This document shows positions 1 through 64,000 of a stretch of 64,000 bases of DNA, piece after piece. Where the stretch lies: NCBI GenBank assembly GCA_011090425.1, contig PHGD01000004.1, positions 1-64,000 on the forward strand. Reading direction: 5' to 3'. How positions within the stretch are numbered: position 1 is the first letter of the stretch; each line of letters opens with the position of its first letter. The notes beneath the pieces are model-generated. The model did not search any database. It saw only the letters and a program-made list of their open reading frames with translations, and was not told the DNA's origin. Made by a program: the position numbers and the translations under genes. Origin of the DNA: Nitrospira sp. LK70. GTDB taxonomy: Bacteria; Nitrospirota; Nitrospiria; Nitrospirales; Nitrospiraceae.

Positions 1-90
1 CGGCGCCCGATCGTGCCGAAGCCGGACCATCCGTGGAGGAAGCGGCTGCTGCAGAAACGGGACGTACACGCGGCAGCAGCCGGACCATAA
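1..90 (+). CDS. Transposase C-terminus, cut by the window edge
   Basis: An open frame enters from the left edge and stops at 88-90. It gives 29 residues containing KPDHPWR followed by a basic stretch and an Ala-rich end. A C-terminal PxxDHPWR-type motif is common in DDE transposases of the IS481/IS3-like integrase-core group; that family link is from memory. It is followed directly by repeated IS-end-like sequence. Only the tail is visible, so completeness and exact family cannot be judged. Confidence 0.5.
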   Translation, partial: RRPIVPKPDHPWRKRLLQKRDVHAAAAGP

Positions 91-136
91 ACCGGACATT
101 TCTACTTTGGGAAGAAGAGGACATTTCTAAATTGGG
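91..136. mobile_element. Right end of the insertion sequence: two direct repeats
   Basis: Two 18-bp near-identical direct repeats lie at 94-111 and 119-136. Both begin GGACATTTCTA and end TTGGG, with a 25-bp period. They sit just downstream of the transposase stop. Multiple short copies of such a motif at an element end fit a transposase-binding terminal region. The left end lies outside the window, so the target-site duplication cannot be read. Confidence 0.5.
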
Positions 137-158
137 TTGACACTGGCTCGTGATGACC

Positions 159-187
159 TTGACTTGCCTTGCTTGGTCCGATAGACT
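159..187 (+). promoter_or_regulatory. Possible sigma-70 promoter for ffh
   Basis: TTGACT (159-164) and TAGACT (182-187) are separated by 17 bases, with an expected start near 194 and about 80 nt of leader before ffh. A second TTGACA at 137-142 abuts the IS end but has no good -10 element. The call rests on consensus match only. Confidence 0.35.
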
Positions 188-276
188 CCCCGATGATCTT
201 TTTCCAGAGTTTTCGAGGCGATCGGAGGTCTTGTGCAAGGCTTCGATGGCCTCTTTCTTTGTGGTGATCCGACGTC

Positions 277-1623
277 ATGCTCGATGCGCTGAGCGATAAG
301 TTTGAGAAAATTCTGAAGAAACTCCGGGGGCAGGGTGTGCTCACGGAGCAGAACATCACGGAAGCATTGAAAGATGTGCGGTTTGCGCTTCTTGAAGCAG
401 ACGTCAACTTTAAAATCGTCAAGGAGTTCATCGAGCGCGTCCGTCAAAAGGCTGTCGGTCAGGAAGTCCTGCAGAGTCTGACTCCCGGACATCAGGTCGT
501 CAAGGTCGTCTGGGACGAGCTCAGGGCGATGATGGGGAATGAGCGGGCGGGACTTGCCCTGAGTTCACAGCCCCCGACGATCTTGATGATGGTCGGATTA
601 CAAGGAGCGGGAAAGACCACGGCCAGCGGCAAACTTGCGCGTCTGTTTAAGAACCAAGGCAAGCGAGTGCTTCTGGTGGCTGCCGACCCGCGTCGTCCTG
701 CGGCCTGCGAGCAACTGAGCGCCCTTGGCCGGGATCTCGGAGTGGAGGTTCACCGAGCGGATCACGTTCAGGCTTCTCAAGCGGATGTGGTGCATATCTG
801 CCGTACTGGGGTCGAGCGAGGGCGGGATCAGGGTTTTGATCTCATCATCCTTGATACCGGAGGCCGATTGCATATCGACGACGAGTTAATGAACGAACTT
901 GTCGCCGTGAAAACAGCCGTGTCGCCTCATGAGGTCTTGTTGGTTGCCGACGCGATGACCGGGCAGGATGCGGTCACCATGGCTGGCCAGTTCGATCAAA
1001 AGGTCGGATTGACCGGTATTATTCTGACCAAGGTCGAGGGAGACGCACGCGGAGGCGCGGTCTTATCGATTCGGGCCGCAACCGGAAAGCCCATCAAGTT
1101 TCTTGGTGTCGGGGAAAAGCTGGATGCCTTAGAGCCGTTTCATCCGGACCGGATGGCTTCCCGTATTCTTGGGATGGGCGACGTGCTGTCGCTCATCGAG
1201 AAAGCCCAGGAAAGCATCACTCGTGAGCAGGTTGAGGAAGCTCAAAAGCGCCTCACCAGCAATACCTTCACCCTGGAAGATTTTCGGACGCAGCTCGGCC
1301 AGATGAACTGCATGGGGTCATTCGAGCAGATTCTCGGCATGCTTCCAGGTGGGCAAAAACTCAAGCAAGCGATCGAAGGCGACAAGCCGGAGCGAGAGAT
1401 CGGCCGTGTGGTCGCAGTGATCGATTCGATGACCCCACGGGAACGCCGCGACCATACGATCATCAATGGAAGCCGAAAGAAGCGGATCGCCCGTGGCAGC
1501 GGCACGACGGTGCAGGATGTGAATCGCCTCATCAAGCAGTTCTTGTCGGCTAAGAAGTTGGCGAAGGCGATGACCGGTGCGGGAGGGCGTCGACAGCTCG
1601 CCCAACTCATGCGATCTCGATAG
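277..1623 (+). CDS. ffh: Signal recognition particle GTPase Ffh (SRP54)
   Basis: This is the SRP GTPase that binds signal sequences on nascent chains and, with 4.5S RNA and FtsY, delivers ribosomes to the inner membrane. The 448 residues match the usual Ffh length. They contain an N-terminal four-helix domain, the G1 P-loop GLQGAGKTT at about 107-115, the DPRRPAA segment at about 137-143, a G3 element read as DTGGR at about 193-197, and a Met-rich M domain starting near residue 320 (FEQILGMLPG). The G3 Ala found in most SRP GTPases is Gly here. It heads a run with rpsP, rimM, trmD and rplS, a common bacterial order. The ATG at 277 is the natural start because the protein begins MLDALSDKF as in other Ffh proteins. 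Confidence 0.97.
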   Translation: MLDALSDKFEKILKKLRGQGVLTEQNITEALKDVRFALLEADVNFKIVKEFIERVRQKAVGQEVLQSLTPGHQVVKVVWDELRAMMGNERAGLALSSQPPTILMMVGLQGAGKTTASGKLARLFKNQGKRVLLVAADPRRPAACEQLSALGRDLGVEVHRADHVQASQADVVHICRTGVERGRDQGFDLIILDTGGRLHIDDELMNELVAVKTAVSPHEVLLVADAMTGQDAVTMAGQFDQKVGLTGIILTKVEGDARGGAVLSIRAATGKPIKFLGVGEKLDALEPFHPDRMASRILGMGDVLSLIEKAQESITREQVEEAQKRLTSNTFTLEDFRTQLGQMNCMGSFEQILGMLPGGQKLKQAIEGDKPEREIGRVVAVIDSMTPRERRDHTIINGSRKKRIARGSGTTVQDVNRLIKQFLSAKKLAKAMTGAGGRRQLAQLMRSR

Positions 1624-1669
1624 GCGATCATGACCGATAGTGCGAATTTATCGTAAAAGGAGGACAGTT

Positions 1670-1963
1670 GTGGCTGTACATTTGAGACTGGCTCGAACGG
1701 GAAGACACAAACGACCGATGTATCGGGTGGTGGCCGCTGATTCACGAAAAGCGCGCGACGGCCGGTTCCTGGAGATCCTTGGAATTTTTGATCCGTTGAA
1801 AGAAGCCGGTGTGCCGGAGTTGAAGCAGGAACGGGTGCTGACCTGGCTGAGGCATGGCGCTCAACCTACAGTGACCGTGCGGACATTGTTGCGCAGAGCA
1901 GGAGTCTGGAAGCAGTTTGAGGCTGAAAAAGCTGCGCAGAAACAAGCGTCTGCAAAGTCCTAA
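1670..1963 (+). CDS. rpsP: 30S ribosomal protein S16
   Basis: This is a small-subunit ribosomal protein needed for 30S assembly. The 97 residues carry the family pattern VHLRLARTGRHKRPMYRVV and DGRFLEILGIFDP. The frame is open from GTG 1640, but the start is taken as GTG 1670. A strong ribosome site, AAAAGGAGG at 1655-1663, lies six bases upstream of it, and S16 normally begins just before this VHLRL-like strand. The stop is 6 bases before rimM. The C-terminus is the usual variable Lys/Ala-rich tail. Confidence 0.96.
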   Translation: MAVHLRLARTGRHKRPMYRVVAADSRKARDGRFLEILGIFDPLKEAGVPELKQERVLTWLRHGAQPTVTVRTLLRRAGVWKQFEAEKAAQKQASAKS

Positions 1964-1968
1964 TTCGT

Positions 1969-2490
1969 GTGATGGTGAGTCCGTTAGAAACCGTGACCGT
2001 GGGACGGATCGAGCGGTCCTTTGGCGTCAAGGGGGAAGTGAGGGTTCGACCACTGTCCGATGTCCCTGGCCGATTTGAAGGGTTGAAGAGCGTCAGTCTT
2101 CTCGCAAGGAGCGGCCAGACTCTTGAGACCAGCGTCACCCACGTGAGGCGGGTGGGAGCTGGATTTATTCTTGGATTGGCCGGGTTGACCACCCCGGAAG
2201 ACGCGAGTCTCTGGCGAGGCAGCTTCATTCAGACAATTCGCGGGTCCGTGCCCAGGCTACCGGATGGGCAGTACTATGAGTGTGATCTGGTCGGCCTTGC
2301 CGTCTCCACCGAGGAGGGGCAGCCGATTGGTGTGCTGGAGGAGATTTGGGACTTGCCTGGAAATCCCCTGTTCGTTGTTCGCCAGGAGGCCAAAGAGATC
2401 TTGATCCCAGCAGCGAAGGAACTGGTTCGTGCCGTCGACCTGGCAGCTCGAAAAATGACTGTCCGGTGGATCGACGGATTGGGTGAGTAG
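1969..2490 (+). CDS. rimM: Ribosome maturation factor RimM
   Basis: This 16S rRNA processing and 30S maturation factor binds S19 during assembly of the 30S head. The 173 residues show an N-terminal RimM domain (VTVGRIERSFGVKGEVRV) and a C-terminal PRC-barrel (YYECDLVGLAV, LIPAAKELVRAVDL, then a PGLGE-like WIDGLGE end). GTG 1969 and ATG 1972 are adjacent candidate starts; no strong ribosome site separates them. It lies between rpsP and trmD, as in most bacteria. A KH-domain RNA-binding gene, often present between rpsP and rimM, is absent. Confidence 0.95.
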   Translation: MMVSPLETVTVGRIERSFGVKGEVRVRPLSDVPGRFEGLKSVSLLARSGQTLETSVTHVRRVGAGFILGLAGLTTPEDASLWRGSFIQTIRGSVPRLPDGQYYECDLVGLAVSTEEGQPIGVLEEIWDLPGNPLFVVRQEAKEILIPAAKELVRAVDLAARKMTVRWIDGLGE

Positions 2491-2491
2491 C

Positions 2492-3277
2492 ATGTTGCGG
2501 TTCGAGGTTCTGACATTGTTCCCCGGGATGTTCGCGCCGGTCTTGGCTCACAGCATGCTCAAACGAGGCCAAGAAAAAGGGCTCCTCACCGTGAAGGTGC
2601 ACAATTTGCGTGATTTCACGGCGGATCGCCACAAAGTGGTCGATGATATGCCGTATGGGGGTGGAGCCGGCATGGTCATGAAGGCTGAGCCGATCCTTCT
2701 TGCGGTTGCTGCGCTTCGGAATGAAGCGAAGGCGAGCGGTGAGGATATTCGACTGATGTTTCCAACGCCTCACGGGCGGCCTTTTACACAAGACCATGCA
2801 GAGCAGTTGGCGGGTGAGCGTCGCCGAATCGTCATTCTGTGCGGGCACTATGAGGGAGTGGATGAGCGTGTCCGTCTGACATTAGCTCCGGAGGAAGTCT
2901 CACTCGGAGATTATGTGTTGACCGGAGGTGAATTGCCGGCGCTTGTACTGATCGATGCAGCGGCCAGACTCGTTCCCGGTGTCCTGGGCGATCCCAGTTC
3001 TGTCTTGGAAGAGTCGTTTTCTGACGCATTGTTGGAGTATCCACAGTACACGAGGCCGGCAGAAATCGGAGGAATCGGCGTGCCCGATGTCTTGCTTTCG
3101 GGCCATCATGAGGCCATTCGACTGTGGCGCCGGAAGCAAGCGTTGCGCGACACCTATTTGCGGCGCCCCGATCTTTTGAAAGATCGGATGTTTACGAAGG
3201 AAGATCAACAGTTGTTGGAGGAATTGATGAGCGAAGGTCTCTTGACGACCCCGCCATCACGCCGGGAGGAGGGTTAA
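2492..3277 (+). CDS. trmD: tRNA (guanine-N1-)-methyltransferase TrmD
   Basis: This SAM-dependent SPOUT enzyme makes m1G37 in tRNAs and so prevents +1 frameshifting. The 261 residues include [11 protein letters not shown] at the start, [14 protein letters not shown] at about 51-64, and the knot region [19 protein letters not shown], followed by the helical C-terminal domain. The frame is open back to GTG 2483, which would overlap rimM by 8 bases. ATG 2492 is preferred because TrmD normally begins right at this first strand. It is followed four bases later by rplS. Confidence 0.96.
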
Positions 3278-3281
3278 GTCC

Positions 3282-3686
3282 ATGAATCAGTTGGAACGAA
3301 TTCAGCGGTCGTTGACGAAGAAATCAGTGCCAAGATTTGAGATCGGGGATACCGTCAGGGTCCACGTCAAAGTCGTCGAAGGCGAGAAGGAGCGTATTCA
3401 GGTCTATGAAGGAACCGTGATCGCGCGCAAGGGGAGTTTGAATACCGAAACATTTACAGTCCGAAAACTTTCATACGGGGTCGGGGTCGAACGAATTTTC
3501 CCGGTGCATTCTCCGATCGTCTCCAAAGTGGATGTGGTTCGGCAAGGGCGCGTTCGGCGTGCGAAGCTCTACTATCTGCGAGGCAAGAAGGGGAGGTTCG
3601 CGAAGGTCGAAGAGCGCGAGTTTGTCGGAGAGGGCAAGTCGTCGGCGCAACCGACGACTTCTGAGGAGGAGGCTGTGACGGCTTAA
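3282..3686 (+). CDS. rplS: 50S ribosomal protein L19
   Basis: This large-subunit protein lies at the 30S-50S interface. The N-terminal 115 residues are typical of L19: [20 protein letters not shown], the [10 protein letters not shown] turn, [14 protein letters not shown] and [14 protein letters not shown]. The tail ([13 protein letters not shown] onward) is acidic and Ser/Thr-rich and variable in the family. The start ATG follows GGAGGAGGG at about 3266-3274. It closes the ribosomal part of the ffh-rpsP-rimM-trmD-rplS run. Confidence 0.97.
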
Positions 3687-3727
3687 ATCGTTTCCGAGCA
3701 TGTGTTCCCTCACGGCAATGGGATTCT

Positions 3728-4408
3728 GTGATCGGTGAAGGGATGTGTGGTGGGCCCAACGAAGAGTTCGAGCGGGCAGCCCGGCTGTGTGGGTATCGTC
3801 GTGTTGCCGGTATCGATGAAGCAGGACGTGGCCCATTAGCCGGGCCGGTCGTCGCCGCCGCTGTCGTCCTACCGACCCGATGTCGACTCTCAGGGGTCGA
3901 TGATTCTAAGCAACTTTCTGAAGGGCGGCGAGACCGATTGTATGCGGCGATTCTTGAGCAAGCCGTGGGGATGGGAATCGGATCGGCGGACGCCTGGGAG
4001 ATCGATCGACTCAATATTCTCGAAGCGACCAGGCTAGCGATGCAGCGAGCCATCGATCAGCTGGCTCCTCCTCCTGATTATCTACTCATTGATGCCGTGA
4101 CTCTTCCTGGAATCAGAATCTCTGTACGGCCGATTATCAAGGGAGACTCCCTCTCCCTCTCGATCGCGGCGGCCTCCATCATCGCCAAGGTCACGAGGGA
4201 TCGTCTCATGGCGAAGTACCATGACATGTTCCCCGAATATGATTTTCTCTCCCATAAGGGGTATGGCACGACCGGACATCTGCAGCGATTGGCGCGCCAT
4301 GGCCCGTGCTCCATTCATCGTCGAACGTTCATGCCGGTGCAAGAGATGATCATCGCTGCGAAGAGGAAGCCGCACGGACGGATGCGCTCCACATGGTTCG
4401 AGCAGTAA
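3728..4408 (+). CDS. rnhB: Ribonuclease HII
   Basis: This endonuclease cuts the RNA strand of RNA-DNA hybrids and initiates removal of single ribonucleotides from DNA. The signature GIDEAGRGPLAGPVV near residue 28 carries the first catalytic Asp-Glu pair. VDDSKQLSEGRR and a later LLIDAV strand supply further acidic residues, and SIIAKVTRDRLM and HKGYGT follow as in the family. GTG 3728 gives 226 residues. ATG 3743 is an alternative, but its AAGGG is only a base away, too close for normal spacing. It sits between rplS and yraN, a frequent order. Confidence 0.94.
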   Translation: MIGEGMCGGPNEEFERAARLCGYRRVAGIDEAGRGPLAGPVVAAAVVLPTRCRLSGVDDSKQLSEGRRDRLYAAILEQAVGMGIGSADAWEIDRLNILEATRLAMQRAIDQLAPPPDYLLIDAVTLPGIRISVRPIIKGDSLSLSIAAASIIAKVTRDRLMAKYHDMFPEYDFLSHKGYGTTGHLQRLARHGPCSIHRRTFMPVQEMIIAAKRKPHGRMRSTWFEQ

Positions 4409-4411
4409 GCG

Positions 4412-4801
4412 ATGGCCGCTTCCGACCCGCGCCATCAGTTCGGCCAAGCCAGTGAAACGCAGGCCGAACAGTTCTTGCTGGCCAAGGGCTACCGAATTCT
4501 CGACCGCAACGTCCGGACCCCTCTCGGCGAATTGGACCTCGTGGCGGAAGACCAAGGTGTTGTGGTTTTCGTCGAGGTCAAGGGTAGGACCACGGAAGCC
4601 TTCGGCGGTGCGTTGCTCGCGGTGGATCATCGCAAGCGGGCAAAGCTGACGAAACTGGCTGCCCTCTATTTAGCGCAACGGCATTGGTCCGATAAGGTTT
4701 GCCGATTCGATCTGGTGTTGGTCCAGGGGAGACCTTCCGGCCAGGGACAGATCGAACATCTCCAGAACGCGTTCGACGTCGGAGAACGCGGAAGGTTCTA
4801 G
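4412..4801 (+). CDS. yraN: YraN family (UPF0102) endonuclease-like protein
   Basis: This small restriction-endonuclease-fold protein of 129 residues is linked in other bacteria to DNA metabolism; its exact role is not settled. The PD-(D/E)xK-type core is visible as GELDLVAEDQGVVVFVEVKGR (about residues 32-52), with the acidic Asp of LDLV and the ExK of VEVKGR. It follows rnhB by three bases and ends 20 bases before ftsE, so it closes the rplS-rnhB-yraN group. Confidence 0.9.
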   Translation: MAASDPRHQFGQASETQAEQFLLAKGYRILDRNVRTPLGELDLVAEDQGVVVFVEVKGRTTEAFGGALLAVDHRKRAKLTKLAALYLAQRHWSDKVCRFDLVLVQGRPSGQGQIEHLQNAFDVGERGRF

Positions 4802-4821
4802 CCCTTCTCCAAAGGGTTTCC

Positions 4822-5511
4822 ATGGATGCCATCATTCAACTCATCCACGTGTCCAAGTGGCATGATCGAAAAGCCGCGCTGTCCGATGTCACGCTCGAGA
4901 TTGAAAAGGGGGAGTTTGTCCTTCTCATGGGATCGAGCGGGGCGGGGAAGTCTACGCTGTTGCGCATGCTGTTCGGTGAGGAGCAGCCGGACGAAGGACA
5001 GATTTTTGTTCACGGCAGGAATGTGACGAGACTCAGACCAACCGAGATTCCTTATCTTCGACGGAAGGTCGGTGCGGTCTCTCAAGACTTTCGTCTCTTG
5101 CCGAAGAAATCCGTCTTCGACAATGTGGCGCTTCCGTTGCTCGTTCAAGGTATGCCCGAAAAAGATATCCGTCGTAAAGTCACGGAGGCATTGCGCGCGG
5201 TCGATGTCGATCACAACAAAGATCAGTTGCCGAACAGTCTCTCCACGGGAGAACAGCAGCGTGTGTGCATCGCACGGGCGATCGTCAACGGGCCGGTGGT
5301 GCTCCTGGCCGACGAACCAACGGGCAATCTTGATCCGGAACACACAAGAGAGATCATGGAGTTGTTCAAATTGATCAATGCCCGAGGGACGACTGTGATC
5401 GTCGCGACGCACGATCCTCATGTCCTGCATCACGTGAATCGTCGGGTGATTACCTTGGTGCAGGGGGTATTGCTGTCGGAGCGGCGGATCGGGCAGGGAG
5501 TCGGCCTATGA
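4822..5511 (+). CDS. ftsE: Cell division ATP-binding protein FtsE
   Basis: This is the ABC ATPase that drives FtsX and links the cytoplasmic divisome to periplasmic amidase activation. The 229 residues include Walker A GSSGAGKST at about 37-45, a Q-loop (AVSQDFRLLP), the signature LSTGEQQRV, Walker B VVLLADEPTG and the switch His (VATHDPHVL). The frame is open back to 4699 but overlaps yraN. ATG 4822 is chosen because the ABC domain begins there. The stop overlaps the ftsX start by four bases (ATGA), which indicates translational coupling. Confidence 0.95.
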   Translation: MDAIIQLIHVSKWHDRKAALSDVTLEIEKGEFVLLMGSSGAGKSTLLRMLFGEEQPDEGQIFVHGRNVTRLRPTEIPYLRRKVGAVSQDFRLLPKKSVFDNVALPLLVQGMPEKDIRRKVTEALRAVDVDHNKDQLPNSLSTGEQQRVCIARAIVNGPVVLLADEPTGNLDPEHTREIMELFKLINARGTTVIVATHDPHVLHHVNRRVITLVQGVLLSERRIGQGVGL

Positions 5512-6407
5512 GACGACTCTATTATCTCGTTCGCGAAGCCTGGGCGAACATGCGGACGAATCGGACGACTACGATCGTCGCCGTTCTGACCACGGCGTTT
5601 ACCTTGGCCTGTGTGGGTATCTTTCTGTTGCTCTATATGAATTTGCGGCAGGCCGCAGGATCGCTCCAGGAAGATGTCAAGCTCATGGTCTATTTGGAGG
5701 ATCGACTTCGGGGCGAAAGAGTGCAGGAACTGGAGCGAAAGCTCAAGGCTGATCGCATGGTTGCCCAGGTATTCTTCATTTCGAAAGAACAGGCCTTGGG
5801 AGAATTTCGAGCCCAATTCCCCGGTGAGTCCCACTTACTCGAAGGGCTCGGCGAGAATCCGCTCCCGGCTTCGTTTGTGGTGACGCTTGCGCCGAGCTTT
5901 CGGTCTCCTGACGCCATGAGAGGCTGGGTTGAACGAGTGCAAACAATGGCAGGTGTCGCCAAGGTCGACTATAATCAAGAATGGCTCAGTCTGTTGGCCG
6001 AGCTGATCAGATATATCGAGATGGCTGCGATCGGCGTCGGGATCCTCCTCTCCGCAGCCGCAGTGACGATCATCGGGAATACGATCAGGCTTGCTCTGTT
6101 GGCTAGACGAGAGGAGATCGAAATTCTTCGTTCGATCGGGGCTACGCGCACGTTCATCCGTATCCCATATTTCCTCGAAGGAGCCGTGCTCGGAGCCTGC
6201 GGCAGCGCACTCTCGCTAGGAATTCTTAAGGTCGCGTTTGAACTGTTCCGGCAGCAGATCCAATTGACAGGCCGTTTCAGCGGGATCGAAGCCATGCTCT
6301 CGTTCTTTCCCCTCTCGGTATGTCTGGCGCTCGTCCTGGCGGGGATGGGGCTTGGTTTTGCCGGTAGCGTGGTGTCGCTCCTTCGTGTTGGGGAGGGGCG
6401 GACATGA
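5508..6407 (+). CDS. ftsX: Cell division permease-like protein FtsX
   Basis: This membrane partner of FtsE has no known transport function and passes ATP-driven movement to an EnvC-type activator outside. The 299 residues show one N-terminal membrane helix (TTIVAVLTTAFTLACVGIF), then an extracellular domain of about 130 residues, then three C-terminal helices separated by LALLARREEIEILRSIGAT, the usual FtsX coupling loop. It overlaps ftsE by four bases upstream and the EnvC-like gene by four bases downstream, so all three are likely co-translated. Confidence 0.94.
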   Translation: MRRLYYLVREAWANMRTNRTTTIVAVLTTAFTLACVGIFLLLYMNLRQAAGSLQEDVKLMVYLEDRLRGERVQELERKLKADRMVAQVFFISKEQALGEFRAQFPGESHLLEGLGENPLPASFVVTLAPSFRSPDAMRGWVERVQTMAGVAKVDYNQEWLSLLAELIRYIEMAAIGVGILLSAAAVTIIGNTIRLALLARREEIEILRSIGATRTFIRIPYFLEGAVLGACGSALSLGILKVAFELFRQQIQLTGRFSGIEAMLSFFPLSVCLALVLAGMGLGFAGSVVSLLRVGEGRT

Positions 6408-7588
6408 GCATCTCCTTCACCATCCTGCTGGGGTGTCTTGCGGTGGGGGGAGGGTGGACATCCGCCGCCGGTGCGGCGAATGATCCGATCTCTGAAAAAA
6501 TAGAGCGAGAGCGGAAGACGCTTGATCAGCTGAAGGGCAAGATCGAAGAGAAGCGGAAACGAGCGGAGGAAGCAGAAAAGAAACGAGAATCGGTTCTGCA
6601 GGGCATCCAATCCCTCGATGAACGACTGGTGAGTCATCGGCAGGATCATCATGAGATCAGCAAGCAACTGAGACGGAAGGATCGGGAACTCGAAGAGATT
6701 ACAGACCGGCTTGGGGTGATGCGAACCAGCATTGATGCACGACGTGAGGCCATTCTTGCCCACCTCCGTGTGCAGTATATGGAAGGACGGTTTGGTCGTG
6801 TGAGGATGCTCTTCACGGCGGACTCGTACGGTAATCTTCAGCGCCGCGGACAATACCTCTCTGCCGTTTCACACAAGGAGTACGAATTGCTGAAGACATT
6901 CCGAGCCGATATGGAGCGGATGGAGCAGGCGGAGCACCAGCGTACCGAGGCCAGGGCCGGACTGATCGCCTTCAAGCTGAACATCGAGAAGAAACTGGTC
7001 GACATCCGAGCGCTTCAGAATGAGAAAAAGGTCTATCTGGCGAAGATCACGCACGAAAAGGATTCCTACAATCGCACAGTCGAAGAACTGCAGCGTTCCG
7101 CCTCGCGAGTGGATGGCCTGTTGCAGGAGTTGGAAACGCGCCGACGTGCCATGGCCTTGCATCCTCCGACGACTTCACCCTTGGCGCACGGAGTGAGAGG
7201 CACTCTACCTTGGCCGGCCGAAGGCAAAGTCGTATCGTTTTTCGGGCGTCAGAAACACCCGACGTTCAACACCTATGTCCAGCGCAAAGGCATCGAAATC
7301 CGAACCGAAGAGGGAAGCTTCATCCATGCTGTCATGACTGGAAACGTCGTCTATGCGGACTGGTTGAAAGGATACGGACTCGTTATAATCTTAGATCACG
7401 CCAACGGGTTTTTCTCACTGTATGCACACGCGTCCAAGATTCTGGCCAAAGCGGGTGAACAAGTTGCCGAAGGTCAGCCTATCGGGGAGACCGGGGATAC
7501 GGGCATGATTGGAGAAAATACTTTATACTTCGAGTTACGTGAAGGGGCCGAGCCGGTCGATCCGCTCCACTGGCTGGCAAAACGATAA
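6404..7588 (+). CDS. EnvC-like murein hydrolase activator (degenerate M23/LytM domain)
   Basis: This secreted partner of FtsEX most likely switches on cell-wall amidases at division. The 394 residues have an N-terminal signal sequence ending near AAGA, a long coiled coil (about 25-240, rich in Glu, Lys, Arg) and a C-terminal LytM domain. The LytM zinc ligands are degraded. The first His position reads KGIEIR, and the final HxH reads LYFEL. Loss of ligands is the EnvC pattern for a regulator instead of an active peptidase. The four-base overlap with ftsX supports the assignment. Confidence 0.9.
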   Translation: MSISFTILLGCLAVGGGWTSAAGAANDPISEKIERERKTLDQLKGKIEEKRKRAEEAEKKRESVLQGIQSLDERLVSHRQDHHEISKQLRRKDRELEEITDRLGVMRTSIDARREAILAHLRVQYMEGRFGRVRMLFTADSYGNLQRRGQYLSAVSHKEYELLKTFRADMERMEQAEHQRTEARAGLIAFKLNIEKKLVDIRALQNEKKVYLAKITHEKDSYNRTVEELQRSASRVDGLLQELETRRRAMALHPPTTSPLAHGVRGTLPWPAEGKVVSFFGRQKHPTFNTYVQRKGIEIRTEEGSFIHAVMTGNVVYADWLKGYGLVIILDHANGFFSLYAHASKILAKAGEQVAEGQPIGETGDTGMIGENTLYFELREGAEPVDPLHWLAKR

Positions 7589-7656
7589 AATGTGCATGGT
7601 CGGTGTCGATCGGGTCGAAGGGCCAGAAAACGTATGAAAGAAGGGATGTGAAGATT

Positions 7657-9012
7657 ATGGAACAGCAGCCGCGGCGGAAGTCTTGGGTGGTCGGACCGAT
7701 GATCGCGCTCGCCCTGCTCTGCGGAGTTGTCATCGGGAAAGGCTGGGAGCGAACCGGTCACGCCGGTGAAACGTATGAGGAGCTCAAAACCTTCTCCGAG
7801 GTCTTGAATCAGGTTCAAAAGCACTATGTCGACGAGACGAAGCCGAAGGATCTGATCCAAGGGGCCATTCGTGGCATGTTGTCGACGCTCGATCCTCACT
7901 CAGCGTACATGACTCCGGAAATGTATAAGGAGATGCAGGTCGAAACCAGGGGAGAATTCGGCGGAGTCGGCATTCAAATCGGTGTGAAGGACAACCGGCT
8001 GGCCGTGATCGCGCCGATCGAAGGCACACCCGCACATCGAGCCGGGATCAAAGCCGGCGATTTCATCATTAAAGTCAACGACGACACCACGAAGGATCTG
8101 ACGTTGATGGATGCTGTGCAGAAGATGCGAGGGCCGAAAGGCAGTAAGGTCAGCCTCACTATTCAACGGGATGGGACGGCGGATCCCTTGGTGTTCACCC
8201 TTGTCCGGGACACCATCAAGATTGAAAGCGTGAAGTCGAAAGTCATCGACAATCTCGGCTATGTTCGGCTCACTCAATTTCAGGAAGCGACCGGGCGAGA
8301 CCTTTCGAAAGCGATCAGACAGTTCAAGGATCAAAAGGTCCATGGAACCATTCTCGATCTACGAAACAACCCCGGCGGTTTGCTGACCGCGGCCGTCGAT
8401 GTGTCCGAGCAATTTCTTCCCAGCGGGAAGTTGGTGGTGTACACCAAGAGCCGGGAAGGGAAAAAGGACGAATGGTTCGCGAAATCCAAGGATCAACTTG
8501 AAGATCTCCCGGTCATCGTTCTCGTCAACGAGGGATCGGCGAGTGCGTCCGAGATCGTCGCCGGGGCGCTGCAAGATTGGGGGCGGGCCGTCGTGGTCGG
8601 GACGACCTCGTTCGGAAAAGGGTCGGTGCAGACGATCTTGGCCTTAGGCGATGGTTCTGGGCTTCGCCTCACGACCGCGAAGTACTATACGCCGAAAGGT
8701 CGGTCGATCCAGTCGACCGGGATTATTCCGGATATCGTGGTGAAACTGCCGACGCCTCTGCTTGCCAAGGCCGACGGGAAGCCGGGTGAAAAGGACCAGG
8801 AGGTGAAGGCCGTCAAACCACCGACAGGAAAAGATGCTTCATCTCCGAGTGGAAAGTCTCCTGAGGAAGCAAGTCCGAAGAACGGCACGGGGCCACAGTC
8901 GTTGCCGACTGAAGGGGGAGGTGAAGTCTCACTTGAGCAGGATGTCCAGCTGCAGAAGGCGGTGGAATTGCTGAAGAGTTGGAAGATTTTCAAGGAACTC
9001 AAGAGCTCCTAA
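7657..9012 (+). CDS. C-terminal processing protease, S41 family (CtpA)
   Basis: This periplasmic PDZ-containing serine protease trims C-termini and often controls cell-wall hydrolases. The start ATG 7657 follows AAGAAGGGA at 7637-7645; upstream in-frame sequence is open to 7603. The 451 residues contain a signal-anchor (VGPMIALALLCGVVIG), a PDZ domain at about 100-185 (GGVGIQIGV), and the S41 core. LDLRNNPGG, GSASASEIVAG with the catalytic Ser near 293-298, and FGKGSVQ with Lys near 321 form a Ser-Lys dyad. A low-complexity linker (about 375-430) precedes a short C-terminal helix. It lies 68 bases after the EnvC-like gene. Confidence 0.93.
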   Translation: MEQQPRRKSWVVGPMIALALLCGVVIGKGWERTGHAGETYEELKTFSEVLNQVQKHYVDETKPKDLIQGAIRGMLSTLDPHSAYMTPEMYKEMQVETRGEFGGVGIQIGVKDNRLAVIAPIEGTPAHRAGIKAGDFIIKVNDDTTKDLTLMDAVQKMRGPKGSKVSLTIQRDGTADPLVFTLVRDTIKIESVKSKVIDNLGYVRLTQFQEATGRDLSKAIRQFKDQKVHGTILDLRNNPGGLLTAAVDVSEQFLPSGKLVVYTKSREGKKDEWFAKSKDQLEDLPVIVLVNEGSASASEIVAGALQDWGRAVVVGTTSFGKGSVQTILALGDGSGLRLTTAKYYTPKGRSIQSTGIIPDIVVKLPTPLLAKADGKPGEKDQEVKAVKPPTGKDASSPSGKSPEEASPKNGTGPQSLPTEGGGEVSLEQDVQLQKAVELLKSWKIFKELKSS

Positions 9013-9488
9013 GGCTTGTCATTTTGGATCCGTTGTCGGACAGCTTGCAGCAAATGTTCCTCTGATCCGGAGAAACTCGGCAGAGTTCGAAGCAGGTGAG
9101 ATCGAATGAGCTGATCGAGATCGGGGAGCGTCCTGATGCCGAGTCGGAAGTACAAATAGATCACGAGTGATTCGGAGAGACCCGGAAGAGTCGCCCAACT
9201 TCTGACCTCTGCCGGGAGTGGAGTCTGAAGCTCCTCGTAGGCGCGGACGGTTCCGGTCTCAAGAAACTCTTCGATCTTTTTCGCCAGATCGGTTCCGATC
9301 CCGTCAATAGCTTCCAGATCCTGCCGTTCCGCCACGGCTGCCACATCTTCATCGATGGCAAGCAAGGCGTCCGCAGCCCGCCGATAGGCCCTTACTCGAT
9401 AAGGATTCGCCCGTTGAGCTGACAGGAGATCGGCCATCGATCGGAAGATGGTGGCGATCTGCTGGTTGTGGTGTGGGATGGAGTTCAT
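9009..9488 (-). CDS. Helix-hairpin-helix protein resembling the N-terminus of PolX
   Basis: The 159 residues run from ATG at 9488; the frame is open to 9581. The N-terminal part (QIATIFRSMADLLSAQRANP, then YRVRAYRRAADAL) resembles the 8-kDa-like domain of bacterial X-family DNA polymerases. A helix-hairpin-helix follows at about 63-81 (IDGIGTDLAKKIEEFLETG), and a second HhH-like segment follows near LPGLSES. No polymerase nucleotidyl-transfer or PHP domain follows, so this appears to be a stand-alone DNA-binding unit. It converges on ctpA with a four-base stop overlap. Its function is not known. Confidence 0.75.
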   Translation of the reverse strand: MNSIPHHNQQIATIFRSMADLLSAQRANPYRVRAYRRAADALLAIDEDVAAVAERQDLEAIDGIGTDLAKKIEEFLETGTVRAYEELQTPLPAEVRSWATLPGLSESLVIYLYFRLGIRTLPDLDQLIRSHLLRTLPSFSGSEEHLLQAVRQRIQNDKP

Positions 9489-9799
9489 AGACCGTGATGG
9501 CGTTATTCTGACCTGAGCAAGGACGTAGCCGCAAGATACCAGGTATGCGCATGGCTTGTGAGTCGTCGCATCAGTTCTCAATCTTCTGTGGAGAGTAGAG
9601 CGGATACTGCCAGTCTGAAGTTCTTGAAAATTGAGGTAGTGTAGGGAGAATCAAGGCCTGATGATGGCCTTGGTCCAAGGACAAAGCATCATTCGACGTT
9701 GCAGCGGGTATCAAAGTCTGAGCGATTGGATGTAAAGATCAGGGGTGCTCGTCGGAACGAGACTAATCGCGCATGTGATCGTGATGGTCGATCGGAATG
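9489..9799. other. Intergenic region with no recognised gene
   Basis: These 311 bases separate the HhH gene from the toxin-antitoxin pair; both neighbours are on the minus strand. I see no convincing ORF, tRNA or strong hairpin with a T-run. It presumably carries the HhH gene promoter near its left side. Confidence 0.5.
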
Positions 9800-10114
9800 T
9801 TAGGCGACGGCTTTCAAGCCTCGCTGTTGCACCAGGTGTAGCAGCTTGAGGGCGGTGCCTGTGGGGCGCTTCTGGCCAATCTCCCACTTTTGCACTGTGG
9901 ATACACTGGTATTCAGCAGAGCGGCAAAGACTGCTTGACTGACTCGTGACGCCTCGCGAATTTCTTTGATTTGTTCCGGCTTCAGCGGCACGATGGGCGG
10001 CACGTACAGTTGGTCGAATTCGCGCAGCGTGATCCGATCCATCACGCCGGCTTTGTGTAGGCCCGTTGCTGTGGTGTGAACCGCTTCAAGAATGGCGGAT
10101 GTTGCTTTCTTCAT
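9800..10114 (-). CDS. XRE-family antitoxin (HigA/NadS-like)
   Basis: This 104-residue helix-turn-helix protein is likely the antitoxin and autorepressor of the adjacent RelE-like toxin. A Cro/C1-type HTH spans about residues 45-95: EQIKEIREASRVSQAVFAAL, then NTSVSTVQKWEIGQKRPTG. The protein lacks a separate zinc or protease domain. Its start lies inside the toxin gene with a 29-base overlap, so translation is probably coupled. Toxin-first order is typical of the HigBA and RelE/XRE arrangement. Confidence 0.88.
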   Translation of the reverse strand: MKKATSAILEAVHTTATGLHKAGVMDRITLREFDQLYVPPIVPLKPEQIKEIREASRVSQAVFAALLNTSVSTVQKWEIGQKRPTGTALKLLHLVQQRGLKAVA

Positions 10115-10481
10115 CGCAATGCACCTCCATCAATTCCCCGGCACGTTGTGCTTTCCTGAGCGCCTGCGTCGTCAATGACAGCAAATGGGCGGCCAGCTTC
10201 TTTAAGGCGGTTTCTTCGTCCTTGTCGATGGTGCTGCGCTCGTTTTTTGAAAAACCGAACACGAAGATCCAGCGGGTTCCCTCCTTGGTCGCGACTAGCG
10301 TGCGAAAGCCACCACGCTTTCCCTGTCCAGGTCGTGCTATCCGCTTTTTCAGCAGCCCGCCACCGAGATCTGCGTCATACAGTCCTGCCGTCATCTCCCG
10401 CACCGCCGTGCACAGGCTCGTTGTGGTGAGCCCTTCTTTGCGCGCCCACCGATCAAACCAGCGGGTCTGATACACCGCCAT
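10086..10481 (-). CDS. RelE/HigB-like toxin (type II, COG4737-like)
   Basis: This is a 131-residue, basic, probably ribosome-dependent or RNA-cleaving toxin. The core reads FDRWARKEGL at the start, then DLGGGLLKKRIARPGQGKRG and GFRTLVATKEGTRWIFVFGF, the basic beta-sheet of this RelE-like subgroup, then FSKNERSTIDKDEE. The downstream XRE gene overlaps it by 29 bases. An operator-like palindrome sits just upstream. The family is assigned from sequence pattern; the precise target is not deducible. Confidence 0.87.
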   Translation of the reverse strand: MAVYQTRWFDRWARKEGLTTTSLCTAVREMTAGLYDADLGGGLLKKRIARPGQGKRGGFRTLVATKEGTRWIFVFGFSKNERSTIDKDEETALKKLAAHLLSLTTQALRKAQRAGELMEVHCDEESNIRHS

Positions 10482-10503
10482 CCCGTGTCCCTCATCCGGT
10501 CAT

Positions 10504-10532
10504 TGTATAGCACTTAGTGCTATGGTATGCAA
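10504..10532 (-). promoter_or_regulatory. Toxin-antitoxin promoter with palindromic operator
   Basis: Read on the minus strand there is TTGCAT (10527-10532), a 17-base spacer, then TATACA (10504-10509). A perfect palindrome with 8-base arms and one central base, ATAGCACT-T-AGTGCTAT, occupies 10507-10523, filling the spacer and touching the -10 box. The expected start is about 16 bases before the toxin ATG. This geometry fits repression by the HTH antitoxin. Confidence 0.65.
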
Positions 10533-11120
10533 TTGTATAATGCACCATCTTGAGAAGAGAAATAGCCTGTTGTACCACCCTAGCCCAAGGGGATGGATCT
10601 GTCAGGCTGGACACAGTGCAAACCGAACACTATGGCCTATTACCTGAACGCGCGCGCACGAAAATGTTTCGACTTTGCCATGTCGTTGGAAGTCGATGCA
10701 CAACTGCGCCATTATTCACCCGTTACATTTGGGACATGAAACCGCCAAGTATTTACAATAGCAGACTGTTTTGGTACCTTCCGATCGCGCACTTTGTCTG
10801 CCCACAAGGAGTCACCCAGCATGAGTGACGCCAAGGACCAGACCCTCTCGTTGAATATCCGGTTGAAACTCAGTAAGCCGTTTCCACGACGAGGCCACAA
10901 CTCATGCTGGACGGTCCTAGCGGTTCACCATCAAACGCTGTATCAATCTGTTCCTCCTGTCGTATCGCTTCAGATACGCCTGGATTGTCCTGAGCGTTCG
11001 TCAAGCTGATTGTTCGCGTGAATTCTATGAGTTTCATGCAAATCTCCAAGCTGGTTCGATTTATGCTTTGGAGAAAACTGAATTCCGAATGATAGCCCAG
11101 ATGAATCTGAAGACCCACCT
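10533..11120. other. Intergenic region between toxin-antitoxin pair and caspase-like gene
   Basis: These 588 bases lie between divergent units. A 62-codon frame at 10821-11009 has AAGGAG ten bases before its ATG but resembles no family I know and could be chance. Longer frames here look compositionally random. AATTGTATAATG near 10531-10542 echoes the sequence left of the toxin operator. The region must contain the promoter of the caspase-like gene, but no clear box pair was found. Confidence 0.4.
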
Positions 11121-13112
11121 ATGAAACCTGCTCAATCAGGATGGGCAAGATCGACAAGCCTCCTCCGTGCTTGGACGATCGTAATCCCTAGCCTATTGTG
11201 CTTGGGGATCGAGAGCAGCTACGCAGGCCAGCCCCCGATCCTCCCAGAGCCTCTACTTAAACAAGGCACCCTTCCGCCGGAAGAGGCGGACGGCCCGTTT
11301 CAGTATCGGAGCCGACGCAAGAAATACTTCCTTGTCATCGCTGTGAACCAAACCGATGTCCCCAAGACCGATCTACCCTTTGCCAAGGTTGATGGGCAAC
11401 GGGTGTTGAAGGCCCTCACCGGACTGGGCTACCAACCCATGGACCCAGCGCATCCGATGCTGACCGGCCAAGTTGCCACGCAAACCGCCATCGTGGCTTC
11501 AATCAAGAAGGCCCGGTCGAGAAATGAAGAGGCCACCCTCCTTGTCTACTATACCGGTCATGGGGCTGTGGGAGCCAAAGACCTGTGGCTGCAGACCGCT
11601 GGTCAAGAGGAAGTGGGTGAAGGACAGGGTGTTGAGGTCTCGGACTTGATCAGGCTCATTCGCTTCACCGCATCTCAAAAGGGGCCTGAAAAAGCGTTTG
11701 AAGGCGAGTTGGTCCTCATCCTCGATGCCTGCTACAGCGGACAAGGAATTGTGTCACAAGGGCTCACCCTAGGAGAGCTAGGCAAACATACTACCATCCT
11801 GACATCGAGTTCAGACATTCAAGAATCCTTGAGCCTCAATCACCCCGACCTCCCCAAGATGAGTGCTTTCACCCATACCCTCCTGCAAGGTATGGGACCA
11901 GAATGGGGAATGGCTGACGATGATGGTGATGGCATTCTTCGATGGGAAGAGTTAGCCATATATGCCGAAGGCCAACTTCGATCCCTTAAGAAAGCGGGTG
12001 CCATTACTCACGCGATGGAACCCTGGATGGTCAGTAATTATCGCAAGGGACTGCTGGCCTATCAACGGGATCAGGTGCGGGTCTGGAATAGCAGTTATCG
12101 AGCAATTCTAACGACTGATGAAGCGAACAAGATTCTTGCCGCTCATCTGCAACAACTCGAAGCCACTCCCGAAGACAAGCTTGCGTTGCCTCAGGAAGCC
12201 CAACTCCTGGCCCAAACTCTGGAACCGGCTCCTGAAGACTCGTACGCCCAAGCAGTTAAGGCTACAGCCGAGGGCCGGCTAGAGAACGCCCGTGCGCTCT
12301 TTGCGAAAGCGGAAGCGCAATCTCAAGAACGAGCGACGCACGCCGATGCCGTGATACAGCGTGAAACGGAGAAGCAAGGGCAGATCTATCTGGCCAGCGC
12401 GAGAATGGAGATGTATGCCGGTCGTTTCACTGAGGCGTTCGGCCAGTATCAACGAGCTGCGACGATCTCGCCGCCAACCACCCCCGAGCTGTTGAACGAA
12501 CTAGGGGTCGCAGGCCTACGCGCAGGGAAGTATGCGGAAGCCCTGCCGTACTTAACTGAGGCTCTTAGACAACGCGAACACACTCTTACCCCTAGCCACC
12601 CGGATGTGGCCATTAGCCTCAACAACCTGGCGCTCCTGTATCAAGCCCAAGGGGAGTACGCCAAGGCCGAGCCGCTTCATCAACGGACGCTGGCCATCAG
12701 GGAGAAGGCCCTGGGGCCCGACCATCCCGACGTGGCGACGAGCCTCAACAACCTGGCAGGACTGTATCGAGCCCAAGGGGAGTACGCCAAGGCCGAGCCG
12801 CTTCATCAACGGGCGCTGGCCATCAGGGAGAAGGCCCTGGGGCCCGACCATCCTGACGTGGCGATGAACCTCAACAACCTGGCGGCGCTGTATTACAGCC
12901 AAGGGCAGTACAGCAAGGCCGAGCCGCTCTTTCAACGAAGTTTTTGGATTGCCCATAATGGTCTTGGGCCCAAGCACCCAACCGTTAAGCAAGTCTTTGC
13001 CAATTACCAGGCTAGCTTGAAAGGCAGCGGGCAACCTCACAGTGAGAATGATGTGTGGGAAAAACTAAGCTCGTCGAGCTATGCCCCAACCAGCAAGACC
13101 TCCTCGCCCTAA
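11121..13112 (+). CDS. Secreted caspase-like (C14) protein with EF-hand-like loop and TPR repeats
   Basis: The 663 residues form a multi-domain protein. An N-terminal signal sequence (about 12-35) is followed by a caspase/metacaspase-type fold at about 65-260. Its catalytic His is in YYTGHGA (His147) and its Cys in LDACYSG (Cys204). An EF-hand-like loop, DDDGDGILRWEE (266-277), follows. The C-terminal half holds TPR repeats, ending in kinesin-light-chain-type 42-residue repeats (about 485-640) with NNLALLYQAQGEYAKAEPL and DHPDVA motifs. The catalytic dyad is intact, so peptidase activity at an Arg/Lys or similar site is plausible. The substrate is unknown. A lipoprotein gene follows by 16 bases, probably in the same operon. 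Confidence 0.88.
   Translation: MKPAQSGWARSTSLLRAWTIVIPSLLCLGIESSYAGQPPILPEPLLKQGTLPPEEADGPFQYRSRRKKYFLVIAVNQTDVPKTDLPFAKVDGQRVLKALTGLGYQPMDPAHPMLTGQVATQTAIVASIKKARSRNEEATLLVYYTGHGAVGAKDLWLQTAGQEEVGEGQGVEVSDLIRLIRFTASQKGPEKAFEGELVLILDACYSGQGIVSQGLTLGELGKHTTILTSSSDIQESLSLNHPDLPKMSAFTHTLLQGMGPEWGMADDDGDGILRWEELAIYAEGQLRSLKKAGAITHAMEPWMVSNYRKGLLAYQRDQVRVWNSSYRAILTTDEANKILAAHLQQLEATPEDKLALPQEAQLLAQTLEPAPEDSYAQAVKATAEGRLENARALFAKAEAQSQERATHADAVIQRETEKQGQIYLASARMEMYAGRFTEAFGQYQRAATISPPTTPELLNELGVAGLRAGKYAEALPYLTEALRQREHTLTPSHPDVAISLNNLALLYQAQGEYAKAEPLHQRTLAIREKALGPDHPDVATSLNNLAGLYRAQGEYAKAEPLHQRALAIREKALGPDHPDVAMNLNNLAALYYSQGQYSKAEPLFQRSFWIAHNGLGPKHPTVKQVFANYQASLKGSGQPHSENDVWEKLSSSSYAPTSKTSSP
12645..12896 (+). 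repeat. Two tandem 126-bp near-identical TPR-coding units
   Basis: GCCCAAGGGGAGTACGCC at 12645 recurs exactly 126 bases later at 12771, and the following roughly 100 bases match with only a few substitutions. Each unit encodes one 42-residue TPR. Near-identity at the DNA level points to recent duplication or gene conversion. A third, more diverged unit starts near 12897. Confidence 0.85.
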
Positions 13113-13128
13113 GGTAAAAGGAGCTCCT

Positions 13129-14064
13129 ATGTTCCCACACTATATTCGTAGCCGGGTTACTGCTTTCACTCATATACCCATCCGATATGGCTTCTCCTTG
13201 ATGTTTCTTGTCGGTCTGTCATTGACTCTGCTGGGATGCGATCCGGAAGATCTGATTAATGGGTATTTCAAACAGATGGGATTGACTCGTCTGGCGGTGC
13301 TCCAGGCGGATGTTCAGCCGGGCACAATCATCCTGATGAAGGGAAGCGAGGCCTTTCTGGGAGACCATGTTCTCGATTATGTCGATCAACCGCTCGATCC
13401 GTCTCATGACTATGGCACGTTCGGCGGGTCCGTCAGGGATGAGGTCGATGCCATATTGCGGAAGTTTTCCGGGAGCACCGCGCTCTCTGGGAAAGCGGCG
13501 ATGAGTTTCCTCACCAGCGTGTTTCGACTGAGCCCGAGTCTGGACTTGGGCTTGACTGGAACTGTGTCTATTGCATTACCAGACGCGAGAGTGCGGAAGA
13601 TGAAGGTGGCAGATCTCGAAAAGTTTTTGAGCCGGAATGAGTCCCTGACGTTTCAGAAGAAAGTATACGAATGGAATCAACAGGGCTTGTCGCCCTATGT
13701 AGCCTATGAGGTCTACCGTGCCAAGTCTCTCAAGATTTCGTCAGCAGAGGGGAAGGATGTCGCGCCATCCTTGAAAGCCAATACCATCACACCTCTTCCA
13801 ATTGAGAGCAATATCAGCGTGGTCTATAAGAAAACTGTCTCCAACGAATTGATCGTGGCAGGGGACCGCTATTATGCCTTCGCCGTGAGAACCGCCAAGC
13901 TCATAGTGGATACAGAGCAGGCCGTGACTGTTGATCGCACTGATTTCGTGAAGCCGGAGAAATGGGGGATTAAGTCTGCCGGCACTGATGATCAATATGC
14001 AGCGCCCTTGGCAAAGAATTTTGGACCCGTCACCTTAAAATCTGGCCTCCCACCCGACATGTAA
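13129..14064 (+). CDS. Lipoprotein of unknown function
   Basis: The 311 residues start at ATG 13129, preceded by AAAAGGAGC. The frame is open to 13081, but that part overlaps the upstream gene. A signal peptide (YGFSLMFLVGLSLTLLGC) ends in a lipobox with Cys near residue 37. The mature part has no family I recognise; it is mixed alpha/beta with a conserved-looking segment near IILMKGSEAFLGDH. It lies 16 bases after the caspase-like gene, so the two may act together in the envelope. Confidence 0.75.
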   Translation: MFPHYIRSRVTAFTHIPIRYGFSLMFLVGLSLTLLGCDPEDLINGYFKQMGLTRLAVLQADVQPGTIILMKGSEAFLGDHVLDYVDQPLDPSHDYGTFGGSVRDEVDAILRKFSGSTALSGKAAMSFLTSVFRLSPSLDLGLTGTVSIALPDARVRKMKVADLEKFLSRNESLTFQKKVYEWNQQGLSPYVAYEVYRAKSLKISSAEGKDVAPSLKANTITPLPIESNISVVYKKTVSNELIVAGDRYYAFAVRTAKLIVDTEQAVTVDRTDFVKPEKWGIKSAGTDDQYAAPLAKNFGPVTLKSGLPPDM

Positions 14065-14281
14065 GAGGCTCTATGTTGAGGAGTGGAGGGGTACAAAGCC
14101 ATCGACCGTTAGATCTTGAATCGTCTTTTTGTTCTCACCCGCACCGTCTGACTTTCTCGGCTCTCATTCTGCCCTCCCAACTACCTGATAGCTTTCTTCC
14201 TGCCTCGCTGGACCAGTCACGCAGGTTGAAATAGTCCACTATTGGGAGCTTCGTTGACTTTGGGAATTCCGGTCCCATAGG

Positions 14282-14509
14282 ATGACAGGCATGCAGGATG
14301 CAATCCACATCCACGTGAACGGGCAGGCACAGACCTGGCGCAACGGCGCAACGGTCGCCGAGCTGTTGCAAGACCTGGATATTCAAACGGAGCGGGTGGC
14401 TGTGGAGTTGAATCTCGAAATCCTCGATCGGGCGGCATTTGGTCAGCGTCAGATCAAGGATGGAGATCGGGTTGAAATACTGAGTTTTATCGGGGGTGGG
14501 TCATTCTAA
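14282..14509 (+). CDS. thiS: Sulfur carrier protein ThiS
   Basis: This ubiquitin-like sulfur carrier supplies sulfur for the thiazole ring made by ThiG. The 75 residues have the beta-grasp pattern IHIHVNGQAQTWRNGATVAE, then VAVELN, DGDRVEILSFIGGG. In most bacteria ThiS ends in the diglycine that becomes a thiocarboxylate. Here SF follows the glycines, so the tail would need trimming or the reading frame differs. Starts at 14282 and 14291 are both possible. The gene lies nine bases before thiG. No TPP riboswitch was recognised upstream. Confidence 0.9.
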   Translation: MTGMQDAIHIHVNGQAQTWRNGATVAELLQDLDIQTERVAVELNLEILDRAAFGQRQIKDGDRVEILSFIGGGSF

Positions 14510-14518
14510 GAGGATAGT

Positions 14519-15292
14519 ATGACGGACGATCGACTAGTGATTGCGGGGCGTGAATTCAAGTCCCGGTTATGGGTCGGAACGGGAAAATACAGAGACTTTG
14601 TCGAGACGCAAAAGGCCATTGAAGCGTCGGGTGCCGATGTGGTGACGGTCGCGGTTCGTCGGGTGAACATCACCGATCGCTCGAAAGACAATCTGCTCGA
14701 TTACATCGACCCGAAGAAATACACGATTTTGCCCAACACGGCCGGCTGCTATACGGTGGAAGATGCGGTGCGATATTCACGTCTGGCTCGTGCGGCCGGT
14801 GTTTCCGATTTGGTGAAGTTGGAAGTGCTGGGCGACGAGAGGACCCTGTTCCCTGATACGGCCGGTTTGATCGAAGCCGCCAAGATCCTCATCAAGGAAG
14901 GATTTATCGTCCTTCCGTATACGAATGACGACCCGATTGTGGCGAAGAAGCTCGTGGATATCGGGTGTCCGGCGGTCATGCCGTTAGCCGCGCCCATCGG
15001 GTCCGGGCTCGGGATTCGTAATCCGTACAACCTGAAAATCATCATGGAAACCGTCAAGGTGCCGATTATCGTCGATGCCGGTGTCGGCACGGCGTCGGAC
15101 GCAGCCTTGGCGATGGAATACGGCGCCGACGCGGTGCTCATGAATACGGCCATTGCCGGTGCGCAGGATCCCCTTGCCATGGCGGAAGCGATGAAGTACG
15201 CGGTTCATGCCGGTCGTCTGGCTTACAAGGCCGGTCGCATTCCTCGGAAGCTCTACGCGACGGCGAGTAGCCCGATCGAAGGGATGCTCTAA
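14519..15292 (+). CDS. thiG: Thiazole synthase ThiG
   Basis: ThiG makes the thiazole phosphate of thiamine from DXP, ThiS-thiocarboxylate and dehydroglycine. The 257 residues form a TIM barrel. [14 protein letters not shown] and [10 protein letters not shown] are near the N-terminus, and [12 protein letters not shown] is at about 79-90. [12 protein letters not shown] and [16 protein letters not shown] with [10 protein letters not shown] form the phosphate-binding end. The Lys expected to form the Schiff base with DXP lies in LVKLEVLGD. An AGAGGATAG site precedes the ATG. Confidence 0.96.
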
Positions 15293-15400
15293 AGTAGTTT
15301 TGAGTGATGAGTTGTGAGTTTCGTCAGTTAGGAAGAGCAACGTGAGCGATCTTCACTCCGATTTCTCAATGCTCAGCACTTCGGTTTCAGCCCCCCAGCG

Positions 15401-16027
15401 ATGCCTTCGATAGACTTTCGGTTGCTCCTGGTCACGGATCGTCACCAGACTCACGGACGTCCTCTTGTAACGGTCCTTCATGAAGCGATCAAGGCTGGCT
15501 TACCGGCTATTCAGATAAGGGAGCGTGATCTGTGCACCAGAGACCGGCTCTCGTTGGCGCAAGAAATTCAAATGCTGTCAACGGCTGGATTTGTGTCGTT
15601 GATCGTCAACGATCGCGTCGATCTGATGATGGCGCTGAATTTGGACGGTGTGCACCTTCGCTCCGACAGTTTGCCTCCCCTCTCAGTGCGTCAGCTGATC
15701 GGACCACGTCGATTAATGGGGGTCTCCACGCATTCGGTAGAGGATGTGCAACGTGCGAATCAAGGCGGCGCCGACTATGTCGTGTTTGGTCCCATTTTTG
15801 AGACTCCGTCGAAGCGTTCGTTCGGGCCTCCGCTTGGGCTTGATCTCCTTGCTGATGTCTGCCGTCGATCGGCCGCCCCTGTTCTTGCCATCGGAGGGAT
15901 CACCTGCGAACGAGTGCGGGACGTTCGTCGAGTCGGTGCGCACGGAGTTGCCGTGATCGGAGCGCTGTTGACTCGTGACGACATCGGCGGAGCCGTCCGA
16001 GAGTTCACACGTGCTCTGGAGACGTGA
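15401..16027 (+). CDS. thiE: Thiamine-phosphate synthase (ThiE/TenI family)
   Basis: This enzyme couples the pyrimidine and thiazole phosphates to form thiamine phosphate, if it is a true ThiE. The 208 residues contain LLLVTDRHQTHGRPL, QIRERDL at about 38-44, SLIVNDRVDLMMALNLDGVHL, YVVFGPIFETPSKR and VLAIGGI with VAVIGALL, all typical of the ThiE/TenI barrel. The ThiE and TenI subfamilies are hard to tell apart by eye. The position after thiS-thiG favours a role in thiamine synthesis. Confidence 0.9.
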   Translation: MPSIDFRLLLVTDRHQTHGRPLVTVLHEAIKAGLPAIQIRERDLCTRDRLSLAQEIQMLSTAGFVSLIVNDRVDLMMALNLDGVHLRSDSLPPLSVRQLIGPRRLMGVSTHSVEDVQRANQGGADYVVFGPIFETPSKRSFGPPLGLDLLADVCRRSAAPVLAIGGITCERVRDVRRVGAHGVAVIGALLTRDDIGGAVREFTRALET

Positions 16028-16077
16028 TACGGCCTGGCGCAGCGGGGACAAGTCTCGCGCGAGATCGTCCGTTGGAG

Positions 16078-16106
16078 TTGACCACCCCTAGGTCGGGTGT
16101 TAGAAT
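16078..16106 (+). promoter_or_regulatory. Probable sigma-70 promoter of the proteasome operon
   Basis: TTGACC (16078-16083), a 17-base spacer and TAGAAT (16101-16106) match five of six consensus positions in each box. The start is expected near 16113, about 55 bases before the mpa ATG. It lies in the 139-base gap between thiE and mpa. Confidence 0.55.
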
Positions 16107-16166
16107 CCGACCACCAGATTATTCGCGCGTAGGCTCGATGTCACGAACTATTCGTGTCGTCCGGAT

Positions 16167-17936
16167 ATGGCGGAAAATAAGGGCCAGCCAAATCGACTCC
16201 GGTCCCTCCGAGATTCTGTCAAGAAGATTACGAAGCGGCTGTCTGAGGGGAATGAGGAGATGATTCACAAGAACGACGAACACGCGCGCGAGATGGACAA
16301 GCTTCGTGTTCAGATCCAGTCGATGGAGGAAGAAATCCGTCGACTCTACCAATCGCGCTACCAACTCGATCAAGCCAATAAGCAGAACGAAAAACTCGTC
16401 GCCACGCTGCAGGAAGCGAAGGCCCAAATCGAGGCGCTGCGTACTGAGGTGGAAAAACTGACGGCGCCGCCGTCGGCCTATGCCATTTTCTCCAGTATGA
16501 ATGCGGACGGGACCGGAAATGTTTATGTGTCCGGACGGAAAATGAAGGTCAGTCTTCATCCCTCGATCAAGCGCAGTGAGTTGCAGAAGGGACGAGAAGT
16601 CGTCCTGAATGAAGCGCTCAACGTGATCGAGGTCAAAGGGTTCGACAGTCAGGGAGAGGTGGTTCGACTCAAAGACGTGTTGGAAGGGGCGCGGGCATTG
16701 GTCACGCTCCATTTCGATGAGGAAAAGGTCGCCGAGCTCGGCGACCCGCTGCTTGCTGAGCGGCTGAGCGTGGGGGATCACTTGTTGTACGATTCTCGCT
16801 CCGGGTATGTCATTGAGAAGCTGCCGAAGTCCGAAGCGGAAGAACTCGTGTTGGAAGAGGTCCCGGATGTCGACTATGAGCACATCGGAGGCCTCCAGAA
16901 AGAATTAGAGCAGGTACGCGATGCCGTTGAACTTCCGTTCCTGCATCCCCAGGTATTCTCCGAGTATAAGCTCAGCGCACCGAAAGGGGTTCTACTCTAT
17001 GGCCCACCCGGCTGTGGAAAGACGCTGATCGCCAAAGCCGTCGCCAATTCGATCGCCAAGAAATTAGGCCATCGGGCAGGCAAGGAAATTCGGAGCTATT
17101 TTCTTCATGTCAAGGGCCCTGAATTGCTCAATAAGTATGTCGGGGAGTCGGAGCGTCAGGTGCGTGAAGTGTTTAAGAAGGCGAAAGAACGGGCAGACGA
17201 CGGTCATCCGGTGATCGTGTTTTTCGATGAGATGGATGCGCTCTTCAGAACCCGTGGGACAGGCGTGTCCTCGGATATCGAATCGACGATCGTTCCGCAG
17301 TTTCTCTCTGAGATTGATGGGGTCGAGCGATTGCGCAACGTCATCGTCATTGGGGCCAGCAACCGTCAGGATTTGATCGATCCCGCGGTGCTTCGTGCCG
17401 GTCGATTGGACGTCAAGGTCAAAGTGGGGCGACCGGATGCCGCGGCTGCCCGTGACATTTTCTCGAAATATATCTCAACGGACCTCCCTTTTGCCGCCGA
17501 GGATCTGGAACGGCATGGAGGCGATCGACAGGCCCTGGTCAATCAATTGACATCCCTGACGGTCGAGACCATGTACGCAGCCAGCGAGGAAAATAAGTTC
17601 ATTGAAGTGACCTACGCCAACGGCGAAAAGGAAGTTCTGTACTTCCGGGACTTCGCCAGCGGAGCCTTGATCGAAGGGATTGTTTCGCGCGCGAAAAAAT
17701 TTGCCGTGAAGCGTGTGATCGCGAAAGAGGGAGCCGGTCTGTGCTCGGACGACTTGATCCGCGCCATCCGTGAGGAGTTCAAGGAACACGAGGATCTTCC
17801 CAATACGACCAATCCGGACGATTGGGCAAAAGTTGCCGGAAAGAAGGGGGAGAAGATCGTTCATATCCGGACCATCAGCGGTGGGCCTGCCGATCATCGT
17901 CAGATTGAAACCATCAGTACCGGCCACTATCTCTAA
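16167..17936 (+). CDS. mpa: Proteasome-activating AAA ATPase (Mpa/ARC)
   Basis: This hexameric unfoldase feeds tagged proteins into the 20S proteasome. The 589 residues run in the order N-terminal coiled coil (about 30-100, where Pup binds in Mpa), OB-type region (about 100-225) and AAA module. The AAA module has Walker A GPPGCGKT at 279-286 and Walker B VIVFFDEMD, and the pore loop and second region are present. The last residues are GHYL. A penultimate Tyr is the proteasome-docking motif of Mpa. It is followed eight bases later by dop. Confidence 0.96.
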   Translation: MAENKGQPNRLRSLRDSVKKITKRLSEGNEEMIHKNDEHAREMDKLRVQIQSMEEEIRRLYQSRYQLDQANKQNEKLVATLQEAKAQIEALRTEVEKLTAPPSAYAIFSSMNADGTGNVYVSGRKMKVSLHPSIKRSELQKGREVVLNEALNVIEVKGFDSQGEVVRLKDVLEGARALVTLHFDEEKVAELGDPLLAERLSVGDHLLYDSRSGYVIEKLPKSEAEELVLEEVPDVDYEHIGGLQKELEQVRDAVELPFLHPQVFSEYKLSAPKGVLLYGPPGCGKTLIAKAVANSIAKKLGHRAGKEIRSYFLHVKGPELLNKYVGESERQVREVFKKAKERADDGHPVIVFFDEMDALFRTRGTGVSSDIESTIVPQFLSEIDGVERLRNVIVIGASNRQDLIDPAVLRAGRLDVKVKVGRPDAAAARDIFSKYISTDLPFAAEDLERHGGDRQALVNQLTSLTVETMYAASEENKFIEVTYANGEKEVLYFRDFASGALIEGIVSRAKKFAVKRVIAKEGAGLCSDDLIRAIREEFKEHEDLPNTTNPDDWAKVAGKKGEKIVHIRTISGGPADHRQIETISTGHYL

Positions 17937-17943
17937 CTATCCT

Positions 17944-19443
17944 ATGCCAGACCACACATCCACGAATCGCATGCGTGTGCTTGGGACTGAAACCGAGTTC
18001 GGCATCGCGACAAAAGATCCATCCGCGATGGACCCTGTGTCGGGCTCATTCGCCGTGATCGGACATTACCCGAGACTTCCGGTTCCGTGGGCGCTCTGGG
18101 ATTACGAAAACGAAAATCCACTTTTGGATGCCAGGGGATTTGAAGTTGACGGCGAACGAGAACGTCCCAATCCGGACTATAACCGGCAGCTGAATAAGGT
18201 GTTGGCGAACGGCGGACGGTTATATGTCGATGGAGCTCATCCGGAATACTCGACGCCGGAGTGTTCGAACGCTAGAGAGATCGTGGCGTTCGAACGGGTC
18301 GGGGAGCGCATTCTCTCGGCATGCCTTCAGGAAATGGCTCGGGTGAGAGGAAGTGAGCAGTATGTCTTATACAAGAACAATTCCGACGGCAAGGGCAACA
18401 GTTACGGATACCACGAAAACTATTTAGTCTCAAGGTCCGTGCCGTTTGACAGGATCGCCCGGGTGTTGACGCCGTTCCTTGTCACGCGGCCGATTTTCTC
18501 CGGAGCAGGAAAAGTCGGGGCTGAAAATCAGACCAGTCCGACGGAATATCAAATCTCGCAGCGCGCCGACTTTTTCGAATGTCTCATGGACCTCAACACG
18601 ATGGTCAAACGGCCGATCATCAACACGCGCGACGAACCGCATGCCGATGCGGCAAGGTTTCGGAGACTCCATGTCATCACGGGTGACGCCAACATGGCGG
18701 AACTCTCCACCTATCTGAAGGTAGGAACGTTGGACATCGTCTTGGATTTGCTTGAGTCAGGAGCCGATTTGCCTCAGTTCGAACTGGATGAGCCGGTTCG
18801 TGCGTTCAAACAGGTGTCCCGCGACCTGGATGTGAAGGACACCCTGAAACTATCGGGTGGAAGGCCTACTACGGCTCTTGCCGTCCAGCGGGCGTACCTG
18901 AGCGCTGCCAAGACGTTTTATGCCTCGCAGGATCGCAGTTCTTCTACTCACGATGTGTTGTTTCGTTGGGAGGATGTGTTGAATCGGCTCGATCGCGATC
19001 CGCGACTGTTGGTGAACGCGTTGGATTGGGTCGCCAAGCGGCATATGATCGAGTCCTATATGGAGCGTAAAGGGTGTGGATGGGATGATCCTCGAATGAA
19101 ACTGATGGATCTCCAATATCATGATGTCCGCCCGGACAAGGGATTGTTCTACACGTTGGAGCGTAGTCGCCTCATCGAGCGAATCGTTGAGGAAGACGAT
19201 ATTCAACGGGCGGAGCTCAATCCGCCGACAGGTACGAGAGCGTATTTTCGTGGGCGTTGTGTCAGTAAGTTTGCGAAGGCATTGTACGGGGCCAGTTGGA
19301 CGTCGGTGCTGTTCGACGTCGGCAATACGACGATCAAGAAAGTGCCTCTGATGGATCCTCATCGAGGGACGCAGGCCTTGACACAAGAGCTGCTCGATAC
19401 GACCGATTCAGCCGATGCCCTGATCGAAAAACTCACGGTGTGA
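17944..19443 (+). CDS. dop: Pup deamidase/depupylase Dop
   Basis: Dop belongs to the carboxylate-amine ligase/glutamine-synthetase-like fold. It deamidates Pup-type tags where needed and removes them from substrates. The 499 residues begin after a short leader with VLGTETEFGIA, where Glu residues bind Mg-ATP. The Dop-specific insertion follows near 40-85, then RLYVDGAHPEYSTPECSNA, in which the Asp is the catalytic position, then YKNNSDGKGNSYGYHENYL and INTRDEPHAD. ATG 17944 is chosen; the open frame upstream overlaps mpa. It ends 23 bases before prcB with no room for a pup gene. Confidence 0.94.
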   Translation: MPDHTSTNRMRVLGTETEFGIATKDPSAMDPVSGSFAVIGHYPRLPVPWALWDYENENPLLDARGFEVDGERERPNPDYNRQLNKVLANGGRLYVDGAHPEYSTPECSNAREIVAFERVGERILSACLQEMARVRGSEQYVLYKNNSDGKGNSYGYHENYLVSRSVPFDRIARVLTPFLVTRPIFSGAGKVGAENQTSPTEYQISQRADFFECLMDLNTMVKRPIINTRDEPHADAARFRRLHVITGDANMAELSTYLKVGTLDIVLDLLESGADLPQFELDEPVRAFKQVSRDLDVKDTLKLSGGRPTTALAVQRAYLSAAKTFYASQDRSSSTHDVLFRWEDVLNRLDRDPRLLVNALDWVAKRHMIESYMERKGCGWDDPRMKLMDLQYHDVRPDKGLFYTLERSRLIERIVEEDDIQRAELNPPTGTRAYFRGRCVSKFAKALYGASWTSVLFDVGNTTIKKVPLMDPHRGTQALTQELLDTTDSADALIEKLTV

Positions 19444-19466
19444 CGAATGGCGGTCCCAAGCCCACA

Positions 19467-20282
19467 ATGAAGCTGCCCTATCTTCCCGACCACGACGGCT
19501 CCAGTTTTTTTGATTTCGTCTCCACACATCATCCTGAGCTGGCATTACGAAGCCATGGAATGGCGGTGGGTCCCGACCAGGTGCGCGCTGTCGGACCGAT
19601 CGCTGTGCCCTCCGCCACGACCGTACTGGCCCTCAAGTATCAGCAGGGTGTCGTGATTGCCGGAGACCGCCGAGCCACGGAAGGGTTTCAGATCGCAGAC
19701 CGCCGAATCGAAAAAGTTTTCAAGATCGACGACTGGTCGGCCATGGCAATCGCTGGAGCGGCCGGTCCTTGCATCGAGATGGCCAAGTTATTTCAGACCG
19801 AGTTGGAGCATTACGAAAAGCTGGAAGGTATGCCGCTCTCCTGTGAAGGGAAGGCCAATAAACTTGGTCAGATGGTCAAGGCCAATCTTCCGATGGTGTT
19901 TCAGGGACTGGTCGTCATGCCGTTGTACGTCGGGTATGACGTGAAACGCGGCGAGGGCCGCATCTTCAAGTACGACATCACCGGCGGGCGGTACGAAGAA
20001 TCCGATTACCATGCGATCGGTTCCGGTGGGAAAGATGCCCGCAACACCATGCGGGAACATTTTCAGCGGCATCTCCACGAGGGAGATGCGATCAAATTAG
20101 CCTTGTTGGCGCTCTACAATGCCGCGGACGACGATGTCGGGACCGGCGGACCGGATCTCGTGCGGGGAATTTACCCCACGGCGAAGGTCGTCACCGCCCA
20201 AGGCATCATCGACGTATCAGACGACACACTGCGTACCGTCTGTGACGATGTGATGGCGGCACGTCGTTCAAGGGAGACGTAA
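19467..20282 (+). CDS. prcB: Proteasome beta subunit PrcB
   Basis: This is the catalytic subunit of the 20S core. The 271 residues include a propeptide of about 50, after which TTVLALKYQQGVVIAGDRR begins. Thr51 would be the exposed N-terminal nucleophile. With Thr as residue 1, Asp17 (GDRR, residue 67) and Lys33 (IEKVF, residue 83) fall at the canonical catalytic positions. ELEHYEKLEG and ADDDVGTGGPDLVRGIYPTA match actinobacterial PrcB closely. The start ATG 19467 is chosen over the longer frame, which overlaps dop. Confidence 0.96.
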   Translation: MKLPYLPDHDGSSFFDFVSTHHPELALRSHGMAVGPDQVRAVGPIAVPSATTVLALKYQQGVVIAGDRRATEGFQIADRRIEKVFKIDDWSAMAIAGAAGPCIEMAKLFQTELEHYEKLEGMPLSCEGKANKLGQMVKANLPMVFQGLVVMPLYVGYDVKRGEGRIFKYDITGGRYEESDYHAIGSGGKDARNTMREHFQRHLHEGDAIKLALLALYNAADDDVGTGGPDLVRGIYPTAKVVTAQGIIDVSDDTLRTVCDDVMAARRSRET

Positions 20283-20284
20283 TC

Positions 20285-20971
20285 ATGCCGATGCCCTATT
20301 ACGTGTCCCCTGAACAGATGATGCAGGATAAGGCTGAGTATGCCAAGAAGGGGATTGCCAAAGGCCGATCGATCATTGCGATAGAGTATAGCGACGGCAT
20401 TTTGTTGACGGCAGATAATCCGAGCGCCTCGCTGCACAAGGTTTCGGAAATCTACGACAACATCGCGTTTGCGGGAGCCGGCAAGTATAGCGAGTTCGAG
20501 AACCTTCGGAAGGCGGGCATCCGCCACGCTGATCTCAGAGGATTCATGTATAGCCGGGAAGATGTGACCGGCCGCTCGCTCGCAAACGGGTATTCGCAAA
20601 GCCTGGGGACTGTGTTCAGCCAGGAAATGAAGCCGCTTGAGGTGGAGATCCTCGTAGTGCAAGCCGGTGGTAACGATTATCCGAACGAGATCTATCGTAT
20701 CTCCTTTGACGGCAGCATCATCGATGAGAAGAACTTTGCCGTGATAGGCGGACGATCTGACGTGGTACACACCGTGTTGAAAGAAAAAAGCCCCGGCCAG
20801 GTTCCGCCCTTAGATGTCGCGTTGAAACTGTGTGTCACGGCGCTGGAGCAAACGGCCAATCAAAAGCTGCAGCCGGAAGGGTTGGAAGTCGCGGTCTTGG
20901 ACCGAACCCGTACAGGCAGAAAATTTCGGCGGTTATCGATCACCGACGTTCGACACATCCTCTCTCCCTGA
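20285..20971 (+). CDS. prcA: Proteasome alpha subunit PrcA
   Basis: PrcA forms the outer rings of the 20S core that gate entry and dock Mpa. The 228 residues begin MPMPYYVSPEQMMQDKAEYA, the N-terminal helix and YVSPEQ segment of PrcA. ARKGIAKGRS-like KKGIAKGRSIIAIEY, FAGAGKYSEFENLRKAGIR and the usual alpha-type beta-sandwich follow. It lacks the N-terminal Thr, as expected for an alpha subunit. It starts two bases after the prcB stop. Confidence 0.95.
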   Translation: MPMPYYVSPEQMMQDKAEYAKKGIAKGRSIIAIEYSDGILLTADNPSASLHKVSEIYDNIAFAGAGKYSEFENLRKAGIRHADLRGFMYSREDVTGRSLANGYSQSLGTVFSQEMKPLEVEILVVQAGGNDYPNEIYRISFDGSIIDEKNFAVIGGRSDVVHTVLKEKSPGQVPPLDVALKLCVTALEQTANQKLQPEGLEVAVLDRTRTGRKFRRLSITDVRHILSP

Positions 20972-20997
20972 CCCTCTGCTTTCCGTAGAGGCCTCCT

Positions 20998-21027
20998 TTG
21001 TTGAAGATCCGAAAAGCAGCGTATAAT
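20998..21027 (+). promoter_or_regulatory. Possible internal promoter for pafA
   Basis: TTGTTG (20998-21003), an 18-base spacer and a perfect TATAAT (21022-21027) lie in the 73-base gap between prcA and pafA. The expected start, near 21034, leaves little leader before ATG 21045. If the promoter is used, ATG 21063 may be the working start. Confidence 0.35.
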
Positions 21028-21044
21028 CTAGGTGAAGGCCTTTC

Positions 21045-22439
21045 ATGATGTCTGCGGGTCCCATGAAACAACGGATATTCGGTCTCGAAAACGAATACGG
21101 CCTCATCTTTTCCCCTAACGGCCGTATCTATCTCCCTATGGAAAAGGTTCTGGGCTACATCTTTGAAGGACTGATCCCGAATAGTTGGCCGTCGAACGCA
21201 TTCTTGGTCAACGGGGCTCGGTTCTATCAAGACACCGGCTGTCACCCCGAATACTCGACTCCGGAGTGCGACAACATCCATGAACTCGTGGTCCACGATA
21301 AGGCAGGCGAGCGCTTGTTGGAAGCCTGCCTGCCTGCAGCGGAGGAACGGTTACGAGAGGAAGGATTGTCGGGGGAAATCTATATTTTCAAGAATAACAC
21401 GGATTCTCTGGGGAATACCTACGGATGCCACGAAAACTTCCTCATGCGACGCGATGTCGATTTTTGGAAAGTCACCGAACAGTTGATCCCGTTTTTCGTC
21501 ACACGGCAAGTGTTCAGCGGGGCCGGTAAAGTCCTGAAAGTGTCGGGGAAGCCGCAATATTTCATCTCCCAGCGCGCGCAACATATTCACGAGAAGACGT
21601 CATCATCGACGACGTCTTCCCGAAGCATCATCAATACCCGCGACGAACCCCATTCGGACGCCGAACGGTATCGGCGCCTCCATATCATCGTCGGGGATTC
21701 CAACATGTCGGAGTATGCCACCTACCTCAAAGTGGGAACGGCCGCACTTGTTTTGTCGATGATCGAAGAGGGGTACACGGTGCATGGGTTGGAACTCGAG
21801 GATCCTGTCAAGGCGATCCGAGAGGTCTCGCGGGATCCGACCCTGAAGAAGAAAGTGAAACTCGATGACGGCCGGCAGATGACTGCCATTGAAATTCAGA
21901 TGGCCTATCTCAAAAGGGCCGGAGAATATCTGAACCAACAGGCACATGAACCCATTCTGGACGATGTGTGGGATAAATGGGAACGGATGCTCCGGCAGCT
22001 GGAAGAAGATCCGATGCAACTCATCCATCAAGTCGATTGGGTCACGAAGAAACATTTGATCCAATCCTATGTGGACAAGAAGAATTGCGGGTGGGACGAC
22101 CCGAGAGTGTTTCTCCTCGATTTGCAGTTCCATGACGTGAAGCGGACGAGAGGGTTATACTACCTGATGGAATCGCGTGGGCATATCGAACGAATCGTCG
22201 AGGAAGAGGCCGTCCAACGGGCGATGTCCACCCCGCCTCAGACGACCAGGGCCAAGGTCCGTGGGGATTTCATTCGATTCGCTCGCGCCAAGAATCGATC
22301 CTATACGGTGGATTGGACGTATCTGAAGCTGAACGGGTATTGGGAGGAAACCATCCTCTGCATGGACCCCTTCAGCGCGGTGAATCGACGGGTCGAAGAA
22401 CTGATTTCTCAAGTGTCCGGAGGGCGGTTCTATCGATGA
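21045..22439 (+). CDS. pafA: Pup--protein ligase PafA
   Basis: PafA joins the C-terminal Glu of a Pup-type tag to substrate lysines using ATP. The 464 residues share the Dop fold but lack the Dop insertion. IFGLENEYGLIFSP carries the Mg-binding Glu pair, and RFYQDTGCHPEYSTPECDN carries the catalytic Asp. FKNNTDSLGNTYGCHENFL and IINTRDEPHSDAERYRRLHI follow. ATG 21045 has AGGTGAAGG nearby; ATG 21063 is an alternative. The TGA stop overlaps the ATG of the M23 gene. Confidence 0.95.
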   Translation: MMSAGPMKQRIFGLENEYGLIFSPNGRIYLPMEKVLGYIFEGLIPNSWPSNAFLVNGARFYQDTGCHPEYSTPECDNIHELVVHDKAGERLLEACLPAAEERLREEGLSGEIYIFKNNTDSLGNTYGCHENFLMRRDVDFWKVTEQLIPFFVTRQVFSGAGKVLKVSGKPQYFISQRAQHIHEKTSSSTTSSRSIINTRDEPHSDAERYRRLHIIVGDSNMSEYATYLKVGTAALVLSMIEEGYTVHGLELEDPVKAIREVSRDPTLKKKVKLDDGRQMTAIEIQMAYLKRAGEYLNQQAHEPILDDVWDKWERMLRQLEEDPMQLIHQVDWVTKKHLIQSYVDKKNCGWDDPRVFLLDLQFHDVKRTRGLYYLMESRGHIERIVEEEAVQRAMSTPPQTTRAKVRGDFIRFARAKNRSYTVDWTYLKLNGYWEETILCMDPFSAVNRRVEELISQVSGGRFYR

Positions 22440-23434
22440 AGCCGACACGCGATCTGAGCGCTCGATGCCGTACCCTGCTAAGGCGTTTCGTGCTCGGTGC
22501 CGTCGGTATGCTTGCCGGTTGTCTGCTCGTCGGTCTCGTTCCGGGAGGGTCTGTACCTTCTGCTCAGGGGGTTGGTGCGAGCTATACCGGGAAACAGGGA
22601 GAAATTATCGTCGTCAAAGTTCCGGTCGATGATTCAGCCGCTCGCGTGCAGGGGAAATTCCTGGGTCGCACCGTTAGCTTCTTTCTCGACACTCGACTCG
22701 AAGAACCGAAAGGATTTGTCGGATTGCTCGGCATAGACTTACAGGATGAGCCTGGGACTCATGAATTGACCGTCGAGCTGCAGACGGATCAGCAGAGTCA
22801 CACGCTCCGCTACAGCGTATCAGTCGTCAAAGAGAAATTTCACGTCGAGCACCTCACGTTGCCAAAAGACAAGGTCGATCTCGATGAAAAAAGCTTGGCG
22901 CGATGGAAAGCCGAACAGGAACAGGTGAAAGAAGCCCTCGCGACGGATTCTCAGAGCAAACTCTGGCACCAGGGCTTCGTGGAGCCGGTGAGCGGCAAAC
23001 GAACCGGGATATTCGGCAGCGTGAGAATCATGAACGGCCAGGCTCGGAATCCGCACAATGGCGAAGACATCGGGGCTCCACTGGGCACTGTCGTCGCCGC
23101 GACGAACGAGGGGGTGGTGCGTCTCACCGTCGATCATATTTTCTCCGGGAAGGGTGTGTTTCTGGACCATGGGTTGGGTTTCTATTCGATGTATTTTCAT
23201 CTGTCCGAAGTCCTGGTCAAGGACGGCGAGCAGGTGAAAGCCGGACAGATCGTCGGGAAGGTAGGAGCCACCGGTCGAGCCACCGGTCCGCATCTCCATT
23301 GGGGCGTGAAACTCAACGGTGCGCGCGTGAATCCCTATGCCTTGCTGGATTTACCATTTAAAGGAACAGTGCAGTCGGCAGCTCCTGTATCGTCCGGTGA
23401 TCCGACTTCCAGCGTTGGCGCGCCGGCTCCATAG
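22436..23434 (+). CDS. Exported M23 metallopeptidase
   Basis: This secreted zinc endopeptidase probably cuts peptidoglycan cross-bridges. The 332 residues have a signal sequence (LLRRFVLGAVGMLAGCLLVG), a beta-rich domain at about 50-135, a short helical linker and a C-terminal LytM domain. The LytM ligands are intact, with NPHNGEDIGAP (His and Asp) and HLHWG (the HxH motif). It is thus unlike the degenerate LytM protein encoded at 6404. ATG 22436 overlaps the pafA stop, so it is translated with the proteasome operon. The open frame upstream is inside pafA. Confidence 0.93.
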   Translation: MKPTRDLSARCRTLLRRFVLGAVGMLAGCLLVGLVPGGSVPSAQGVGASYTGKQGEIIVVKVPVDDSAARVQGKFLGRTVSFFLDTRLEEPKGFVGLLGIDLQDEPGTHELTVELQTDQQSHTLRYSVSVVKEKFHVEHLTLPKDKVDLDEKSLARWKAEQEQVKEALATDSQSKLWHQGFVEPVSGKRTGIFGSVRIMNGQARNPHNGEDIGAPLGTVVAATNEGVVRLTVDHIFSGKGVFLDHGLGFYSMYFHLSEVLVKDGEQVKAGQIVGKVGATGRATGPHLHWGVKLNGARVNPYALLDLPFKGTVQSAAPVSSGDPTSSVGAPAP

Positions 23435-23524
23435 TTGCCACCGGTCTCATTCCCTGCCATCCGCATGATTTCTGGTTGACCTCGCCCCACCGCGAGAATA
23501 CCATTTTGGAATGAGGCATCCGCC

Positions 23525-23788
23525 ATGAGAATCTTCTTGTTCCTCTGCTCGGCGCTTTCCCTTCTGCTCGCAGCGCATCGTTTTTCGATCGCTGAGGGGA
23601 CGGGGCAAAATCAGAGTGGGTTGTTCTTTCTCCTCATCGGCATCCAGCTGCTGATTACCGCAGCACTGATCAGTCACCATCGAGAAGAACGCGCCACCAA
23701 GTCACCGACGTCGACCGAAAAGGAAGATCGCAACGAGGCCAGGCAAAGCAGGGGGAAAGCTTCGGAAGAACAAGGGACAAATTTCTGA
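23525..23788 (+). CDS. Small membrane protein of unknown function
   Basis: The 87 residues have two hydrophobic segments (IFLFLCSALSLLLAAH and SGLFFLLIGIQLLITAALI) joined by a short loop. A charged, low-complexity C-terminal tail of about 35 residues follows. I recognise no family. It follows the M23 gene by 90 bases and could be a late member of that operon. Confidence 0.6.
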   Translation: MRIFLFLCSALSLLLAAHRFSIAEGTGQNQSGLFFLLIGIQLLITAALISHHREERATKSPTSTEKEDRNEARQSRGKASEEQGTNF

Positions 23789-23951
23789 GGGACAACGAGC
23801 TTGCCAGGTTGGATTAATCAGATGGGGTCTTGATCTGAGCAGTTCTCCTCCCAAACGCGACCATTGCGTCAACTGCCTCTGAAGCTCTGAAATGGACCTA
23901 GCCGATCTCTCACCTTGTGGAGCAGCAAGATTCTCTCATTTGGAGGAACCG

Positions 23952-24563
23952 ATGCGATTTGTCGTGGCAACAGTATCGAGTTGCACTTTATTGTTTTCAA
24001 GTGGATGTGCAAACACAATCGGCGGAAAACCAGCAACTGATTACGCGCAGGCAGCCAGCAACGCCTTACAGTCGGGAGACTGGGCAACAGCACGGATGTA
24101 CCTGAGCAAAGCCATAGTCGATGCCCAACTAGGGCGTCCTAATCCGGCGCAACTCGCAGTCCTCCACTATGAGCATGGCCGTGCTTCTGGAGTTGTTTGC
24201 GATTTTTCCGAGGCTGAGAAATCCCTTATCCGAGCGTATGAATTGGACAAGCAAGCAGGTGATCCTACCTACATATCTCTCCTCGAACTTGGCCGGCTTA
24301 TGTTGGAGCAAAAGAAATTTGTTGAAGCAGCGGCATACTATGAGCGAGTGATTCCTGAGCTTGAAGCAAACCGAGCCTCGACGGAAGACCCGATTGGTTT
24401 CGCTGATATTCTCGATGAATATGCGATTGCCCTACGGAACGTCAATAGGGCGGCCGAGGCGCAGGTTCTTGCTACCCGTGGGGCAAAAATACGATCGGCG
24501 AATGCCGGGAAGGTTTCGATAACAGACCGTACTCCTTATGGCCAGAAGTGTACGCCTGGTTGA
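23952..24563 (+). CDS. TPR-containing lipoprotein
   Basis: The 203 residues start at ATG 23952, which follows TGGAGGAACC. The frame is open upstream to 23892. The signal peptide ends with LLFSSGC, a lipobox. The mature part holds TPR-like helices (ALQSGDWATARMYLSKAIVD, AEKSLIRAYELDKQAGD, LELGRLMLEQKKFVEAAAYY). Such proteins are usually envelope scaffolds. No partner is apparent from the neighbours. Confidence 0.75.
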   Translation: MRFVVATVSSCTLLFSSGCANTIGGKPATDYAQAASNALQSGDWATARMYLSKAIVDAQLGRPNPAQLAVLHYEHGRASGVVCDFSEAEKSLIRAYELDKQAGDPTYISLLELGRLMLEQKKFVEAAAYYERVIPELEANRASTEDPIGFADILDEYAIALRNVNRAAEAQVLATRGAKIRSANAGKVSITDRTPYGQKCTPG

Positions 24564-24735
24564 AATGGTAGAGCGTCAGCGGACACAAACGGGTGCTTCT
24601 GAAGCGGCAGTCACAGTAGCCCCAAGCAGACAAAATTAGATGGATGGATACTTTCTATGACCGGGCGCCATCGAGCTCGGAGCACCGATATGTGGTGTCG
24701 CTATCTTCCGGTAATTCGAGAATCGCGTGACTCTC

Positions 24736-25059
24736 TCAATACACAATGGGCGGGCGTTTGCCGTTGACGAGCAACAGCAGCCGTTTAAATTGTAATGGCT
24801 TGTCGGGATCACGCGTATAGTGGGTGGGATCTTCTAAGACTTCGACCTCGCTGAGCGGGATAGACAGTTTCTGCCGGATATGAGGGATGCTGGTTTCCAG
24901 CTCCAGCTCCAGGTCCACTAATCGCTCGCTGCATCCGGTCACGATGGTGTTGATATCTCCTTGATCGTCGAACTGCACCGTGACCCGTTCTTCAGGATTG
25001 ATCCAAGGCGTGATGAGGGCCATCTTGTCCGCAGGACTCATGGCGAAAGCCTTACCCAT
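24736..25059 (-). CDS. Conserved-looking hypothetical protein
   Basis: The 107 residues have no signal peptide or membrane segment. The composition is acidic and hydrophilic, with a VTVQFDDQGDINTIVTGC strand region and a C-terminal LQFKRLLLLVNGKRPPIVY. I recognise no domain. Balanced codon use and a clean frame suggest a real gene. It may be read with the downstream secreted protein, 53 bases further on the minus strand. Confidence 0.55.
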   Translation of the reverse strand: MGKAFAMSPADKMALITPWINPEERVTVQFDDQGDINTIVTGCSERLVDLELELETSIPHIRQKLSIPLSEVEVLEDPTHYTRDPDKPLQFKRLLLLVNGKRPPIVY

Positions 25060-25112
25060 GCTTTTATCATACCTCTATCGGTTCCATCGACGTCACTAGG
25101 GTATTCCCGCAG

Positions 25113-25484
25113 TTAATCAGGCGAGATGCCCAACCCTCCCATCAACGGCATCAAGCTTTCTTCTCTTGGTCCCTTTCCCTGCCTCGATGCATCACTGATT
25201 TCTTCGAGGAGTTGGGCGGCTTCGGGGCTCAGCTGTTTCAACTTTTCTCCAAGTTGCCCGGACGTCAAACCTTGTTGAATCTCGGTATCCGAGATTTTCC
25301 CGTCCTTGACGCCCTGCTGGAGGATCTGTGCTAGAGACTGCACTTTTGCCAGGATGTCGGGGGGCATACCGTTCAGGATGCTGACCGCGTCGTGCCGACC
25401 ACCTCCACTCTGAGCAAGGGTTGGAATGGCCGACGAAAGCAAAAACCCACAGAGAGCAATTATCAGTTTTCCTGATAAACCCAT
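25113..25484 (-). CDS. Secreted small protein of unknown function
   Basis: The 123 residues start at ATG 25484, chosen because GAGGAG lies seven bases upstream on the minus strand. The frame is open to 25553. The signal peptide (KLIIALCGFLLSSAIPTLAQ) ends at an AxA-like site. The mature protein is helical, with a DILAKVQSLAQILQQGVKDG repeat-like segment. No family was recognised. Confidence 0.6.
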   Translation of the reverse strand: MGLSGKLIIALCGFLLSSAIPTLAQSGGGRHDAVSILNGMPPDILAKVQSLAQILQQGVKDGKISDTEIQQGLTSGQLGEKLKQLSPEAAQLLEEISDASRQGKGPREESLMPLMGGLGISPD

Positions 25485-25695
25485 CGTAGCCTCCTCTTTT
25501 GGCATCATGAGTTGAGACTCCAACCCACTCGATCCTTGCAGGATGTCTGCCAATTCTCGCTCAGAAGGAGGATGATGGTTTAGAGGGAAGAAATAGGGTC
25601 AAGTGCACTCGCGCATTAACCGATACAGTTCCATACCCATTTGAGAAATCGAGGGATTTTGGGGTTGACCTCATTGAGGACGGAGAGGAGCACTG

Positions 25696-26463
25696 ATGCT
25701 TGAGGAGTGGGTATTTCCGGACGTGACGTGCTACTTAGTGGCCATTCTTGGCCTGCTCGTGGTGTGGCAATACTACCAGATGCAAATCATGGCCGGGCGA
25801 ATCCTGGCCATCGATATCTTCGATCGCTCCGGCATTCGCATGTATATCTACGTGACGCCCAGTGACGACCATATCTGTGAGGTCTGTGCCGCATCGAATG
25901 GCTGCTTCTTCCTACCTTCCCAGGTCGCGAAGAAGAAGTTTTCGCCGCTTACCGGGGAATGTCAACGACCGATCCCCTGTATCGGGGTACTGATCGGACT
26001 GTACGGGGCTTGGTTGGAAGCAAGAGGTGTCTTGGAATACCTTCGGAAAAATGCCCCAAATGGCGGCATCCAGTTGTCTTCAGAAGAAGTGCGGGCATTG
26101 GTAAACGGGCAGTGGGAACGGTGCATCAGCGCCGACACGGATCGACTGGGGATCCATATGATCGAGGCTTTCAGCTATGAACAGATCAATCCAGAGGTCT
26201 CGATCGAAGCCTATCGGTATGTGGTGAACGAGGTGAAAGAAGTGCGGCATCTGATGTTTCTTGTTCCCGCCTACCTTCGACTCACGCAGTTGTTGCTACG
26301 TGCGGGAGAAGAGGCTGAAGCGCTTGAGACCATCGAGCGATTTGAGAACCGGTTCCCACCGACAAAACGCGGCCCCCATTTCCCATCATATGAGCAGAGG
26401 GAATCCCTGAAGACGAAAAAGACCCAACTACTGAACGACCTGCCCCTCCAAATGTCGGCCTAA
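25696..26463 (+). CDS. Membrane-anchored protein with a Cys cluster, unknown function
   Basis: The 255 residues have one N-terminal transmembrane helix (CYLVAILGLLVVWQYYQM). Next comes a Cys-rich segment, DHICEVCAASNGCFF, with two later Cys in GECQRPIPCIG. This CxxC...C...C pattern resembles a zinc-binding knot, like those in phage Mu F-type proteins. That likeness is weak. The C-terminal half is helical and TPR-like (AYLRLTQLLLRAGEEAEALE). The frame starts 12 bases after GGAGAGGAG. Confidence 0.65.
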   Translation: MLEEWVFPDVTCYLVAILGLLVVWQYYQMQIMAGRILAIDIFDRSGIRMYIYVTPSDDHICEVCAASNGCFFLPSQVAKKKFSPLTGECQRPIPCIGVLIGLYGAWLEARGVLEYLRKNAPNGGIQLSSEEVRALVNGQWERCISADTDRLGIHMIEAFSYEQINPEVSIEAYRYVVNEVKEVRHLMFLVPAYLRLTQLLLRAGEEAEALETIERFENRFPPTKRGPHFPSYEQRESLKTKKTQLLNDLPLQMSA

Positions 26464-26566
26464 GAACCACCAAGGGTCCGCGGCTGTCCGGCCTCCGCGG
26501 TAGCCTGCTACGGCGGATGGATCCAGCGGTGAGCTTCCACGCAACGACGATTGACTCAGTAACCGT

Positions 26567-27985
26567 TCAATAATTGGATTCGAGGCTGGTCGGTGTCTTG
26601 TTGAGGACGGTCGCGGCAGCCTGGGACAGGGCCGCGTCGTGGTGGTGGTCGGGCGAATAGATGCGAAACTGGATGAGTCTTGTGGGCAGAAGATCCAAGA
26701 ATTCTTCCAGCGGCTCGGTCGAAACCTGACCCGTCCCGGGGTCGTACACGTAGAGAGGATTTCCACGGCTGTCCTTGGGGTCAGGACGTGGATCCAACAG
26801 GGCCATGTCCACACGAAACGGCAGCCGTTTCAAGCCGGAGGGCAGCTCCTTGGCGATCTGCTGTTCAAAATGTCGATGGCTAGGGAACGTCATGCCTCGT
26901 TCCTGTCCTTTTTCTTTCAGCGTCGTGCTATAGGCCATCTTCCATTTGACGTCTCGGCCTAGGATCCTGGCCCACTCCTGTCCCAACTGCCGACGGGCTT
27001 TGTGGCGTGCCTGTTTCCATCCTCGGACTTCTTCCAAGAGCGACCAATCGGTCAGGGTGCGATACCGCTCCATATTCTTGCGCGGATCGACGGGACAGAG
27101 CAGCTTCATCGTCTGACCGAAGATGTCCCGCAGGTGGATGTCGATCGCTCTGGTGGTGCGATGGAAATAGACGTTGGAGTAGAGATACATCCTGGTGTTC
27201 AGGAACATTTGGAGGGACGGAAGCCCGGTTTTGTGAATGGTGAACCCTTTCTCCGTCACGATCGTGTAATGGATCAACCTCGTCAGATCGACCGGGCCGA
27301 CCGCCACACCGCACATATACGAGTCTCTCAAGACATAGTCCAGATTATCCCCGGTGTAACTTCCTGAGATCACAGGCTGAAGCATGTTCAACCAGCGAGG
27401 GAGGCGGGAATTGTCCTTATCTTTCTCCTTGAGGATCAGATGGGCAATCTGGTCGGGATTCAGCTCCTCTCCTTTCGCGAATGGTCCGGATGGGCTTCGG
27501 CGGATTTTTCTGATGAAGGAGGCCAATTGTTCACGGATGATGATCTGTCCCAACCGTTCATGGGTCAGGCCATGGGCATGGAGAAAATTGTCATCGAAAA
27601 AATGGCAAAACGGACCGTGTCCGATGTCGTGAACCAAGGCCGTCACTCGTAAAAGTTCCTCGACAAAATTGACCGACGGCACCTCTTTGACGACTTTCTT
27701 GAGAAAAGGATACAGATGCCGGGCGAATCGCCCTGCCACGTGCATCGTCCCGAGAGAATGCACGAATCGGGTATGTTCCGCCGAGGGATAGACCCAACGG
27801 GCACTCTGCAGCTGGTAAATGTATCGCAGCCGCTGAACCCAGGGAGAATCGATCAGGTCTTTTTCGGTGTGTTCATGTGGATCAGGACGCGCGTACGGTA
27901 CGGTGAATGTGATGTACCTGTGGATGGGATCGGCGATGAGCGCCGATCCATCATATGGAGCGTTCGGTCGGTCTGCCGATTCCAT
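26567..27985 (-). CDS. HD-domain phosphohydrolase (SAMHD1/dGTPase-like)
   Basis: This is probably a nucleotide phosphohydrolase of the COG1078 group, related to dNTP triphosphohydrolases. The 472 residues carry the HD metal ligands in order. His71/His76 are in EHTRFVHSLG, the HD pair at 119-120 is in LVHDIGHGPF, and Asp is in TGDNLDYVLRD (213-216 region). The C-terminal 200 residues are variable. It is the last gene of the minus-strand unit lon-thiL-DUF2062-HD, 14 bases after the DUF2062 stop. The substrate cannot be deduced. Confidence 0.88.
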   Translation of the reverse strand: MESADRPNAPYDGSALIADPIHRYITFTVPYARPDPHEHTEKDLIDSPWVQRLRYIYQLQSARWVYPSAEHTRFVHSLGTMHVAGRFARHLYPFLKKVVKEVPSVNFVEELLRVTALVHDIGHGPFCHFFDDNFLHAHGLTHERLGQIIIREQLASFIRKIRRSPSGPFAKGEELNPDQIAHLILKEKDKDNSRLPRWLNMLQPVISGSYTGDNLDYVLRDSYMCGVAVGPVDLTRLIHYTIVTEKGFTIHKTGLPSLQMFLNTRMYLYSNVYFHRTTRAIDIHLRDIFGQTMKLLCPVDPRKNMERYRTLTDWSLLEEVRGWKQARHKARRQLGQEWARILGRDVKWKMAYSTTLKEKGQERGMTFPSHRHFEQQIAKELPSGLKRLPFRVDMALLDPRPDPKDSRGNPLYVYDPGTGQVSTEPLEEFLDLLPTRLIQFRIYSPDHHHDAALSQAAATVLNKTPTSLESNY

Positions 27986-27999
27986 GGTTAGCGGGCATC

Positions 28000-28515
28000 T
28001 TAGCCCACCCGGTCAGACGGCGGCAACGGTTCGGCCGATGGTTTGGCGGGCCTGGAGCGATGTTTGTGGAAAAACAAGTAGGCGGCCGGATAGGACAACA
28101 AGGCCCCGAGCAGGCTGAGAACGAGTCCTCCGAGCATGAAGGGGGCTGCGTAGGGAAGGACTTGTTGGTAGATGCCGCTGAAACTCAGATCTTGCCAGTC
28201 AAAATTCGGCACATCGCCCCGTCCCAAGAGCAAGGCACCGGTCCAGTAAGTTGCACCTAAGATCGGAATGATAGTCCAGGGATTGTTGATGAAGGCGCCC
28301 GTGAACAAGGCCAGGAAATTGAGTCCGAACAGCCAGGTGCACAGCACGACCATCGCCGTGTGCAGGCCATAGGCTGGTGAGAACGCGATGAATACACCCA
28401 GCGCAAATGCCAGCGCGGTGCGTTGCGGTGACTCCTGTAAGTGGAGTACCTGGCGTAAGAGTGTCCGGAACGATCGGGCTCCCCGCGCGGAAGGCTGGTG
28501 GCTCATATCGGACAT
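28000..28515 (-). CDS. DUF2062 membrane protein
   Basis: The 171 residues have three or four transmembrane helices (TALAFALGVFIAFSPAYGLH, VVLCTWLFGLNFLALFTG, PFMLGGLVLSLLGALLSYP). FINNPWTIIPI matches the conserved NPWT motif of DUF2062. The function is unknown; relatives often sit beside polysaccharide or envelope genes. Its start overlaps the thiL stop, so translation is coupled. Confidence 0.88.
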   Translation of the reverse strand: MSDMSHQPSARGARSFRTLLRQVLHLQESPQRTALAFALGVFIAFSPAYGLHTAMVVLCTWLFGLNFLALFTGAFINNPWTIIPILGATYWTGALLLGRGDVPNFDWQDLSFSGIYQQVLPYAAPFMLGGLVLSLLGALLSYPAAYLFFHKHRSRPAKPSAEPLPPSDRVG

Positions 28516-29558
28516 CAGCGGAAATGCTCGTAGCTGGTGGCCGGCATCGGCTGCGTCCGACCGTCGGACGTCATCTGAATCCCGAATTGCTGGGAACGAA
28601 TTGTTCCGATACGGGTCATGCGATAGCCTCTGGTTCCTGCCTGCCGGGCAATAGTATCGCAGTCGTGCGGAGAAGTGGTGAACAGCAGCTCATAGTCTTC
28701 GCCACCGGTGAGTGCGAGTTGAATCGGCGAGACTCCGATCTCCAGCGCATAGGCTCGACAGGCCGATGAGATCGGTAGTCTATCGAGGTCCACCTCTGCA
28801 CCGACTCGACTTGCTTCGCACAGATGTCGAAGATCTCCGGAGAGACCGTCTGACAGATCGATGGCGGCGGTGGCGAGCTGCCTGTCATTGAGCCACCGGC
28901 CTTCGGCGACCCTCGCGGTCGGGTGGGAATGGCGACGGACAAGAAATCGCCGATGGGAGCGTAAGAATTCGCCCTTCCTCTTTTCCGATGGTTGCGGGGT
29001 TGTGCTGTTCATCAAGAGATTGAGGCCTGCCAAGGAGTCTCCAAGAGTACCCGTGACATGGATGTGATTTCCCACTTTGGCTCCATGCCGAAAAAGCGCC
29101 CGATGCCTGCTCGTCGTGCCGACCAAGGTGATACTGAGAAAGAGGCCGGCCTTTGACGCCGAGGTGTCTCCACCGATGAGTGCCACGTCATGCAGGCGGC
29201 AAGCCTTCATTAAGCCGCGGTACAACTTGTCGATGTGGGACTGCTTCACTGTCCTCGGGATGGCGAGTGAGATGAGTAAATAGCGAGGCACGGCGCCCAT
29301 CGCAGCAATATCGCTGAGGTTGGCCATGACGGCTCGGTAGCCGACCGACTCAAGGGGAACCGACTTTAGGTCGAAGTGGATTCCTTCGGCAAGCAGGTCC
29401 GTTGTGAGATGCCACCAGGTTTGGGCGGAAGTCTCGATCACGGCTGCATCGTCCCCGATGCCTTGAACGAGCCCTGGCGTGTGACAGGCAAATCGCTGTT
29501 CGAGAGATCGGATCAGGGCAAATTCTTGAAGGGGGGCGTTGGCCGAACGACGGGCCAC
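28515..29558 (-). CDS. thiL: Thiamine-monophosphate kinase ThiL
   Basis: ThiL phosphorylates thiamine phosphate to the active cofactor thiamine diphosphate. The 347 residues include GIGDDAAVI, the metal- and ATP-binding Asp pair (about 34-42). AMGAVPRYLLISLAIP, the Gly-rich ALIGGDTS, AIDLSDGLSGDL and TGGEDYELLFT are all family hallmarks. An insertion near 195-225 is unusually basic. It lies with lon and DUF2062 and away from thiS-thiG-thiE in the same window. Confidence 0.93.
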   Translation of the reverse strand: MARRSANAPLQEFALIRSLEQRFACHTPGLVQGIGDDAAVIETSAQTWWHLTTDLLAEGIHFDLKSVPLESVGYRAVMANLSDIAAMGAVPRYLLISLAIPRTVKQSHIDKLYRGLMKACRLHDVALIGGDTSASKAGLFLSITLVGTTSRHRALFRHGAKVGNHIHVTGTLGDSLAGLNLLMNSTTPQPSEKRKGEFLRSHRRFLVRRHSHPTARVAEGRWLNDRQLATAAIDLSDGLSGDLRHLCEASRVGAEVDLDRLPISSACRAYALEIGVSPIQLALTGGEDYELLFTTSPHDCDTIARQAGTRGYRMTRIGTIRSQQFGIQMTSDGRTQPMPATSYEHFR

Positions 29559-29567
29559 GGCACTATC

Positions 29568-32066
29568 CTATGACCGTACAGGCTCTCGGTTTGCCATCAC
29601 CGTGGCGGGAAGTTCATGCGACCGGCGGCCTTTGCCTGGTCGTAGGGGGCGGATGCGCGCCGGTGCCGGAGGGGTCGATGGTTTCCTAGAGGCAGGCGAA
29701 GTCTTAACGCCTCGGCGGAGGGCGATCTTCATGACATCGTCCATGGTATCGACGAACGCCAATTGAATGCCTTTGAGGAGATGTTTAGGGATTTCCTCAA
29801 GGTCCTTCCTGTTCCGACGTGGGAGGATTACTGTGGTGAGCTTCGCCCGTTTTGCGGCCAAAATTTTTTCCTTGAGTCCCCCGATCGGAAGCACGCGACC
29901 GCGCAAGGTGATTTCTCCGGTCATGGCTAAATCTCGTCTTGCGGGAGTACCGGAAAAGGCAGAGGCGATGGCGGTGGCCATCGTGATGCCGGCCGAAGGA
30001 CCGTCTTTGGGAATCGCCCCGGCCGGCACATGGATGTGCAGGTCTTGTTTGCTGAACATCGCGGGGCTGAGACGCAAGGTTTTTTCTCGTGAGCGGACGT
30101 AGCTGAGCGCCGCCTGGGCGGATTCTTTCATCACATCTCCCAGATGGCCGGTGAGGGTCAATTGGCCTTTCCCCTTCATCACCGTCGCCTCGATGTACAG
30201 CACATCGCCACCCGATTCCGTCCAGGCTAGACCGGTCGCCACACCGATTTCGTCCTTCTCGAGTTCCGCTTCCGGCACATATTTCGGCACTCCCAGATAT
30301 TTATGGAGATTGGACGGCTCGATCGGAAACCCCAAACCTTTGCCCTCGGCGACTTTCTTTGCAACCTTACGCATCACATTGGCGATCTCGCGCTCAAGGT
30401 TCCGCACGCCGGCCTCGCGCGTGTAGTGCGAAATGATCTGGCGGATCGCCGGTTCCGTAAGGCGGACATGTTTGCTGGTAATCCCATGCTCTTCGAGCTG
30501 CCGGGGAATCAGGTATTTCTGGGCGATGCCGAGTTTCTCCTCTTCGGTGTACCCGGGGATCTCGATGATCTCCATGCGATCGCGCAACGCGGGAAGGATC
30601 GGATCGATCACATTCGCGGTGGTGATGAACATCACTTCGGTCAGGTCGAATGGGACGCCGAGGTAGTGGTCGGTGAACGCACTGTTTTGCTCAGGATCGA
30701 GGACCTCCAGCAAGGCTGCCGAGGGGTCGCCCCGAAAATCCATCCCGACCTTGTCCACCTCGTCGAGCATGAACACAGGGTTGCCGGTGCCCGCCTGCTT
30801 CATGCCCTGGATGATGCGCCCCGGTAATGCGCCGACATAGGTGCGGCGGTGACCGCGGATTTCGGCTTCATCCCGCACGCCGCCCAAGCTGATCCGTACA
30901 AACTCGCGCCCCAATGCGCGGGCGATCGACTTTCCCAACGATGTTTTTCCAACTCCCGGTGGGCCGACGAAGCAGAGGATCGGCCCCTTCATCTTCTCTT
31001 TCAGTTTGCGGACGGCGAGGTATTCGAGAATCCGCTCCTTGACCTTTTCGAGGTCATAGTGGTCGTCGTTCAATACCTTGGCGGCGGCTTTCAGCTCGAG
31101 GTTATCCTTCGACCGCTTCGACCATGGTAATTCGACCATCCATTCCAGATAGGTTCGCACCGTCGCGGATTCGGCAGTATCCGGGTGCATCTTTTCGAGA
31201 CGCTTGAGCTGTTTTTCCGTCTCTTTCAGGACCTTGTCGGGCATCTTGGCATCTTTGATGCGCGTGCGGAATTCCGTGATTTCTTCCGCCCGCTCATCAA
31301 GTTCACCCAACTCCTTTTGAATGGCTTTCAGTTGTTCCCGCAGAAAGTACTCCCGTTGGGTCTTGTCCATCTCGCCCTTGGCTTGCGCCTGAATCTTTTG
31401 CTGCATGGAGAGGACTTCGATTTCCTTCCCGAGAATGTCGCTCACTTGACGAAGGCGTAGAATCGGATCGGAGATTTCCAAGACGGCTTGGGTGGCGTCG
31501 ACCTTGAGGCCGAGATTTGAGGCGACCATGTCGGCCAATCGGCCCGGCTCTTCGAGGTTTTCGATGACGACCATGACATCGGGGATCAAGACTTTCCCCA
31601 AGCTCACGATTCGTTCGATCTGCTCTTTCACGGTCCGCATGACGGCTTCCGCCTCAAGGGCCGTGGCGGTCGATTTCGTATCAATCAGTTTGTCGATCCG
31701 AACGGAGTAGTAGGGGTCGGTCTGAATGTATTTGGTGATCTTCGCCTTGGCGATGCCTTGCACCAGGATTTTGATCCGCTCATCGGGCAGCTTCAACATC
31801 CGCATGATGAGGCCGACGGTGCCGATGGCATGGATGTCTTTCGGAGCGGGGTTCTCGACGTCGAGTGCTTTCTGAGTCGCGAGGAAGATCATCCGATTGC
31901 CGGCCAGGGCTGCTTCGATGGCCTTGATCGACATGTCGCGGCCGACGAACAGGGGAAGCACCATATAGGGAAAGACGACGATATCTCGGACCGGCAACAG
32001 CGGGAGCTGACCGGGAACCTCGATGTTTTGTGGAGGCTGAATCTCTTGTTCGTTTTGGTCGGTCAT
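29568..32066 (-). CDS. lon: ATP-dependent protease Lon
   Basis: This AAA+ protease degrades misfolded and regulatory proteins. The 832 residues comprise an N-terminal substrate domain (about 20-220), a coiled coil (about 220-290), the AAA module with Walker [10 protein letters not shown] at 368-376, and the protease domain. The catalytic Ser691 is in PKDGPSAG and Lys734 in GGLKEK, at the canonical 43-residue spacing. A Pro/Arg-rich C-terminal tail of about 45 residues extends past the usual end. It is the first gene of the minus-strand unit; thiL starts nine bases on. Confidence 0.97.
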
Positions 32067-32311
32067 GTGCTTGCCCGTTCTATATCGCTAAGCGGCTGGT
32101 CCGATGGACCGGGTTATGCAACGACTCTGCATGTGTTTGAGCGCCATGGTTTCTCTGGCCTATGAGCCCTGGTGTTCCATCCTTCTGGAACTGAACGACC
32201 GATCAGAATTGCGCGATGCACCGGATCGGACATTCCGTTCACTATCAAGCCTGGTACAGCATGCTTGTTACTGGGGATCTCGCGACTGAGTGCCCTTCAT
32301 GCCTGATGGGA

Positions 32312-33208
32312 TCATCCTCGACGATTATTCGATGCGGTGTGCATTCTGGTCGAAAGGTAGTCGCGGAATTCTGACCCCAATGCCGGGTTTTTCAATGCGA
32401 ACTCAACAGTGGCGATCAAAAATCCCAATTTGTCTCCGGCGTCGTGACGCTGTCCCTCCACCTCCAGAGCAAACATCGGAGTTTTTCTTGCCAGTGTCTT
32501 GAGTGCATCCGTCAATTGAATTTCACCGTTCTTTCCAGGGGCGGTTTTTCTCAGGATCGGAAAGATTTCCGGAGGAAGGACATATCGGCCGATCACGGCG
32601 AGCGTGGATGGGGCATCGGTCGGCGATGGTTTCTCAACCAAATCCTCAACCCGATGCAGGCCGTGAGCGAGGCGCTTAGGGGTCACAATTCCGTACCGGC
32701 TGACATCTGCCTTGGGAACCTCCTGCACTCCGAGCACCGCCCCATGCCGCTTTTTATAGATGTGGATCAATTGCGCGAGCCCTGGGACATCGGCGTCGAT
32801 GATCTCATCCCCGAGAATGACGGCGAAGGGCTCATCGCCGATCAGATGCTGCGCGCACAACACGGCATGCCCCAGGCCGAGGGCTTCGGATTGCCGCACG
32901 TAACAGAAATTCGCGAGGTTCGAGATCTGTCGGATTTGGTGGAGCACCTGACTCTTCCCGGTGCCTTTCAAATTTTCTTCCAACTCGACCGAACGATCAA
33001 AGTGATCTTCGATGGCGCGTTTTCCACGGCCGGTAACCACTATGATGTCTTCGATACCAGAGGCCACTGCTTCTTCGACCGTATATTGAATGAGTGGCTT
33101 GTCGACCAACGGCAACATCTCTTTGGGGGATGCCTTTGTGGCGGGGAGGAAGCGTGTCCCAAGGCCGGCGGCGGGAATGATCGCTTTTCTGACAGTCAGA
33201 CGTGACAT
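32312..33208 (-). CDS. galU: UTP--glucose-1-phosphate uridylyltransferase
   Basis: GalU makes UDP-glucose for surface polysaccharides and nucleotide-sugar pathways. The 298 residues begin VRKAIIPAAGLGTRFLPATK (the nucleotide-binding loop). Later come MLPLVDKPLIQYTVEEA, FAVILGDEIID (metal-binding Asp) and VEDLVEKPSP, the family core. It is transcribed away from bamA. The ATG lacks an upstream ribosome site, and the predicted start point falls at the ATG itself. Confidence 0.96.
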   Translation of the reverse strand: MSRLTVRKAIIPAAGLGTRFLPATKASPKEMLPLVDKPLIQYTVEEAVASGIEDIIVVTGRGKRAIEDHFDRSVELEENLKGTGKSQVLHQIRQISNLANFCYVRQSEALGLGHAVLCAQHLIGDEPFAVILGDEIIDADVPGLAQLIHIYKKRHGAVLGVQEVPKADVSRYGIVTPKRLAHGLHRVEDLVEKPSPTDAPSTLAVIGRYVLPPEIFPILRKTAPGKNGEIQLTDALKTLARKTPMFALEVEGQRHDAGDKLGFLIATVEFALKNPALGSEFRDYLSTRMHTASNNRRG

Positions 33209-33214
33209 GGAAGG

Positions 33215-33243
33215 ATAGTATGTGATGGGGTGTATGAAGTCAA
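33215..33243 (-). promoter_or_regulatory. Possible galU promoter giving a leaderless transcript
   Basis: On the minus strand TTGACT (33238-33243), 17 bases and TACTAT (33215-33220) precede the galU ATG. The expected start, about seven bases past the -10 box, coincides with the A of ATG at 33208. There is no Shine-Dalgarno sequence. A leaderless transcript is inferred. Confidence 0.4.
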
Positions 33244-33457
33244 GAAACCGACGAACTCATCTCATCGAAGGCGACGTTTTTGTTCCTGTGCAGAAAAGAC
33301 ACGAACGACGCTCATGGACGAGACCTGTGCCCTGTCGGTTCTGCGGAATGGGGGTGACGGTCACGATCGATGCGATCCTTGAGAACGTCCGGAGAAGAGC
33401 CAAGCAAGACGTCCGGATCTCGAATCAAAAAAGTCGTATCGGAGCGGAGGGCGCTGC

Positions 33458-33486
33458 TTTACAATGCAGGATGACCTCAATATAAT
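33458..33486 (+). promoter_or_regulatory. Strong sigma-70-like promoter of the bamA/lipid A cluster
   Basis: TTTACA (33458-33463), a 17-base spacer and a perfect TATAAT (33481-33486) point towards bamA. The predicted start is near 33493, giving a leader of about 200 bases. Confidence 0.55.
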
Positions 33487-33699
33487 CCGGAAGTTTTGCG
33501 CGGACGGGTGGTTCAAGGATGTCCGCGTGGTAGAGCTGCCAGACTGTGGATTCCCGACAACGATCCTCTTGCGATTCAGTGTGTTCTCTAGAGCGGGAGG
33601 AACTGGTCGAGAACCGGCGCCATCGATAACGGAGAGGACCTGTGTGAGGGTTTCAGCCGCACGCCCTATCTCCATACTTTGCCACAGGAATCCTTATCG

Positions 33700-36021
33700 G
33701 TGATCGAACATGCCGTCTACAGCCCTCGATCGTTTCTGGTCGCGGCCATGGTCGTCTCCTTGTTGTGGGGCGTACTCGAAGCACTCGCTCAGGCACCCGA
33801 CCTCAAGGTCGCTTCGATCGACATTCGGGGAGCCAAACGAATCGAAGTTCCGGCGATTGCCGGTCGGCTCACACTGAAGGTCGGCGACCGCTATTCTCCG
33901 GAAACCGTGCGCGGACAAGTGAAGATTCTATACGATACGGGTTTTTTCGAGGATGTGCAGATTGAAACAGAATCGATCGCTGAGGGGATGGCGGTGACCT
34001 TCGTCGTGCAGGAAAAACCGTTCATCACCGAGATTGTCTTCGACGGTAACGAGCAGTTGACCGACGAGAAGTTGAAGGAAAAAACGACCATCAAAAGCCA
34101 GACATTTCTTGATCCACAACAGGTGAAAGATAGTGCCGAGGCCATTCGCTTGGCCTACCAGCATGAGGGATATTTCAACGCGCAGGTTGTTCCCGTGACC
34201 GAGACGTTGGATGAGGAACGAAAGCGCCTGACCTTCCATATTACCGAGGGAGAGAAGGCGAAGGTTAAGACGGTGACGTTCGAAGGGCTGCATGCGGCAA
34301 CGAAGAACGAGATGCTCGCTGTCATGTCGACTCGGGAATGGATTCCTTGGTACGGGCTCGTGACGAAGTTCAAGATGCCTTCGATGGTGTCCGACGCGGG
34401 CGTCTTGAAGCGTGAAGAGCTGGCCAATGATGTGGAGCGGATCAGGGAAGTACTCCTGAACAAAGGCTACTTCAATGTGCGGGTCGGTCAGCCGTCGGTG
34501 GAGCTTACCGACGATAAAAAATGGTTCCTCATCACCTACCACATCACCGAGGGAGAGCCGTTCACCATAGGAGAAATCGGGTTTCGAGGGCACACGGTGT
34601 TTGAGGAGCCGGAGCTTCGAGCGGGATTGAGGATGAAAGAGGGGGAAATTTTTCAGCGTGCCAAAATCCGAGATGAGATCTCCCGAGTCACGGAGCTGTA
34701 TGGAAGCAGGGGGTATGCGTTCGCGGAAGTCGTACCCAGCGTGAATCCCAGCAATGAAGAACGGACGGTCGGCATCCTCTTCAACATCAAAGAAGGGCAG
34801 ATGATGCGGATCCGACAGATCAACATCTACGGCAATGATAAGACACGAGACAACGTCATCCGGCGGGAAATACGAGTGGACGAACAGGATGTGATCGATA
34901 CCGCCTCCCTGAAGCGAAGTTTCCAACGCTTGAACAACTTGAATTTCTTCGAAACGGTGGAGATCCTGCCGACACAAGTCGCGCCGGACAAGGTCGATCT
35001 GAATGTGCGTGTGAAGGAAAAGCCGACCGGGATGTTCAGCGTCGGCGGCGGGTTCAGCACATTGGACCAACTCGTGGCGGTTGCCGATATCACCCAAGCC
35101 AACATGGGCGGGTACGGCTATCTCCTGCGCGTCCGCGGGCAACTCGGTCAGCGAAGAACTCTCGGGTCCATCACCTTCCGCAATCCCTATCTGTACGACT
35201 CATTGACGTCGCTGCAGATCGATGGCTACCGCACGATGACGAATTACCTGAGTTATTTTGAGGAACGAACCGGCGGAAACGTCACACTCGGCCGTTGGAT
35301 ATCGGAATATGTGACGACCAGTATCAGTCTCTTCGGAGAAATACTCACCTACAGGGATCCTGCACCCGGTATCTGTCCGGATCTGGTTCCGATCGTGTGT
35401 CAACAGCTCGGGACGAACTCGAGTACAGGATTTCGGACGTCGATATTCAGAGATACCAGAGATTACTATCTCGATCCCAGAAGCGGCTGGCGTAGCGGCG
35501 GAGGGTTTGATGTCGGAACACCCTATTTGGGGGGCACCTACAATTTCATCAAATATTATGTGGACGTGGTCAAGTACACGCCCCTCCCATTCGATATGAG
35601 GTTTGCGGTGCGGGCTCGCGCGGGAGCGCTCGAGGCGCTGGGAGGAACAGACACTCCACTGAATGAACGGTTTTTCGTGGGAGGCATCAACACGGTGCGT
35701 GGGTTTTCCTTCGGACGGGCCGGTCCCACAGTTCCCACGACCCATTCCCCCTACGGCGCGGTCCGACAATTGATCTTCAACACCGAGTTGATCTTTACGA
35801 TCTCCGCCGAGGCGAAATTGAACGGTGTGCTCTTTTTCGACTACGGGAAGGGTTTTGACAACGGTGAGCCGTGGTCGTTCAACTTGAGACCTGCTGCCGG
35901 TATCGAGGGGCGCTGGATTTCTCCCTTCGGTCCCTTGCGTGTCGCCTACGGGATCAACCTAGACCCACGACCCGGTGAGCGAGTCGGCGTGTTCGAGTTT
36001 ACGATCGGGACCTTGTTTTAG
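33700..36021 (+). CDS. bamA: Outer membrane protein assembly factor BamA
   Basis: BamA inserts beta-barrel proteins into the outer membrane. The 773 residues start at GTG 33700. The frame is open from TTG 33679, but the signal peptide (SFLVAAMVVSLLWGVLEALA) fits the later start. Five POTRA domains follow (about 35-430), recognisable by repeated GNE/GNDK-type turns such as IVFDGNEQLTDEKL and INIYGNDKTRDNVI. The 16-strand barrel contains VGGINTVRGFSFGRAGP, the conserved VRGF loop. The protein ends in a Phe-rich strand (EFTIGTLF), the usual barrel C-terminus. It leads the lipid A cluster. Confidence 0.96.
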   Translation: MIEHAVYSPRSFLVAAMVVSLLWGVLEALAQAPDLKVASIDIRGAKRIEVPAIAGRLTLKVGDRYSPETVRGQVKILYDTGFFEDVQIETESIAEGMAVTFVVQEKPFITEIVFDGNEQLTDEKLKEKTTIKSQTFLDPQQVKDSAEAIRLAYQHEGYFNAQVVPVTETLDEERKRLTFHITEGEKAKVKTVTFEGLHAATKNEMLAVMSTREWIPWYGLVTKFKMPSMVSDAGVLKREELANDVERIREVLLNKGYFNVRVGQPSVELTDDKKWFLITYHITEGEPFTIGEIGFRGHTVFEEPELRAGLRMKEGEIFQRAKIRDEISRVTELYGSRGYAFAEVVPSVNPSNEERTVGILFNIKEGQMMRIRQINIYGNDKTRDNVIRREIRVDEQDVIDTASLKRSFQRLNNLNFFETVEILPTQVAPDKVDLNVRVKEKPTGMFSVGGGFSTLDQLVAVADITQANMGGYGYLLRVRGQLGQRRTLGSITFRNPYLYDSLTSLQIDGYRTMTNYLSYFEERTGGNVTLGRWISEYVTTSISLFGEILTYRDPAPGICPDLVPIVCQQLGTNSSTGFRTSIFRDTRDYYLDPRSGWRSGGGFDVGTPYLGGTYNFIKYYVDVVKYTPLPFDMRFAVRARAGALEALGGTDTPLNERFFVGGINTVRGFSFGRAGPTVPTTHSPYGAVRQLIFNTELIFTISAEAKLNGVLFFDYGKGFDNGEPWSFNLRPAAGIEGRWISPFGPLRVAYGINLDPRPGERVGVFEFTIGTLF

Positions 36022-36034
36022 TCGGAGCCTTGGC

Positions 36035-36610
36035 GTGGTACGTTGGAATGGGGTTCGATGGAAGCAATCGGGGGTACGGATCGAATGGGCGGTGATGTCG
36101 GCTTCGGTCGCCATGGTGCTGGTTCTGAGTGGATGTGCCGGAGGCGGGGGCAAAATCGACACCAAGATCGGCGTGATCAATTCACAGCGCTTGCTCAACG
36201 AGACGAGCGCTGGCAAGAAAGCCAAAGAGAATCTGACTGCTTTTTCGAAGAATCGACAGGCACTGATGGAATTGGAAGAAAAGGAGTTGCGGAGGATGGA
36301 AGAGGATTTTACCAAGCAGTCCTCTGTCCTCAGCCCTGCAGCGAAGCGAGATCGGGAAGAACAGTTTCGCCGACGCATGCAAGAGTACCAGCAAAAGGCC
36401 TCGGAATTGAATCGGGAAGTCCAGGAAAAACAAAAAGACGTGCTGGAAGGGTTTCGCGATAAGATCGAAACGGTCGTCGCAAAGGTTGCCAAGCGCCTTG
36501 GGCTGCAGGTTGTCGTTGATAAGAGCAAGGGTGGTCCGACCATCTATCATGAACCAGACATGGACATTTCAGGCCTGGTCATCGAGGAATTCAACCGCGA
36601 ATATCCGTAA
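36035..36610 (+). CDS. OmpH/Skp-family chaperone, predicted lipoprotein
   Basis: This periplasmic chaperone holds unfolded outer-membrane proteins on their way to BamA. The start is taken as GTG 36035 because GGAG lies seven bases upstream; the open frame starts inside bamA. The 191 residues have a lipobox (MVLVLSGC), then IGVINSQRLLNETSAGKKAK. A long charged coiled coil follows, and VAKRLGLQVVVDKSKGGPTI forms the strand at the end. Most Skp proteins are soluble, so the lipobox would tether this copy. A second Skp-like gene follows. Confidence 0.9.
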   Translation: MVRWNGVRWKQSGVRIEWAVMSASVAMVLVLSGCAGGGGKIDTKIGVINSQRLLNETSAGKKAKENLTAFSKNRQALMELEEKELRRMEEDFTKQSSVLSPAAKRDREEQFRRRMQEYQQKASELNREVQEKQKDVLEGFRDKIETVVAKVAKRLGLQVVVDKSKGGPTIYHEPDMDISGLVIEEFNREYP

Positions 36611-36629
36611 TATCTGCTGGAGGTGGGTT

Positions 36630-37172
36630 ATGACGGGGACAGCGAGAGTGATACTAGTAGGCATCGCGTTATCGCTGGTGCAGTGGGTGGAGCCGCTCTT
36701 CGCTGGGGACGTGCTCCGGGTCGGGGTCATGGATCAACAGATGGTGATGGAACGGACGAAGGGCGGGAAGCTGGCTTTGGAGGATGTGAAGGGATATTCC
36801 ATGACCAGACAGAAGATCATCAATTCGGACGAGCAAGACATCAAGGATCTGCAACAGTCCTTACAAGATCCGAACGTCAAACTCACCGACCAGGCGAGAC
36901 AAGAGAAAGAGGAGCAGTTGCGAAGTAAGATGGAAGCGTATCAGCGCCGCCTGCAAGAGTTTAATCGTGAAGTTCAACAAAAACAGCGCGAGATGGTCGC
37001 GGAATATGCGCAAAAGATCGCCGCGGCAGCGAAGGTTGTGGCTCAGAAAGAGGGGTATACGGCCATCTTCGATAAAGGCAACGAGGCGGTTATCCACATC
37101 GTTCTCTATTACCAGCCGGCACTGGACGTGACGGATGCGGTCGTCAAGGAATTTGATCGACAGAACCCGTGA
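36630..37172 (+). CDS. Second OmpH/Skp-family chaperone, soluble
   Basis: The 180 residues start at ATG 36630 with GGAGGTGGG upstream. The signal peptide (ARVILVGIALSLVQWVEPLFA) ends at a normal cleavage site without a Cys. LRVGVMDQQMVMERTKGGKL, a coiled-coil tentacle region and AQKEGYTAIFDKGNEAVIH follow. It is homologous to the preceding gene (RRLQEFNREVQQKQ against KASELNREVQEKQ), so the pair is a tandem duplication with one anchored and one soluble form. lpxD, usual at this place, is absent. Confidence 0.9.
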   Translation: MTGTARVILVGIALSLVQWVEPLFAGDVLRVGVMDQQMVMERTKGGKLALEDVKGYSMTRQKIINSDEQDIKDLQQSLQDPNVKLTDQARQEKEEQLRSKMEAYQRRLQEFNREVQQKQREMVAEYAQKIAAAAKVVAQKEGYTAIFDKGNEAVIHIVLYYQPALDVTDAVVKEFDRQNP

Positions 37173-37210
37173 GACGCAGAACCACCTGGGGCAGAGAGGA
37201 GGCAGAGCCA

Positions 37211-37663
37211 ATGGCATCGGTCGAGCAGGCTGAGATTCAGACGTTACTTCCCCACCGGTATCCTTTCTTGCTGGTGGATCGAATCAAAGAGTTTGAACCG
37301 CACAAGATGATCGTCGGGTTCAAAAACGTGACCGTGAACGAACCGTTCTTTCAAGGACATTTCCCAGGACGCCCTGTGATGCCGGGAGTACTGATTATCG
37401 AGGCCATGGCTCAGACAGGTGGCGTGCTGGTCTTCAAGTCAGGGGGATCGGTCGGAAAAACCGTCATGTATCTGACGGGCATCGACGAGGCAAAGTTCCG
37501 GCGACCAGTGGTGCCTGGCGATCAGCTCCGTTTGGACATCGAAGTCGTCAAGAAGCGGCCTCCGTTCTGGAAAATGCAAGGGAAGGCATATGTAGACGAT
37601 GAGATGGTCTGTGAAGCCGTAATAACGGCGATGGTGATGGAAGAGAAGACAGAAACTCGGTAG
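37211..37663 (+). CDS. fabZ: 3-hydroxyacyl-ACP dehydratase FabZ
   Basis: FabZ dehydrates 3-hydroxyacyl-ACP in fatty acid elongation and competes with LpxA for the same acyl chains. The 150 residues carry LLPHRYPFLLVDRI (catalytic His near 19) and FFQGHFPGRPVMPGVLIIEA (catalytic Glu near 68). ATG 37211 follows GAGAGGAGG; the frame is open to 37169. Its placement before lpxA is the common order. Confidence 0.96.
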   Translation: MASVEQAEIQTLLPHRYPFLLVDRIKEFEPHKMIVGFKNVTVNEPFFQGHFPGRPVMPGVLIIEAMAQTGGVLVFKSGGSVGKTVMYLTGIDEAKFRRPVVPGDQLRLDIEVVKKRPPFWKMQGKAYVDDEMVCEAVITAMVMEEKTETR

Positions 37664-37776
37664 GCGGTGCTGATCGTTCTTCATTCCTTGATGCGTAGGG
37701 TGGAGTGACGAGCAAGGCAGCGATCCAGTGGTAGACCGATGATCCGTGATGTCTGGTGCAAGTAAAGGGGGTATGC

Positions 37777-38595
37777 GTGAAGATACATCCTACAGCGATC
37801 GTTCATCCCAAGGCGAGCCTCGACGGTGACGTGGAGATCGGACCGTTCTGTGTAATCGGGGAGCATGTCGCGATCGGAAAGGGAAGCCGGTTGCTCTCCC
37901 ATGTGACGATCGATGGGTGGACGGAGATTGGAGAGCGGAACGAAGTGCACCCGTTTGCTTCGATTGGAGGGCCTCCACAACACCTAGGTTATAAGGGGGA
38001 ACCGACTAAGGTCATCATCGGTCATGACAACATTATCAGGGAGTACGTCACGATCAACCGGGGAACCGTCCAAGGGGGTGGAGTGACCTCTCTTGGGGCA
38101 AAGGGCATTCTGATGGCCTATGTGCATGTGGCACATGATTGTCGGCTTGGCGACCACATCATTATGGCCAACGCGGCAAGCCTCGCCGGACATATCACCA
38201 TCGGTGATCATGCCGTCATCGGAGGCTTGACCGGTATTCTTCAGTTCGTGCGCGTCGGAGACTACGTGATGGTCGGCGGTTGTTGCGCGATCGGTCAGGA
38301 TATTCCTCCATTTACGATGGCAGCCGGCGGGTACCGAGCCCATCTGTACGGTCTCAATTCGATCGGCTTGCAGCGCCATGGTTTTTCCGTCGATCGCATT
38401 GCCCTGCTGAAGAAGGCCTTTGACCTCCTCTTTCGATCCGGCCACCGAACGGCTGAGGCGATTCGGCTGGCCAAGAAGGAGTTTAAGGGACAGGCCGATG
38501 TGGCCAAGATTCTCATGTTTATGGAGGGCACCAAACGTGGAATCTCTCGGGCTGTCAGCCCCGACTTGGAGCGCGAGTTCGATCAACAAGCGTGA
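37777..38595 (+). CDS. lpxA: UDP-GlcNAc acyltransferase LpxA
   Basis: LpxA adds the first 3-hydroxyacyl chain to UDP-GlcNAc (or an amino-sugar analogue) in lipid A synthesis. The 272 residues start at GTG 37777, five bases after AAAGGGGG. The protein begins KIHPTAIVHPKASLDGDV, a left-handed hexapeptide helix. HVAHDCRLGDHIIMANAAS contains the catalytic His region, and the C-terminal helical domain closes the protein. The stop overlaps the lpxI frame. A Gfo/Idh oxidoreductase in the cluster raises the possibility of a 3-amino substrate. Confidence 0.95.
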   Translation: MKIHPTAIVHPKASLDGDVEIGPFCVIGEHVAIGKGSRLLSHVTIDGWTEIGERNEVHPFASIGGPPQHLGYKGEPTKVIIGHDNIIREYVTINRGTVQGGGVTSLGAKGILMAYVHVAHDCRLGDHIIMANAASLAGHITIGDHAVIGGLTGILQFVRVGDYVMVGGCCAIGQDIPPFTMAAGGYRAHLYGLNSIGLQRHGFSVDRIALLKKAFDLLFRSGHRTAEAIRLAKKEFKGQADVAKILMFMEGTKRGISRAVSPDLEREFDQQA

Positions 38596-38606
38596 GATCA
38601 CCCACT

Positions 38607-39461
38607 ATGACGGCGGCCATACCTATACCCGACGGTCGGATCGGGGTCATCGCCGGAAATGGACGATTTCCGATCATCTTTGCGGATAACGCCCGTAAGA
38701 TGGGGCTCCAAGTATTCGCAGTGGCGCACGAGGGCGAAACCGAACCAGAACTCGAACAGCATGTCGATCGGATCCACTGGGTCAAGATCGGCCAACTCAA
38801 TAAACTGATCAATGCGTTCAAGTCCGACGGCGTCCGGAACGTGGTCATGTTGGGAGGCATCAAGAAAACGCATGTCTATAGTCATGCACGTCCTGATTTT
38901 CGCGTGCTGGCTCTGGCCGCGAAATTGGTCCTCTGGAAGGACGACGATATCTTACGTGCGCTCGCCGCAGAACTCGAAAAGGATGGAATCACCATCTGTG
39001 AGTCGACGTTCGGTCTGGAAGGGATTTTGGTTGAGGAAGGCACGCTCACGTCCCGTCAACCGACCAAAAAAGAGTGGGCCGACATCCGCTATGGCTGGGA
39101 CGTGGCCAAGGAGACGGGGAGGCTGGACATCGGCCAATGTGTCGTGATTAAAGACCGGGTCGTTGTGGCGGTCGAAGCGGTCGAAGGAACCGATGAAGCG
39201 ATCAAGCGTGGAGGCGAACTGGCCAAGGATGGTGCAGTGGTGGTGAAGCGGAGCAAGCCGCAGCAGGATCTTCGGTTTGATCTGCCGGCAGTCGGTCCCA
39301 GGACGATCGCGGTCATGCGTTCCGTCAAGGCCTCGGTGCTTGCGGTCGAGGCCGGCCGATCCGTGATGCTGGATCGGGAATTGTTGATCAGCCAGGCGGA
39401 GGACGCCGGAATCGCCGTCGTCGGCCTCACTCGCGAAGAGGAAGCGAGCACGGAGACCTGA
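38607..39461 (+). CDS. lpxI: UDP-2,3-diacylglucosamine hydrolase LpxI
   Basis: LpxI (DUF1009) cleaves UDP-2,3-diacylglucosamine to lipid X and replaces LpxH in many bacteria. The 284 residues begin near IGVIAGNGRFPIIFADNARK. VVMLGGIKKTHVYS and DIGQCVVIKDRVVVAVEAVEGTDEA follow, with RSKPQQDLRFDLPAVGPRTI at the C-terminal domain. ATG 38607 is chosen; GTG 38592 is also in frame and overlaps lpxA. No lpxH was seen in the window. Confidence 0.94.
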   Translation: MTAAIPIPDGRIGVIAGNGRFPIIFADNARKMGLQVFAVAHEGETEPELEQHVDRIHWVKIGQLNKLINAFKSDGVRNVVMLGGIKKTHVYSHARPDFRVLALAAKLVLWKDDDILRALAAELEKDGITICESTFGLEGILVEEGTLTSRQPTKKEWADIRYGWDVAKETGRLDIGQCVVIKDRVVVAVEAVEGTDEAIKRGGELAKDGAVVVKRSKPQQDLRFDLPAVGPRTIAVMRSVKASVLAVEAGRSVMLDRELLISQAEDAGIAVVGLTREEEASTET

Positions 39462-39485
39462 GTCAAGGGAAAAGTTTTGAAATCC

Positions 39486-39529
39486 GACGATCTGTTGATC
39501 GAGTGATTTCCGGAATTCAACAGATCGTC
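39486..39529. repeat. Perfect 13-bp inverted repeat between lpxI and Gfo/Idh gene
   Basis: GACGATCTGTTGA (39486-39498) and its exact reverse complement (39517-39529) are separated by 18 bases. No T-run follows, so a simple intrinsic terminator is unlikely. An mRNA processing or attenuation stem, or a regulator site, is possible. Confidence 0.6.
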
Positions 39530-39568
39530 AGATCAATAGGTTCCCAAATTCAAACAATAAAGAGGTGT

Positions 39569-40516
39569 ATGACCAAGCTTCGTGCCGGTGTCATCGGGGT
39601 TGGGCATCTAGGACGACACCATGCGCGGCTCTATGCCACGCTGACCGACTCGACGTTGGTCGGCGTGGTCGATCAGGACCCAGAACGGGCTCGAGTCATC
39701 GCCGGTCGGCATAACGCACAGGTCTTCGACAGTCTCCCCGAACTCTTGAAGCAGGTTGATGTCGTGAGTGTTGCAGTTCCCACCTCTGCTCACTATGCCG
39801 TCGCCAAAGTCTGCCTTGAAGCTGGAAAACATGTTCTGATTGAGAAGCCCATCACCGTGCGTCCATTCGATGCACAGGAACTTGTGGATTTGGCGAAGGT
39901 CAAGGGGTGCTGGCTGCAAGTGGGCCATAGCGAGCGGTTCAATCCCATCATGCAGATGATGCGGCCGCACATCCAGCGGCCGGTGTTTTTCGAATGTCAC
40001 CGGCTCGGTACGTACAATGAGCGAGGCACCGACGTCGATGTCGTGCTGGATCTGATGATTCACGATCTGGACCTGATCTTGTCCTTCAATCCAGGCCCGG
40101 TGGAAGAAGTGCGGGCTGCCGGAGTGCCGGTGCTCTCCTCAACCAGCGATATCGCGAATGCACGCATTCAATTTAGAAGCGGGTGTGTGGCCAATTTAAC
40201 TGCGAGCCGAGTTTCTTTACATACCCTGAGGCGGTTGCGTCTGTTCCAGCGCGACAGTTATGTGTCGATGGATTTTCAGTCCCGTCAGGGCATGATCGGA
40301 TCCCGGTCGGCTGAGCCGGGCCAAAAACCGAGAGTGGCCGTTGAAGAGTTTAAAGCCGGCGATGCCGAGCCGCTCAAATTGCAGCTTGAATCATTTCTCC
40401 ATGCGATCCGGACGGAATCATGCCCGGTGGTATCGGGCGAAGACGGGGCAGCCGCTCTGGAAGTCGGTCATCTGGTGCTGTCCGCAATCAACGAGTTTCT
40501 GCAACGCAATGCATAG
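39569..40516 (+). CDS. Gfo/Idh/MocA-family oxidoreductase, candidate GnnA
   Basis: This NAD(P)-dependent sugar dehydrogenase has 315 residues from ATG 39569, preceded by AAAGAGGTG. The Rossmann motif GVIGVGHLGRHHARLY, then EKPITV (the family EKP signature) and VGHSERFNP with YNERGTDVDVVLDLMIHDLD are visible. Its place between lpxI and lpxB resembles gnnA of Acidithiobacillus. There GnnA oxidises UDP-GlcNAc at C3 before GnnB transaminates it. No gnnB-like aminotransferase is in this cluster, so the role is inference. Confidence 0.87.
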   Translation: MTKLRAGVIGVGHLGRHHARLYATLTDSTLVGVVDQDPERARVIAGRHNAQVFDSLPELLKQVDVVSVAVPTSAHYAVAKVCLEAGKHVLIEKPITVRPFDAQELVDLAKVKGCWLQVGHSERFNPIMQMMRPHIQRPVFFECHRLGTYNERGTDVDVVLDLMIHDLDLILSFNPGPVEEVRAAGVPVLSSTSDIANARIQFRSGCVANLTASRVSLHTLRRLRLFQRDSYVSMDFQSRQGMIGSRSAEPGQKPRVAVEEFKAGDAEPLKLQLESFLHAIRTESCPVVSGEDGAAALEVGHLVLSAINEFLQRNA

Positions 40517-40517
40517 G

Positions 40518-40538
40518 ACGCCGCTTGCGGAGCGGCGT
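40518..40538. repeat. Short hairpin after the Gfo/Idh gene
   Basis: ACGCCGCT and AGCGGCGT form a perfect 8-base stem with a 5-base loop just after the stop. No T-run follows. It may be a weak terminator or an RNA-stabilising hairpin between co-transcribed genes. Confidence 0.45.
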
Positions 40539-40599
40539 AGCAGTCGCTTCGGCTTAGTCCATCGGATCGTCATCACCGTCTGCATCTTCGTAGATCGTC

Positions 40600-41742
40600 A
40601 TGGCCCGTATCCTGATTATTTCCGGTGAAGCCTCCGGCGACCTTCACGGAGCCAATCTTGCCAAAGCGCTGAAAGCGCGCGATCCTCAGGTCTCGCTGGC
40701 AGGAATCGGTGGCCGCGCGATGGAGGCGGCCGGTGTGCGGTTGGTGGAGGAAATGGGGCGATTTGACGTCATCGGGATGGTCGGTCCCTTCGTCTTGCTG
40801 TCGATCATACGGCGGTTGATCACGATGCGGCGGTTATTCCGATCAAAACAATGGGACACGGTGGTGTTTATCGATCATCCGGGACTCAATATGCGCCTTG
40901 CATATTTTGCCAAGGCGGCCGGCTTGCGGGTGGTGTACTATATCGCGCCACAGATTTGGGCCTGGGCGCCTTGGCGGATTCGTTGGATCAAACAGCGTGT
41001 CGATCACGTCTTGGTCATACTTCCGTTTGAGAAGTCCCTCTACGACAAAGCAGGTGTACGCTGTACGTTTGTCGGCCATCCCATATTGGATGCGGTCGCA
41101 GGCCGCTACGATCGGAGGGAGCTACGCGGCACATTCGGTTTCTCCGATGACGAACGAGTGATTGCCTTGTTGCCGGGGAGTCGGCCTCATGAGGTACAAG
41201 TATTGCTGCCGATCCTCATCGAGGCTGTAGAGAAATTGGCGCGCAGGGAACCAAAAACGAAGTTTATCCTGGCGCAGGCCTCCACCATACAGGATACTCT
41301 GTTGCAGCCTCTCCTGAGCCGAAGCCCCGTTCCTATCGCGCTGGTAAAGGAGCAGGCCGCGGAAGTGATGGCCTTGTCGGACCTTGTGCTGGTGGCTTCT
41401 GGTACGGCCACGCTGCAAGCGGCTGTGGTCGGCACTCCGATGGTGTTGTTCTATCGAACCACACCCCTGACCTATTGGTTTGCGAATGTGGTGATTCGTT
41501 TCGTCATTCGAGTCAAATGGATCGGGCTTGTCAATCTGGTGGCCGGCCGGACGATCGTGCCGGAGCTGATCCAATCGACTGCGACGGGGCAACGATTGTA
41601 TGAAGAGGCGCGTCGGATCTTAGACGATCGACCCGGATACGACGAGATGAAACGGGAGCTGGCAAAGGTTCGGGCCGCTTTGGGTGAACCGGGTGCGTCA
41701 GCCAGAGCCGCGGAGGTGGTGTTGACGGCATGTCAGGCTTAG
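40600..41742 (+). CDS. lpxB: Lipid-A-disaccharide synthase LpxB
   Basis: LpxB joins lipid X and UDP-diacylglucosamine into the lipid A disaccharide (GT19). The 380 residues begin ILIISGEASGDLHGANLAKA. GIGGRAMEAAGVRLVEEM, YYIAPQIWAWAPWRI, TFVGHPILDAV and LLPGSRPHEVQ follow, all core LpxB motifs, then VASGTATLQAAVVGTPMVL near the C-terminus. Its end overlaps the msbA start by 13 bases. Confidence 0.96.
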   Translation: MARILIISGEASGDLHGANLAKALKARDPQVSLAGIGGRAMEAAGVRLVEEMGRFDVIGMVGPFVLLSIIRRLITMRRLFRSKQWDTVVFIDHPGLNMRLAYFAKAAGLRVVYYIAPQIWAWAPWRIRWIKQRVDHVLVILPFEKSLYDKAGVRCTFVGHPILDAVAGRYDRRELRGTFGFSDDERVIALLPGSRPHEVQVLLPILIEAVEKLARREPKTKFILAQASTIQDTLLQPLLSRSPVPIALVKEQAAEVMALSDLVLVASGTATLQAAVVGTPMVLFYRTTPLTYWFANVVIRFVIRVKWIGLVNLVAGRTIVPELIQSTATGQRLYEEARRILDDRPGYDEMKRELAKVRAALGEPGASARAAEVVLTACQA

Positions 41743-43475
41743 AGCGATTCAAGCGGTTGATGAGTTATGTGAAGCCGTACCGTATGCGGTTCGTGGCAGC
41801 CTTCGTCTGCTCAGGTCTCGTGGCGCTGCTCAGCGGGGCCTATGCCTGGCTTGCACGCCCGGTTTTGGACGATATCTTCATCCAGAAAAACGAACAGATG
41901 TTGCTGGTGCTCCCCCTGGCGCTCCTGGCGGTCGCGACGCTCAAGGCCCTGTTCAGCTACGGCGTGGGATATTTGATGGCCTATGTCGGCAACGGGGTCG
42001 TGGCGGACATTCGACAGCAATTGTTCCAGCAGCTCATGCGGCTGTCCGTCGGGTTCCATGACGCCAATACATCGGGACGCCTGGTCTCGCGGGTCGTGAA
42101 CGATGTGGGGATGATGGCAAATGCCGCATCGAGCGTCGTCAAGGATATTTTTCAGAACGGGCTCACGTTTCTGGCGATGGTCGGCGTCATCATCTATCAG
42201 AATTGGAGGTTGGCGGCGATCTCTCTGGTCGTGATCCCGCTGTCGGCACTGACGATGGTGAGGGTGGGGAAACGATTGAAACGATTGGCGACCAGCGGAC
42301 AGGAGCAAATGGGGGATATGGCTTCGACCCTCCAGGAAACTTTCGCCGGTATCCGGGTCGTGAAAGCGTTCGGGCGAGAGGAGGCGGAGGCTGAACGATT
42401 CAAGGAACGAAACCAGATCTTTCTCTCGACCACGTTGAAGTCCAATCAGGTTTGGTCGCTCGGCCACTCCCACATGGAAATCATCGGAGTGATCGGTGTC
42501 GCGACCATTATTTGGTATGGAGGCTATCTGGTTATTCATGAGGCGATGACGCCCGGAGCGTTTTTCTCGTTCCTGGCGGCGATGTTTATGGCCTATACCC
42601 CGATCAAAAAACTATCGGGCGCCAACAATTTGATTCAACAGGCGCTGGCGGCGGCTGAACGGGTCTTCGACGTGTTGGACTTGGAAACCGAGCAGTCTCA
42701 GAATCTCGGCAGGGTCCCCTTGGCGGGGATGAAACGAGCCATTGAATTTCAAGGCGTCTCCCTGCGGTATGAGAATCAGACCGCCCCGGCTCTGACCGAT
42801 GTGGATCTCACGATTAAGCCCGGCGAAGTGATTGCGCTCGTCGGCAGCAGCGGGAGTGGAAAGACCACATTGGTCAGTTTGCTGCCGCGTTTCTATGAAC
42901 CGACCGTGGGAGGCATTTACATAGACGGGATTCCCTTGACCTCATACGAGTTACAATCGCTGAGGGCCCATATCGGAATCGTTTCGCAAGAAATCGTCTT
43001 GTTCGATGATACCGTCCGAAGCAACATCGCGTTCGGGAGGACCGGCGCCGGCCAGGCCGACGTCGAGCAGGCGGCGAGATCGGCCTATGCACACGACTTT
43101 ATTCTCCGCTTGCCGGAAGGATACGATACGATCATCGGGGAACGCGGTCTCAAGCTGTCGGGCGGCGAGCGGCAACGTCTGGCGATCGCTCGAGCCATTC
43201 TTCGTGACCCGCCGCTTCTGATCCTCGATGAAGCGACATCGGCACTCGACACCGAGTCTGAACGGATCGTGCAGTTGGCTTTGGGCAATTTGATGAAGAA
43301 TCGAACCACCCTGGTGATTGCACATCGGCTCTCGACCATTCAAAACGCGGATCGAATCATCGTGTTGGATCGAGGAACTATCGTTGAAATGGGCTCTCAT
43401 GAGGAACTACTTCGGCAGGGAGGGGTCTACCATCGCCTGCATGCCATGCAATTTCAGGATGTGACCAATGTGTGA
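41730..43475 (+). CDS. msbA: Lipid A export ABC transporter MsbA
   Basis: MsbA flips lipid A-core across the inner membrane. The 581 residues hold six transmembrane helices with an intracellular coupling region (about 1-320). The nucleotide-binding domain has Walker A GSSGSGKTT, Q-loop GIVSQEIVLFDD, signature LSGGERQRLAIARAI and Walker B LLILDEATSALD. It lies directly after lpxB and before an acyltransferase, waaA and lpxK, which strongly supports lipid A as substrate. Confidence 0.94.
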   Translation: MSGLERFKRLMSYVKPYRMRFVAAFVCSGLVALLSGAYAWLARPVLDDIFIQKNEQMLLVLPLALLAVATLKALFSYGVGYLMAYVGNGVVADIRQQLFQQLMRLSVGFHDANTSGRLVSRVVNDVGMMANAASSVVKDIFQNGLTFLAMVGVIIYQNWRLAAISLVVIPLSALTMVRVGKRLKRLATSGQEQMGDMASTLQETFAGIRVVKAFGREEAEAERFKERNQIFLSTTLKSNQVWSLGHSHMEIIGVIGVATIIWYGGYLVIHEAMTPGAFFSFLAAMFMAYTPIKKLSGANNLIQQALAAAERVFDVLDLETEQSQNLGRVPLAGMKRAIEFQGVSLRYENQTAPALTDVDLTIKPGEVIALVGSSGSGKTTLVSLLPRFYEPTVGGIYIDGIPLTSYELQSLRAHIGIVSQEIVLFDDTVRSNIAFGRTGAGQADVEQAARSAYAHDFILRLPEGYDTIIGERGLKLSGGERQRLAIARAILRDPPLLILDEATSALDTESERIVQLALGNLMKNRTTLVIAHRLSTIQNADRIIVLDRGTIVEMGSHEELLRQGGVYHRLHAMQFQDVTNV

Positions 43476-43489
43476 AGATGTGAGGGGGT

Positions 43490-44193
43490 GTGGGAGTGCC
43501 GACTGCTGAGCATGGAAAGGGTCTGAAGAAGCGCGCCGAACAGTGGGTGAAATTCTCTCTGCTGCCGCCGGTCTGTGCCGCGGTCATTCGCGCTGTCGCA
43601 TGGTCGATGCGCTGGGACACTCGCGGTCACGAAGCCCTCGATGGGTTGTACCGAGAAGGACGAAACGTCATTTTCGCGTTTTGGCATGCCCAACAGTTGA
43701 TGACTCCGATCGGTTATCGAGGAAGAGGTTTGCACGTGCTCATCAGCCGACATGGAGACGGGGAAATCATCGCTCGCATCGTTGCGAGGTTTGGCCACGA
43801 AGCGGTTCGTGGGTCGAGCACGCGCGGAGGGGCCGGAGCCCTTCGCGCCTTGATTAAGCTTGCACGGTCCGGTCGGGATCTCGTGGTGACTCCCGATGGC
43901 CCCAAGGGGCCGCGTCACGTCGCAAAGCCGGGAGTGATTCATCTGGCCAAAGCGACAGGCCTTCCCATCGTGCCGGCTGCCATTGCCTGTTCAAAAAAAA
44001 ACTCTTTGCGAGCTGGGATCGCTACATGGTCCCATACCCGTTTTCCAGAGGCCTCTTTCTGTATGGGAATCCGCTCTGGATCCCGCGCGAAGCCGATGAA
44101 GCCTCGCTCGAGGCGGCTCGCCTGGAGCTTGAGACGATCCTCAATCGTCTGACGGATCAAGCGGAAGCATTGGTCAATGCAGGGCGTGACTAG
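43490..44193 (+). pseudogene. DUF374 (lysophospholipid acyltransferase-like), frame broken at an A9 run
   Basis: This LPLAT-family protein is often encoded between msbA and waaA. GTG 43490 opens a frame with FAFWHAQQLM, RHGDGEIIARIVARFGHEAV, GSSTRGGAGALRAL and VTPDGPKGPRHVAKPG, all DUF374 motifs. After residue 168 it runs through nine A residues (43993-44001) into unrelated, Arg/Ser-rich sequence ending at 44152. The -1 frame, which re-reads one A, continues as LFASWDRYMVPYPFSRG, then GNPLWIPREADEASLEAARL, to TAG at 44191-44193. That is the normal family C-terminus. A sequencing error, a true mutation, or slippage on A9 could explain this. It is recorded as broken pending a check. Confidence 0.8.
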
Positions 44194-44201
44194 CGAGACA
44201 A

Positions 44202-44270
44202 GCGAGACGAGCCTCGAGTATACGGGTCGCGCGCGTTTCTCGCCGGTCTCGCATTTCTGGCTCGTCTCGC
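44202..44270. repeat. Palindromic intergenic element, 12-bp arms
   Basis: GCGAGACGAGCC (44202-44213) and GGCTCGTCTCGC (44259-44270) are exact inverted arms. Between and around them lie further GCGAGAC/GTCTCGC-like words. It fills the gap between the DUF374 gene and waaA and looks like a REP-type extragenic element. Confidence 0.6.
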
Positions 44271-44285
44271 GTAGTCGAACACATC

Positions 44286-45623
44286 ATGTGGAAGCTTCTC
44301 TATAACATCGGCCTTCTTCTTGCGACCCCTGTGATTGTGGGCGTCCTCCTGGCCAAGCCACGTTGCAGGCCGGGGTTTTTCCAGCGGATGGGCCGGCAGG
44401 TCCACTCTCCAGACGGCAGTGGATCGCCGCAGCCGGTTATTTGGGTGCACGCAGTGTCGCTCGGAGAAGTGGTGGCGGCAGCGCCCCTCGTGAAGGCACT
44501 GCACGAGCGCCATCCCGAGTTTCACTACATCGTGACGACGGTGACCGAGACCGGACGTGAGGCGGTCGAACAACGTTTAGGGGGCATCGCCGAACATCGA
44601 TACGCTCCGCTGGATTTTCCCTGGGCCGTGACAAATGTAGTTCGGCGCCTGCGTCCAATGCTCTATCTGTTCGTCGAGACCGAAATATGGCCGAACTTAC
44701 TGTGGACCTTACGAGATCAGGATGTGCCCTCTGTATTGGTGAATGGGCGGCTGTCTTCCCGGTCCTTTCGCCGTCAGGACTTGCCCATGATTCGGTCCTT
44801 CTATCGCTCCGTGCTTCGGACATTGACGCTCTGCCTGATGCAAACCGATCGGGATGGGGATCGTCTGGTTGCATTGGGGGCCGACCCGACGCGGGTTCAC
44901 GTGACCGGCAATATCAAGTTTGATCAACCGCTGCCGGACGTTCGATCGGATGAGTTGCTCCGCCGAGACTTCGGGATCGATGAACAGGAACAGTTGATTC
45001 TCGCCGGCAGTACGCATCCCGGCGAAGAGGAGCTGCTGGTCTCGGCTTACCGACAGATCGTGAAGACCTATCCCTCAACGGTGTTGATGTTGGCGCCGCG
45101 CCATATCGAGCGGACGGAACGACTCGAAGCGACGGTTCGAGAAGCCGGATTGGTCGTCCAGCGGAGGAGTCGGATTCGAGAGAAGCAATCCGGGCCACGC
45201 GTGGTCATTTTGGATACCAGAGGAGAGTTGTCTCGCGCCTATCGAGAAGCTGTCGTGGCATTCGTCGGGGGGACTTTGGTTCCGGTGGGTGGGCATAATT
45301 TGTTGGAACCGGCTGTGTGGGGCACACCGGTCATGTTTGGGCCCCATACAGACCACTGTGCGGAGGTCGCGACGCTGTTATCCGAAGCCGGAGGAGGGCG
45401 CCCCGTGACAGGGTTGGAGGATCTGGTTGCTTCGCTTGAAGAATGGTTAGGCCAGCCTGAAGTTCGATATCGGGTAGGCCAGGCTGCAAGGCAGGCGGTG
45501 CTGGACAATCAAGGCGCACTGATACGCAGTCTGGAGTTCATTGAAACCTGTCTCCTTGAGGCTCCTTCGTATTCCGACTCCTGTGTTGCAACGGGGCCGG
45601 GACCTCTTATGGCCAAACAGTAA
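44286..45623 (+). CDS. waaA: 3-deoxy-D-manno-octulosonic acid transferase WaaA (KdtA)
   Basis: WaaA adds Kdo to lipid IVA (GT30). The 445 residues have an N-terminal membrane anchor (LYNIGLLLATPVIVGVLLA). WVHAVSLGEVVAAAPLV, TTVTETGREAVEQR, FVETEIWPNLLW (the acceptor-site Glu) and AGSTHPGEEELLV follow, then GGTLVPVGGHNLLEPAVWG near the C-terminus. It is spaced one base from the lpxK start. No Kdo synthesis genes are in the window. Confidence 0.95.
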   Translation: MWKLLYNIGLLLATPVIVGVLLAKPRCRPGFFQRMGRQVHSPDGSGSPQPVIWVHAVSLGEVVAAAPLVKALHERHPEFHYIVTTVTETGREAVEQRLGGIAEHRYAPLDFPWAVTNVVRRLRPMLYLFVETEIWPNLLWTLRDQDVPSVLVNGRLSSRSFRRQDLPMIRSFYRSVLRTLTLCLMQTDRDGDRLVALGADPTRVHVTGNIKFDQPLPDVRSDELLRRDFGIDEQEQLILAGSTHPGEEELLVSAYRQIVKTYPSTVLMLAPRHIERTERLEATVREAGLVVQRRSRIREKQSGPRVVILDTRGELSRAYREAVVAFVGGTLVPVGGHNLLEPAVWGTPVMFGPHTDHCAEVATLLSEAGGGRPVTGLEDLVASLEEWLGQPEVRYRVGQAARQAVLDNQGALIRSLEFIETCLLEAPSYSDSCVATGPGPLMAKQ

Positions 45624-45624
45624 C

Positions 45625-46716
45625 ATGGCACTCTTGCAGCCTGGACAACCGGTCCGTAAAGGGCTTTACTGGGTTGCTGGGTTGTACGGCTTGATCATCC
45701 GATTTCGGCTGTGGTGCTATCGGAAAGGGTGGCTCAGTACGACGCGGTTACCCTGTCCTGTGGTGAGCGTGGGCAATCTTACGGTGGGGGGGACGGGAAA
45801 AACTCCCATCGTCATTCTCCTGACAGAATGGCTGTCGGCCAAAGGGCGGAAGGTGGCGATCTTGAGTCGGGGATACAAACGGACGAGTAGGGTACGGCAA
45901 CTTCTCGTATCTGATGGTTCTCGAATCTTGGCCGGCCCACTGGAAGCTGGTGATGAGCCATTCCTCATGGCGCAACGTTGTCCCCACGCCATTGTGGCGG
46001 TGGGAGCCGATCGGGTCGCGCTTGGTCGGTGGGTGTTGGATCGGTATCCAGTCGACTGCATTGTTCTAGATGACGGCTTTCAACATCGTGCGCTTCATCG
46101 TGATGTCGATCTTGTGTTGCTGGATGCCACCGATGCTGCAGGACTTGATGCGCTGCTTCCGGCCGGAAGACTGCGGGAACCCTTGGCGGAGCTGAGACGA
46201 GCCAGTGCAGTCGTGATTACCCGTGCCGAATCGTGTCAGGATGTGGCTGCGATCCATGGTCGAATGCGAATGATCTCCTGTCCACCCGAAGACGCCGTGG
46301 AAGTTGTGTTTCGACCGGAGTCCGTCATGTCGCTCGTTGCGGGTGAGCGGCAACCGGTTGAATGGTGCCGAAGAAAAAAAACGTGGTTGGTCAGCGGCAT
46401 AGGGAATAGCCGATCATTTCGTCGATCAGCCGAATCGATGGAGGTTGAGATCCTGGGTGAGACGGCGTTTGAAGATCATCACGGCTATCAGCACAGCGAC
46501 ATTGAGAAGATTCGTGCCAATCTACAGGGCACCGGCGGCGAGATCGTTCTGACGACTGAGAAGGACGGAGGGAAGCTGCTCCCCTTGCTCACCCCAAGCG
46601 ACCCTTGGTGGATGCTTCGCCTTGACACGAAAGTCGTGCGTGGAGAAGAGCGGCTGCACAGGCTAATTGATGGACCGTTACAGGGTGAGAGAGAACAAGT
46701 TGACTCTCGTGTCTAA
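45625..46716 (+). CDS. lpxK: Tetraacyldisaccharide 4'-kinase LpxK
   Basis: LpxK phosphorylates the lipid A disaccharide at C4'. The 363 residues include an N-terminal amphipathic anchor (GLYWVAGLYGLIIRFRLWCY), the P-loop VGNLTVGGTGKTP, VAILSRGYKR, DDGFQHRALHRDVDLVLLDA and a C-terminal TTEKDGGKL. ATG 45625 is chosen; the frame is open from 45541 inside waaA. The waaF-gmhB frame overlaps its 3' end. Confidence 0.94.
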   Translation: MALLQPGQPVRKGLYWVAGLYGLIIRFRLWCYRKGWLSTTRLPCPVVSVGNLTVGGTGKTPIVILLTEWLSAKGRKVAILSRGYKRTSRVRQLLVSDGSRILAGPLEAGDEPFLMAQRCPHAIVAVGADRVALGRWVLDRYPVDCIVLDDGFQHRALHRDVDLVLLDATDAAGLDALLPAGRLREPLAELRRASAVVITRAESCQDVAAIHGRMRMISCPPEDAVEVVFRPESVMSLVAGERQPVEWCRRKKTWLVSGIGNSRSFRRSAESMEVEILGETAFEDHHGYQHSDIEKIRANLQGTGGEIVLTTEKDGGKLLPLLTPSDPWWMLRLDTKVVRGEERLHRLIDGPLQGEREQVDSRV

Positions 46717-48427
46717 GAATTTGCCTCACAAAATCCTGGTGCGGGCGCCGAATTGGATCGGCGACGCCGTCATGTGTGAGCCGGCTGTCCGTGGGCTGCG
46801 GTCTCTGTTCCCTGAAGCCGAGTTGACGATGCTCGCGAGACCTACCATTGCAGAGCTGTTCATCACCCATCCGGGGGTGAATTCCGTGCTGCGGTATGAT
46901 GACAAGGGAGCTCACGCGGGAATGTCGGGAAAGTGGTCGCTCGCCGGTACGTTGCGACGGCATCGCTTCGATTTGGCGGTACTGTTTCAGAACGCGTTTG
47001 AAGCCGCATTCCTTGCGTGGCTCGCCGGCATCCCACGACGATATGGTTATGCAACCGATGGGAGAGTCCTATTTCTGACCGAACCGGTTGCCGTTGCCAA
47101 AGGCCCTGTTCCGGTGCATCAAGTCGAGTACTATTGGAATTTATTGAGACCATTGGGACTGGCTGGCGGAGCCATTCTTCCTACGCTGCTCGTTTCGGCA
47201 GACGAGGGTCGAACGGTCGATGTACGGCTTGCCGCGAGCGGTATCTGCTCGTCGGACATCATTATCGGGATCAACCCCGGCTCAATCTATGGCGGCGCCA
47301 AGCGGTGGATGTCGGACCGATTTGCCGAAGTCGCGAAGCGACTTGTGCGACGCTTGGAACAGACTGAGAACGCGCATGTCGCAGTGGTCATCCTTGGAGC
47401 AAAGGGAGAGGAATCGCTGGGGAAGGATATTGCCGCTCAGCTCAGCGGACGATCGGCGGTCTTATCCGGTGCGACGACTATTCGGGAGCTCATGGCGGTG
47501 GTGAAGCGTTGTCGCTTGCTGATTACGAACGATACAGGGCCGATGCATATTGCGGCGGCTTTCGGTGTGCCGGTCGTGGCGGTGTTCGGCCCCACGGATT
47601 GGCGCACCACGGCTCCCTACGGACAAGAACGGTCGATCGTGCGAGAAGCCGTAGACTGTGCGCCCTGCCTTCTCAGGGAATGTCCGATCGATCACCGTTG
47701 CATGACGAGAGTGTCGGTGGAGAAAGTGTATGAGGCTGCGATCCAGGTCGTGAAAGATGAAAAGTTGGAAAGTGAGAGGCCTGAGCGAGGAGGGGCCTCA
47801 ACTCTTGAACATGCTAACGTTCTCGCTCAATTGGCCGGCTACACCATCTTTCTCGATCGAGACGGAACGCTCAACCCCGATCCCGGTTATATCAAGTCCA
47901 CCGATCAGTTTGAGCTGTTCCCAGGGGTGCCTGAGGCGATCGCCAGGCTGAAGCGGGCCGGTGCCAGATTGATCGTCGTCACCAATCAATCGGGGATCGC
48001 GCGTGGATTCTTGACGCACGATGATCTCGATGCCGTACACATGAAGCTACGGGGTCTTCTCGGTGCTGCCGGTGCGTCACTCGATGCGATCTATTTCTGT
48101 CCTCACCATCCTGACGACGGTTGCGACTGTCGAAAGCCGAACCGGGGGATGATCGACCAATCCGTGCGAGAATGGAAGGTGAATCTTGATCGATCCTACC
48201 TGATCGGCGATCACATCCCCGATATCGAGTTGGCGAAGCGCATTGGGGCGCGAAGTGTTTTGGTGACGACTGGAGCCGTTCGCCGACAGGAAGCAGAAAG
48301 GCTGAAAGTCTCAGGGCCGGCACCGGATTGGATCGCGTCATCGTTGACGGAGGCTGTCGATTGGGTCTTGTCCGATGCCGGCCGGTTGTCCGCACAGATC
48401 GGCGAGCGTCAGGGTACGCATCCATGA
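46670..48427 (+). CDS. Fusion of heptosyltransferase II (WaaF-like) and GmhB phosphatase
   Basis: The 585 residues join two heptose-pathway enzymes. Residues about 20-365 are a GT9 heptosyltransferase (ILVRAPNWIGDAVMCEPAV, GINPGSIYGGAKRWMSDRFA, TNDTGPMHIAAAFGVPVVAV, FGPTDWRTTAPYG). Residues about 390-575 are the HAD phosphatase GmhB, with FLDRDGTLNPD (nucleophile Asp), VVTNQSGIARG, a zinc-binding Cys/His cluster (FCPHHPDDGCDCRKP) and YLIGDHIPDIELAK. GmhB dephosphorylates heptose 1,7-bisphosphate and WaaF uses the resulting ADP-heptose. The start is uncertain: ATG 46670 overlaps lpxK by 47 bases, and GTG 46709 is another choice. Confidence 0.93.
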   Translation: MDRYRVRENKLTLVSKNLPHKILVRAPNWIGDAVMCEPAVRGLRSLFPEAELTMLARPTIAELFITHPGVNSVLRYDDKGAHAGMSGKWSLAGTLRRHRFDLAVLFQNAFEAAFLAWLAGIPRRYGYATDGRVLFLTEPVAVAKGPVPVHQVEYYWNLLRPLGLAGGAILPTLLVSADEGRTVDVRLAASGICSSDIIIGINPGSIYGGAKRWMSDRFAEVAKRLVRRLEQTENAHVAVVILGAKGEESLGKDIAAQLSGRSAVLSGATTIRELMAVVKRCRLLITNDTGPMHIAAAFGVPVVAVFGPTDWRTTAPYGQERSIVREAVDCAPCLLRECPIDHRCMTRVSVEKVYEAAIQVVKDEKLESERPERGGASTLEHANVLAQLAGYTIFLDRDGTLNPDPGYIKSTDQFELFPGVPEAIARLKRAGARLIVVTNQSGIARGFLTHDDLDAVHMKLRGLLGAAGASLDAIYFCPHHPDDGCDCRKPNRGMIDQSVREWKVNLDRSYLIGDHIPDIELAKRIGARSVLVTTGAVRRQEAERLKVSGPAPDWIASSLTEAVDWVLSDAGRLSAQIGERQGTHP

Positions 48428-48548
48428 GCACGGATGGAGCCGAAAAGACGCTATTCGGTCCGGCTTGTGTCGGCTGAGGAGCCGGCGTAAGTTGTGTCAG
48501 CGGCAATGAGAAGAAAGAGTCGGCTCAGTTGTTCAGAGAGAGAAGGAG

Positions 48549-49550
48549 ATGACCGTGAACCGGCCGGTGACCACCTGTTCGATTCCTTGTAACCTTTGTG
48601 GCGGCACTGAGGTCTCGATTCTTTCGAACAGAAGTCGAAGCGGGAAGCTATTGCGCACCGTCATCTGTGAAGCCTGCGGGCTCGTGTGGTCGGACCCACG
48701 TCCTCATGACGCCAGGCACTTTTACGAGGAGGAGTATCGACTCTCCTATAAACACACGTACAGCCCGAAACCGAAGCATGTCTTGCGCGCGGGCCATGTG
48801 GCCCTCTCGCGATTCGAAAAGATCGAACCGTTGCTGTCGAGTCGGAAAACGGTTCTGGATGTCGGCACCGGCGGAGGAGAATTCGCCTATCTGCTTCAAT
48901 CGTTGGGACATGGCGTGAACGGGATTGAACCGAATAGAGGGTATGCCGACTATTCCATACGCGAATATGGGCTCACGGTACAGGTCGGGTTCGTGCAAGA
49001 GGCGGCGTTTGCACCAGAATCGTTCGATGTGGTCACGATCTGGCATGTGCTCGAACACACAGAAGATCCGGGGTTCATTTTGGCCCTGCTCCGATCCTGG
49101 CTCAAGCCGGACGGTACGCTGGTGGTGGAAGTTCCGAATGTGGAGGCAACCTGTCAGGCCCCTCAGAGTACTTTCCATGAAGCCCATCTGTACAATTTCA
49201 ACGTGGTGTCATTGCGTAGGTTGGCCAAAAAACATGGGTTGTACGAGGTCAAGCATCTGATCTCTCGCGACGGTGGGAACATCACGATGTTCTTTTCCCG
49301 CATGGAGCCGCTGGTCGGCGATCATTACGATGCCTCGATTCCCGGCAACTGCGAATGGATCTCGAGGATCGTGCGTCAGCACAGCAACGTGCGACGCCAC
49401 TTGACGCCGTTGCCGTACGTTCGCGTTTGGCAACGCCTCTGCCGAACAGTCCAAGAGAGGCGAGATACTGCGGGTGAGCGGAACGGTAAGGCACTGCTCG
49501 ACAAACTCTATTCTGCTCAGCTGCCGCTCCATTCTGTCGGACGGCCATGA
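48549..49550 (+). CDS. SAM-dependent methyltransferase with N-terminal zinc-ribbon
   Basis: The 333 residues start at ATG 48549 after AGAAGGAG. The N-terminus carries CNLCGG and CEACGLVW, four Cys that look like a zinc ribbon. Next comes a class I methyltransferase core with VLDVGTGGGEFAYLL (SAM loop), VNGIEPN and VTIWHVLEHTEDP. Such proteins methylate sugars or lipids in surface-glycan clusters. The location beside heptosyltransferases suggests an LPS-core substrate. The exact acceptor is unknown. Confidence 0.87.
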   Translation: MTVNRPVTTCSIPCNLCGGTEVSILSNRSRSGKLLRTVICEACGLVWSDPRPHDARHFYEEEYRLSYKHTYSPKPKHVLRAGHVALSRFEKIEPLLSSRKTVLDVGTGGGEFAYLLQSLGHGVNGIEPNRGYADYSIREYGLTVQVGFVQEAAFAPESFDVVTIWHVLEHTEDPGFILALLRSWLKPDGTLVVEVPNVEATCQAPQSTFHEAHLYNFNVVSLRRLAKKHGLYEVKHLISRDGGNITMFFSRMEPLVGDHYDASIPGNCEWISRIVRQHSNVRRHLTPLPYVRVWQRLCRTVQERRDTAGERNGKALLDKLYSAQLPLHSVGRP

Positions 49551-49563
49551 AGCGAGTCGAACC

Positions 49564-50712
49564 GTGCAAGGATTGACGACAGGCGTTCTTCCTTCGTCTT
49601 TAGGCTCTGACGAACGGGGTTCGCCGGAAGGTTGTCCGGTACCAGCTGTTAACTCTCTCCCTAGTCGTTCCGCGTCGACGTTGAACTGCGCCCGTATTCT
49701 TCTGATCAAGCCCAGTTCTCTCGGGGATATCGTTCACGCCTTTCCAGTCGTCTCGGCGATCAAAGCGCAATGGCCGAGATCGCACATTACGTGGGTGGTG
49801 AAGCGCCAGTGGGCTGACCTTGTCGAGCGTGCGGAAGGAATCGACCGTGTCTGGCCTGTGGAGATGACGGTGAAGAGTTGGATCAAAGAAGGCCAGGCAC
49901 TGCGAGCAGAGCGGTTCGATCTCGCCATCGATTTGCAAGGCCTGTTTCGCAGTGGCATTTTGGCGCGTTTCAGCGGCGCACCGATGCGTATCGGATTCGC
50001 GAATGGGAGGGAAGGGAGCCCATGGTTTTATACTCAACGGGTAGCGGTGCCCAGCCCCGATATCCACGCTGTCGACCGATATCTTTCGGTTGCCGCAGCG
50101 TTGGGAGCAGCTCTGCCTGACAAACCGCGATTTGGGTTCAGGTTGTCGGAGGAGGACATGGCGGCCGTCCGGGAGCTCTGTCGGAGCAGAGGCTTTGCGG
50201 TGGACAGGCCATGGGTCGCCATGAACATGGGGGCGCGCTGGCCGACAAAGCGCTGGCCGCAGGAGTCCTTCGCCGCCGTCGTGGATCAGCTGCATGAGAC
50301 ACAACTTGATCCGATCGTCATGATAGGGGGTGCGGATGAGCGCGCCTACACCAAGAAGGTGAGAGCTCTGACAGACCGCCCATTCATCGATCTGAGCGGT
50401 GAGATCCCATTGGGGTACTTACCGGCGTTGCTTTCTAAGGCGACCGTTATGATCACAAACGATTCCGGACCGATGCACATTGCTGCCGCGCTTGGAGTTC
50501 CGGTCATCGCGATGTTTGGCCCGACCAGCGCGATTCGGACCGGCCCGTATGGGACCGGCCATCATGCATTAGCCGGTCAGGTATCCTGCAGCCCTTGTTT
50601 CAGTCGTGTCTGCCGACACGATCCTGAATTGGAATGCCTTCATCTCATTAAGCCGGCCCACGTAGTCGATCTGATACGACCGCTGTTGGCGGCTCACGTG
50701 CCATGTCGATGA
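49564..50712 (+). CDS. GT9 heptosyltransferase (WaaC/WaaF-like)
   Basis: The GT9 core starts near residue 45 with ILLIKPSSLGDIVHAFPVVS, and WVVKRQWADLVERAEGIDRV follows. The rest includes AIDLQGLFRSGILA, MNMGARWPTKRWPQESFA and TNDSGPMHIAAALGVPVIAM. GTG 49564 gives 382 residues with about 40 unusual leading residues. TTG 49681 would give a compact family-length protein. It overlaps the next GT9 gene by 10 bases. The LPSSLGDIVH-type start favours heptosyltransferase I. Confidence 0.88.
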   Translation: MQGLTTGVLPSSLGSDERGSPEGCPVPAVNSLPSRSASTLNCARILLIKPSSLGDIVHAFPVVSAIKAQWPRSHITWVVKRQWADLVERAEGIDRVWPVEMTVKSWIKEGQALRAERFDLAIDLQGLFRSGILARFSGAPMRIGFANGREGSPWFYTQRVAVPSPDIHAVDRYLSVAAALGAALPDKPRFGFRLSEEDMAAVRELCRSRGFAVDRPWVAMNMGARWPTKRWPQESFAAVVDQLHETQLDPIVMIGGADERAYTKKVRALTDRPFIDLSGEIPLGYLPALLSKATVMITNDSGPMHIAAALGVPVIAMFGPTSAIRTGPYGTGHHALAGQVSCSPCFSRVCRHDPELECLHLIKPAHVVDLIRPLLAAHVPCR

Positions 50713-51728
50713 ACGTCCTGATCGTTCGCCCGGACGGTATCGGCGACGTCCTGCTTTCGCTTCCCGTGGCGACACAACTCAGGCGGCTTGTGCCGGGGGT
50801 CACAATCGGTTTTCTCACCAGTCCTACGGTCGCACCTCTTCTCGATCGCCATCCCGATGTGGACTATGTGCGAACGATTCGCTTCACGGACCCATTCAAA
50901 GAACTCCGTCTCGCCTTTACACAAGGAGTTGAGGCGGCGATTTTTCTGAAGCCGTTTCGTCGTCTGATGTGGGCCGCATGGGTTGCCGCTGTACCGATTC
51001 GAGTCGCGACGAGGTACCGTTGGTATAGCCTATTGGCCAACCGCCATGTTTACGAACATCGCAGCGAATTTTCGAAGCATGAGTCGGAATACAACGTTGA
51101 AATGCTGAAGGGGTTGGGATTGCGCCCCCAGCCTGTGATCCCGCCGGTACTCACCTTGACGGAAACGGAACGGGACGCTGGTGCAGCTCGATGGTCGCGA
51201 CTGCCGAGTCCTCGCGCCGTGGTCCACCCGGGAGGAGTTTCTGCGCGTCGCTGGCGGCTGGAGCAGTACCGTGACCTGGTCGCGGCATTGACGGACCGAG
51301 GGTATGGTGTTCTGCTTACAGGCAGCGGTCAGGAACGAACGGAGTTCGGCAAAGGTCAGCTGCCGTCTCCGACGTCTTCCTCAGGGGTAGTGAATCTTAT
51401 GGGTACTCTGTCGTTGCGGGAGTTGATGTCGGTGATCGGCAATGCTCATGTCGTCGTCTCAGGAGCGACAGGACCGGCTCATCTGGCGGCAGCCCTAGGT
51501 GTCCCCGCCGTCACCTTGTTTGACCCGCGGCGAAACAACTTGCCTGTGAGATGGAAACCGCTTGGGACGGGAGTCTTGCTGCGACCGGATGTTCCCACTT
51601 GCGAAAAATGTATCGGGGAGGTCTGCCCCTACTGGGATTGTCTCGATCGATTCACTGTTGCAAAGGTCACGTCCGCAATCGCCAAGGTCTCTGAGGCCCC
51701 ATCGGCGCTGACCGTGATTCATATGTAA
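50703..51728 (+). CDS. GT9 heptosyltransferase, third copy
   Basis: The 341 residues begin MNVLIVRPDGIGDVLLSLPV. Later come VVHPGGVSARRWRLEQYRDL, LLTGSGQERTEFGK and VSGATGPAHLAAALGVPAVT. PTCEKCIGEVCPYWDCLDRF, with four Cys near the end, may bind metal. It is the third GT9 enzyme in this window and is probably an inner-core sugar transferase. It is translationally coupled to the preceding gene by overlap. Confidence 0.88.
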   Translation: MSMNVLIVRPDGIGDVLLSLPVATQLRRLVPGVTIGFLTSPTVAPLLDRHPDVDYVRTIRFTDPFKELRLAFTQGVEAAIFLKPFRRLMWAAWVAAVPIRVATRYRWYSLLANRHVYEHRSEFSKHESEYNVEMLKGLGLRPQPVIPPVLTLTETERDAGAARWSRLPSPRAVVHPGGVSARRWRLEQYRDLVAALTDRGYGVLLTGSGQERTEFGKGQLPSPTSSSGVVNLMGTLSLRELMSVIGNAHVVVSGATGPAHLAAALGVPAVTLFDPRRNNLPVRWKPLGTGVLLRPDVPTCEKCIGEVCPYWDCLDRFTVAKVTSAIAKVSEAPSALTVIHM

Positions 51729-51831
51729 GACGTCCCATCGTTGTTGTGGAGAGTTGTTTCTGGATGCTGCGCTTGACTCCAATGCTCTTCTGCGTTCATA
51801 TTCTGAACGTTGGGTACGGCCATCTAACCAT

Positions 51832-52419
51832 ATGAATCTCCAGGAGCAACGAGATCTTCTCTTGCTGAGCGAACTGGAACGCGATGGTGCGGTCACCCAG
51901 CGGTCTCTTGCAACAAAGCTAGGGGTTGCTCTAGGTTTGACCAATCTCTATCTTAAGCGGTTGGCGCGGGACGGCTATATTAAAATAACCACGATTCCCT
52001 TACAGCGGGTTCGGTATGTTCTGACTCCACAAGGGCTTGCTGAGAAATCCAGGCTGGCCTATCTCTCTATGGAGTATTCCCTGTCTCACTACCGCGATCT
52101 GCGGACGCGGCTACGAGAAGCGCTGTCTGATACGGTCCAAAACGGAACGAAACGGGTCGTCATTTATGGAATCGGTGACCTGGCGGAGATGGCGTATCTC
52201 TCGCTCCGAGAAATGCATATGACCTTGGTTGGATTCGTAGATGATAGCCGACAGGAGGCGTTTTTATCCTATCCGGTCTGGCCGCCGGAGGTGTTGAGTG
52301 AATGGGAATTCGATGTAGTGTTCCTGGCGGGTTTCGACCAGGCAGCGGGGCACCGTGAAACATTGCATCAACGCCTCGTTCCTGATAGCAAGATCATAGC
52401 GCTGGCTCCATCATTCTGA
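51832..52419 (+). CDS. MarR-type winged-helix regulator with Rossmann-like C-terminus
   Basis: This is a likely regulator of the downstream polysaccharide genes. The 195 residues start at ATG 51832; the frame is open to TTG 51754 and no clear ribosome site decides between them. A winged helix (LLLLSELERDGAVTQRSLAT, LGLTNLYLKRLARDGYIKI, RYVLTPQGLAEK) matches EPS-associated MarR-like proteins. A C-terminal part (RVVIYGIGDLAEMAYLSLRE, LVGFVDDSRQEAFLS) resembles a nucleotide-sugar or CoA-binding Rossmann fold. The fused domain could sense a glycan precursor; that is inference. Confidence 0.8.
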   Translation: MNLQEQRDLLLLSELERDGAVTQRSLATKLGVALGLTNLYLKRLARDGYIKITTIPLQRVRYVLTPQGLAEKSRLAYLSMEYSLSHYRDLRTRLREALSDTVQNGTKRVVIYGIGDLAEMAYLSLREMHMTLVGFVDDSRQEAFLSYPVWPPEVLSEWEFDVVFLAGFDQAAGHRETLHQRLVPDSKIIALAPSF

Positions 52420-52551
52420 GTGCCGCGGAGCGGTTGTTTTTTCTGTTCCCTGTAAGTGAAAGGGCGGAGCTGTGTCCGCAGGATGCGCGACAAGCGCGAC
52501 TGGCGGGATTCGCGACCAAGGTGTGACTCGCGAGAGTTGCCGAATGGGCGA

Positions 52552-52914
52552 ATGGCCATAATCCGGTTTGAGGATCTTGAGGTATGGCAGGAAGCCACTT
52601 CGTTGGCGGTTGAGATCTATGTCGTCTCGAAAGATGGCAGCTTTTCCCAGGATTTCGGTTTCAGGGATCAACTGCGGCGATCGGCTGTTTCGATTGCTTC
52701 AAATATCGCCGAAGGCAAGGAGCGAGAGACGATTCCTGAGTTGATTCGCCATTTCTATATCGCAAAAGGATCATCCGGTGAACTCAAGACTCAGCTTTTC
52801 ATTGCCGAGCGAGTGGGTTACATCGGGTCAGACCGTGCCAAAGATCTCAGACAAACCGCAGAGAAGATCAGCGCCAAACTCGGCGCCTTGATTCGAACAC
52901 TCAAAGCGAAGTAG
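52552..52914 (+). CDS. Four-helix-bundle protein (bIVP / S23 family)
   Basis: The 120 residues start at ATG 52552; upstream open frame is Arg-rich and reads repeat-like DNA. FEDLEVWQEATSLAVEIYVV, DQLRRSAVSIASNIAEGKER and FYIAKGSSGELKTQL are the standard family motifs. The family was first seen in 23S rRNA intervening sequences, and its members scatter widely through genomes. The function is unclear. It lies between the MarR-like and NusG-like genes with GCGAC-rich palindromic words on either side. Confidence 0.88.
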   Translation: MAIIRFEDLEVWQEATSLAVEIYVVSKDGSFSQDFGFRDQLRRSAVSIASNIAEGKERETIPELIRHFYIAKGSSGELKTQLFIAERVGYIGSDRAKDLRQTAEKISAKLGALIRTLKAK

Positions 52915-52924
52915 CGAGATTCCT

Positions 52925-53464
52925 ATGAGCGCTCGATTCTCCACTTTGGCGTGTCCCGCATCCCTCGCGTTTCCCGCACCTCGCTGGTACGCAGTCCGTA
53001 CCAAATCACGTCATGAAAAACTAGTACGAGATCAATTGGATAAGCAAGGAATCGAGCCGTTGCTGCCGACGGTCAAACGGCTGAGTCAGTGGAAAGACAG
53101 GAAAAAGGAAATCGAGGTCCCGCTGTTCTCCGGCTATTGTTTCGTGCGGTTTGCTCAGCTGGAAAAGACACCGGTGCAAAAGATCGTAGGAGTCGTCGAA
53201 ATCGTCGGCAGCGGAAATCGACCTGAACCGATCCCCGAGCAAGAAATCGATGCGCTACGCCGCCTCATGATGAGCGTTCTTCCGTATGATCCCCATCCCT
53301 ACCTTCATGAAGGGATGAAAGTGGAAGTCGTTCGCGGACCCTTGCAAGGAACGCACGGCATTCTGCTGCGAAAAGAGAAGCGGCATCGCTTAGTAATCGG
53401 AGTGCGACTTATTCAGCAAGCGGCGGCGGTTGAAATCGACGTGAATGATGTGATGGCAGTGTGA
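52925..53464 (+). CDS. NusG-like specialised antiterminator (UpxY/RfaH type)
   Basis: This NusG paralogue probably lets polymerase read through the long polysaccharide operon. The 179 residues contain RWYAVRTKSRHEKLVRDQLD (NGN domain), VPLFSGYCFVRF, and a KOW segment HEGMKVEVVRGPLQGTHGIL. The first 20 residues (Ala/Pro-rich) are encoded by repeat-like CTCGCG sequence and may not be native. The 3' end of this gene is duplicated as a remnant at 54385-54483. Its position at the head of the cluster fits the usual UpxY arrangement. Confidence 0.9.
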   Translation: MSARFSTLACPASLAFPAPRWYAVRTKSRHEKLVRDQLDKQGIEPLLPTVKRLSQWKDRKKEIEVPLFSGYCFVRFAQLEKTPVQKIVGVVEIVGSGNRPEPIPEQEIDALRRLMMSVLPYDPHPYLHEGMKVEVVRGPLQGTHGILLRKEKRHRLVIGVRLIQQAAAVEIDVNDVMAV

Positions 53465-53474
53465 TCTTCATCCC

Positions 53475-53966
53475 ATGCTGAAGGAAGCATTCGCCGAATT
53501 AGCCGACCGGACGGTTTCTGCCGTTCGAGCATTCTACGGCGATCGACTCGTCTCGGTCGTGCTCTATGGATCGGTGGCGCGGGGCACGATGCGGCATGAT
53601 TCCGACATGGATCTGTTGATCGTGGCCGACCCTCTTCCCAACGGCCGATTGAATCGGGTTCGTGAATTCGAGGCTGTTGAAGAAGCCTTGGAGGAGGGTT
53701 TCAGCCGAGCGGCGAGCCGTGGAGTTCACACCGTTCTGTCGCCCGTCTTCAAAACCGCCCATGAAGTCCAGGCAGGGAGCCCGCTCTTTCTGGATTTGGT
53801 TGAAGATGCCCGCGTGCTCTACGATCGAAACGAATTTTTTTCGCAAGAACTCGCTCGTCTGCGGAAGAAGCTCAGCCGACTCGGCGCCAAACGTATTTGG
53901 AGGGGCAATGCCTGGTATTGGGATCTCAAACCGGACTATCGGCCCGGCGAGGTGTTCGAGTTATGA
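53475..53966 (+). CDS. MNT-type nucleotidyltransferase (antitoxin-like)
   Basis: The 163 residues have the minimal nucleotidyltransferase motif GS-x10-DxD: GSVARG at 32-37, then DSDMD with catalytic Asp44 and Asp46. The helical C-terminus is typical of stand-alone MNT proteins. Its partner is the HEPN gene, which starts inside its stop codon (ATGA overlap). Known MNT antitoxins AMPylate or otherwise inactivate their HEPN toxins; that role here is inferred. Confidence 0.87.
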   Translation: MLKEAFAELADRTVSAVRAFYGDRLVSVVLYGSVARGTMRHDSDMDLLIVADPLPNGRLNRVREFEAVEEALEEGFSRAASRGVHTVLSPVFKTAHEVQAGSPLFLDLVEDARVLYDRNEFFSQELARLRKKLSRLGAKRIWRGNAWYWDLKPDYRPGEVFEL

Positions 53967-54373
53967 CGAACGAATCGCTGGCCCAAAGTTACTTGAAAAA
54001 GGCATCAGACCGACTGGACGTGCTTGAATTGCTCATTGGGAAAGAAGCCTACTCCGATGTGGTGCGCGAGGCACAGGAATTGGTCGAGTTGGCGTTGAAG
54101 GGAATGATCAGGTCCATCGGCATCGAGCCGCCGAAAATCCATGATGTCGGAAACTTGCTGCTGGAGTATCGCGAACGATTCCCCGAGGAAGTACGAGCGC
54201 AATTGGCGGATCTCGCGATTATCTCAAAGCGGCTGCGTAAGGAACGGGAGCTGGCTTTCTACGGGGATCTCGATTTCATACCGACTGAGGAATATTCCTA
54301 TGAGGATGCTCACCAAGCTACGTTGGAAGCCCAGCGGGTTCTTCAAGCGGCCCAACGTGTGATTCGCGGATAG
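53963..54373 (+). CDS. HEPN-domain protein, partner of the MNT protein
   Basis: The 136 residues start at ATG 53963, overlapping the MNT stop. AQSYLKKASDRLDVLELL, VREAQELVELALKGMIRSIG and HDVGNLLLEYRERFPEEV are typical of HEPN partners of MNT. The RNase signature Rx4-6H of toxic HEPN proteins is not evident; the nearest Arg-to-His spacing (RSIGIEPPKIH) is nine. So it may be a non-nuclease or degenerate HEPN. Confidence 0.85.
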   Translation: MTNESLAQSYLKKASDRLDVLELLIGKEAYSDVVREAQELVELALKGMIRSIGIEPPKIHDVGNLLLEYRERFPEEVRAQLADLAIISKRLRKERELAFYGDLDFIPTEEYSYEDAHQATLEAQRVLQAAQRVIRG

Positions 54374-54384
54374 AAGAACTGTGG

Positions 54385-54483
54385 GGTATTTTTCTCCAGA
54401 GAGAGAAGCGACATCGCGGAGTTCGACTTTTCCAGCAAGCCGTCGCGGTGGAGATCGACGTGAATGATGTGGTGGCGGTGTGA
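54385..54483 (+). pseudogene. Remnant of the 3' end of a nusG-like gene
   Basis: The frame reads GIFLQREKRHRGVRLFQQ and then AVAVEIDVNDVVAV before a stop. It matches the C-terminus of the NusG-like protein ending at 53464 in 26 of 32 aligned residues, with three residues missing (nine bases deleted). No start or NGN domain is present. The copy begins just after the HEPN gene, so the MNT/HEPN pair lies between the intact gene and this remnant. Confidence 0.85.
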
Positions 54484-55068
54484 TGAATTAATTCGACATG
54501 CCGACAGTATTGTTTGATGGTCGGGGTTTCATGTCTGATGGTGGTCTATGGACGATTTGAGTCATTGTAAGCCAGGGAGCGAGCAGTTTGCTTGCCTGAT
54601 GAAAAGAGAGGACCTACGGATGTCCGGAAAACCAGTGCGTCATATTCGGCCCGCTTCACTCACCTCACCGTCTGTATCGACCAGCGTAATCCGACACCCG
54701 GCTACTGTCACCCGTGCATCGCGGGGCGCAAAACGCCATGGCAGCGCGATCGTGGAGAACGGCGATTTTCTGGATGTCTGTTGTGATGCGCAGATCGAAG
54801 TCTGCGAAGCGCGCGACGTCAAGGGGATGTACAAGAAAGCGCGCAGGCCAGATTGCAGAATTCGCGTTGATCTCGTCGCTCTACGAAATTCCAGAGCAAC
54901 CCGACCTCATCGTGGAAGCCGGTTGATTGAAACTCGATGAGTGTGTGCGAAGCGTCATCGGTGAGCTGGAGAGGCGGGGTTGATCAAGAGACCTTGATCG
55001 AGAGCGTATGATGATGAGGAGACGGATACTGTGGCAGGAGACCAGTTCGGGAATAGAGAACACCGAGG
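54484..55068. other. Decayed region between nusG remnant and ABC exporter
   Basis: The 585 bases carry no intact gene. A cysC pseudogene fills 54740-54983. Left of it, 54484-54739 may hold the decayed N-terminal half; a stretch near 54655 loosely resembles the ISPYR segment of APS kinase, but this is weak. The promoter of the wzm-like gene should lie in the last 85 bases. Confidence 0.6.
54740..54983 (+). pseudogene. Adenylylsulfate kinase (CysC) pseudogene, C-terminal part
   Basis: APS kinase makes PAPS, the sulfate donor. The first frame reads AIVENGDFLDV and then IEVCEARDVKGMYKKAR. The other frame continues AGQIAEFALISSLYEIPEQP, DLIVEAG, stop, LKLDECVRSVIGELERRG. These match the C-terminal half of CysC (VCEARD.KG.YKKARAG.I..FTGI.SPYE). 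A two-base loss in a GC repeat near 54841 breaks the frame, and a TGA interrupts after VEAG. The P-loop half is not recognisable. Confidence 0.82.
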
Positions 55069-55896
55069 ATGGATAGTCAAAGCGAGCTGGTGATTGAGGC
55101 GGGCAAGACCGAACGCCACTATTGGAAAGATCTGTGGCGATACCGTGAGCTGTTTTATTTTCTGGCCTGGCGCGACATCCTGGTGCGGTACAAACAAACC
55201 GCCATCGGAATCGCGTGGGCCCTGATCCGTCCGCTGTTGACCACGATCGTTTTTGTGTTCGTCTTCGGCAAGTTGGCCAAGCTGCCTTCCGACGGCGTAC
55301 CCTATGCAGTTTTGGTGTTTGCCGCCCTGCTCCCATGGCAGTTTTTTGCCAATGCCTTTGCTGAGGCGGGCAACAGTCTGATCAGCAATGCCAACATGAT
55401 TTCCAAGGTGTATTTCCCCCGGTTGGTCGTGCCGGCCAGTGCGGTGATCGTGGGCCTCGTGGATTTTCTGATATCGGGACTGATGTTGGCTGGGTTGATG
55501 CTCTGGTACGGCATGGCGCCTGATTGGCGGATCGTCACCTTGCCGCTGTTTCTGGCCGTTGCCGTCCTGGCCGCCATGGGGGCCGGCTTGTGGATTGCCG
55601 CGCTGAATGTCCAGTACCGGGATTTCCGCTATATCATCCCCTTCGGAGTGCAATTCGGACTCTATGTCTCGCCGGTTGGATTCAGCAGCGCCATCGTTCC
55701 TGAACAGTGGCGGTTGCTGTATTCCATCAATCCGATGGTGGGGGTGATCGATGGATTTCGCTGGGCGATCCTGGGGGGAGAGAACGGCTTGTACTGGCCC
55801 GGCATGTCGCTCTCCCTGGCGCTTGTGTTGGTGGGTACGATTACCGGCGTCCTGTATTTTCGGAAGATGGAAAAAAGCTTTGCGGACGTGATCTGA
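55069..55896 (+). CDS. Polysaccharide ABC exporter permease (Wzm-like)
   Basis: This inner-membrane channel for undecaprenyl-linked polysaccharide has 275 residues with about six helices. YRELFYFLAWRDILVRYKQT precedes the first helix, as in ABC-2 type permeases of the TagG/Wzm group. LLPWQFFANAFAEAGNSLIS and the C-terminal helices follow. It is followed without gap by the Wzt-like ATPase; the TGA and ATG share a base. Together they define the ABC-dependent O-antigen route. Confidence 0.92.
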   Translation: MDSQSELVIEAGKTERHYWKDLWRYRELFYFLAWRDILVRYKQTAIGIAWALIRPLLTTIVFVFVFGKLAKLPSDGVPYAVLVFAALLPWQFFANAFAEAGNSLISNANMISKVYFPRLVVPASAVIVGLVDFLISGLMLAGLMLWYGMAPDWRIVTLPLFLAVAVLAAMGAGLWIAALNVQYRDFRYIIPFGVQFGLYVSPVGFSSAIVPEQWRLLYSINPMVGVIDGFRWAILGGENGLYWPGMSLSLALVLVGTITGVLYFRKMEKSFADVI

Positions 55897-57134
55897 TGGC
55901 CGTCGCCATTACCGTTGAGAATCTGTCGAAGAAATACATCATTGGCCATCAACCGCGCGAGCGCTACATGGCGTTGCGGGATGTGCTGGCGAACGAGGCA
56001 AAGCGGTTCGCGCAGAAGCTGATTCACCCCTTCGCCCGACCGGAAGGTGATACGACGCATGAAACCTTCTGGGCCCTCAAGGACGTCAATTTCACTATCC
56101 AGCAAGGGGACCGGGTCGGGATCATCGGCCGCAACGGGGCAGGCAAATCGACCTTGCTCAAAATTCTGAGCCGCATTACCGAGCCGACGTCAGGCCGCAT
56201 CAAGATTCGCGGCCGAGTGTCCAGCCTGCTGGAAGTCGGTACGGGTTTTCACGCGGAACTGACTGGGCGAGAGAACATCTTCTTAAACGGCGCCATTCTC
56301 GGCATGGGCAAAGCCGAGATCGCGCGCAAGTTCGACGAAATCGTCGCCTTCGCAGAAGTCGAGAAATTTCTTGATACTCCGGTTAAGCGTTATTCCAGCG
56401 GCATGTATGTCCGGCTTGCCTTCGCCGTGGCTGCGCACCTGGAGCCGGAGATCCTCATCGTGGACGAAGTGCTGGCGGTGGGCGATGCGCAGTTCCAAAA
56501 GAAATGCCTGGGCAAGATGGAGGACGTGGGCAAAGAGGGACGAACTGTGCTGTTCGTGAGCCACAACATGGGAGCCGTTCAGCAGCTGACAATCACGGGA
56601 ATGCTTCTTGTGAACGGCGGTCTGGAACAACTCGGGCCAACTCAGGAAGTAATTGCTAATTATCTGGACGCTGGGCAAGCGAGCAACGAGGCCATCAACC
56701 CCAGAAGCGAGGCGGAGACTTTTCAAGTCCGACGCGTGTGCTTCAATCAGGAGCGACTCGAGCCGGGTTTTAACCGGCCATTACGGTTCGATCTTGAATT
56801 GAATCTCGCGCAGGTCATGAAAGCTGTCAATGTCAGTTTGGGTATCTTCAATTCGATAGGTGCCCGTCTCCTAACAGCCCGATGCATTGTGGATGAATTG
56901 CCAGCAGGTGTCACGAAAGCGGCCATTACTGTGGCGGACCACCATCTTCCGCCGGGTAACTATTCATTGCTGCTCGCGGTCTCAGTTAGTCAGCAAATGC
57001 TCTTTCGGCAGGAAAATCTTCTCAAGTTTGAATTGTCTGATATCGGTGTGGATGAACCTCTTTTGGTCCCGTTTTTGGCTCATCATCGTGACCAGATTGG
57101 GGCATTTCTAACCTCTAAATGGAGTCTGAGCTAG
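55896..57134 (+). CDS. Polysaccharide ABC exporter ATPase with C-terminal substrate domain (Wzt-like)
   Basis: The 412 residues comprise an ABC domain (about 1-250) with Walker A GRNGAGKST, signature YSSGMYVRLAFAVA and Walker B ILIVDEVLAVGD. A C-terminal beta-sandwich (about 275-412) is of the type that binds the non-reducing end of the polymer in Wzt. Start ATG 55896; the longer open frame lies inside the permease gene. The stop overlaps the GTG of a truncated sulfotransferase. Confidence 0.92.
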   Translation: MAVAITVENLSKKYIIGHQPRERYMALRDVLANEAKRFAQKLIHPFARPEGDTTHETFWALKDVNFTIQQGDRVGIIGRNGAGKSTLLKILSRITEPTSGRIKIRGRVSSLLEVGTGFHAELTGRENIFLNGAILGMGKAEIARKFDEIVAFAEVEKFLDTPVKRYSSGMYVRLAFAVAAHLEPEILIVDEVLAVGDAQFQKKCLGKMEDVGKEGRTVLFVSHNMGAVQQLTITGMLLVNGGLEQLGPTQEVIANYLDAGQASNEAINPRSEAETFQVRRVCFNQERLEPGFNRPLRFDLELNLAQVMKAVNVSLGIFNSIGARLLTARCIVDELPAGVTKAAITVADHHLPPGNYSLLLAVSVSQQMLFRQENLLKFELSDIGVDEPLLVPFLAHHRDQIGAFLTSKWSLS

Positions 57135-57283
57135 TGAAACCAATCTTTGTACTTGGTATTGGACATAGCGGTACTACTCTCCTCGGCCGGTTGGTGGCTC
57201 TTTCACCCACTCCCATGCGGTGTATCGGTGAACCGATTACATGCCTGAAAGAGCCCATAAGCCCTGACAGAATCGATTCGTGA
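57134..57283 (+). pseudogene. Truncated sulfotransferase, first 49 codons
   Basis: GTG 57134 overlaps the Wzt stop by one base. The 49 residues read KPIFVLGIGHSGTTLLGRLV (the 5'-PSB loop that binds PAPS phosphate), then the start of the next helix, and stop at TGA 57281-57283. Sulfotransferases are normally about 250-350 residues, so this is an N-terminal stub. The adjacent gene starts at 57280, suggesting a deletion or replacement joined here. Confidence 0.75.
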
Positions 57284-57972
57284 ATTTTTTTAAGAAAATA
57301 TTCAAGCCAAGGTCCACTGCGGAAATTCTGGCTGACCAAGTACTGTCTGAACGACTTACCTATCTCGGCAAGGAGGCATTGGTGGACCTTGCCCAAGCTG
57401 TGGAGTCAGTGGAGGTGGCAAATATTGAGGGGGTTATCGTTGAGGCCGGCTGTGCATTGGGCGGCTCTTCAATTGTAATTTGCCGGACAAAACAAAAATG
57501 GCGGAAGTTTTATGTTTATGATGTCTTTGGAACAATTCCTAATCCTGGAGAGAAAGACCAGGTAGTGGCTCATGAAAGATATAAGGAAATCAGTGAAGGA
57601 CGGTCCATCGGTATAGGTGGGGATGTCTATTATGGATATAGGCCATCCCTGCTGGACAATGTGAAGCAAAAGTTTAGGGACTTTGACGTTCCTCCGGAAA
57701 AGAATAACGTGACATTTATACAAGGATTGTACGAACAAACGATGCGGATAGATTTTCCAGTTGTATTAGCCCATATCGATTGTGACTGGTATGCCTCTGT
57801 AATGATCTGCCTTGAGCAAATAGTTCCCTGTATGGTGTCTGGAGCACTGCTAATTCTCGACGATTATCATTATTGGCCGGGGTGTAAAAAGGCGGTAGAT
57901 GAATTCTTTTCTGGTAAGACCAGAGAATTTGAGTTTATTGAGAGGTCACGGCTTCATATTCGTAAGAGATGA
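57280..57972 (+). CDS. TylF/MycF-family O-methyltransferase
   Basis: The 230 residues begin with GTG 57280 inside the stub stop codon. VEAGCALGGSSIVICRTKQK forms the SAM loop, FYVYDVFGTIPNP and LAHIDCDWYASVMICLEQI carry the metal-binding Asp residues, and LLILDDYHYWPGCKKAVDEF closes the core. These match the macrocin O-methyltransferase family, which methylates sugars. The gene is visibly more AT-rich than the lipid A block, consistent with transfer. Confidence 0.9.
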   Translation: MNFFKKIFKPRSTAEILADQVLSERLTYLGKEALVDLAQAVESVEVANIEGVIVEAGCALGGSSIVICRTKQKWRKFYVYDVFGTIPNPGEKDQVVAHERYKEISEGRSIGIGGDVYYGYRPSLLDNVKQKFRDFDVPPEKNNVTFIQGLYEQTMRIDFPVVLAHIDCDWYASVMICLEQIVPCMVSGALLILDDYHYWPGCKKAVDEFFSGKTREFEFIERSRLHIRKR

Positions 57973-58982
57973 TGATTGGCAGCAAAGTGACATTGTTTGA
58001 TCCATCTCTATGGACCAATGAGGGGGAACAATCAATTAATTTAGGAGATGTGATAATCCACGAGGCTGTTGAGAAGTCCCTGAAGAATATTTTTTCAAAG
58101 GCAGAATTTATTCGCATATCATCCCATCGGATACCGCCGGATTCGTTGTTAAAGGCGGCTCGGCGGTCAGCATTTATGTTTTTTGGCGGGACAAATGTCT
58201 TGTCATCAGACCTAAGAAAATATAACCAATGGAAGCTACCCATCCCGAGTAGGTTGGCTTGGCCATTTAGGTTTCCAGTGAATGGGGTGATTCTTATGGG
58301 GGTCGGCTGGTGGCAATACCAGGATTCACCCACGCCGTATACGCGGGCCTTCTATAGCAGAGCACTCTCGCATCAATATGCACATTCGGTAAGAGATAGC
58401 TATACCGAACAGAAAATGAGGCAGCTTGGATTTAACAACGTCATTAACACAGGATGTCCTACTATGTGGGTGCTGAATGGTCTGAATGTGGCGACAAGAA
58501 GAGGAAGTGCTGAAAATTGCCTCTTTACATTGACCGACTATCTCAAGTCTCCCACTGATGACGACAGAATAATTGGGGAGATTCTTGCCGGTTACAGAGG
58601 CAAGGTTTATTTCTTTCCTCAGGGAAACATGGACAGAGAATACATAGCTTGTTTAGGCAATTATCAAAAGTACAGCAGCCGGATTACCATACTCAACAGG
58701 TCGTTTAGAGATTACGTGGCGACCTTGATGGAGAATGATGTTGATTACATAGGAACTCGTTTGCATGCCGGTATAAAAGCGCTCCAGATGGGGAAAAACG
58801 CTCTCATTATCTCAATTGATAACAGGGCTGCGGAAATTTCTAGCGATACCGGGCTGCCTGTGATTTCACGAGACGAAAATAAGAAGATCTCTTGGTGGAT
58901 TGATGGGAAAACACTGTTCGATAAAATCAGGATGCCTGTAAAAGAGATTGATAGGTGGAAAAGACAGTTTCTTCCATGCTGA
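57969..58982 (+). CDS. Polysaccharide pyruvyl transferase family protein
   Basis: The 337 residues are typical of the family that adds pyruvate ketals to sugars, or of relatives with unknown donors. SINLGDVIIHEAVEKSLKNI near the start and FFGGTNVLSSD are the family signatures. The C-terminal half has DVDYIGTRLHAGIKALQMGK, the conserved GxRLHA motif. It overlaps the methyltransferase stop by four bases and shares its AT-rich composition. Confidence 0.85.
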   Translation: MMIGSKVTLFDPSLWTNEGEQSINLGDVIIHEAVEKSLKNIFSKAEFIRISSHRIPPDSLLKAARRSAFMFFGGTNVLSSDLRKYNQWKLPIPSRLAWPFRFPVNGVILMGVGWWQYQDSPTPYTRAFYSRALSHQYAHSVRDSYTEQKMRQLGFNNVINTGCPTMWVLNGLNVATRRGSAENCLFTLTDYLKSPTDDDRIIGEILAGYRGKVYFFPQGNMDREYIACLGNYQKYSSRITILNRSFRDYVATLMENDVDYIGTRLHAGIKALQMGKNALIISIDNRAAEISSDTGLPVISRDENKKISWWIDGKTLFDKIRMPVKEIDRWKRQFLPC

Positions 58983-59845
58983 ATTTGGGCTGTGGAGGCC
59001 GGTACCGTGCTGACTGGGTAAACGTCAACTTTCCTTCCACGGGGCCGGGAGTCATCGCGGCTAATTTGATAGAGGGGATCCCCTTTCCTGATGCGTCATT
59101 TGACGTGGTTTACCATTCGCATCTTCTGGAGCACATCCCAAAGCCTCTCGCTTGGGGATTTCTTAAGGAATGCCACCGGGTGTTGAAACCAGGCGGGATT
59201 ATCCGGGTAGTCGTGCCAGACCTGGAAGCAATGACCCGGAGTTACCTGGAGGCACTGGAAAAGGCCAGAGCTGGTAAGAAAGGGTGGGACTATAACTACG
59301 ACTGGATGATGCTGGAAATGTATGATCAGGTTGTTCGCGATCAGTCAGGTGGGGAAATGGCGCGGTATCTTTTAGGTGCATCCATTCCGAATGAAGAGTA
59401 TGTGATTGGCCGTTGCGGAACGGAAGTCAGAAACATGATTGTGGCAGGAAGGAGGAGCAGGTCCGGCGCTCCCGTTGCAACACAGTCGACAGTGTCTGGG
59501 GTAAGGAAGTTGTTTGATGTAATACCGGTGCATTCTTTTATAAAGCAGATTTACGGCATGTTTCGAAAATCAGGAGGCTGGAAAGAGAAGTTAGTGCAGC
59601 AGTTGCTGGGGAGCGAATATGAGGTCCTGCAGGCGGGCCGCTTCCGCCGGGGCGGTGAGATCCACAAGTGGATGTATGACAGCTATTCGTTGGGCAGATT
59701 ATTGCTTACATGTGGGTTCAAGTCGGTAGCAGTTCGCAGTGCGACGGAAAGCTGCATCTCGCACTGGTCCAGTCAAAATCTCGATACCGAACCGGATGGT
59801 TCGGTATATAAACCCGATTCCCTGTTCATGGAAGCGCTTGCGTAA
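58955..59845 (+). CDS. SAM-dependent methyltransferase (type 11)
   Basis: The 296 residues have the class I fold. LNLGCGGRYRADWVNVNF is the SAM loop region, and FPDASFDVVYHSHLLEHIPK and RVLKPGGIIRVVVPDLEAM follow. A C-terminal extension of about 120 residues contains YEVLQAGRFRRGGEIHKWMY. GTG 58955 overlaps the previous gene; ATG 58976 is an alternative start. The substrate is presumably a sugar or lipid-linked intermediate. Confidence 0.85.
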   Translation: MEKTVSSMLNLGCGGRYRADWVNVNFPSTGPGVIAANLIEGIPFPDASFDVVYHSHLLEHIPKPLAWGFLKECHRVLKPGGIIRVVVPDLEAMTRSYLEALEKARAGKKGWDYNYDWMMLEMYDQVVRDQSGGEMARYLLGASIPNEEYVIGRCGTEVRNMIVAGRRSRSGAPVATQSTVSGVRKLFDVIPVHSFIKQIYGMFRKSGGWKEKLVQQLLGSEYEVLQAGRFRRGGEIHKWMYDSYSLGRLLLTCGFKSVAVRSATESCISHWSSQNLDTEPDGSVYKPDSLFMEALA

Positions 59846-59974
59846 ATGAAAGTTACGATTGTGAGCACTTGTGCTAATGGAGGCGGTGCGGCGAAGGCGG
59901 CTTACTGTCTCCATAGCAGGCTTACGTATATCAGGCATGAGTCCGTGATGTATATGATGTACATAGAGCGATGA
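59846..59974 (+). pseudogene. Truncated GT4-type glycosyltransferase, first 42 codons
   Basis: ATG 59846 directly follows the methyltransferase stop. The 42 residues read MKVTIVSTCANGGGAAKAAY and continue CLHSRL, then stop. The GGGAAKAAY loop is the N-terminal nucleotide-sugar-binding motif of GT4 enzymes, like SGGAARAAY in the intact GT4 encoded at 61104. The gene is cut short, and a GT2 gene begins 40 bases on. Confidence 0.75.
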
Positions 59975-60013
59975 GCGGGTGATAGCATCATAGGCTTGAG
60001 TTCATGTAAAGCC

Positions 60014-60856
60014 ATGAATGTTGCGTCCCCTTCGATTTCTGTCATCGTAGCTGTCTTCAACGGAAAAGCCACGCTGCAGGGTTGTATTGACAGTGTTGCA
60101 CGGCAAACCTACCTCAATAAAGAACTAATCATCATAGATGGCGGGTCGAAAGATGGAACGGTTGAGTTATTGAAGGCGAATAATAAACATATTACCTATT
60201 GGGTTTCTGAGCCTGATAGTGGCATCTATAACGCGTGGAATAAAGGATTAGCGCAAGCTCGAGGTGAGTGGATTTGCTTTCTGGGTGCTGATGACTACTT
60301 TTGGGATGTCACAGTGTTGGAACAAATGATGGTTCATCTGAAAATGCTCCCGGCAAGTATTCGTGTGGCTTATGGAAAAGTACTTCGAATCAATGATGAT
60401 GGTCAGCTTCACCCAATAGGGGAATCTTGGGAGCAGGTGAAGGTGTTTTTCCAGCAGTACATGTGTATCCCTCATGTCGGCACCATGCACCGGCGAACCT
60501 TGTTCGAGCAGCATGGAACATTCGATGAATCATTTCGTATCGCGGGCGATTATGAATTGTTATTACGCGAGCTCAAAACGGGCGATGCGGCATTCATCTC
60601 AAATATTATTACTACGGCACAGCGTCTGGGCGGTATGAGCACCGACTTAGGCAACAAATTTAGAATATACCGCGAAGTTATGTATGCGCTGAGGATGCAT
60701 GGACGACGTTTCCCGAGTAAGCGTTTGTTGAAGATGATGGTGAAGGACTGTTTGCAACTGCTGCTTTGGGAAGCGATTGGAGACCGAATGGCGAGAAAGC
60801 TGCTCGACTTGCGCAGGCGGTTCAAAGGGTTGCCGCCATATTGGAAAAAATCCTAG
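60014..60856 (+). CDS. GT2 glycosyltransferase, first copy
   Basis: The 280 residues start at ATG 60014; TTG 59996 is also in frame. SVIVAVFNGKATLQGCIDSV, ELIIIDGGSKDGTVELLKAN and FLGADDYFWD show the GT-A fold with the DxD-like ADD. FDESFRIAGDYELLLRELKT is the acceptor-side motif. It is about half identical by eye to the GT2 encoded at 62489, and both follow a GT4-type gene. Confidence 0.9.
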   Translation: MNVASPSISVIVAVFNGKATLQGCIDSVARQTYLNKELIIIDGGSKDGTVELLKANNKHITYWVSEPDSGIYNAWNKGLAQARGEWICFLGADDYFWDVTVLEQMMVHLKMLPASIRVAYGKVLRINDDGQLHPIGESWEQVKVFFQQYMCIPHVGTMHRRTLFEQHGTFDESFRIAGDYELLLRELKTGDAAFISNIITTAQRLGGMSTDLGNKFRIYREVMYALRMHGRRFPSKRLLKMMVKDCLQLLLWEAIGDRMARKLLDLRRRFKGLPPYWKKS

Positions 60857-61103
60857 GCATTACCACGGCACTACCGTTGGCGGATTATTGAAACGTTTTT
60901 AGTATGGCTGGCTGGACGCCTTCCACGTGAAGTGGCTGAAGGAGTTGGAGAACAGCTGTTCATGAACACTCATGAACAGGTCAGCCTGCACGTCGACTCG
61001 TGAAACCGATGCGGGAAGCGGTGTGTGGCTCTTGAGGGTAGCAACGCGACCCTTCTGGGGTGCCATAGCTTCAGTATCAGACGTCAATGTCTAACTTGAA
61101 GCG

Positions 61104-62492
61104 ATGTCCATGCACAATATTACCCCGTTTGGAGTAGGTCTACGCTTTGAGATGAAGAAGGAGAATAGCCTGATCCTACGTGACGGGGAGATCGATGTGC
61201 TGTTTGTCAATACCTATGAAAAAAGTGGAGGAGCTGCCCGTGCTGCTTATCGGATCTTTTCTGAAATCCGAAATCGTTCTGTAGACGCGCATTACCTCGC
61301 GTTGATTAAAGACGATCCTAACCCCGATAACAGCGGACGTTTGCACAGCCCGTTTGGACATTTACACAGCTCTTTTGTCGGTGTGCTGGGGCGAGCGCTC
61401 GTGCGAGCCTTGACTCGCCTGGATAGGATTCCCCTCTATTTTTATCCTCAAAGGCAACGGGTCCCCTTTTCGCCGGACTTTTGGTCCAATCCATTGCGGA
61501 TTCGTCTCGAACGCTTCAAGTCAAAACTGGTCCATTTGCATTGGGTGGGCTCCGGGGTGCTGGGCGTTGAGGAACTGGCCCGATTGACTTGCCCTATCGT
61601 ATGGACCCTTCATGATGCGTGGGCATTTACTGGAGGATGTCATTACACGAGGGACTGCGTTGGCTTTAAGCAGCTGTGTGGTCATTGTCCGCAACTTGGA
61701 AGTCAGTCTGAACACGATTATTCGCAGCGCTTGATGCGTAGGAAGGTCGGTGTTTTTAAAAAACTCGATATCACCGTTGTCACGCCGAGCCACTGGCTGG
61801 CGGAGATGGCCAGGCAAAGCAGTTTACTTGCAGGCAGACGTATCGAAGTTATTCCAAACGGGCTCGATACGGATGTGTTTAAGCCTGTGCGCCGTCCGGC
61901 TGCACGTGAACGTCTTGGCATATCGTTAGACAAGCCTGTGATTCTTTTTGGAGCTCAGTCGGTAGCGGATCCAAGGAAGGGGTGGGACCTACTGTGTGAT
62001 GCACTGCGCCGGATTGAGCGATCGTGCACGTTACTGGTTTTTGGAAAGGGTGAGGTCTTCATCGAACATGCACCCCACATCACGGTGCGCCGATTAGGCA
62101 ACCTCACTCATGAGGCAAGCTTGGCGTTAGTTTATTCTGCGGCTGATGTCTTTGTGTGTCCTTCCCGTGAAGACAATTTGCCCAACACCGTTGCTGAAGC
62201 GTTTGCCTGTGGGACACCGTGTGCCGCCTTCGCCATCAACGGGCTGCCTGACATGATCGAGCACCAGAGAAATGGGTGGTTAACTCAACCGTTCGATTGC
62301 GCCGGTTTGGCCGAAGGAATCAGTTGGCTAATTCGACACCCCGAACAGGAGCAACTGCGGCGAGCTGCCAGAGAGAAGGCGGTGTCCGATTACAGCACGA
62401 AGGTGATGGGCGACCGGTATATGGCATTGTATCAAAAGGTGAGGAAGGCACCGAAGCGGTACATCGTTAATGGTGCAGAAGTTTCAATGTGA
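61104..62492 (+). CDS. GT4 glycosyltransferase
   Basis: The 462 residues are a two-domain retaining glycosyltransferase. The N-terminal domain has VLFVNTYEKSGGAARAAYRI. The C-terminal GT4 domain carries VIPNGLDTDVFKP, ILFGAQSVADPRKGWDLLCD and VFVCPSREDNLPNTVAEAFA (the ExxxxxxE nucleotide-sugar site). Its TGA overlaps the GTG of the next GT2 gene. It is the intact counterpart of the stub at 59846. Confidence 0.92.
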   Translation: MSMHNITPFGVGLRFEMKKENSLILRDGEIDVLFVNTYEKSGGAARAAYRIFSEIRNRSVDAHYLALIKDDPNPDNSGRLHSPFGHLHSSFVGVLGRALVRALTRLDRIPLYFYPQRQRVPFSPDFWSNPLRIRLERFKSKLVHLHWVGSGVLGVEELARLTCPIVWTLHDAWAFTGGCHYTRDCVGFKQLCGHCPQLGSQSEHDYSQRLMRRKVGVFKKLDITVVTPSHWLAEMARQSSLLAGRRIEVIPNGLDTDVFKPVRRPAARERLGISLDKPVILFGAQSVADPRKGWDLLCDALRRIERSCTLLVFGKGEVFIEHAPHITVRRLGNLTHEASLALVYSAADVFVCPSREDNLPNTVAEAFACGTPCAAFAINGLPDMIEHQRNGWLTQPFDCAGLAEGISWLIRHPEQEQLRRAAREKAVSDYSTKVMGDRYMALYQKVRKAPKRYIVNGAEVSM

Positions 62493-63406
62493 ACATGTCG
62501 CCGATCGAGATAGAAAGCCGGGGGGTGATGGCTTCAGCGGCTGACACGATGCGGACCGATCGCGTCGATGCAGAGCCCGTCATTTCCGTGGTTGTCGCGA
62601 CTTTTAACGCCGTGGCGTCTTTGGATCGTTGCATCGAGAGCGTTGTCGGGCAAACCTATCCCCAAAAAGAACTGATCATCATTGATGGAGGCTCGAACGA
62701 TGGAACGGTCGAGATCCTAAAGGCAAATAACGAGAAGATTTCATGTTGGGTTTCGGAGCCTGACCGGGGAATCTACCACGCATGGAACAAGGCGCTGCTG
62801 AAGGCGACCGGTGATTGGATGTGCTTCCTTGGGGCTGATGATTTTTTTTGGGAAACAACAGTTCTGGCTCGAATCAGCGAACAACTGAGACTCCTGTCGC
62901 CCAGTATTCAGATCGTATACGGGCAGAACATGTTGGTGAACGATAGAGGCGAACATCTCTATCCGATGGGCGCATCATGGAAAAAACTGAAGCAGAAATT
63001 CCTGACAAGTATGTGCCTTCCTCACCCCGGCATGATGCATCATCGCAGTTTGTTTGAGGAGCACGGTCCGTTCGATGAATCGTTCCGCATAGCAGGAGAT
63101 TATGAAATGCTGCTGCGCGAACTGAAGCACGCAGATGCACTATTCATTCCGAATCTTGTTGTTGCTGGTGTCCGGCAAGGAGGGATTAGCAGCAATCCAA
63201 GCTCGGCCCTGCTTGTTTTATCTGAGGCCAGACGAGCCCAGCGAATGCATGGGCAGAGATTTCCGCCTCTCCCTTGGATGTGGTCGATGATCAAGGTGTA
63301 TCTGCGGTTTCTATTGTGGAATATATTTGGCGAACGGGTTGCGCGGAGCGCACTTGATCTAGGCCGGCAGATGCTCAATCAGCCAAGGCACTGGACCAAG
63401 ACATAA
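62489..63406 (+). CDS. GT2 glycosyltransferase, second copy
   Basis: The 305 residues show SVVVATFNAVASLDRCIESV, ELIIIDGGSNDGTVEILKAN, FLGADDFFWE and FDESFRIAGDYEMLLRELKH. It is a paralogue of the GT2 gene at 60014, conserved through most of its length. The GTG overlaps the preceding stop by four bases, so it is co-translated with the GT4 gene. About 30 extra leading residues are not conserved. Confidence 0.9.
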   Translation: MNMSPIEIESRGVMASAADTMRTDRVDAEPVISVVVATFNAVASLDRCIESVVGQTYPQKELIIIDGGSNDGTVEILKANNEKISCWVSEPDRGIYHAWNKALLKATGDWMCFLGADDFFWETTVLARISEQLRLLSPSIQIVYGQNMLVNDRGEHLYPMGASWKKLKQKFLTSMCLPHPGMMHHRSLFEEHGPFDESFRIAGDYEMLLRELKHADALFIPNLVVAGVRQGGISSNPSSALLVLSEARRAQRMHGQRFPPLPWMWSMIKVYLRFLLWNIFGERVARSALDLGRQMLNQPRHWTKT

Positions 63407-64000
63407 ATGGACGGCAATTCGATCGCACCGGTGAGCGTGGTGATTCCTTGTTTTCGCTGCGCGACATCAGTTGAACGTGCGGTTTTCTCGATCATGCAGC
63501 AGACGATGCTTCCGGAGGAGGTGCTCCTCATCGAGGACTGCAGCAATGATGGAGGAGAGACGTTAGATTGTCTTTATCGAGTGCAGGCGCTGTACCATAG
63601 TCGACTTAATATGCGGATTTATAGTCTCGATCAGAATGGTGGGCCAGGCGTGGCTCGGAATGTGGGGTGGGAAGCCGCTAAATCTCGCTATGTTGCGTTC
63701 CTAGACGCCGATGATGCCTGGCATCCCAGAAAGCTTGAGATTCAAGTGCCATGGATGGAATCTCACCCCGAAGCCACTATAACCGGCACGTATACTCAGG
63801 TCGTTTCGTCGCTAGACGATCCGCCTACGTTGTCAGCTTCATATCATTTCAAAGAAGTTTCGTTCAAACACATGCTCTTTGCGAATGTCTTGCCCACGCG
63901 TTCCGTCGTTATTCGATCCACCATCCCACATCGGTTTTTGCCTGGGAAGCGGTACAGCGAAGATTGTCTTTTGTGGCTTTCTGCAATGGCCGACGGCCAC
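63407..64000 (+). CDS. GT2 glycosyltransferase, cut by the window edge
   Basis: ATG 63407 follows the previous stop directly. 198 codons are open to the edge. VSVVIPCFRCATSVERAVFS, LLIEDCSNDGGETL, NGGPGVARNVGWEAAKSRYV and AFLDADDAWHPRKLEIQV define a GT2 domain with the DADD motif. It is more typical of the main GT2 group than of the paralogous pair before it. The C-terminus is outside the window. Confidence 0.9.
   Translation, partial: MDGNSIAPVSVVIPCFRCATSVERAVFSIMQQTMLPEEVLLIEDCSNDGGETLDCLYRVQALYHSRLNMRIYSLDQNGGPGVARNVGWEAAKSRYVAFLDADDAWHPRKLEIQVPWMESHPEATITGTYTQVVSSLDDPPTLSASYHFKEVSFKHMLFANVLPTRSVVIRSTIPHRFLPGKRYSEDCLLWLSAMADGH

Follow-up and report, generated by a model that had tools for sequence, protein, structure and literature searches.

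A run of nine A residues divides a gene of the DUF374 family (LpxJ-type lipid A acyltransferases) in Nitrospira sp. LK70. An earlier note on this DNA had left three explanations for it, namely a sequencing error, a recent mutation, and functional frameshifting or slippage, and the question is which of them accounts for the broken gene. We analysed the locus in a stretch of 64,000 nucleotides (the window, meaning the whole of that stretch) and in relatives of the gene. Error and recent mutation did not survive this comparison, since the same A9 and the same break occur in many independent assemblies, and the functional option is strongly supported.

Gene organization and the motif beyond the run

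The run lies exactly at 43993-44001 on the forward strand, inside the DUF374 gene. The zero frame follows the family sequence from the GTG at 43490 to Ser168 (TCA, ending at 43993), beyond which it is non-homologous and stops at 44152. The -1 frame from 43993 encodes KKKLFASWDRYMVPYPFSRGLFLYGNPLWIPREADEASLEAARLELETILNRLTDQAEALVNAGRD, supplies the C-terminal 66 residues of the gene and stops at 44193. The earlier note had described this split, with the family resuming in the -1 frame up to 44193, and its coordinates and frames proved exact. The GTG start is given as listed, and the conserved region begins at about residue 12. The match to PF04028 (DUF374), with 98.3 bits against a cut-off of 26.8, assigns the protein to the LpxJ/DUF374 family. 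The features of the locus are as follows.

40600-41742: lpxB, a neighbour in the gene cluster
41730-43475, forward strand: msbA, lipid A export ABC transporter, adjoining the DUF374 gene upstream
43490-43993, forward strand: zero-frame part of the DUF374/LpxJ-type acyltransferase (N-terminal, residues 1-168), with the FWH, HGDGE and TPDGP motifs
43985-44031, forward strand: flank with lowered synonymous variation in the family, at codons -2, +1, +3, +4 and +8 to +10
43993-44001, forward strand: putative A9 slippage run, zero-frame codons TCA AAA AAA AAC; A9 or A10 in all 178 shifted homologues
43993-44193, forward strand: C-terminal part in the -1 frame, KKKLFASWDRYMVPYPF...NAGRD, with third-position variability in that frame
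44002-44152, forward strand: zero-frame continuation after the run, NSLRAGIATWSHTRFPE..., a tail of variable length in relatives
44014-44019, forward strand: essential Trp-Asp pair, TGG GAT, within the -1-frame part
44014-44034, forward strand: weak possible stem-loop TGGGATCG-CTACA-TGGTCCCA, 12 nt past the run, seen in the own family alone
44286-45623, forward strand: waaA/kdtA, Kdo transferase, adjoining the DUF374 gene downstream
45541-46716: lpxK, a neighbour in the gene cluster
46667-48427: fused heptosyltransferase/HAD protein, a neighbour in the gene cluster

The lpxB-msbA-DUF374-waaA-lpxK neighbourhood forms a gene cluster for lipid A and core. Among testable relatives, msbA adjoins the DUF374 gene in 94 of 97 and waaA in 100 of 101. 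The last feature of the cluster is a single ORF that combines a waaF-like heptosyltransferase with a gmhB-like (D-glycero-D-manno-heptose bisphosphate phosphatase) domain. Neither a second DUF374 gene nor an LpxL/LpxM-family gene (PF03279) was found in the genome, and the PDB yielded no sequence relative.

DUF374 proteins constitute the LpxJ family, and mutants of Rickettsia typhi LpxJ at W60, H61, D86, D132, W172 and D173 lose lipid A acyl transfer (PMC6148475). In the Rickettsia enzyme W172A and D173A abolish activity, and 40 residues separate D132 from W172 (PMC6148475). Compared by residue spacing rather than by sequence alignment, the Nitrospira protein carries the counterparts W65-H66, D90 and D136 at spacings of 1, 24 and 46, against 1, 25 and 46 in R. 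typhi LpxJ. All motifs other than the Trp-Asp pair are located upstream of the run, with SWD just past it. The 119 nt from D136 to the Trp of SWD make 40 codons only after a -1 shift, as in R. typhi LpxJ, so that by spacing the whole set of essential residues (W-H, Asp, Asp, Trp-Asp) is present. Because the Trp-Asp pair lies past the run and attains the 40-codon spacing only when shifted, the unslipped product of 220 residues, which lacks the pair, is probably inactive, and the shifted product should be the active enzyme. Family membership and gene context together predict that the gene is intact and encodes a lipid A late acyltransferase of the LpxJ type (DUF374), which would carry out 3' secondary acylation.

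Conservation of the frame break across Nitrospirota

With 0.27 A9 runs expected by chance in 64 kb, one A9 alone is unremarkable. The whole 4.7 Mb draft genome holds three such sites, the DUF374 site among them; of the other two, one is within an ORF with no obvious frame break and one is near a gene end. The second genomic A9 (L279:1391-2647) is in frame near the start of an ORF that we labelled by eye as a PepSY-like membrane protein (RSKKKFW); slippage is possible there too, though no break in the frame is obvious.

The survey of relatives was made within Nitrospirota. Many of the genomes in it were assembled from metagenomes, and its sister sequences lack independence; some genome-search queries were hand-written consensus-like sequences that served only to locate genes. 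The survey yielded 201 distinct homologues, 178 of which need a -1 shift and none a +1 shift. The earlier note had proposed comparing relatives, and the shifted genes proved to carry A9 in 165 cases and A10 in 13, never a shorter run, all 178 still needing the -1 shift. That 178 distinct homologues combine the run with a compulsory -1 shift indicates conservation far beyond chance. No shift is needed in the other 23 homologues, which are in frame: in 20 the longest run is A4 or shorter, one has A6 (L039) and two retain the run (L349 and L073), so that 21 of the 23 have nothing longer than A6.

The DUF374 gene was found in 75 of 79 genomes of Nitrospira, the genus of the window. Nearly all genes from this genus and from the other genera of its family share TCAAAAAAAAA[C/G] and the -1 requirement. 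Separate assemblies, single-contig genomes among them, supply well over 100 family sequences with the identical A9. A scan with one sequence pattern (TC-A9-S-N8-AGYTGGGAY) through a public set of 84,980 species genomes returned at least 120 stretches, nearly all of them from records named Nitrospira or Nitrospirae. Contigs under other labels, some of them short, also carried Nitrospirota-like versions, namely L139, L163 (Acidimicrobiia MAG), L208 (Gemmatimonadetes MAG) and L190 (Nitrospinota MAG), which are probably mis-binned or mislabelled. Outside the family, a -1 shift at A9 or A10 is needed in two families of the order (f2, f22), three of the class (f24, f27, f28) and four of the phylum (f4, f5, f8, f15), and several of these genes have different flanks (CGC-A9-C, TCT-A9-T, CGT-A9-G, TC-A10-T). 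The sampled genes of f7, f10, f11, f21, f23 and f25 are in frame and lack the run. The frame break is common to at least ten family-level groups. Homopolymers are common sites of sequencing and assembly error, yet the recurrence of one and the same A9 in so many separate assemblies of the family, single-contig genomes included, and in numerous other families makes an error extremely improbable.

A recent frameshift mutation or a decaying pseudogene would be in keeping with a frame that is literally broken, no single frame giving a full-length protein. Against it stand the spread of the break over at least ten family-level groups, the retained position between msbA and waaA, and the constraint on the -1 frame. 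Upstream of the run, the family sequences display zero-frame periodicity, with entropies of 0.37, 0.19 and 1.39 bits at codon positions 1, 2 and 3; downstream, the corresponding values for the -1 frame in 129 family sequences are 0.64, 0.51 and 1.33 bits, with no relaxation of constraint after the lesion. Judged by this periodicity, the -1 frame downstream of the run is under protein-coding constraint, and we give decay or recent mutation hardly any credence. The earlier note had argued that conservation on both sides speaks against old decay, and the downstream frame of the relatives is indeed conserved rather than eroded. The phylum-level depth of the break and the location of the essential Trp-Asp motif past the shift go beyond that note.

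The zero-frame tail behaves differently, with a stop anywhere from 1 to 88 codons past the run in relatives (median 46). On this variation in length and stops we reject a functional zero-frame tail; the tail is not conserved as a product and is probably a non-functional by-product. It also bears on the idea that the gene makes two polypeptides, with the -1 ORF starting at its own ATG (44026) and the halves assembling. That ATG does exist, yet it is situated past the SWD motif, its Met is replaced by Leu, Ile, Val or Gln outside part of the family, and zero-frame stops so widely scattered allow no consistent coupling. Two assembling halves are thus about as improbable as a sequencing error.

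A maximum-likelihood tree of 107 proteins, for which no root was inferred, contains seven changes between the shifted and in-frame states. Three in-frame branches, L039 (within the genus), L297 and f23, sit inside shifted clades; each has lost the run, and this nesting makes reversion the best reading of them. Only four well-supported independent contrasts are available on the tree (three agree, none disagrees and one is a tie), too few for significance, so our argument rests on the breadth of conservation instead of the contrast test.

Two in-frame genes that keep the run, both possibly assembly errors, count against a conserved slip on the run. L349 (G318) is a lone in-frame A10 gene amid A9 relatives, possibly a recent one-base reversion or an assembly error. 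In L073 (G011), as in L213 (Nitrospira sp. UBA6493), A9 is kept and an extra base about 20 nt upstream joins the frames with few residues altered; this base is probably an assembly error and possibly a compensating insertion. L349 is also the single possible on-state of a phase-variable locus, in which replication slippage would alternate A9 (off) and A10 (on) within a population, as might be suspected of a homopolymer in a surface-lipid gene. Such a switch should show both states, yet L349 is the only in-frame gene among the 179 with a run and no other change, against 178 that are shifted, and the 13 A10 genes still require the shift. Phase variation is accordingly very unlikely, if marginally less so than an error.

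Proposed slippage by polymerase or ribosome

Taken together, the comparisons make expression of the gene by way of a conserved frameshift, of one type or the other, highly probable, and they leave little room for all mechanisms other than a polymerase or ribosomal slip. In the mechanism that we propose, the 9-bp A:T hybrid would realign on the A9 run during transcription, and a fraction of the mRNAs would gain one A, with a net change to the -1 frame. Normal translation of the slipped mRNA would produce the full-length enzyme of about 234 residues with its Trp-Asp motif, and the unslipped mRNA would produce the 220-residue protein. The same protein would result from a -1 slip of the ribosome on A_AAA_AAA within this run, and such a slip may contribute.

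A homopolymer of about nine or more is conserved at the frame change in all 178 shifted genes. It starts at codon position 3 in 165 of them (153 A9 and 12 A10) and at position 1 in 13 (12 A9 and 1 A10), so that the frame change is independent of codon phase. The ninth A of the position-3 runs, which is synonymous in the shifted frame, is never G. Elsewhere in the gene two-thirds of the Lys codons are AAG (542 AAG against 268 AAA), and despite this usage the A run is unbroken in every shifted gene. Bacterial RNA polymerase slips efficiently on nine A or T, with a hybrid of 9-10 bp (PMC5009743), and the slippage run of Thermus dnaX likewise has nine residues (PMC3711429). Since the run is never shorter than nine in either codon phase, whereas seven A suffice for the ribosome, we favour polymerase over ribosomal slippage and consider it the probable route by which a conserved slip on A9 yields an active LpxJ-type enzyme, as far as sequence comparison can tell.

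Programmed -1 ribosomal frameshifting is a possible but clearly less likely alternative. Two Lys-tRNAs on AAA AAA would slip back one base on A_AAA_AAA (A_AAA_AAG if the run is followed by G), possibly with help from the local mRNA context, and E. coli dnaX sets the precedent (PMC3711429). An in-phase A_AAA_AAA heptamer, which fits the X_XXY_YYZ form, is present in every shifted gene. The shift direction is constant, which Antonov et al. regard as a sign of ribosomal frameshifting (PMC3711429) and which tells against polymerase slippage, where orthologues shifted in either direction might be found; insertion-biased polymerase slippage could also cause it. Synonymous variation is depressed over codons -2 to +10, the ratio falling to 0.15-0.27 at codons -2, +1, +3 and +4 against about 0.85; families f2 and f22 share this depression in part. 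The own family also has a weak hairpin 12 nt past the run (mean -9.0 kcal/mol against -7.2 kcal/mol for synonymous recodings). Neither the downstream constraint nor the hairpin is obviously needed by a polymerase. On the other side, seven A would be enough for the ribosome, yet the shortest run is nine and its ninth A in position-3 runs never G. Moreover, no stimulator structure recurs in families other than the own one, and the hairpin is about 14 nt from the heptamer, beyond the usual stimulator spacing of 5-9 nt.

Within 43985-44031 the third base is C at codons -2 and +1 and G at +3, and the Ser at +4 is invariably AGY; no single structure accounts for all of this codon constancy. A stem GYUC/GAGY bracketing the run was considered and rejected, as it pairs in the own family without covariation beyond wobble and fails in other families. 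We saw no signal of an upstream hairpin like that of the Roseiflexus IS.

Known systems and biological meaning

The closest parallel to the proposed polymerase slippage is Thermus thermophilus dnaX, which shares a run of nine A (T on the template), an in-gene frame change and two C-terminal outcomes. There, the slip gives gamma, the shorter subunit, and neither product is dispensable, whereas in Nitrospira it would give the full-length enzyme, and the unslipped product lacks an essential motif. The -1 frameshift of E. coli dnaX (A_AAA_AAG) resembles the present case in its A-rich slippery site and direction, but it has only seven slippery bases with Shine-Dalgarno-like and stem-loop stimulators, whereas the run in shifted Nitrospirota genes is always at least nine and no general stimulator was seen. 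As with prfB (release factor 2), the shift is widely conserved and would be needed for a full-length active protein, although that of prfB is a +1 ribosomal shift at a stop codon with autoregulation, and no such feedback is evident in the Nitrospira gene. Transcriptional slippage on a run also restores the product of Shigella spa13 and mxiE and of A/T-run genes in the endosymbionts Buchnera and Blochmannia; those cases concern few lineages, whereas that of Nitrospirota is phylum-wide, in a genome where such runs are otherwise rare. The LpxJ (DUF374) proteins of Rickettsia, Helicobacter and Campylobacter agree with the Nitrospira protein in family, motif order and spacing, and pathway, but their genes are described as ordinary single-frame genes.

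The open-access literature on frameshifting or slippage in Nitrospira, and on slippage in lipid A acyltransferases, gave no earlier report of the DUF374 case, though one may exist elsewhere. The main genome-wide survey includes a single Nitrospirae genome and names a 'Tetraacyldisaccharide kinase/acyltransferase' cluster. Programmed slippage is a known kind of event, of which the DUF374 case appears to be a new and unusually deep example.

Annotation normally drops such a gene as a pseudogene or corrects it as an error, and the polishing of homopolymers in genome assemblies could remove real slippage sites. The reversions without the run offer a natural series for asking why cells retain a slippery site. 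A real slip would mean that nitrite-oxidising and comammox Nitrospira, with many of their relatives, need recoding for an outer-membrane lipid enzyme. This dependence would predate the split of many Nitrospirota families, and few examples of slippage in bacterial housekeeping genes other than dnaX and prfB would be conserved to a comparable depth. More tentatively, the slip may act as a regulator: nucleotide supply, temperature or the state of RNA polymerase would determine the slipped fraction, and the constrained flanks would tune it. In that event the slipped fraction would control the dose of the sole recognised lipid A late acyltransferase and, through it, how far lipid A is acylated across Nitrospirota.

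Follow-up and report, generated by a model that had tools for sequence, protein, structure and literature searches.

Gene content of the locus

The window, the whole 64,000-nucleotide stretch of Nitrospira sp. LK70 analysed here (host genome size 4.7 Mb), carries a polysaccharide locus with the gene order GT9, GT9, MarR-type regulator, IVP four-helix-bundle protein, nusG-like gene, MNT, HEPN, nusG tail, ψcysC, wzm and wzt (Table 1). Across about 60 loci of the genus the series GT9–GT9–MarR–nusG is stable, and everything downstream of it is highly variable. The MarR-type regulator upstream of nusG is conserved genus-wide; its top NCBIfam match, TIGR04176 (MarR_EPS, 3.8e-14), lies under the family cut-off. 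The slot of the IVP gene (52552–52914), between MarR and nusG, is another point of gene turnover. Relatives have this slot empty or filled with clearly different subfamilies (29–97% identity).

The nusG-like gene scores 120.7 bits with NF033644 (curated cut-off 100), which places it in the UpxY family, and it is a predicted UpxY-type antiterminator heading the polysaccharide cluster. In passing the UpxY cut-off and in its place at the head of such a cluster it resembles the UpxY/RfaH/LoaP NusG paralogues. A literature search on UpxY and Nitrospira found no link of UpxY/RfaH/LoaP-type genes to end-duplication scars. Between 52400 and 55069 no integrase or transposase gene was identified among the ORFs or by domain search; the insert holds just MNT and HEPN.

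Table 1. Features of the polysaccharide locus in the window.
Feature	Position	Strand	Evidence
MarR-type regulator	51754..52419	+	PF13412 2e-10; belongs to the conserved left side of the locus
Four-helix-bundle protein (23S rRNA IVP family)	52552..52914	+	PF05635 2.2e-33
NusG-like specialised antiterminator (predicted, UpxY family), intact upstream copy	52925..53464	+	NF033644 antiterm_UpxY; PF02357
nusG position where relatives G054/G055 change from resident to foreign sequence	53278..53332	+	MaxChi breakpoints nt 296–350 (from codon 20), split trees
MNT nucleotidyltransferase	53475..53966	+	PF01909 2.3e-9; GSX10DXD intact
HEPN protein, Class II, without RX4-6H	53963..54373	+	PF05168 2.2e-18; conserved H60, R92/R95 by alignment
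Second nusG 3' end (scar), 9-nt deletion, stop codon included	54376..54483	+	DNA repeat, tblastn, DNA profile
Decayed cysC (APS kinase), ~270-nt internal deletion and frameshifts	54620..54996	+	alignment to G063 (cysC intact there)
wzm-type ABC transporter permease	55069..55896	+	PF01061 1.9e-18; right flank common to the uninterrupted locus of G063
wzt-type ABC transporter ATPase	55893..57134	+	PF00005 1.3e-23

The nusG 3' end recurs behind the HEPN gene

The original prediction, that the 3' end of the nusG-like gene recurs past the HEPN gene with the MNT/HEPN pair exactly between the two ends, is borne out: the end of the gene at 52925–53464 is found again at about 54376–54483, beginning almost directly at the HEPN stop codon, and the pair occupies 53475–54373. 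The six substitutions and the nine-base deletion that had been described are both present, the six being amino-acid changes over 35 codons and not nucleotide changes. At the protein level GILLRKEKRHRLVIGVRLIQQAAAVEIDVNDVMAV becomes GIFLQREKRHR---GVRLFQQAVAVEIDVNDVVAV in the tail (six amino-acid changes and a three-codon deletion), and at the nucleotide level the two ends differ at 24 of 110 aligned positions, the gap being extra. Without gaps the two ends can be aligned over a core of 68 nt with 85% identity (53398–53465 vs 54417–54484), and the repeat continues upstream past the 9-nt deletion. The tail is found with E = 4.7e-17 by the DNA profile (locus set) and E = 9e-7 by tblastn (whole genome); a chance origin of the repeat is excluded. 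By tblastn it is the sole nusG C-terminal fragment in a genome that otherwise holds an intact paralogue (48%) and the housekeeping nusG.

A tail kept for its function, as a regulatory element or as a small KOW-domain peptide with an effect on the operon that follows, would fit a frame that is open to the stop codon save for the in-frame three-codon deletion. However, the tail has no start codon and no full domain, it combines the 9-nt deletion with a saturated first 25 nt, it is absent from all loci without MNT-HEPN and a decayed gene comes next, all of which makes a retained function hardly credible.

An uninterrupted junction corresponds to the right flank

Comparison with genomes that have an uninterrupted junction, proposed as a check together with the original prediction, found such a junction in G063, which reads nusG–cysC–wzm–wzt vs tail–ψcysC–wzm–wzt in the window. 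The cysC gene of G063 is intact (217 aa). Window segments 54589–54751 and 54748–55189 align to G063 across cysC into wzm, although the window lacks about 270 nt of cysC and has its frames broken; the residual ORF still matches APS kinase (PF01583, 9.7e-8). Since the decayed cysC stands between the tail and wzm, the tail belongs to the cysC–wzm segment and occupies the position of the nusG end in G063. The Wzm protein of the window shares 88% amino-acid identity with that of G074, 87% with G049 and 82% with G063; by left flank G063 is nearer to the window than G074 or G049, and both ψcysC and the cysC–wzm spacer match G063. A possible remnant of an MNT start between nusG and wzm of G074 (TTGAAAGAAGCA..., LKEAVEEL) is suggestive, and was set aside after the MNT profile gave no match.

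Second nusG ends accompany the MNT/HEPN pair across the genus

A nusG DNA profile, run at full sensitivity over about 60 Nitrospira loci, detected a second nusG fragment in four loci alone (the window, G019, G055 and G054), each time at this MNT/HEPN pair or what remains of it. Among loci that have the pair 4 of 7 are scarred, and among those that lack it 0 of 52 (Fisher p = 8e-5; 6e-4 with the sisters G054 and G055 counted once). The fragment lies downstream of HEPN in the window and in G019 and upstream of MNT in G055 and G054, where the intact nusG stands 7 kb further upstream of the fragment with another polysaccharide module between. The end-duplication that was to be looked for at other MNT/HEPN loci is therefore found, independently in G019 and, with the fragment on the opposite side of MNT, in G055/G054. 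The pair occurs with no detectable scar in G049, G046, G044 and G360.

An intact gene followed by cargo and a displaced original end, recurring at the same site, is the geometry known from integrases that insert into gene 3' ends with restoration of the end, and MNT-HEPN could be read as an element of this kind. It would integrate site-specifically, with the 3' end of nusG for its attachment site, and bring a replacement end along, in the manner of integrases at tRNA genes. This is very unlikely: unlike such insertions, the window has no recombinase, the 1-kb insert and its surroundings being free of integrase genes, and no constant core, the duplicated stretch varying between cases. The pair lies 3.7–11 kb from nusG in G049, G046 and G360, G055/G054 have the duplicated part of nusG ahead of MNT, and the pair was unmatched in a phage search and gave just a remote (28%) MNT match in a plasmid search.

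The main rival is that nusG, or a nusG-MNT-HEPN unit as in the other origin offered with the original prediction, was duplicated locally in tandem and that the second copy decayed to its last 100 nt without any DNA exchange. The tails do fall beside the nusG of their own lineage (sister in G019, within the local clade in the window; see below) and decay is common here, as in ψcysC and the broken MNT genes of G046, G043 and J017. Yet the locus holds no second MNT or HEPN remnant, and two full tandem nusG copies, the arrangement that would have spoken for simple decay, occur in none of the 60 loci searched with the DNA profile. Together with the differences between the copies and the mosaic genes described below, this leaves duplication as a weaker and, in our estimate, unlikely alternative.

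nusG genes of relatives are mosaic

The nearest relatives of the window by left flank are G054 and G055 (MarR 93–95%). Over two thirds of their length from the 5' end their nusG genes are about 95% identical to that of the window, and over the remaining third 74%, with switch points at nt 296–350 (MaxChi, permutation p 5e-5 to 3e-4; the breakpoint tests were run after the data had been seen). In split trees their 5' part groups with the window (support 92) and their 3' third leaves the local clade, which retains the window (98*); an AU test on the 3' third is not significant (p 0.19), unlike MaxChi. A first reading of MaxChi had the window nusG as the recombinant, which outgroup comparison and the split trees ruled out. 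Because the split trees keep the window in the local clade throughout, G054 and G055 are the recombinants, their foreign 3' end having arrived with a new module.

The displaced fragment in G055 has the reciprocal pattern, changing from foreign to resident sequence at nt 401–407 (8:1 before the switch and 0:8 after it; p 7e-4, rising to 0.018 if the final two aligned sites stay in), and the left and right switch points of G055 are 50–100 nt apart. In G019 the two nusG ends are identical over 59 nt and then diverge abruptly, with 9 differences in 27 nt (p 3e-5). The G019 tail is sister to the G019 nusG (100/97), so its event is separate from that of the window. Duplication without exchange leaves both the mosaic nusG of G054/G055 and the abrupt divergence in G019 unexplained. 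Genus-wide, relatives that share a downstream module are more alike in the 3' third of nusG, measured against the 5' part, than relatives whose modules differ (p 0.013–0.016 at two relatedness cut-offs), a modest effect that is not significant at the strictest relatedness cut-off (p 0.12).

The two copies in the window

No clean reciprocal breakpoint was found between the two nusG copies of the window. The tail falls inside the local clade (96/89) in a tree of 106 columns, too short to fix its exact sister; an AU test does not reject the window's own nusG as that sister (p-AU 0.33). Third-codon positions account for 8 of the 11 differences within the final 79 nt of the tail (p 0.009), and because of this bias most of the divergence arose while the two copies were still coding. 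Several of the differing sites show the base common in the genus in the tail and a rare one in the intact nusG of the window. Both observations stand against a duplicate that decayed in place.

Probable recombination inside nusG

The second nusG end is probably the junction scar of homologous recombination inside nusG that joined cassettes. The nusG-like antiterminator gene is the last conserved gene before the exchangeable modules of the Nitrospira exopolysaccharide locus, and incoming DNA that carries a nusG relative would recombine with the resident nusG. The crossover would leave one complete nusG, and the displaced 3' end of the other copy would be left beyond the inserted block, where it would decay. 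In the window nusG-MNT-HEPN would so have been joined to [nusG end]–cysC–wzm–wzt, the latter being the uninterrupted arrangement of G063. The repeat, the uninterrupted junction, the recurrence at the pair in separate lineages and the mosaic nusG of relatives are observed; that the process behind the mosaic genes of relatives also made the scar of the window is what we infer from them.

The idea of an insertion at the nusG 3' end with restoration of the end is broadly supported by the G063 junction and by the recurrence, with three points to correct. Homologous recombination inside nusG appears to be the mechanism; the inserted block in G054/G055 is a 7-kb polysaccharide module, so that scars are not made by the MNT/HEPN pair alone; and the window fits either MNT-HEPN placed before a resident nusG–cysC–wzm or cysC–wzm placed behind a resident nusG-MNT-HEPN. 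We lean slightly towards the MNT-HEPN block, and not the cysC–wzm block, as the newcomer. Alternatively, cysC–wzm may have joined behind the resident nusG-MNT-HEPN; either order is a join at nusG.

In capsule and O-antigen loci, polysaccharide biosynthesis modules are exchanged by homologous recombination in conserved flanking genes. The Nitrospira locus is similar in its conserved left side, its highly variable right side and the breakpoints inside a conserved border gene. It differs in having its own NusG-like antiterminator for a border gene and in the persistence of old 3' ends as scars beside MNT/HEPN. Module exchange at a polysaccharide locus is ordinary in kind, but we have found no description of a variant in which the antiterminator gene serves as the seam and leaves scars that can still be read. 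Should crossovers recur in nusG-like antiterminator genes, the remnants of these genes would mark past swaps and help to reconstruct the assembly of surface-polysaccharide loci, and the staying together of regulator and operon through exchange would be explained. A speculative and rather doubtful extension is that specialised NusG genes heading polysaccharide operons are portable recombination adaptors: cassettes would travel with the antiterminator 3' end, each swap would restore an operon-matched regulator and an MNT/HEPN pair riding at the seam would help to retain new modules.

The MNT/HEPN pair and its neighbours

The GSX10DXD motif of MNT (GSVARGTMRHDSDMD) is intact and invariant in four orthologues; the MNT score for NF047752 is 30.9, under the cut-off of 60. 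Adjacent PF01909 and PF05168 genes with MNT first make this a Class II HEPN/MNT pair, and in the order of the overlapping genes, in GSX10DXD and in PF05168 it resembles both HepT/MntA (type VII) and Class II HEPN/MNT (PMC7641770, PMC3710099). Unlike HepT of type VII, the HEPN protein lacks the RX4HXY/RX4-6H motif, the region reading RKERELAFYGD in all four orthologues, and is thus outside Class I HepT. His60 is invariant in the four orthologues and basic residues stand at the place of the motif, as in the AF0298-like type with its alternative conserved His upstream of the motif (PMC3710099). The earlier description of the pair as toxin-antitoxin-like agrees with the gene order and not with a HEPN that lacks the RNase motif. 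Since this is a Class II HEPN without RX4-6H, its 'toxin' label is unproven; Class II pairs are without the RNase motif and their TA status still needs validation (PMC7641770). Among solved structures none matched HEPN and one MNT chain matched weakly.

In the genus and family nearly every orthologue of the pair is at the nusG polysaccharide locus, either adjacent or 3.7–11 kb off, those without the nusG side being G043 (short contig) and J017. Several more distant relatives of the pair stand amid glycosyltransferase or nucleotide-sugar genes (G192, G316, G184, G093, L135, L136). The recurrence of Class II MNT/HEPN near such loci suggests a natural testing place for the role of these unvalidated pairs.

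Related arrangements were seen elsewhere. In another family of the phylum (L176 of G180, 4175–5726) a UpxY-like NusG (45%) lies directly upstream of MNT-HEPN on a contig without obvious polysaccharide genes, and in L185 (G255, 4393–6899) a relative of the pair lies between cas4 and cas1. Nitrospira sp. CR1.3 (G360; L132, 9998–12265) has three TA-like modules stacked behind polysaccharide genes: a Class II MNT-HEPN, a MazE/AbrB-type antitoxin gene and a canonical MntA-HepT whose HepT has RNLLVHLY. In L048 (2270–2990) a different MNT and a PF05168 HEPN gene lie between MarR and nusG, and a different MNT is also present in L049, L050, L053 and L119; because of such loci, small TA-like pairs and IVP genes can be said to accumulate on both sides of nusG.

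In G019 (L047, reverse-complement orientation, 6840–6990) a remnant of a canonical MntA C-terminus lies between HEPN and the nusG tail. A match of 16–18 nt between G055 and G019 near the pair (GAGGTATCTGCGCGAGG) was considered as an attachment core and rejected, the sequence in G019 being part of the C-terminus of this different, canonical MntA; G055 may hold a piece of about 20 nt of the same sequence in front of MNT. In L054 (G058, 5204–5681) another wzm/wzt cluster is preceded by a second, frameshifted nusG copy, and a cysC fragment lies immediately upstream.
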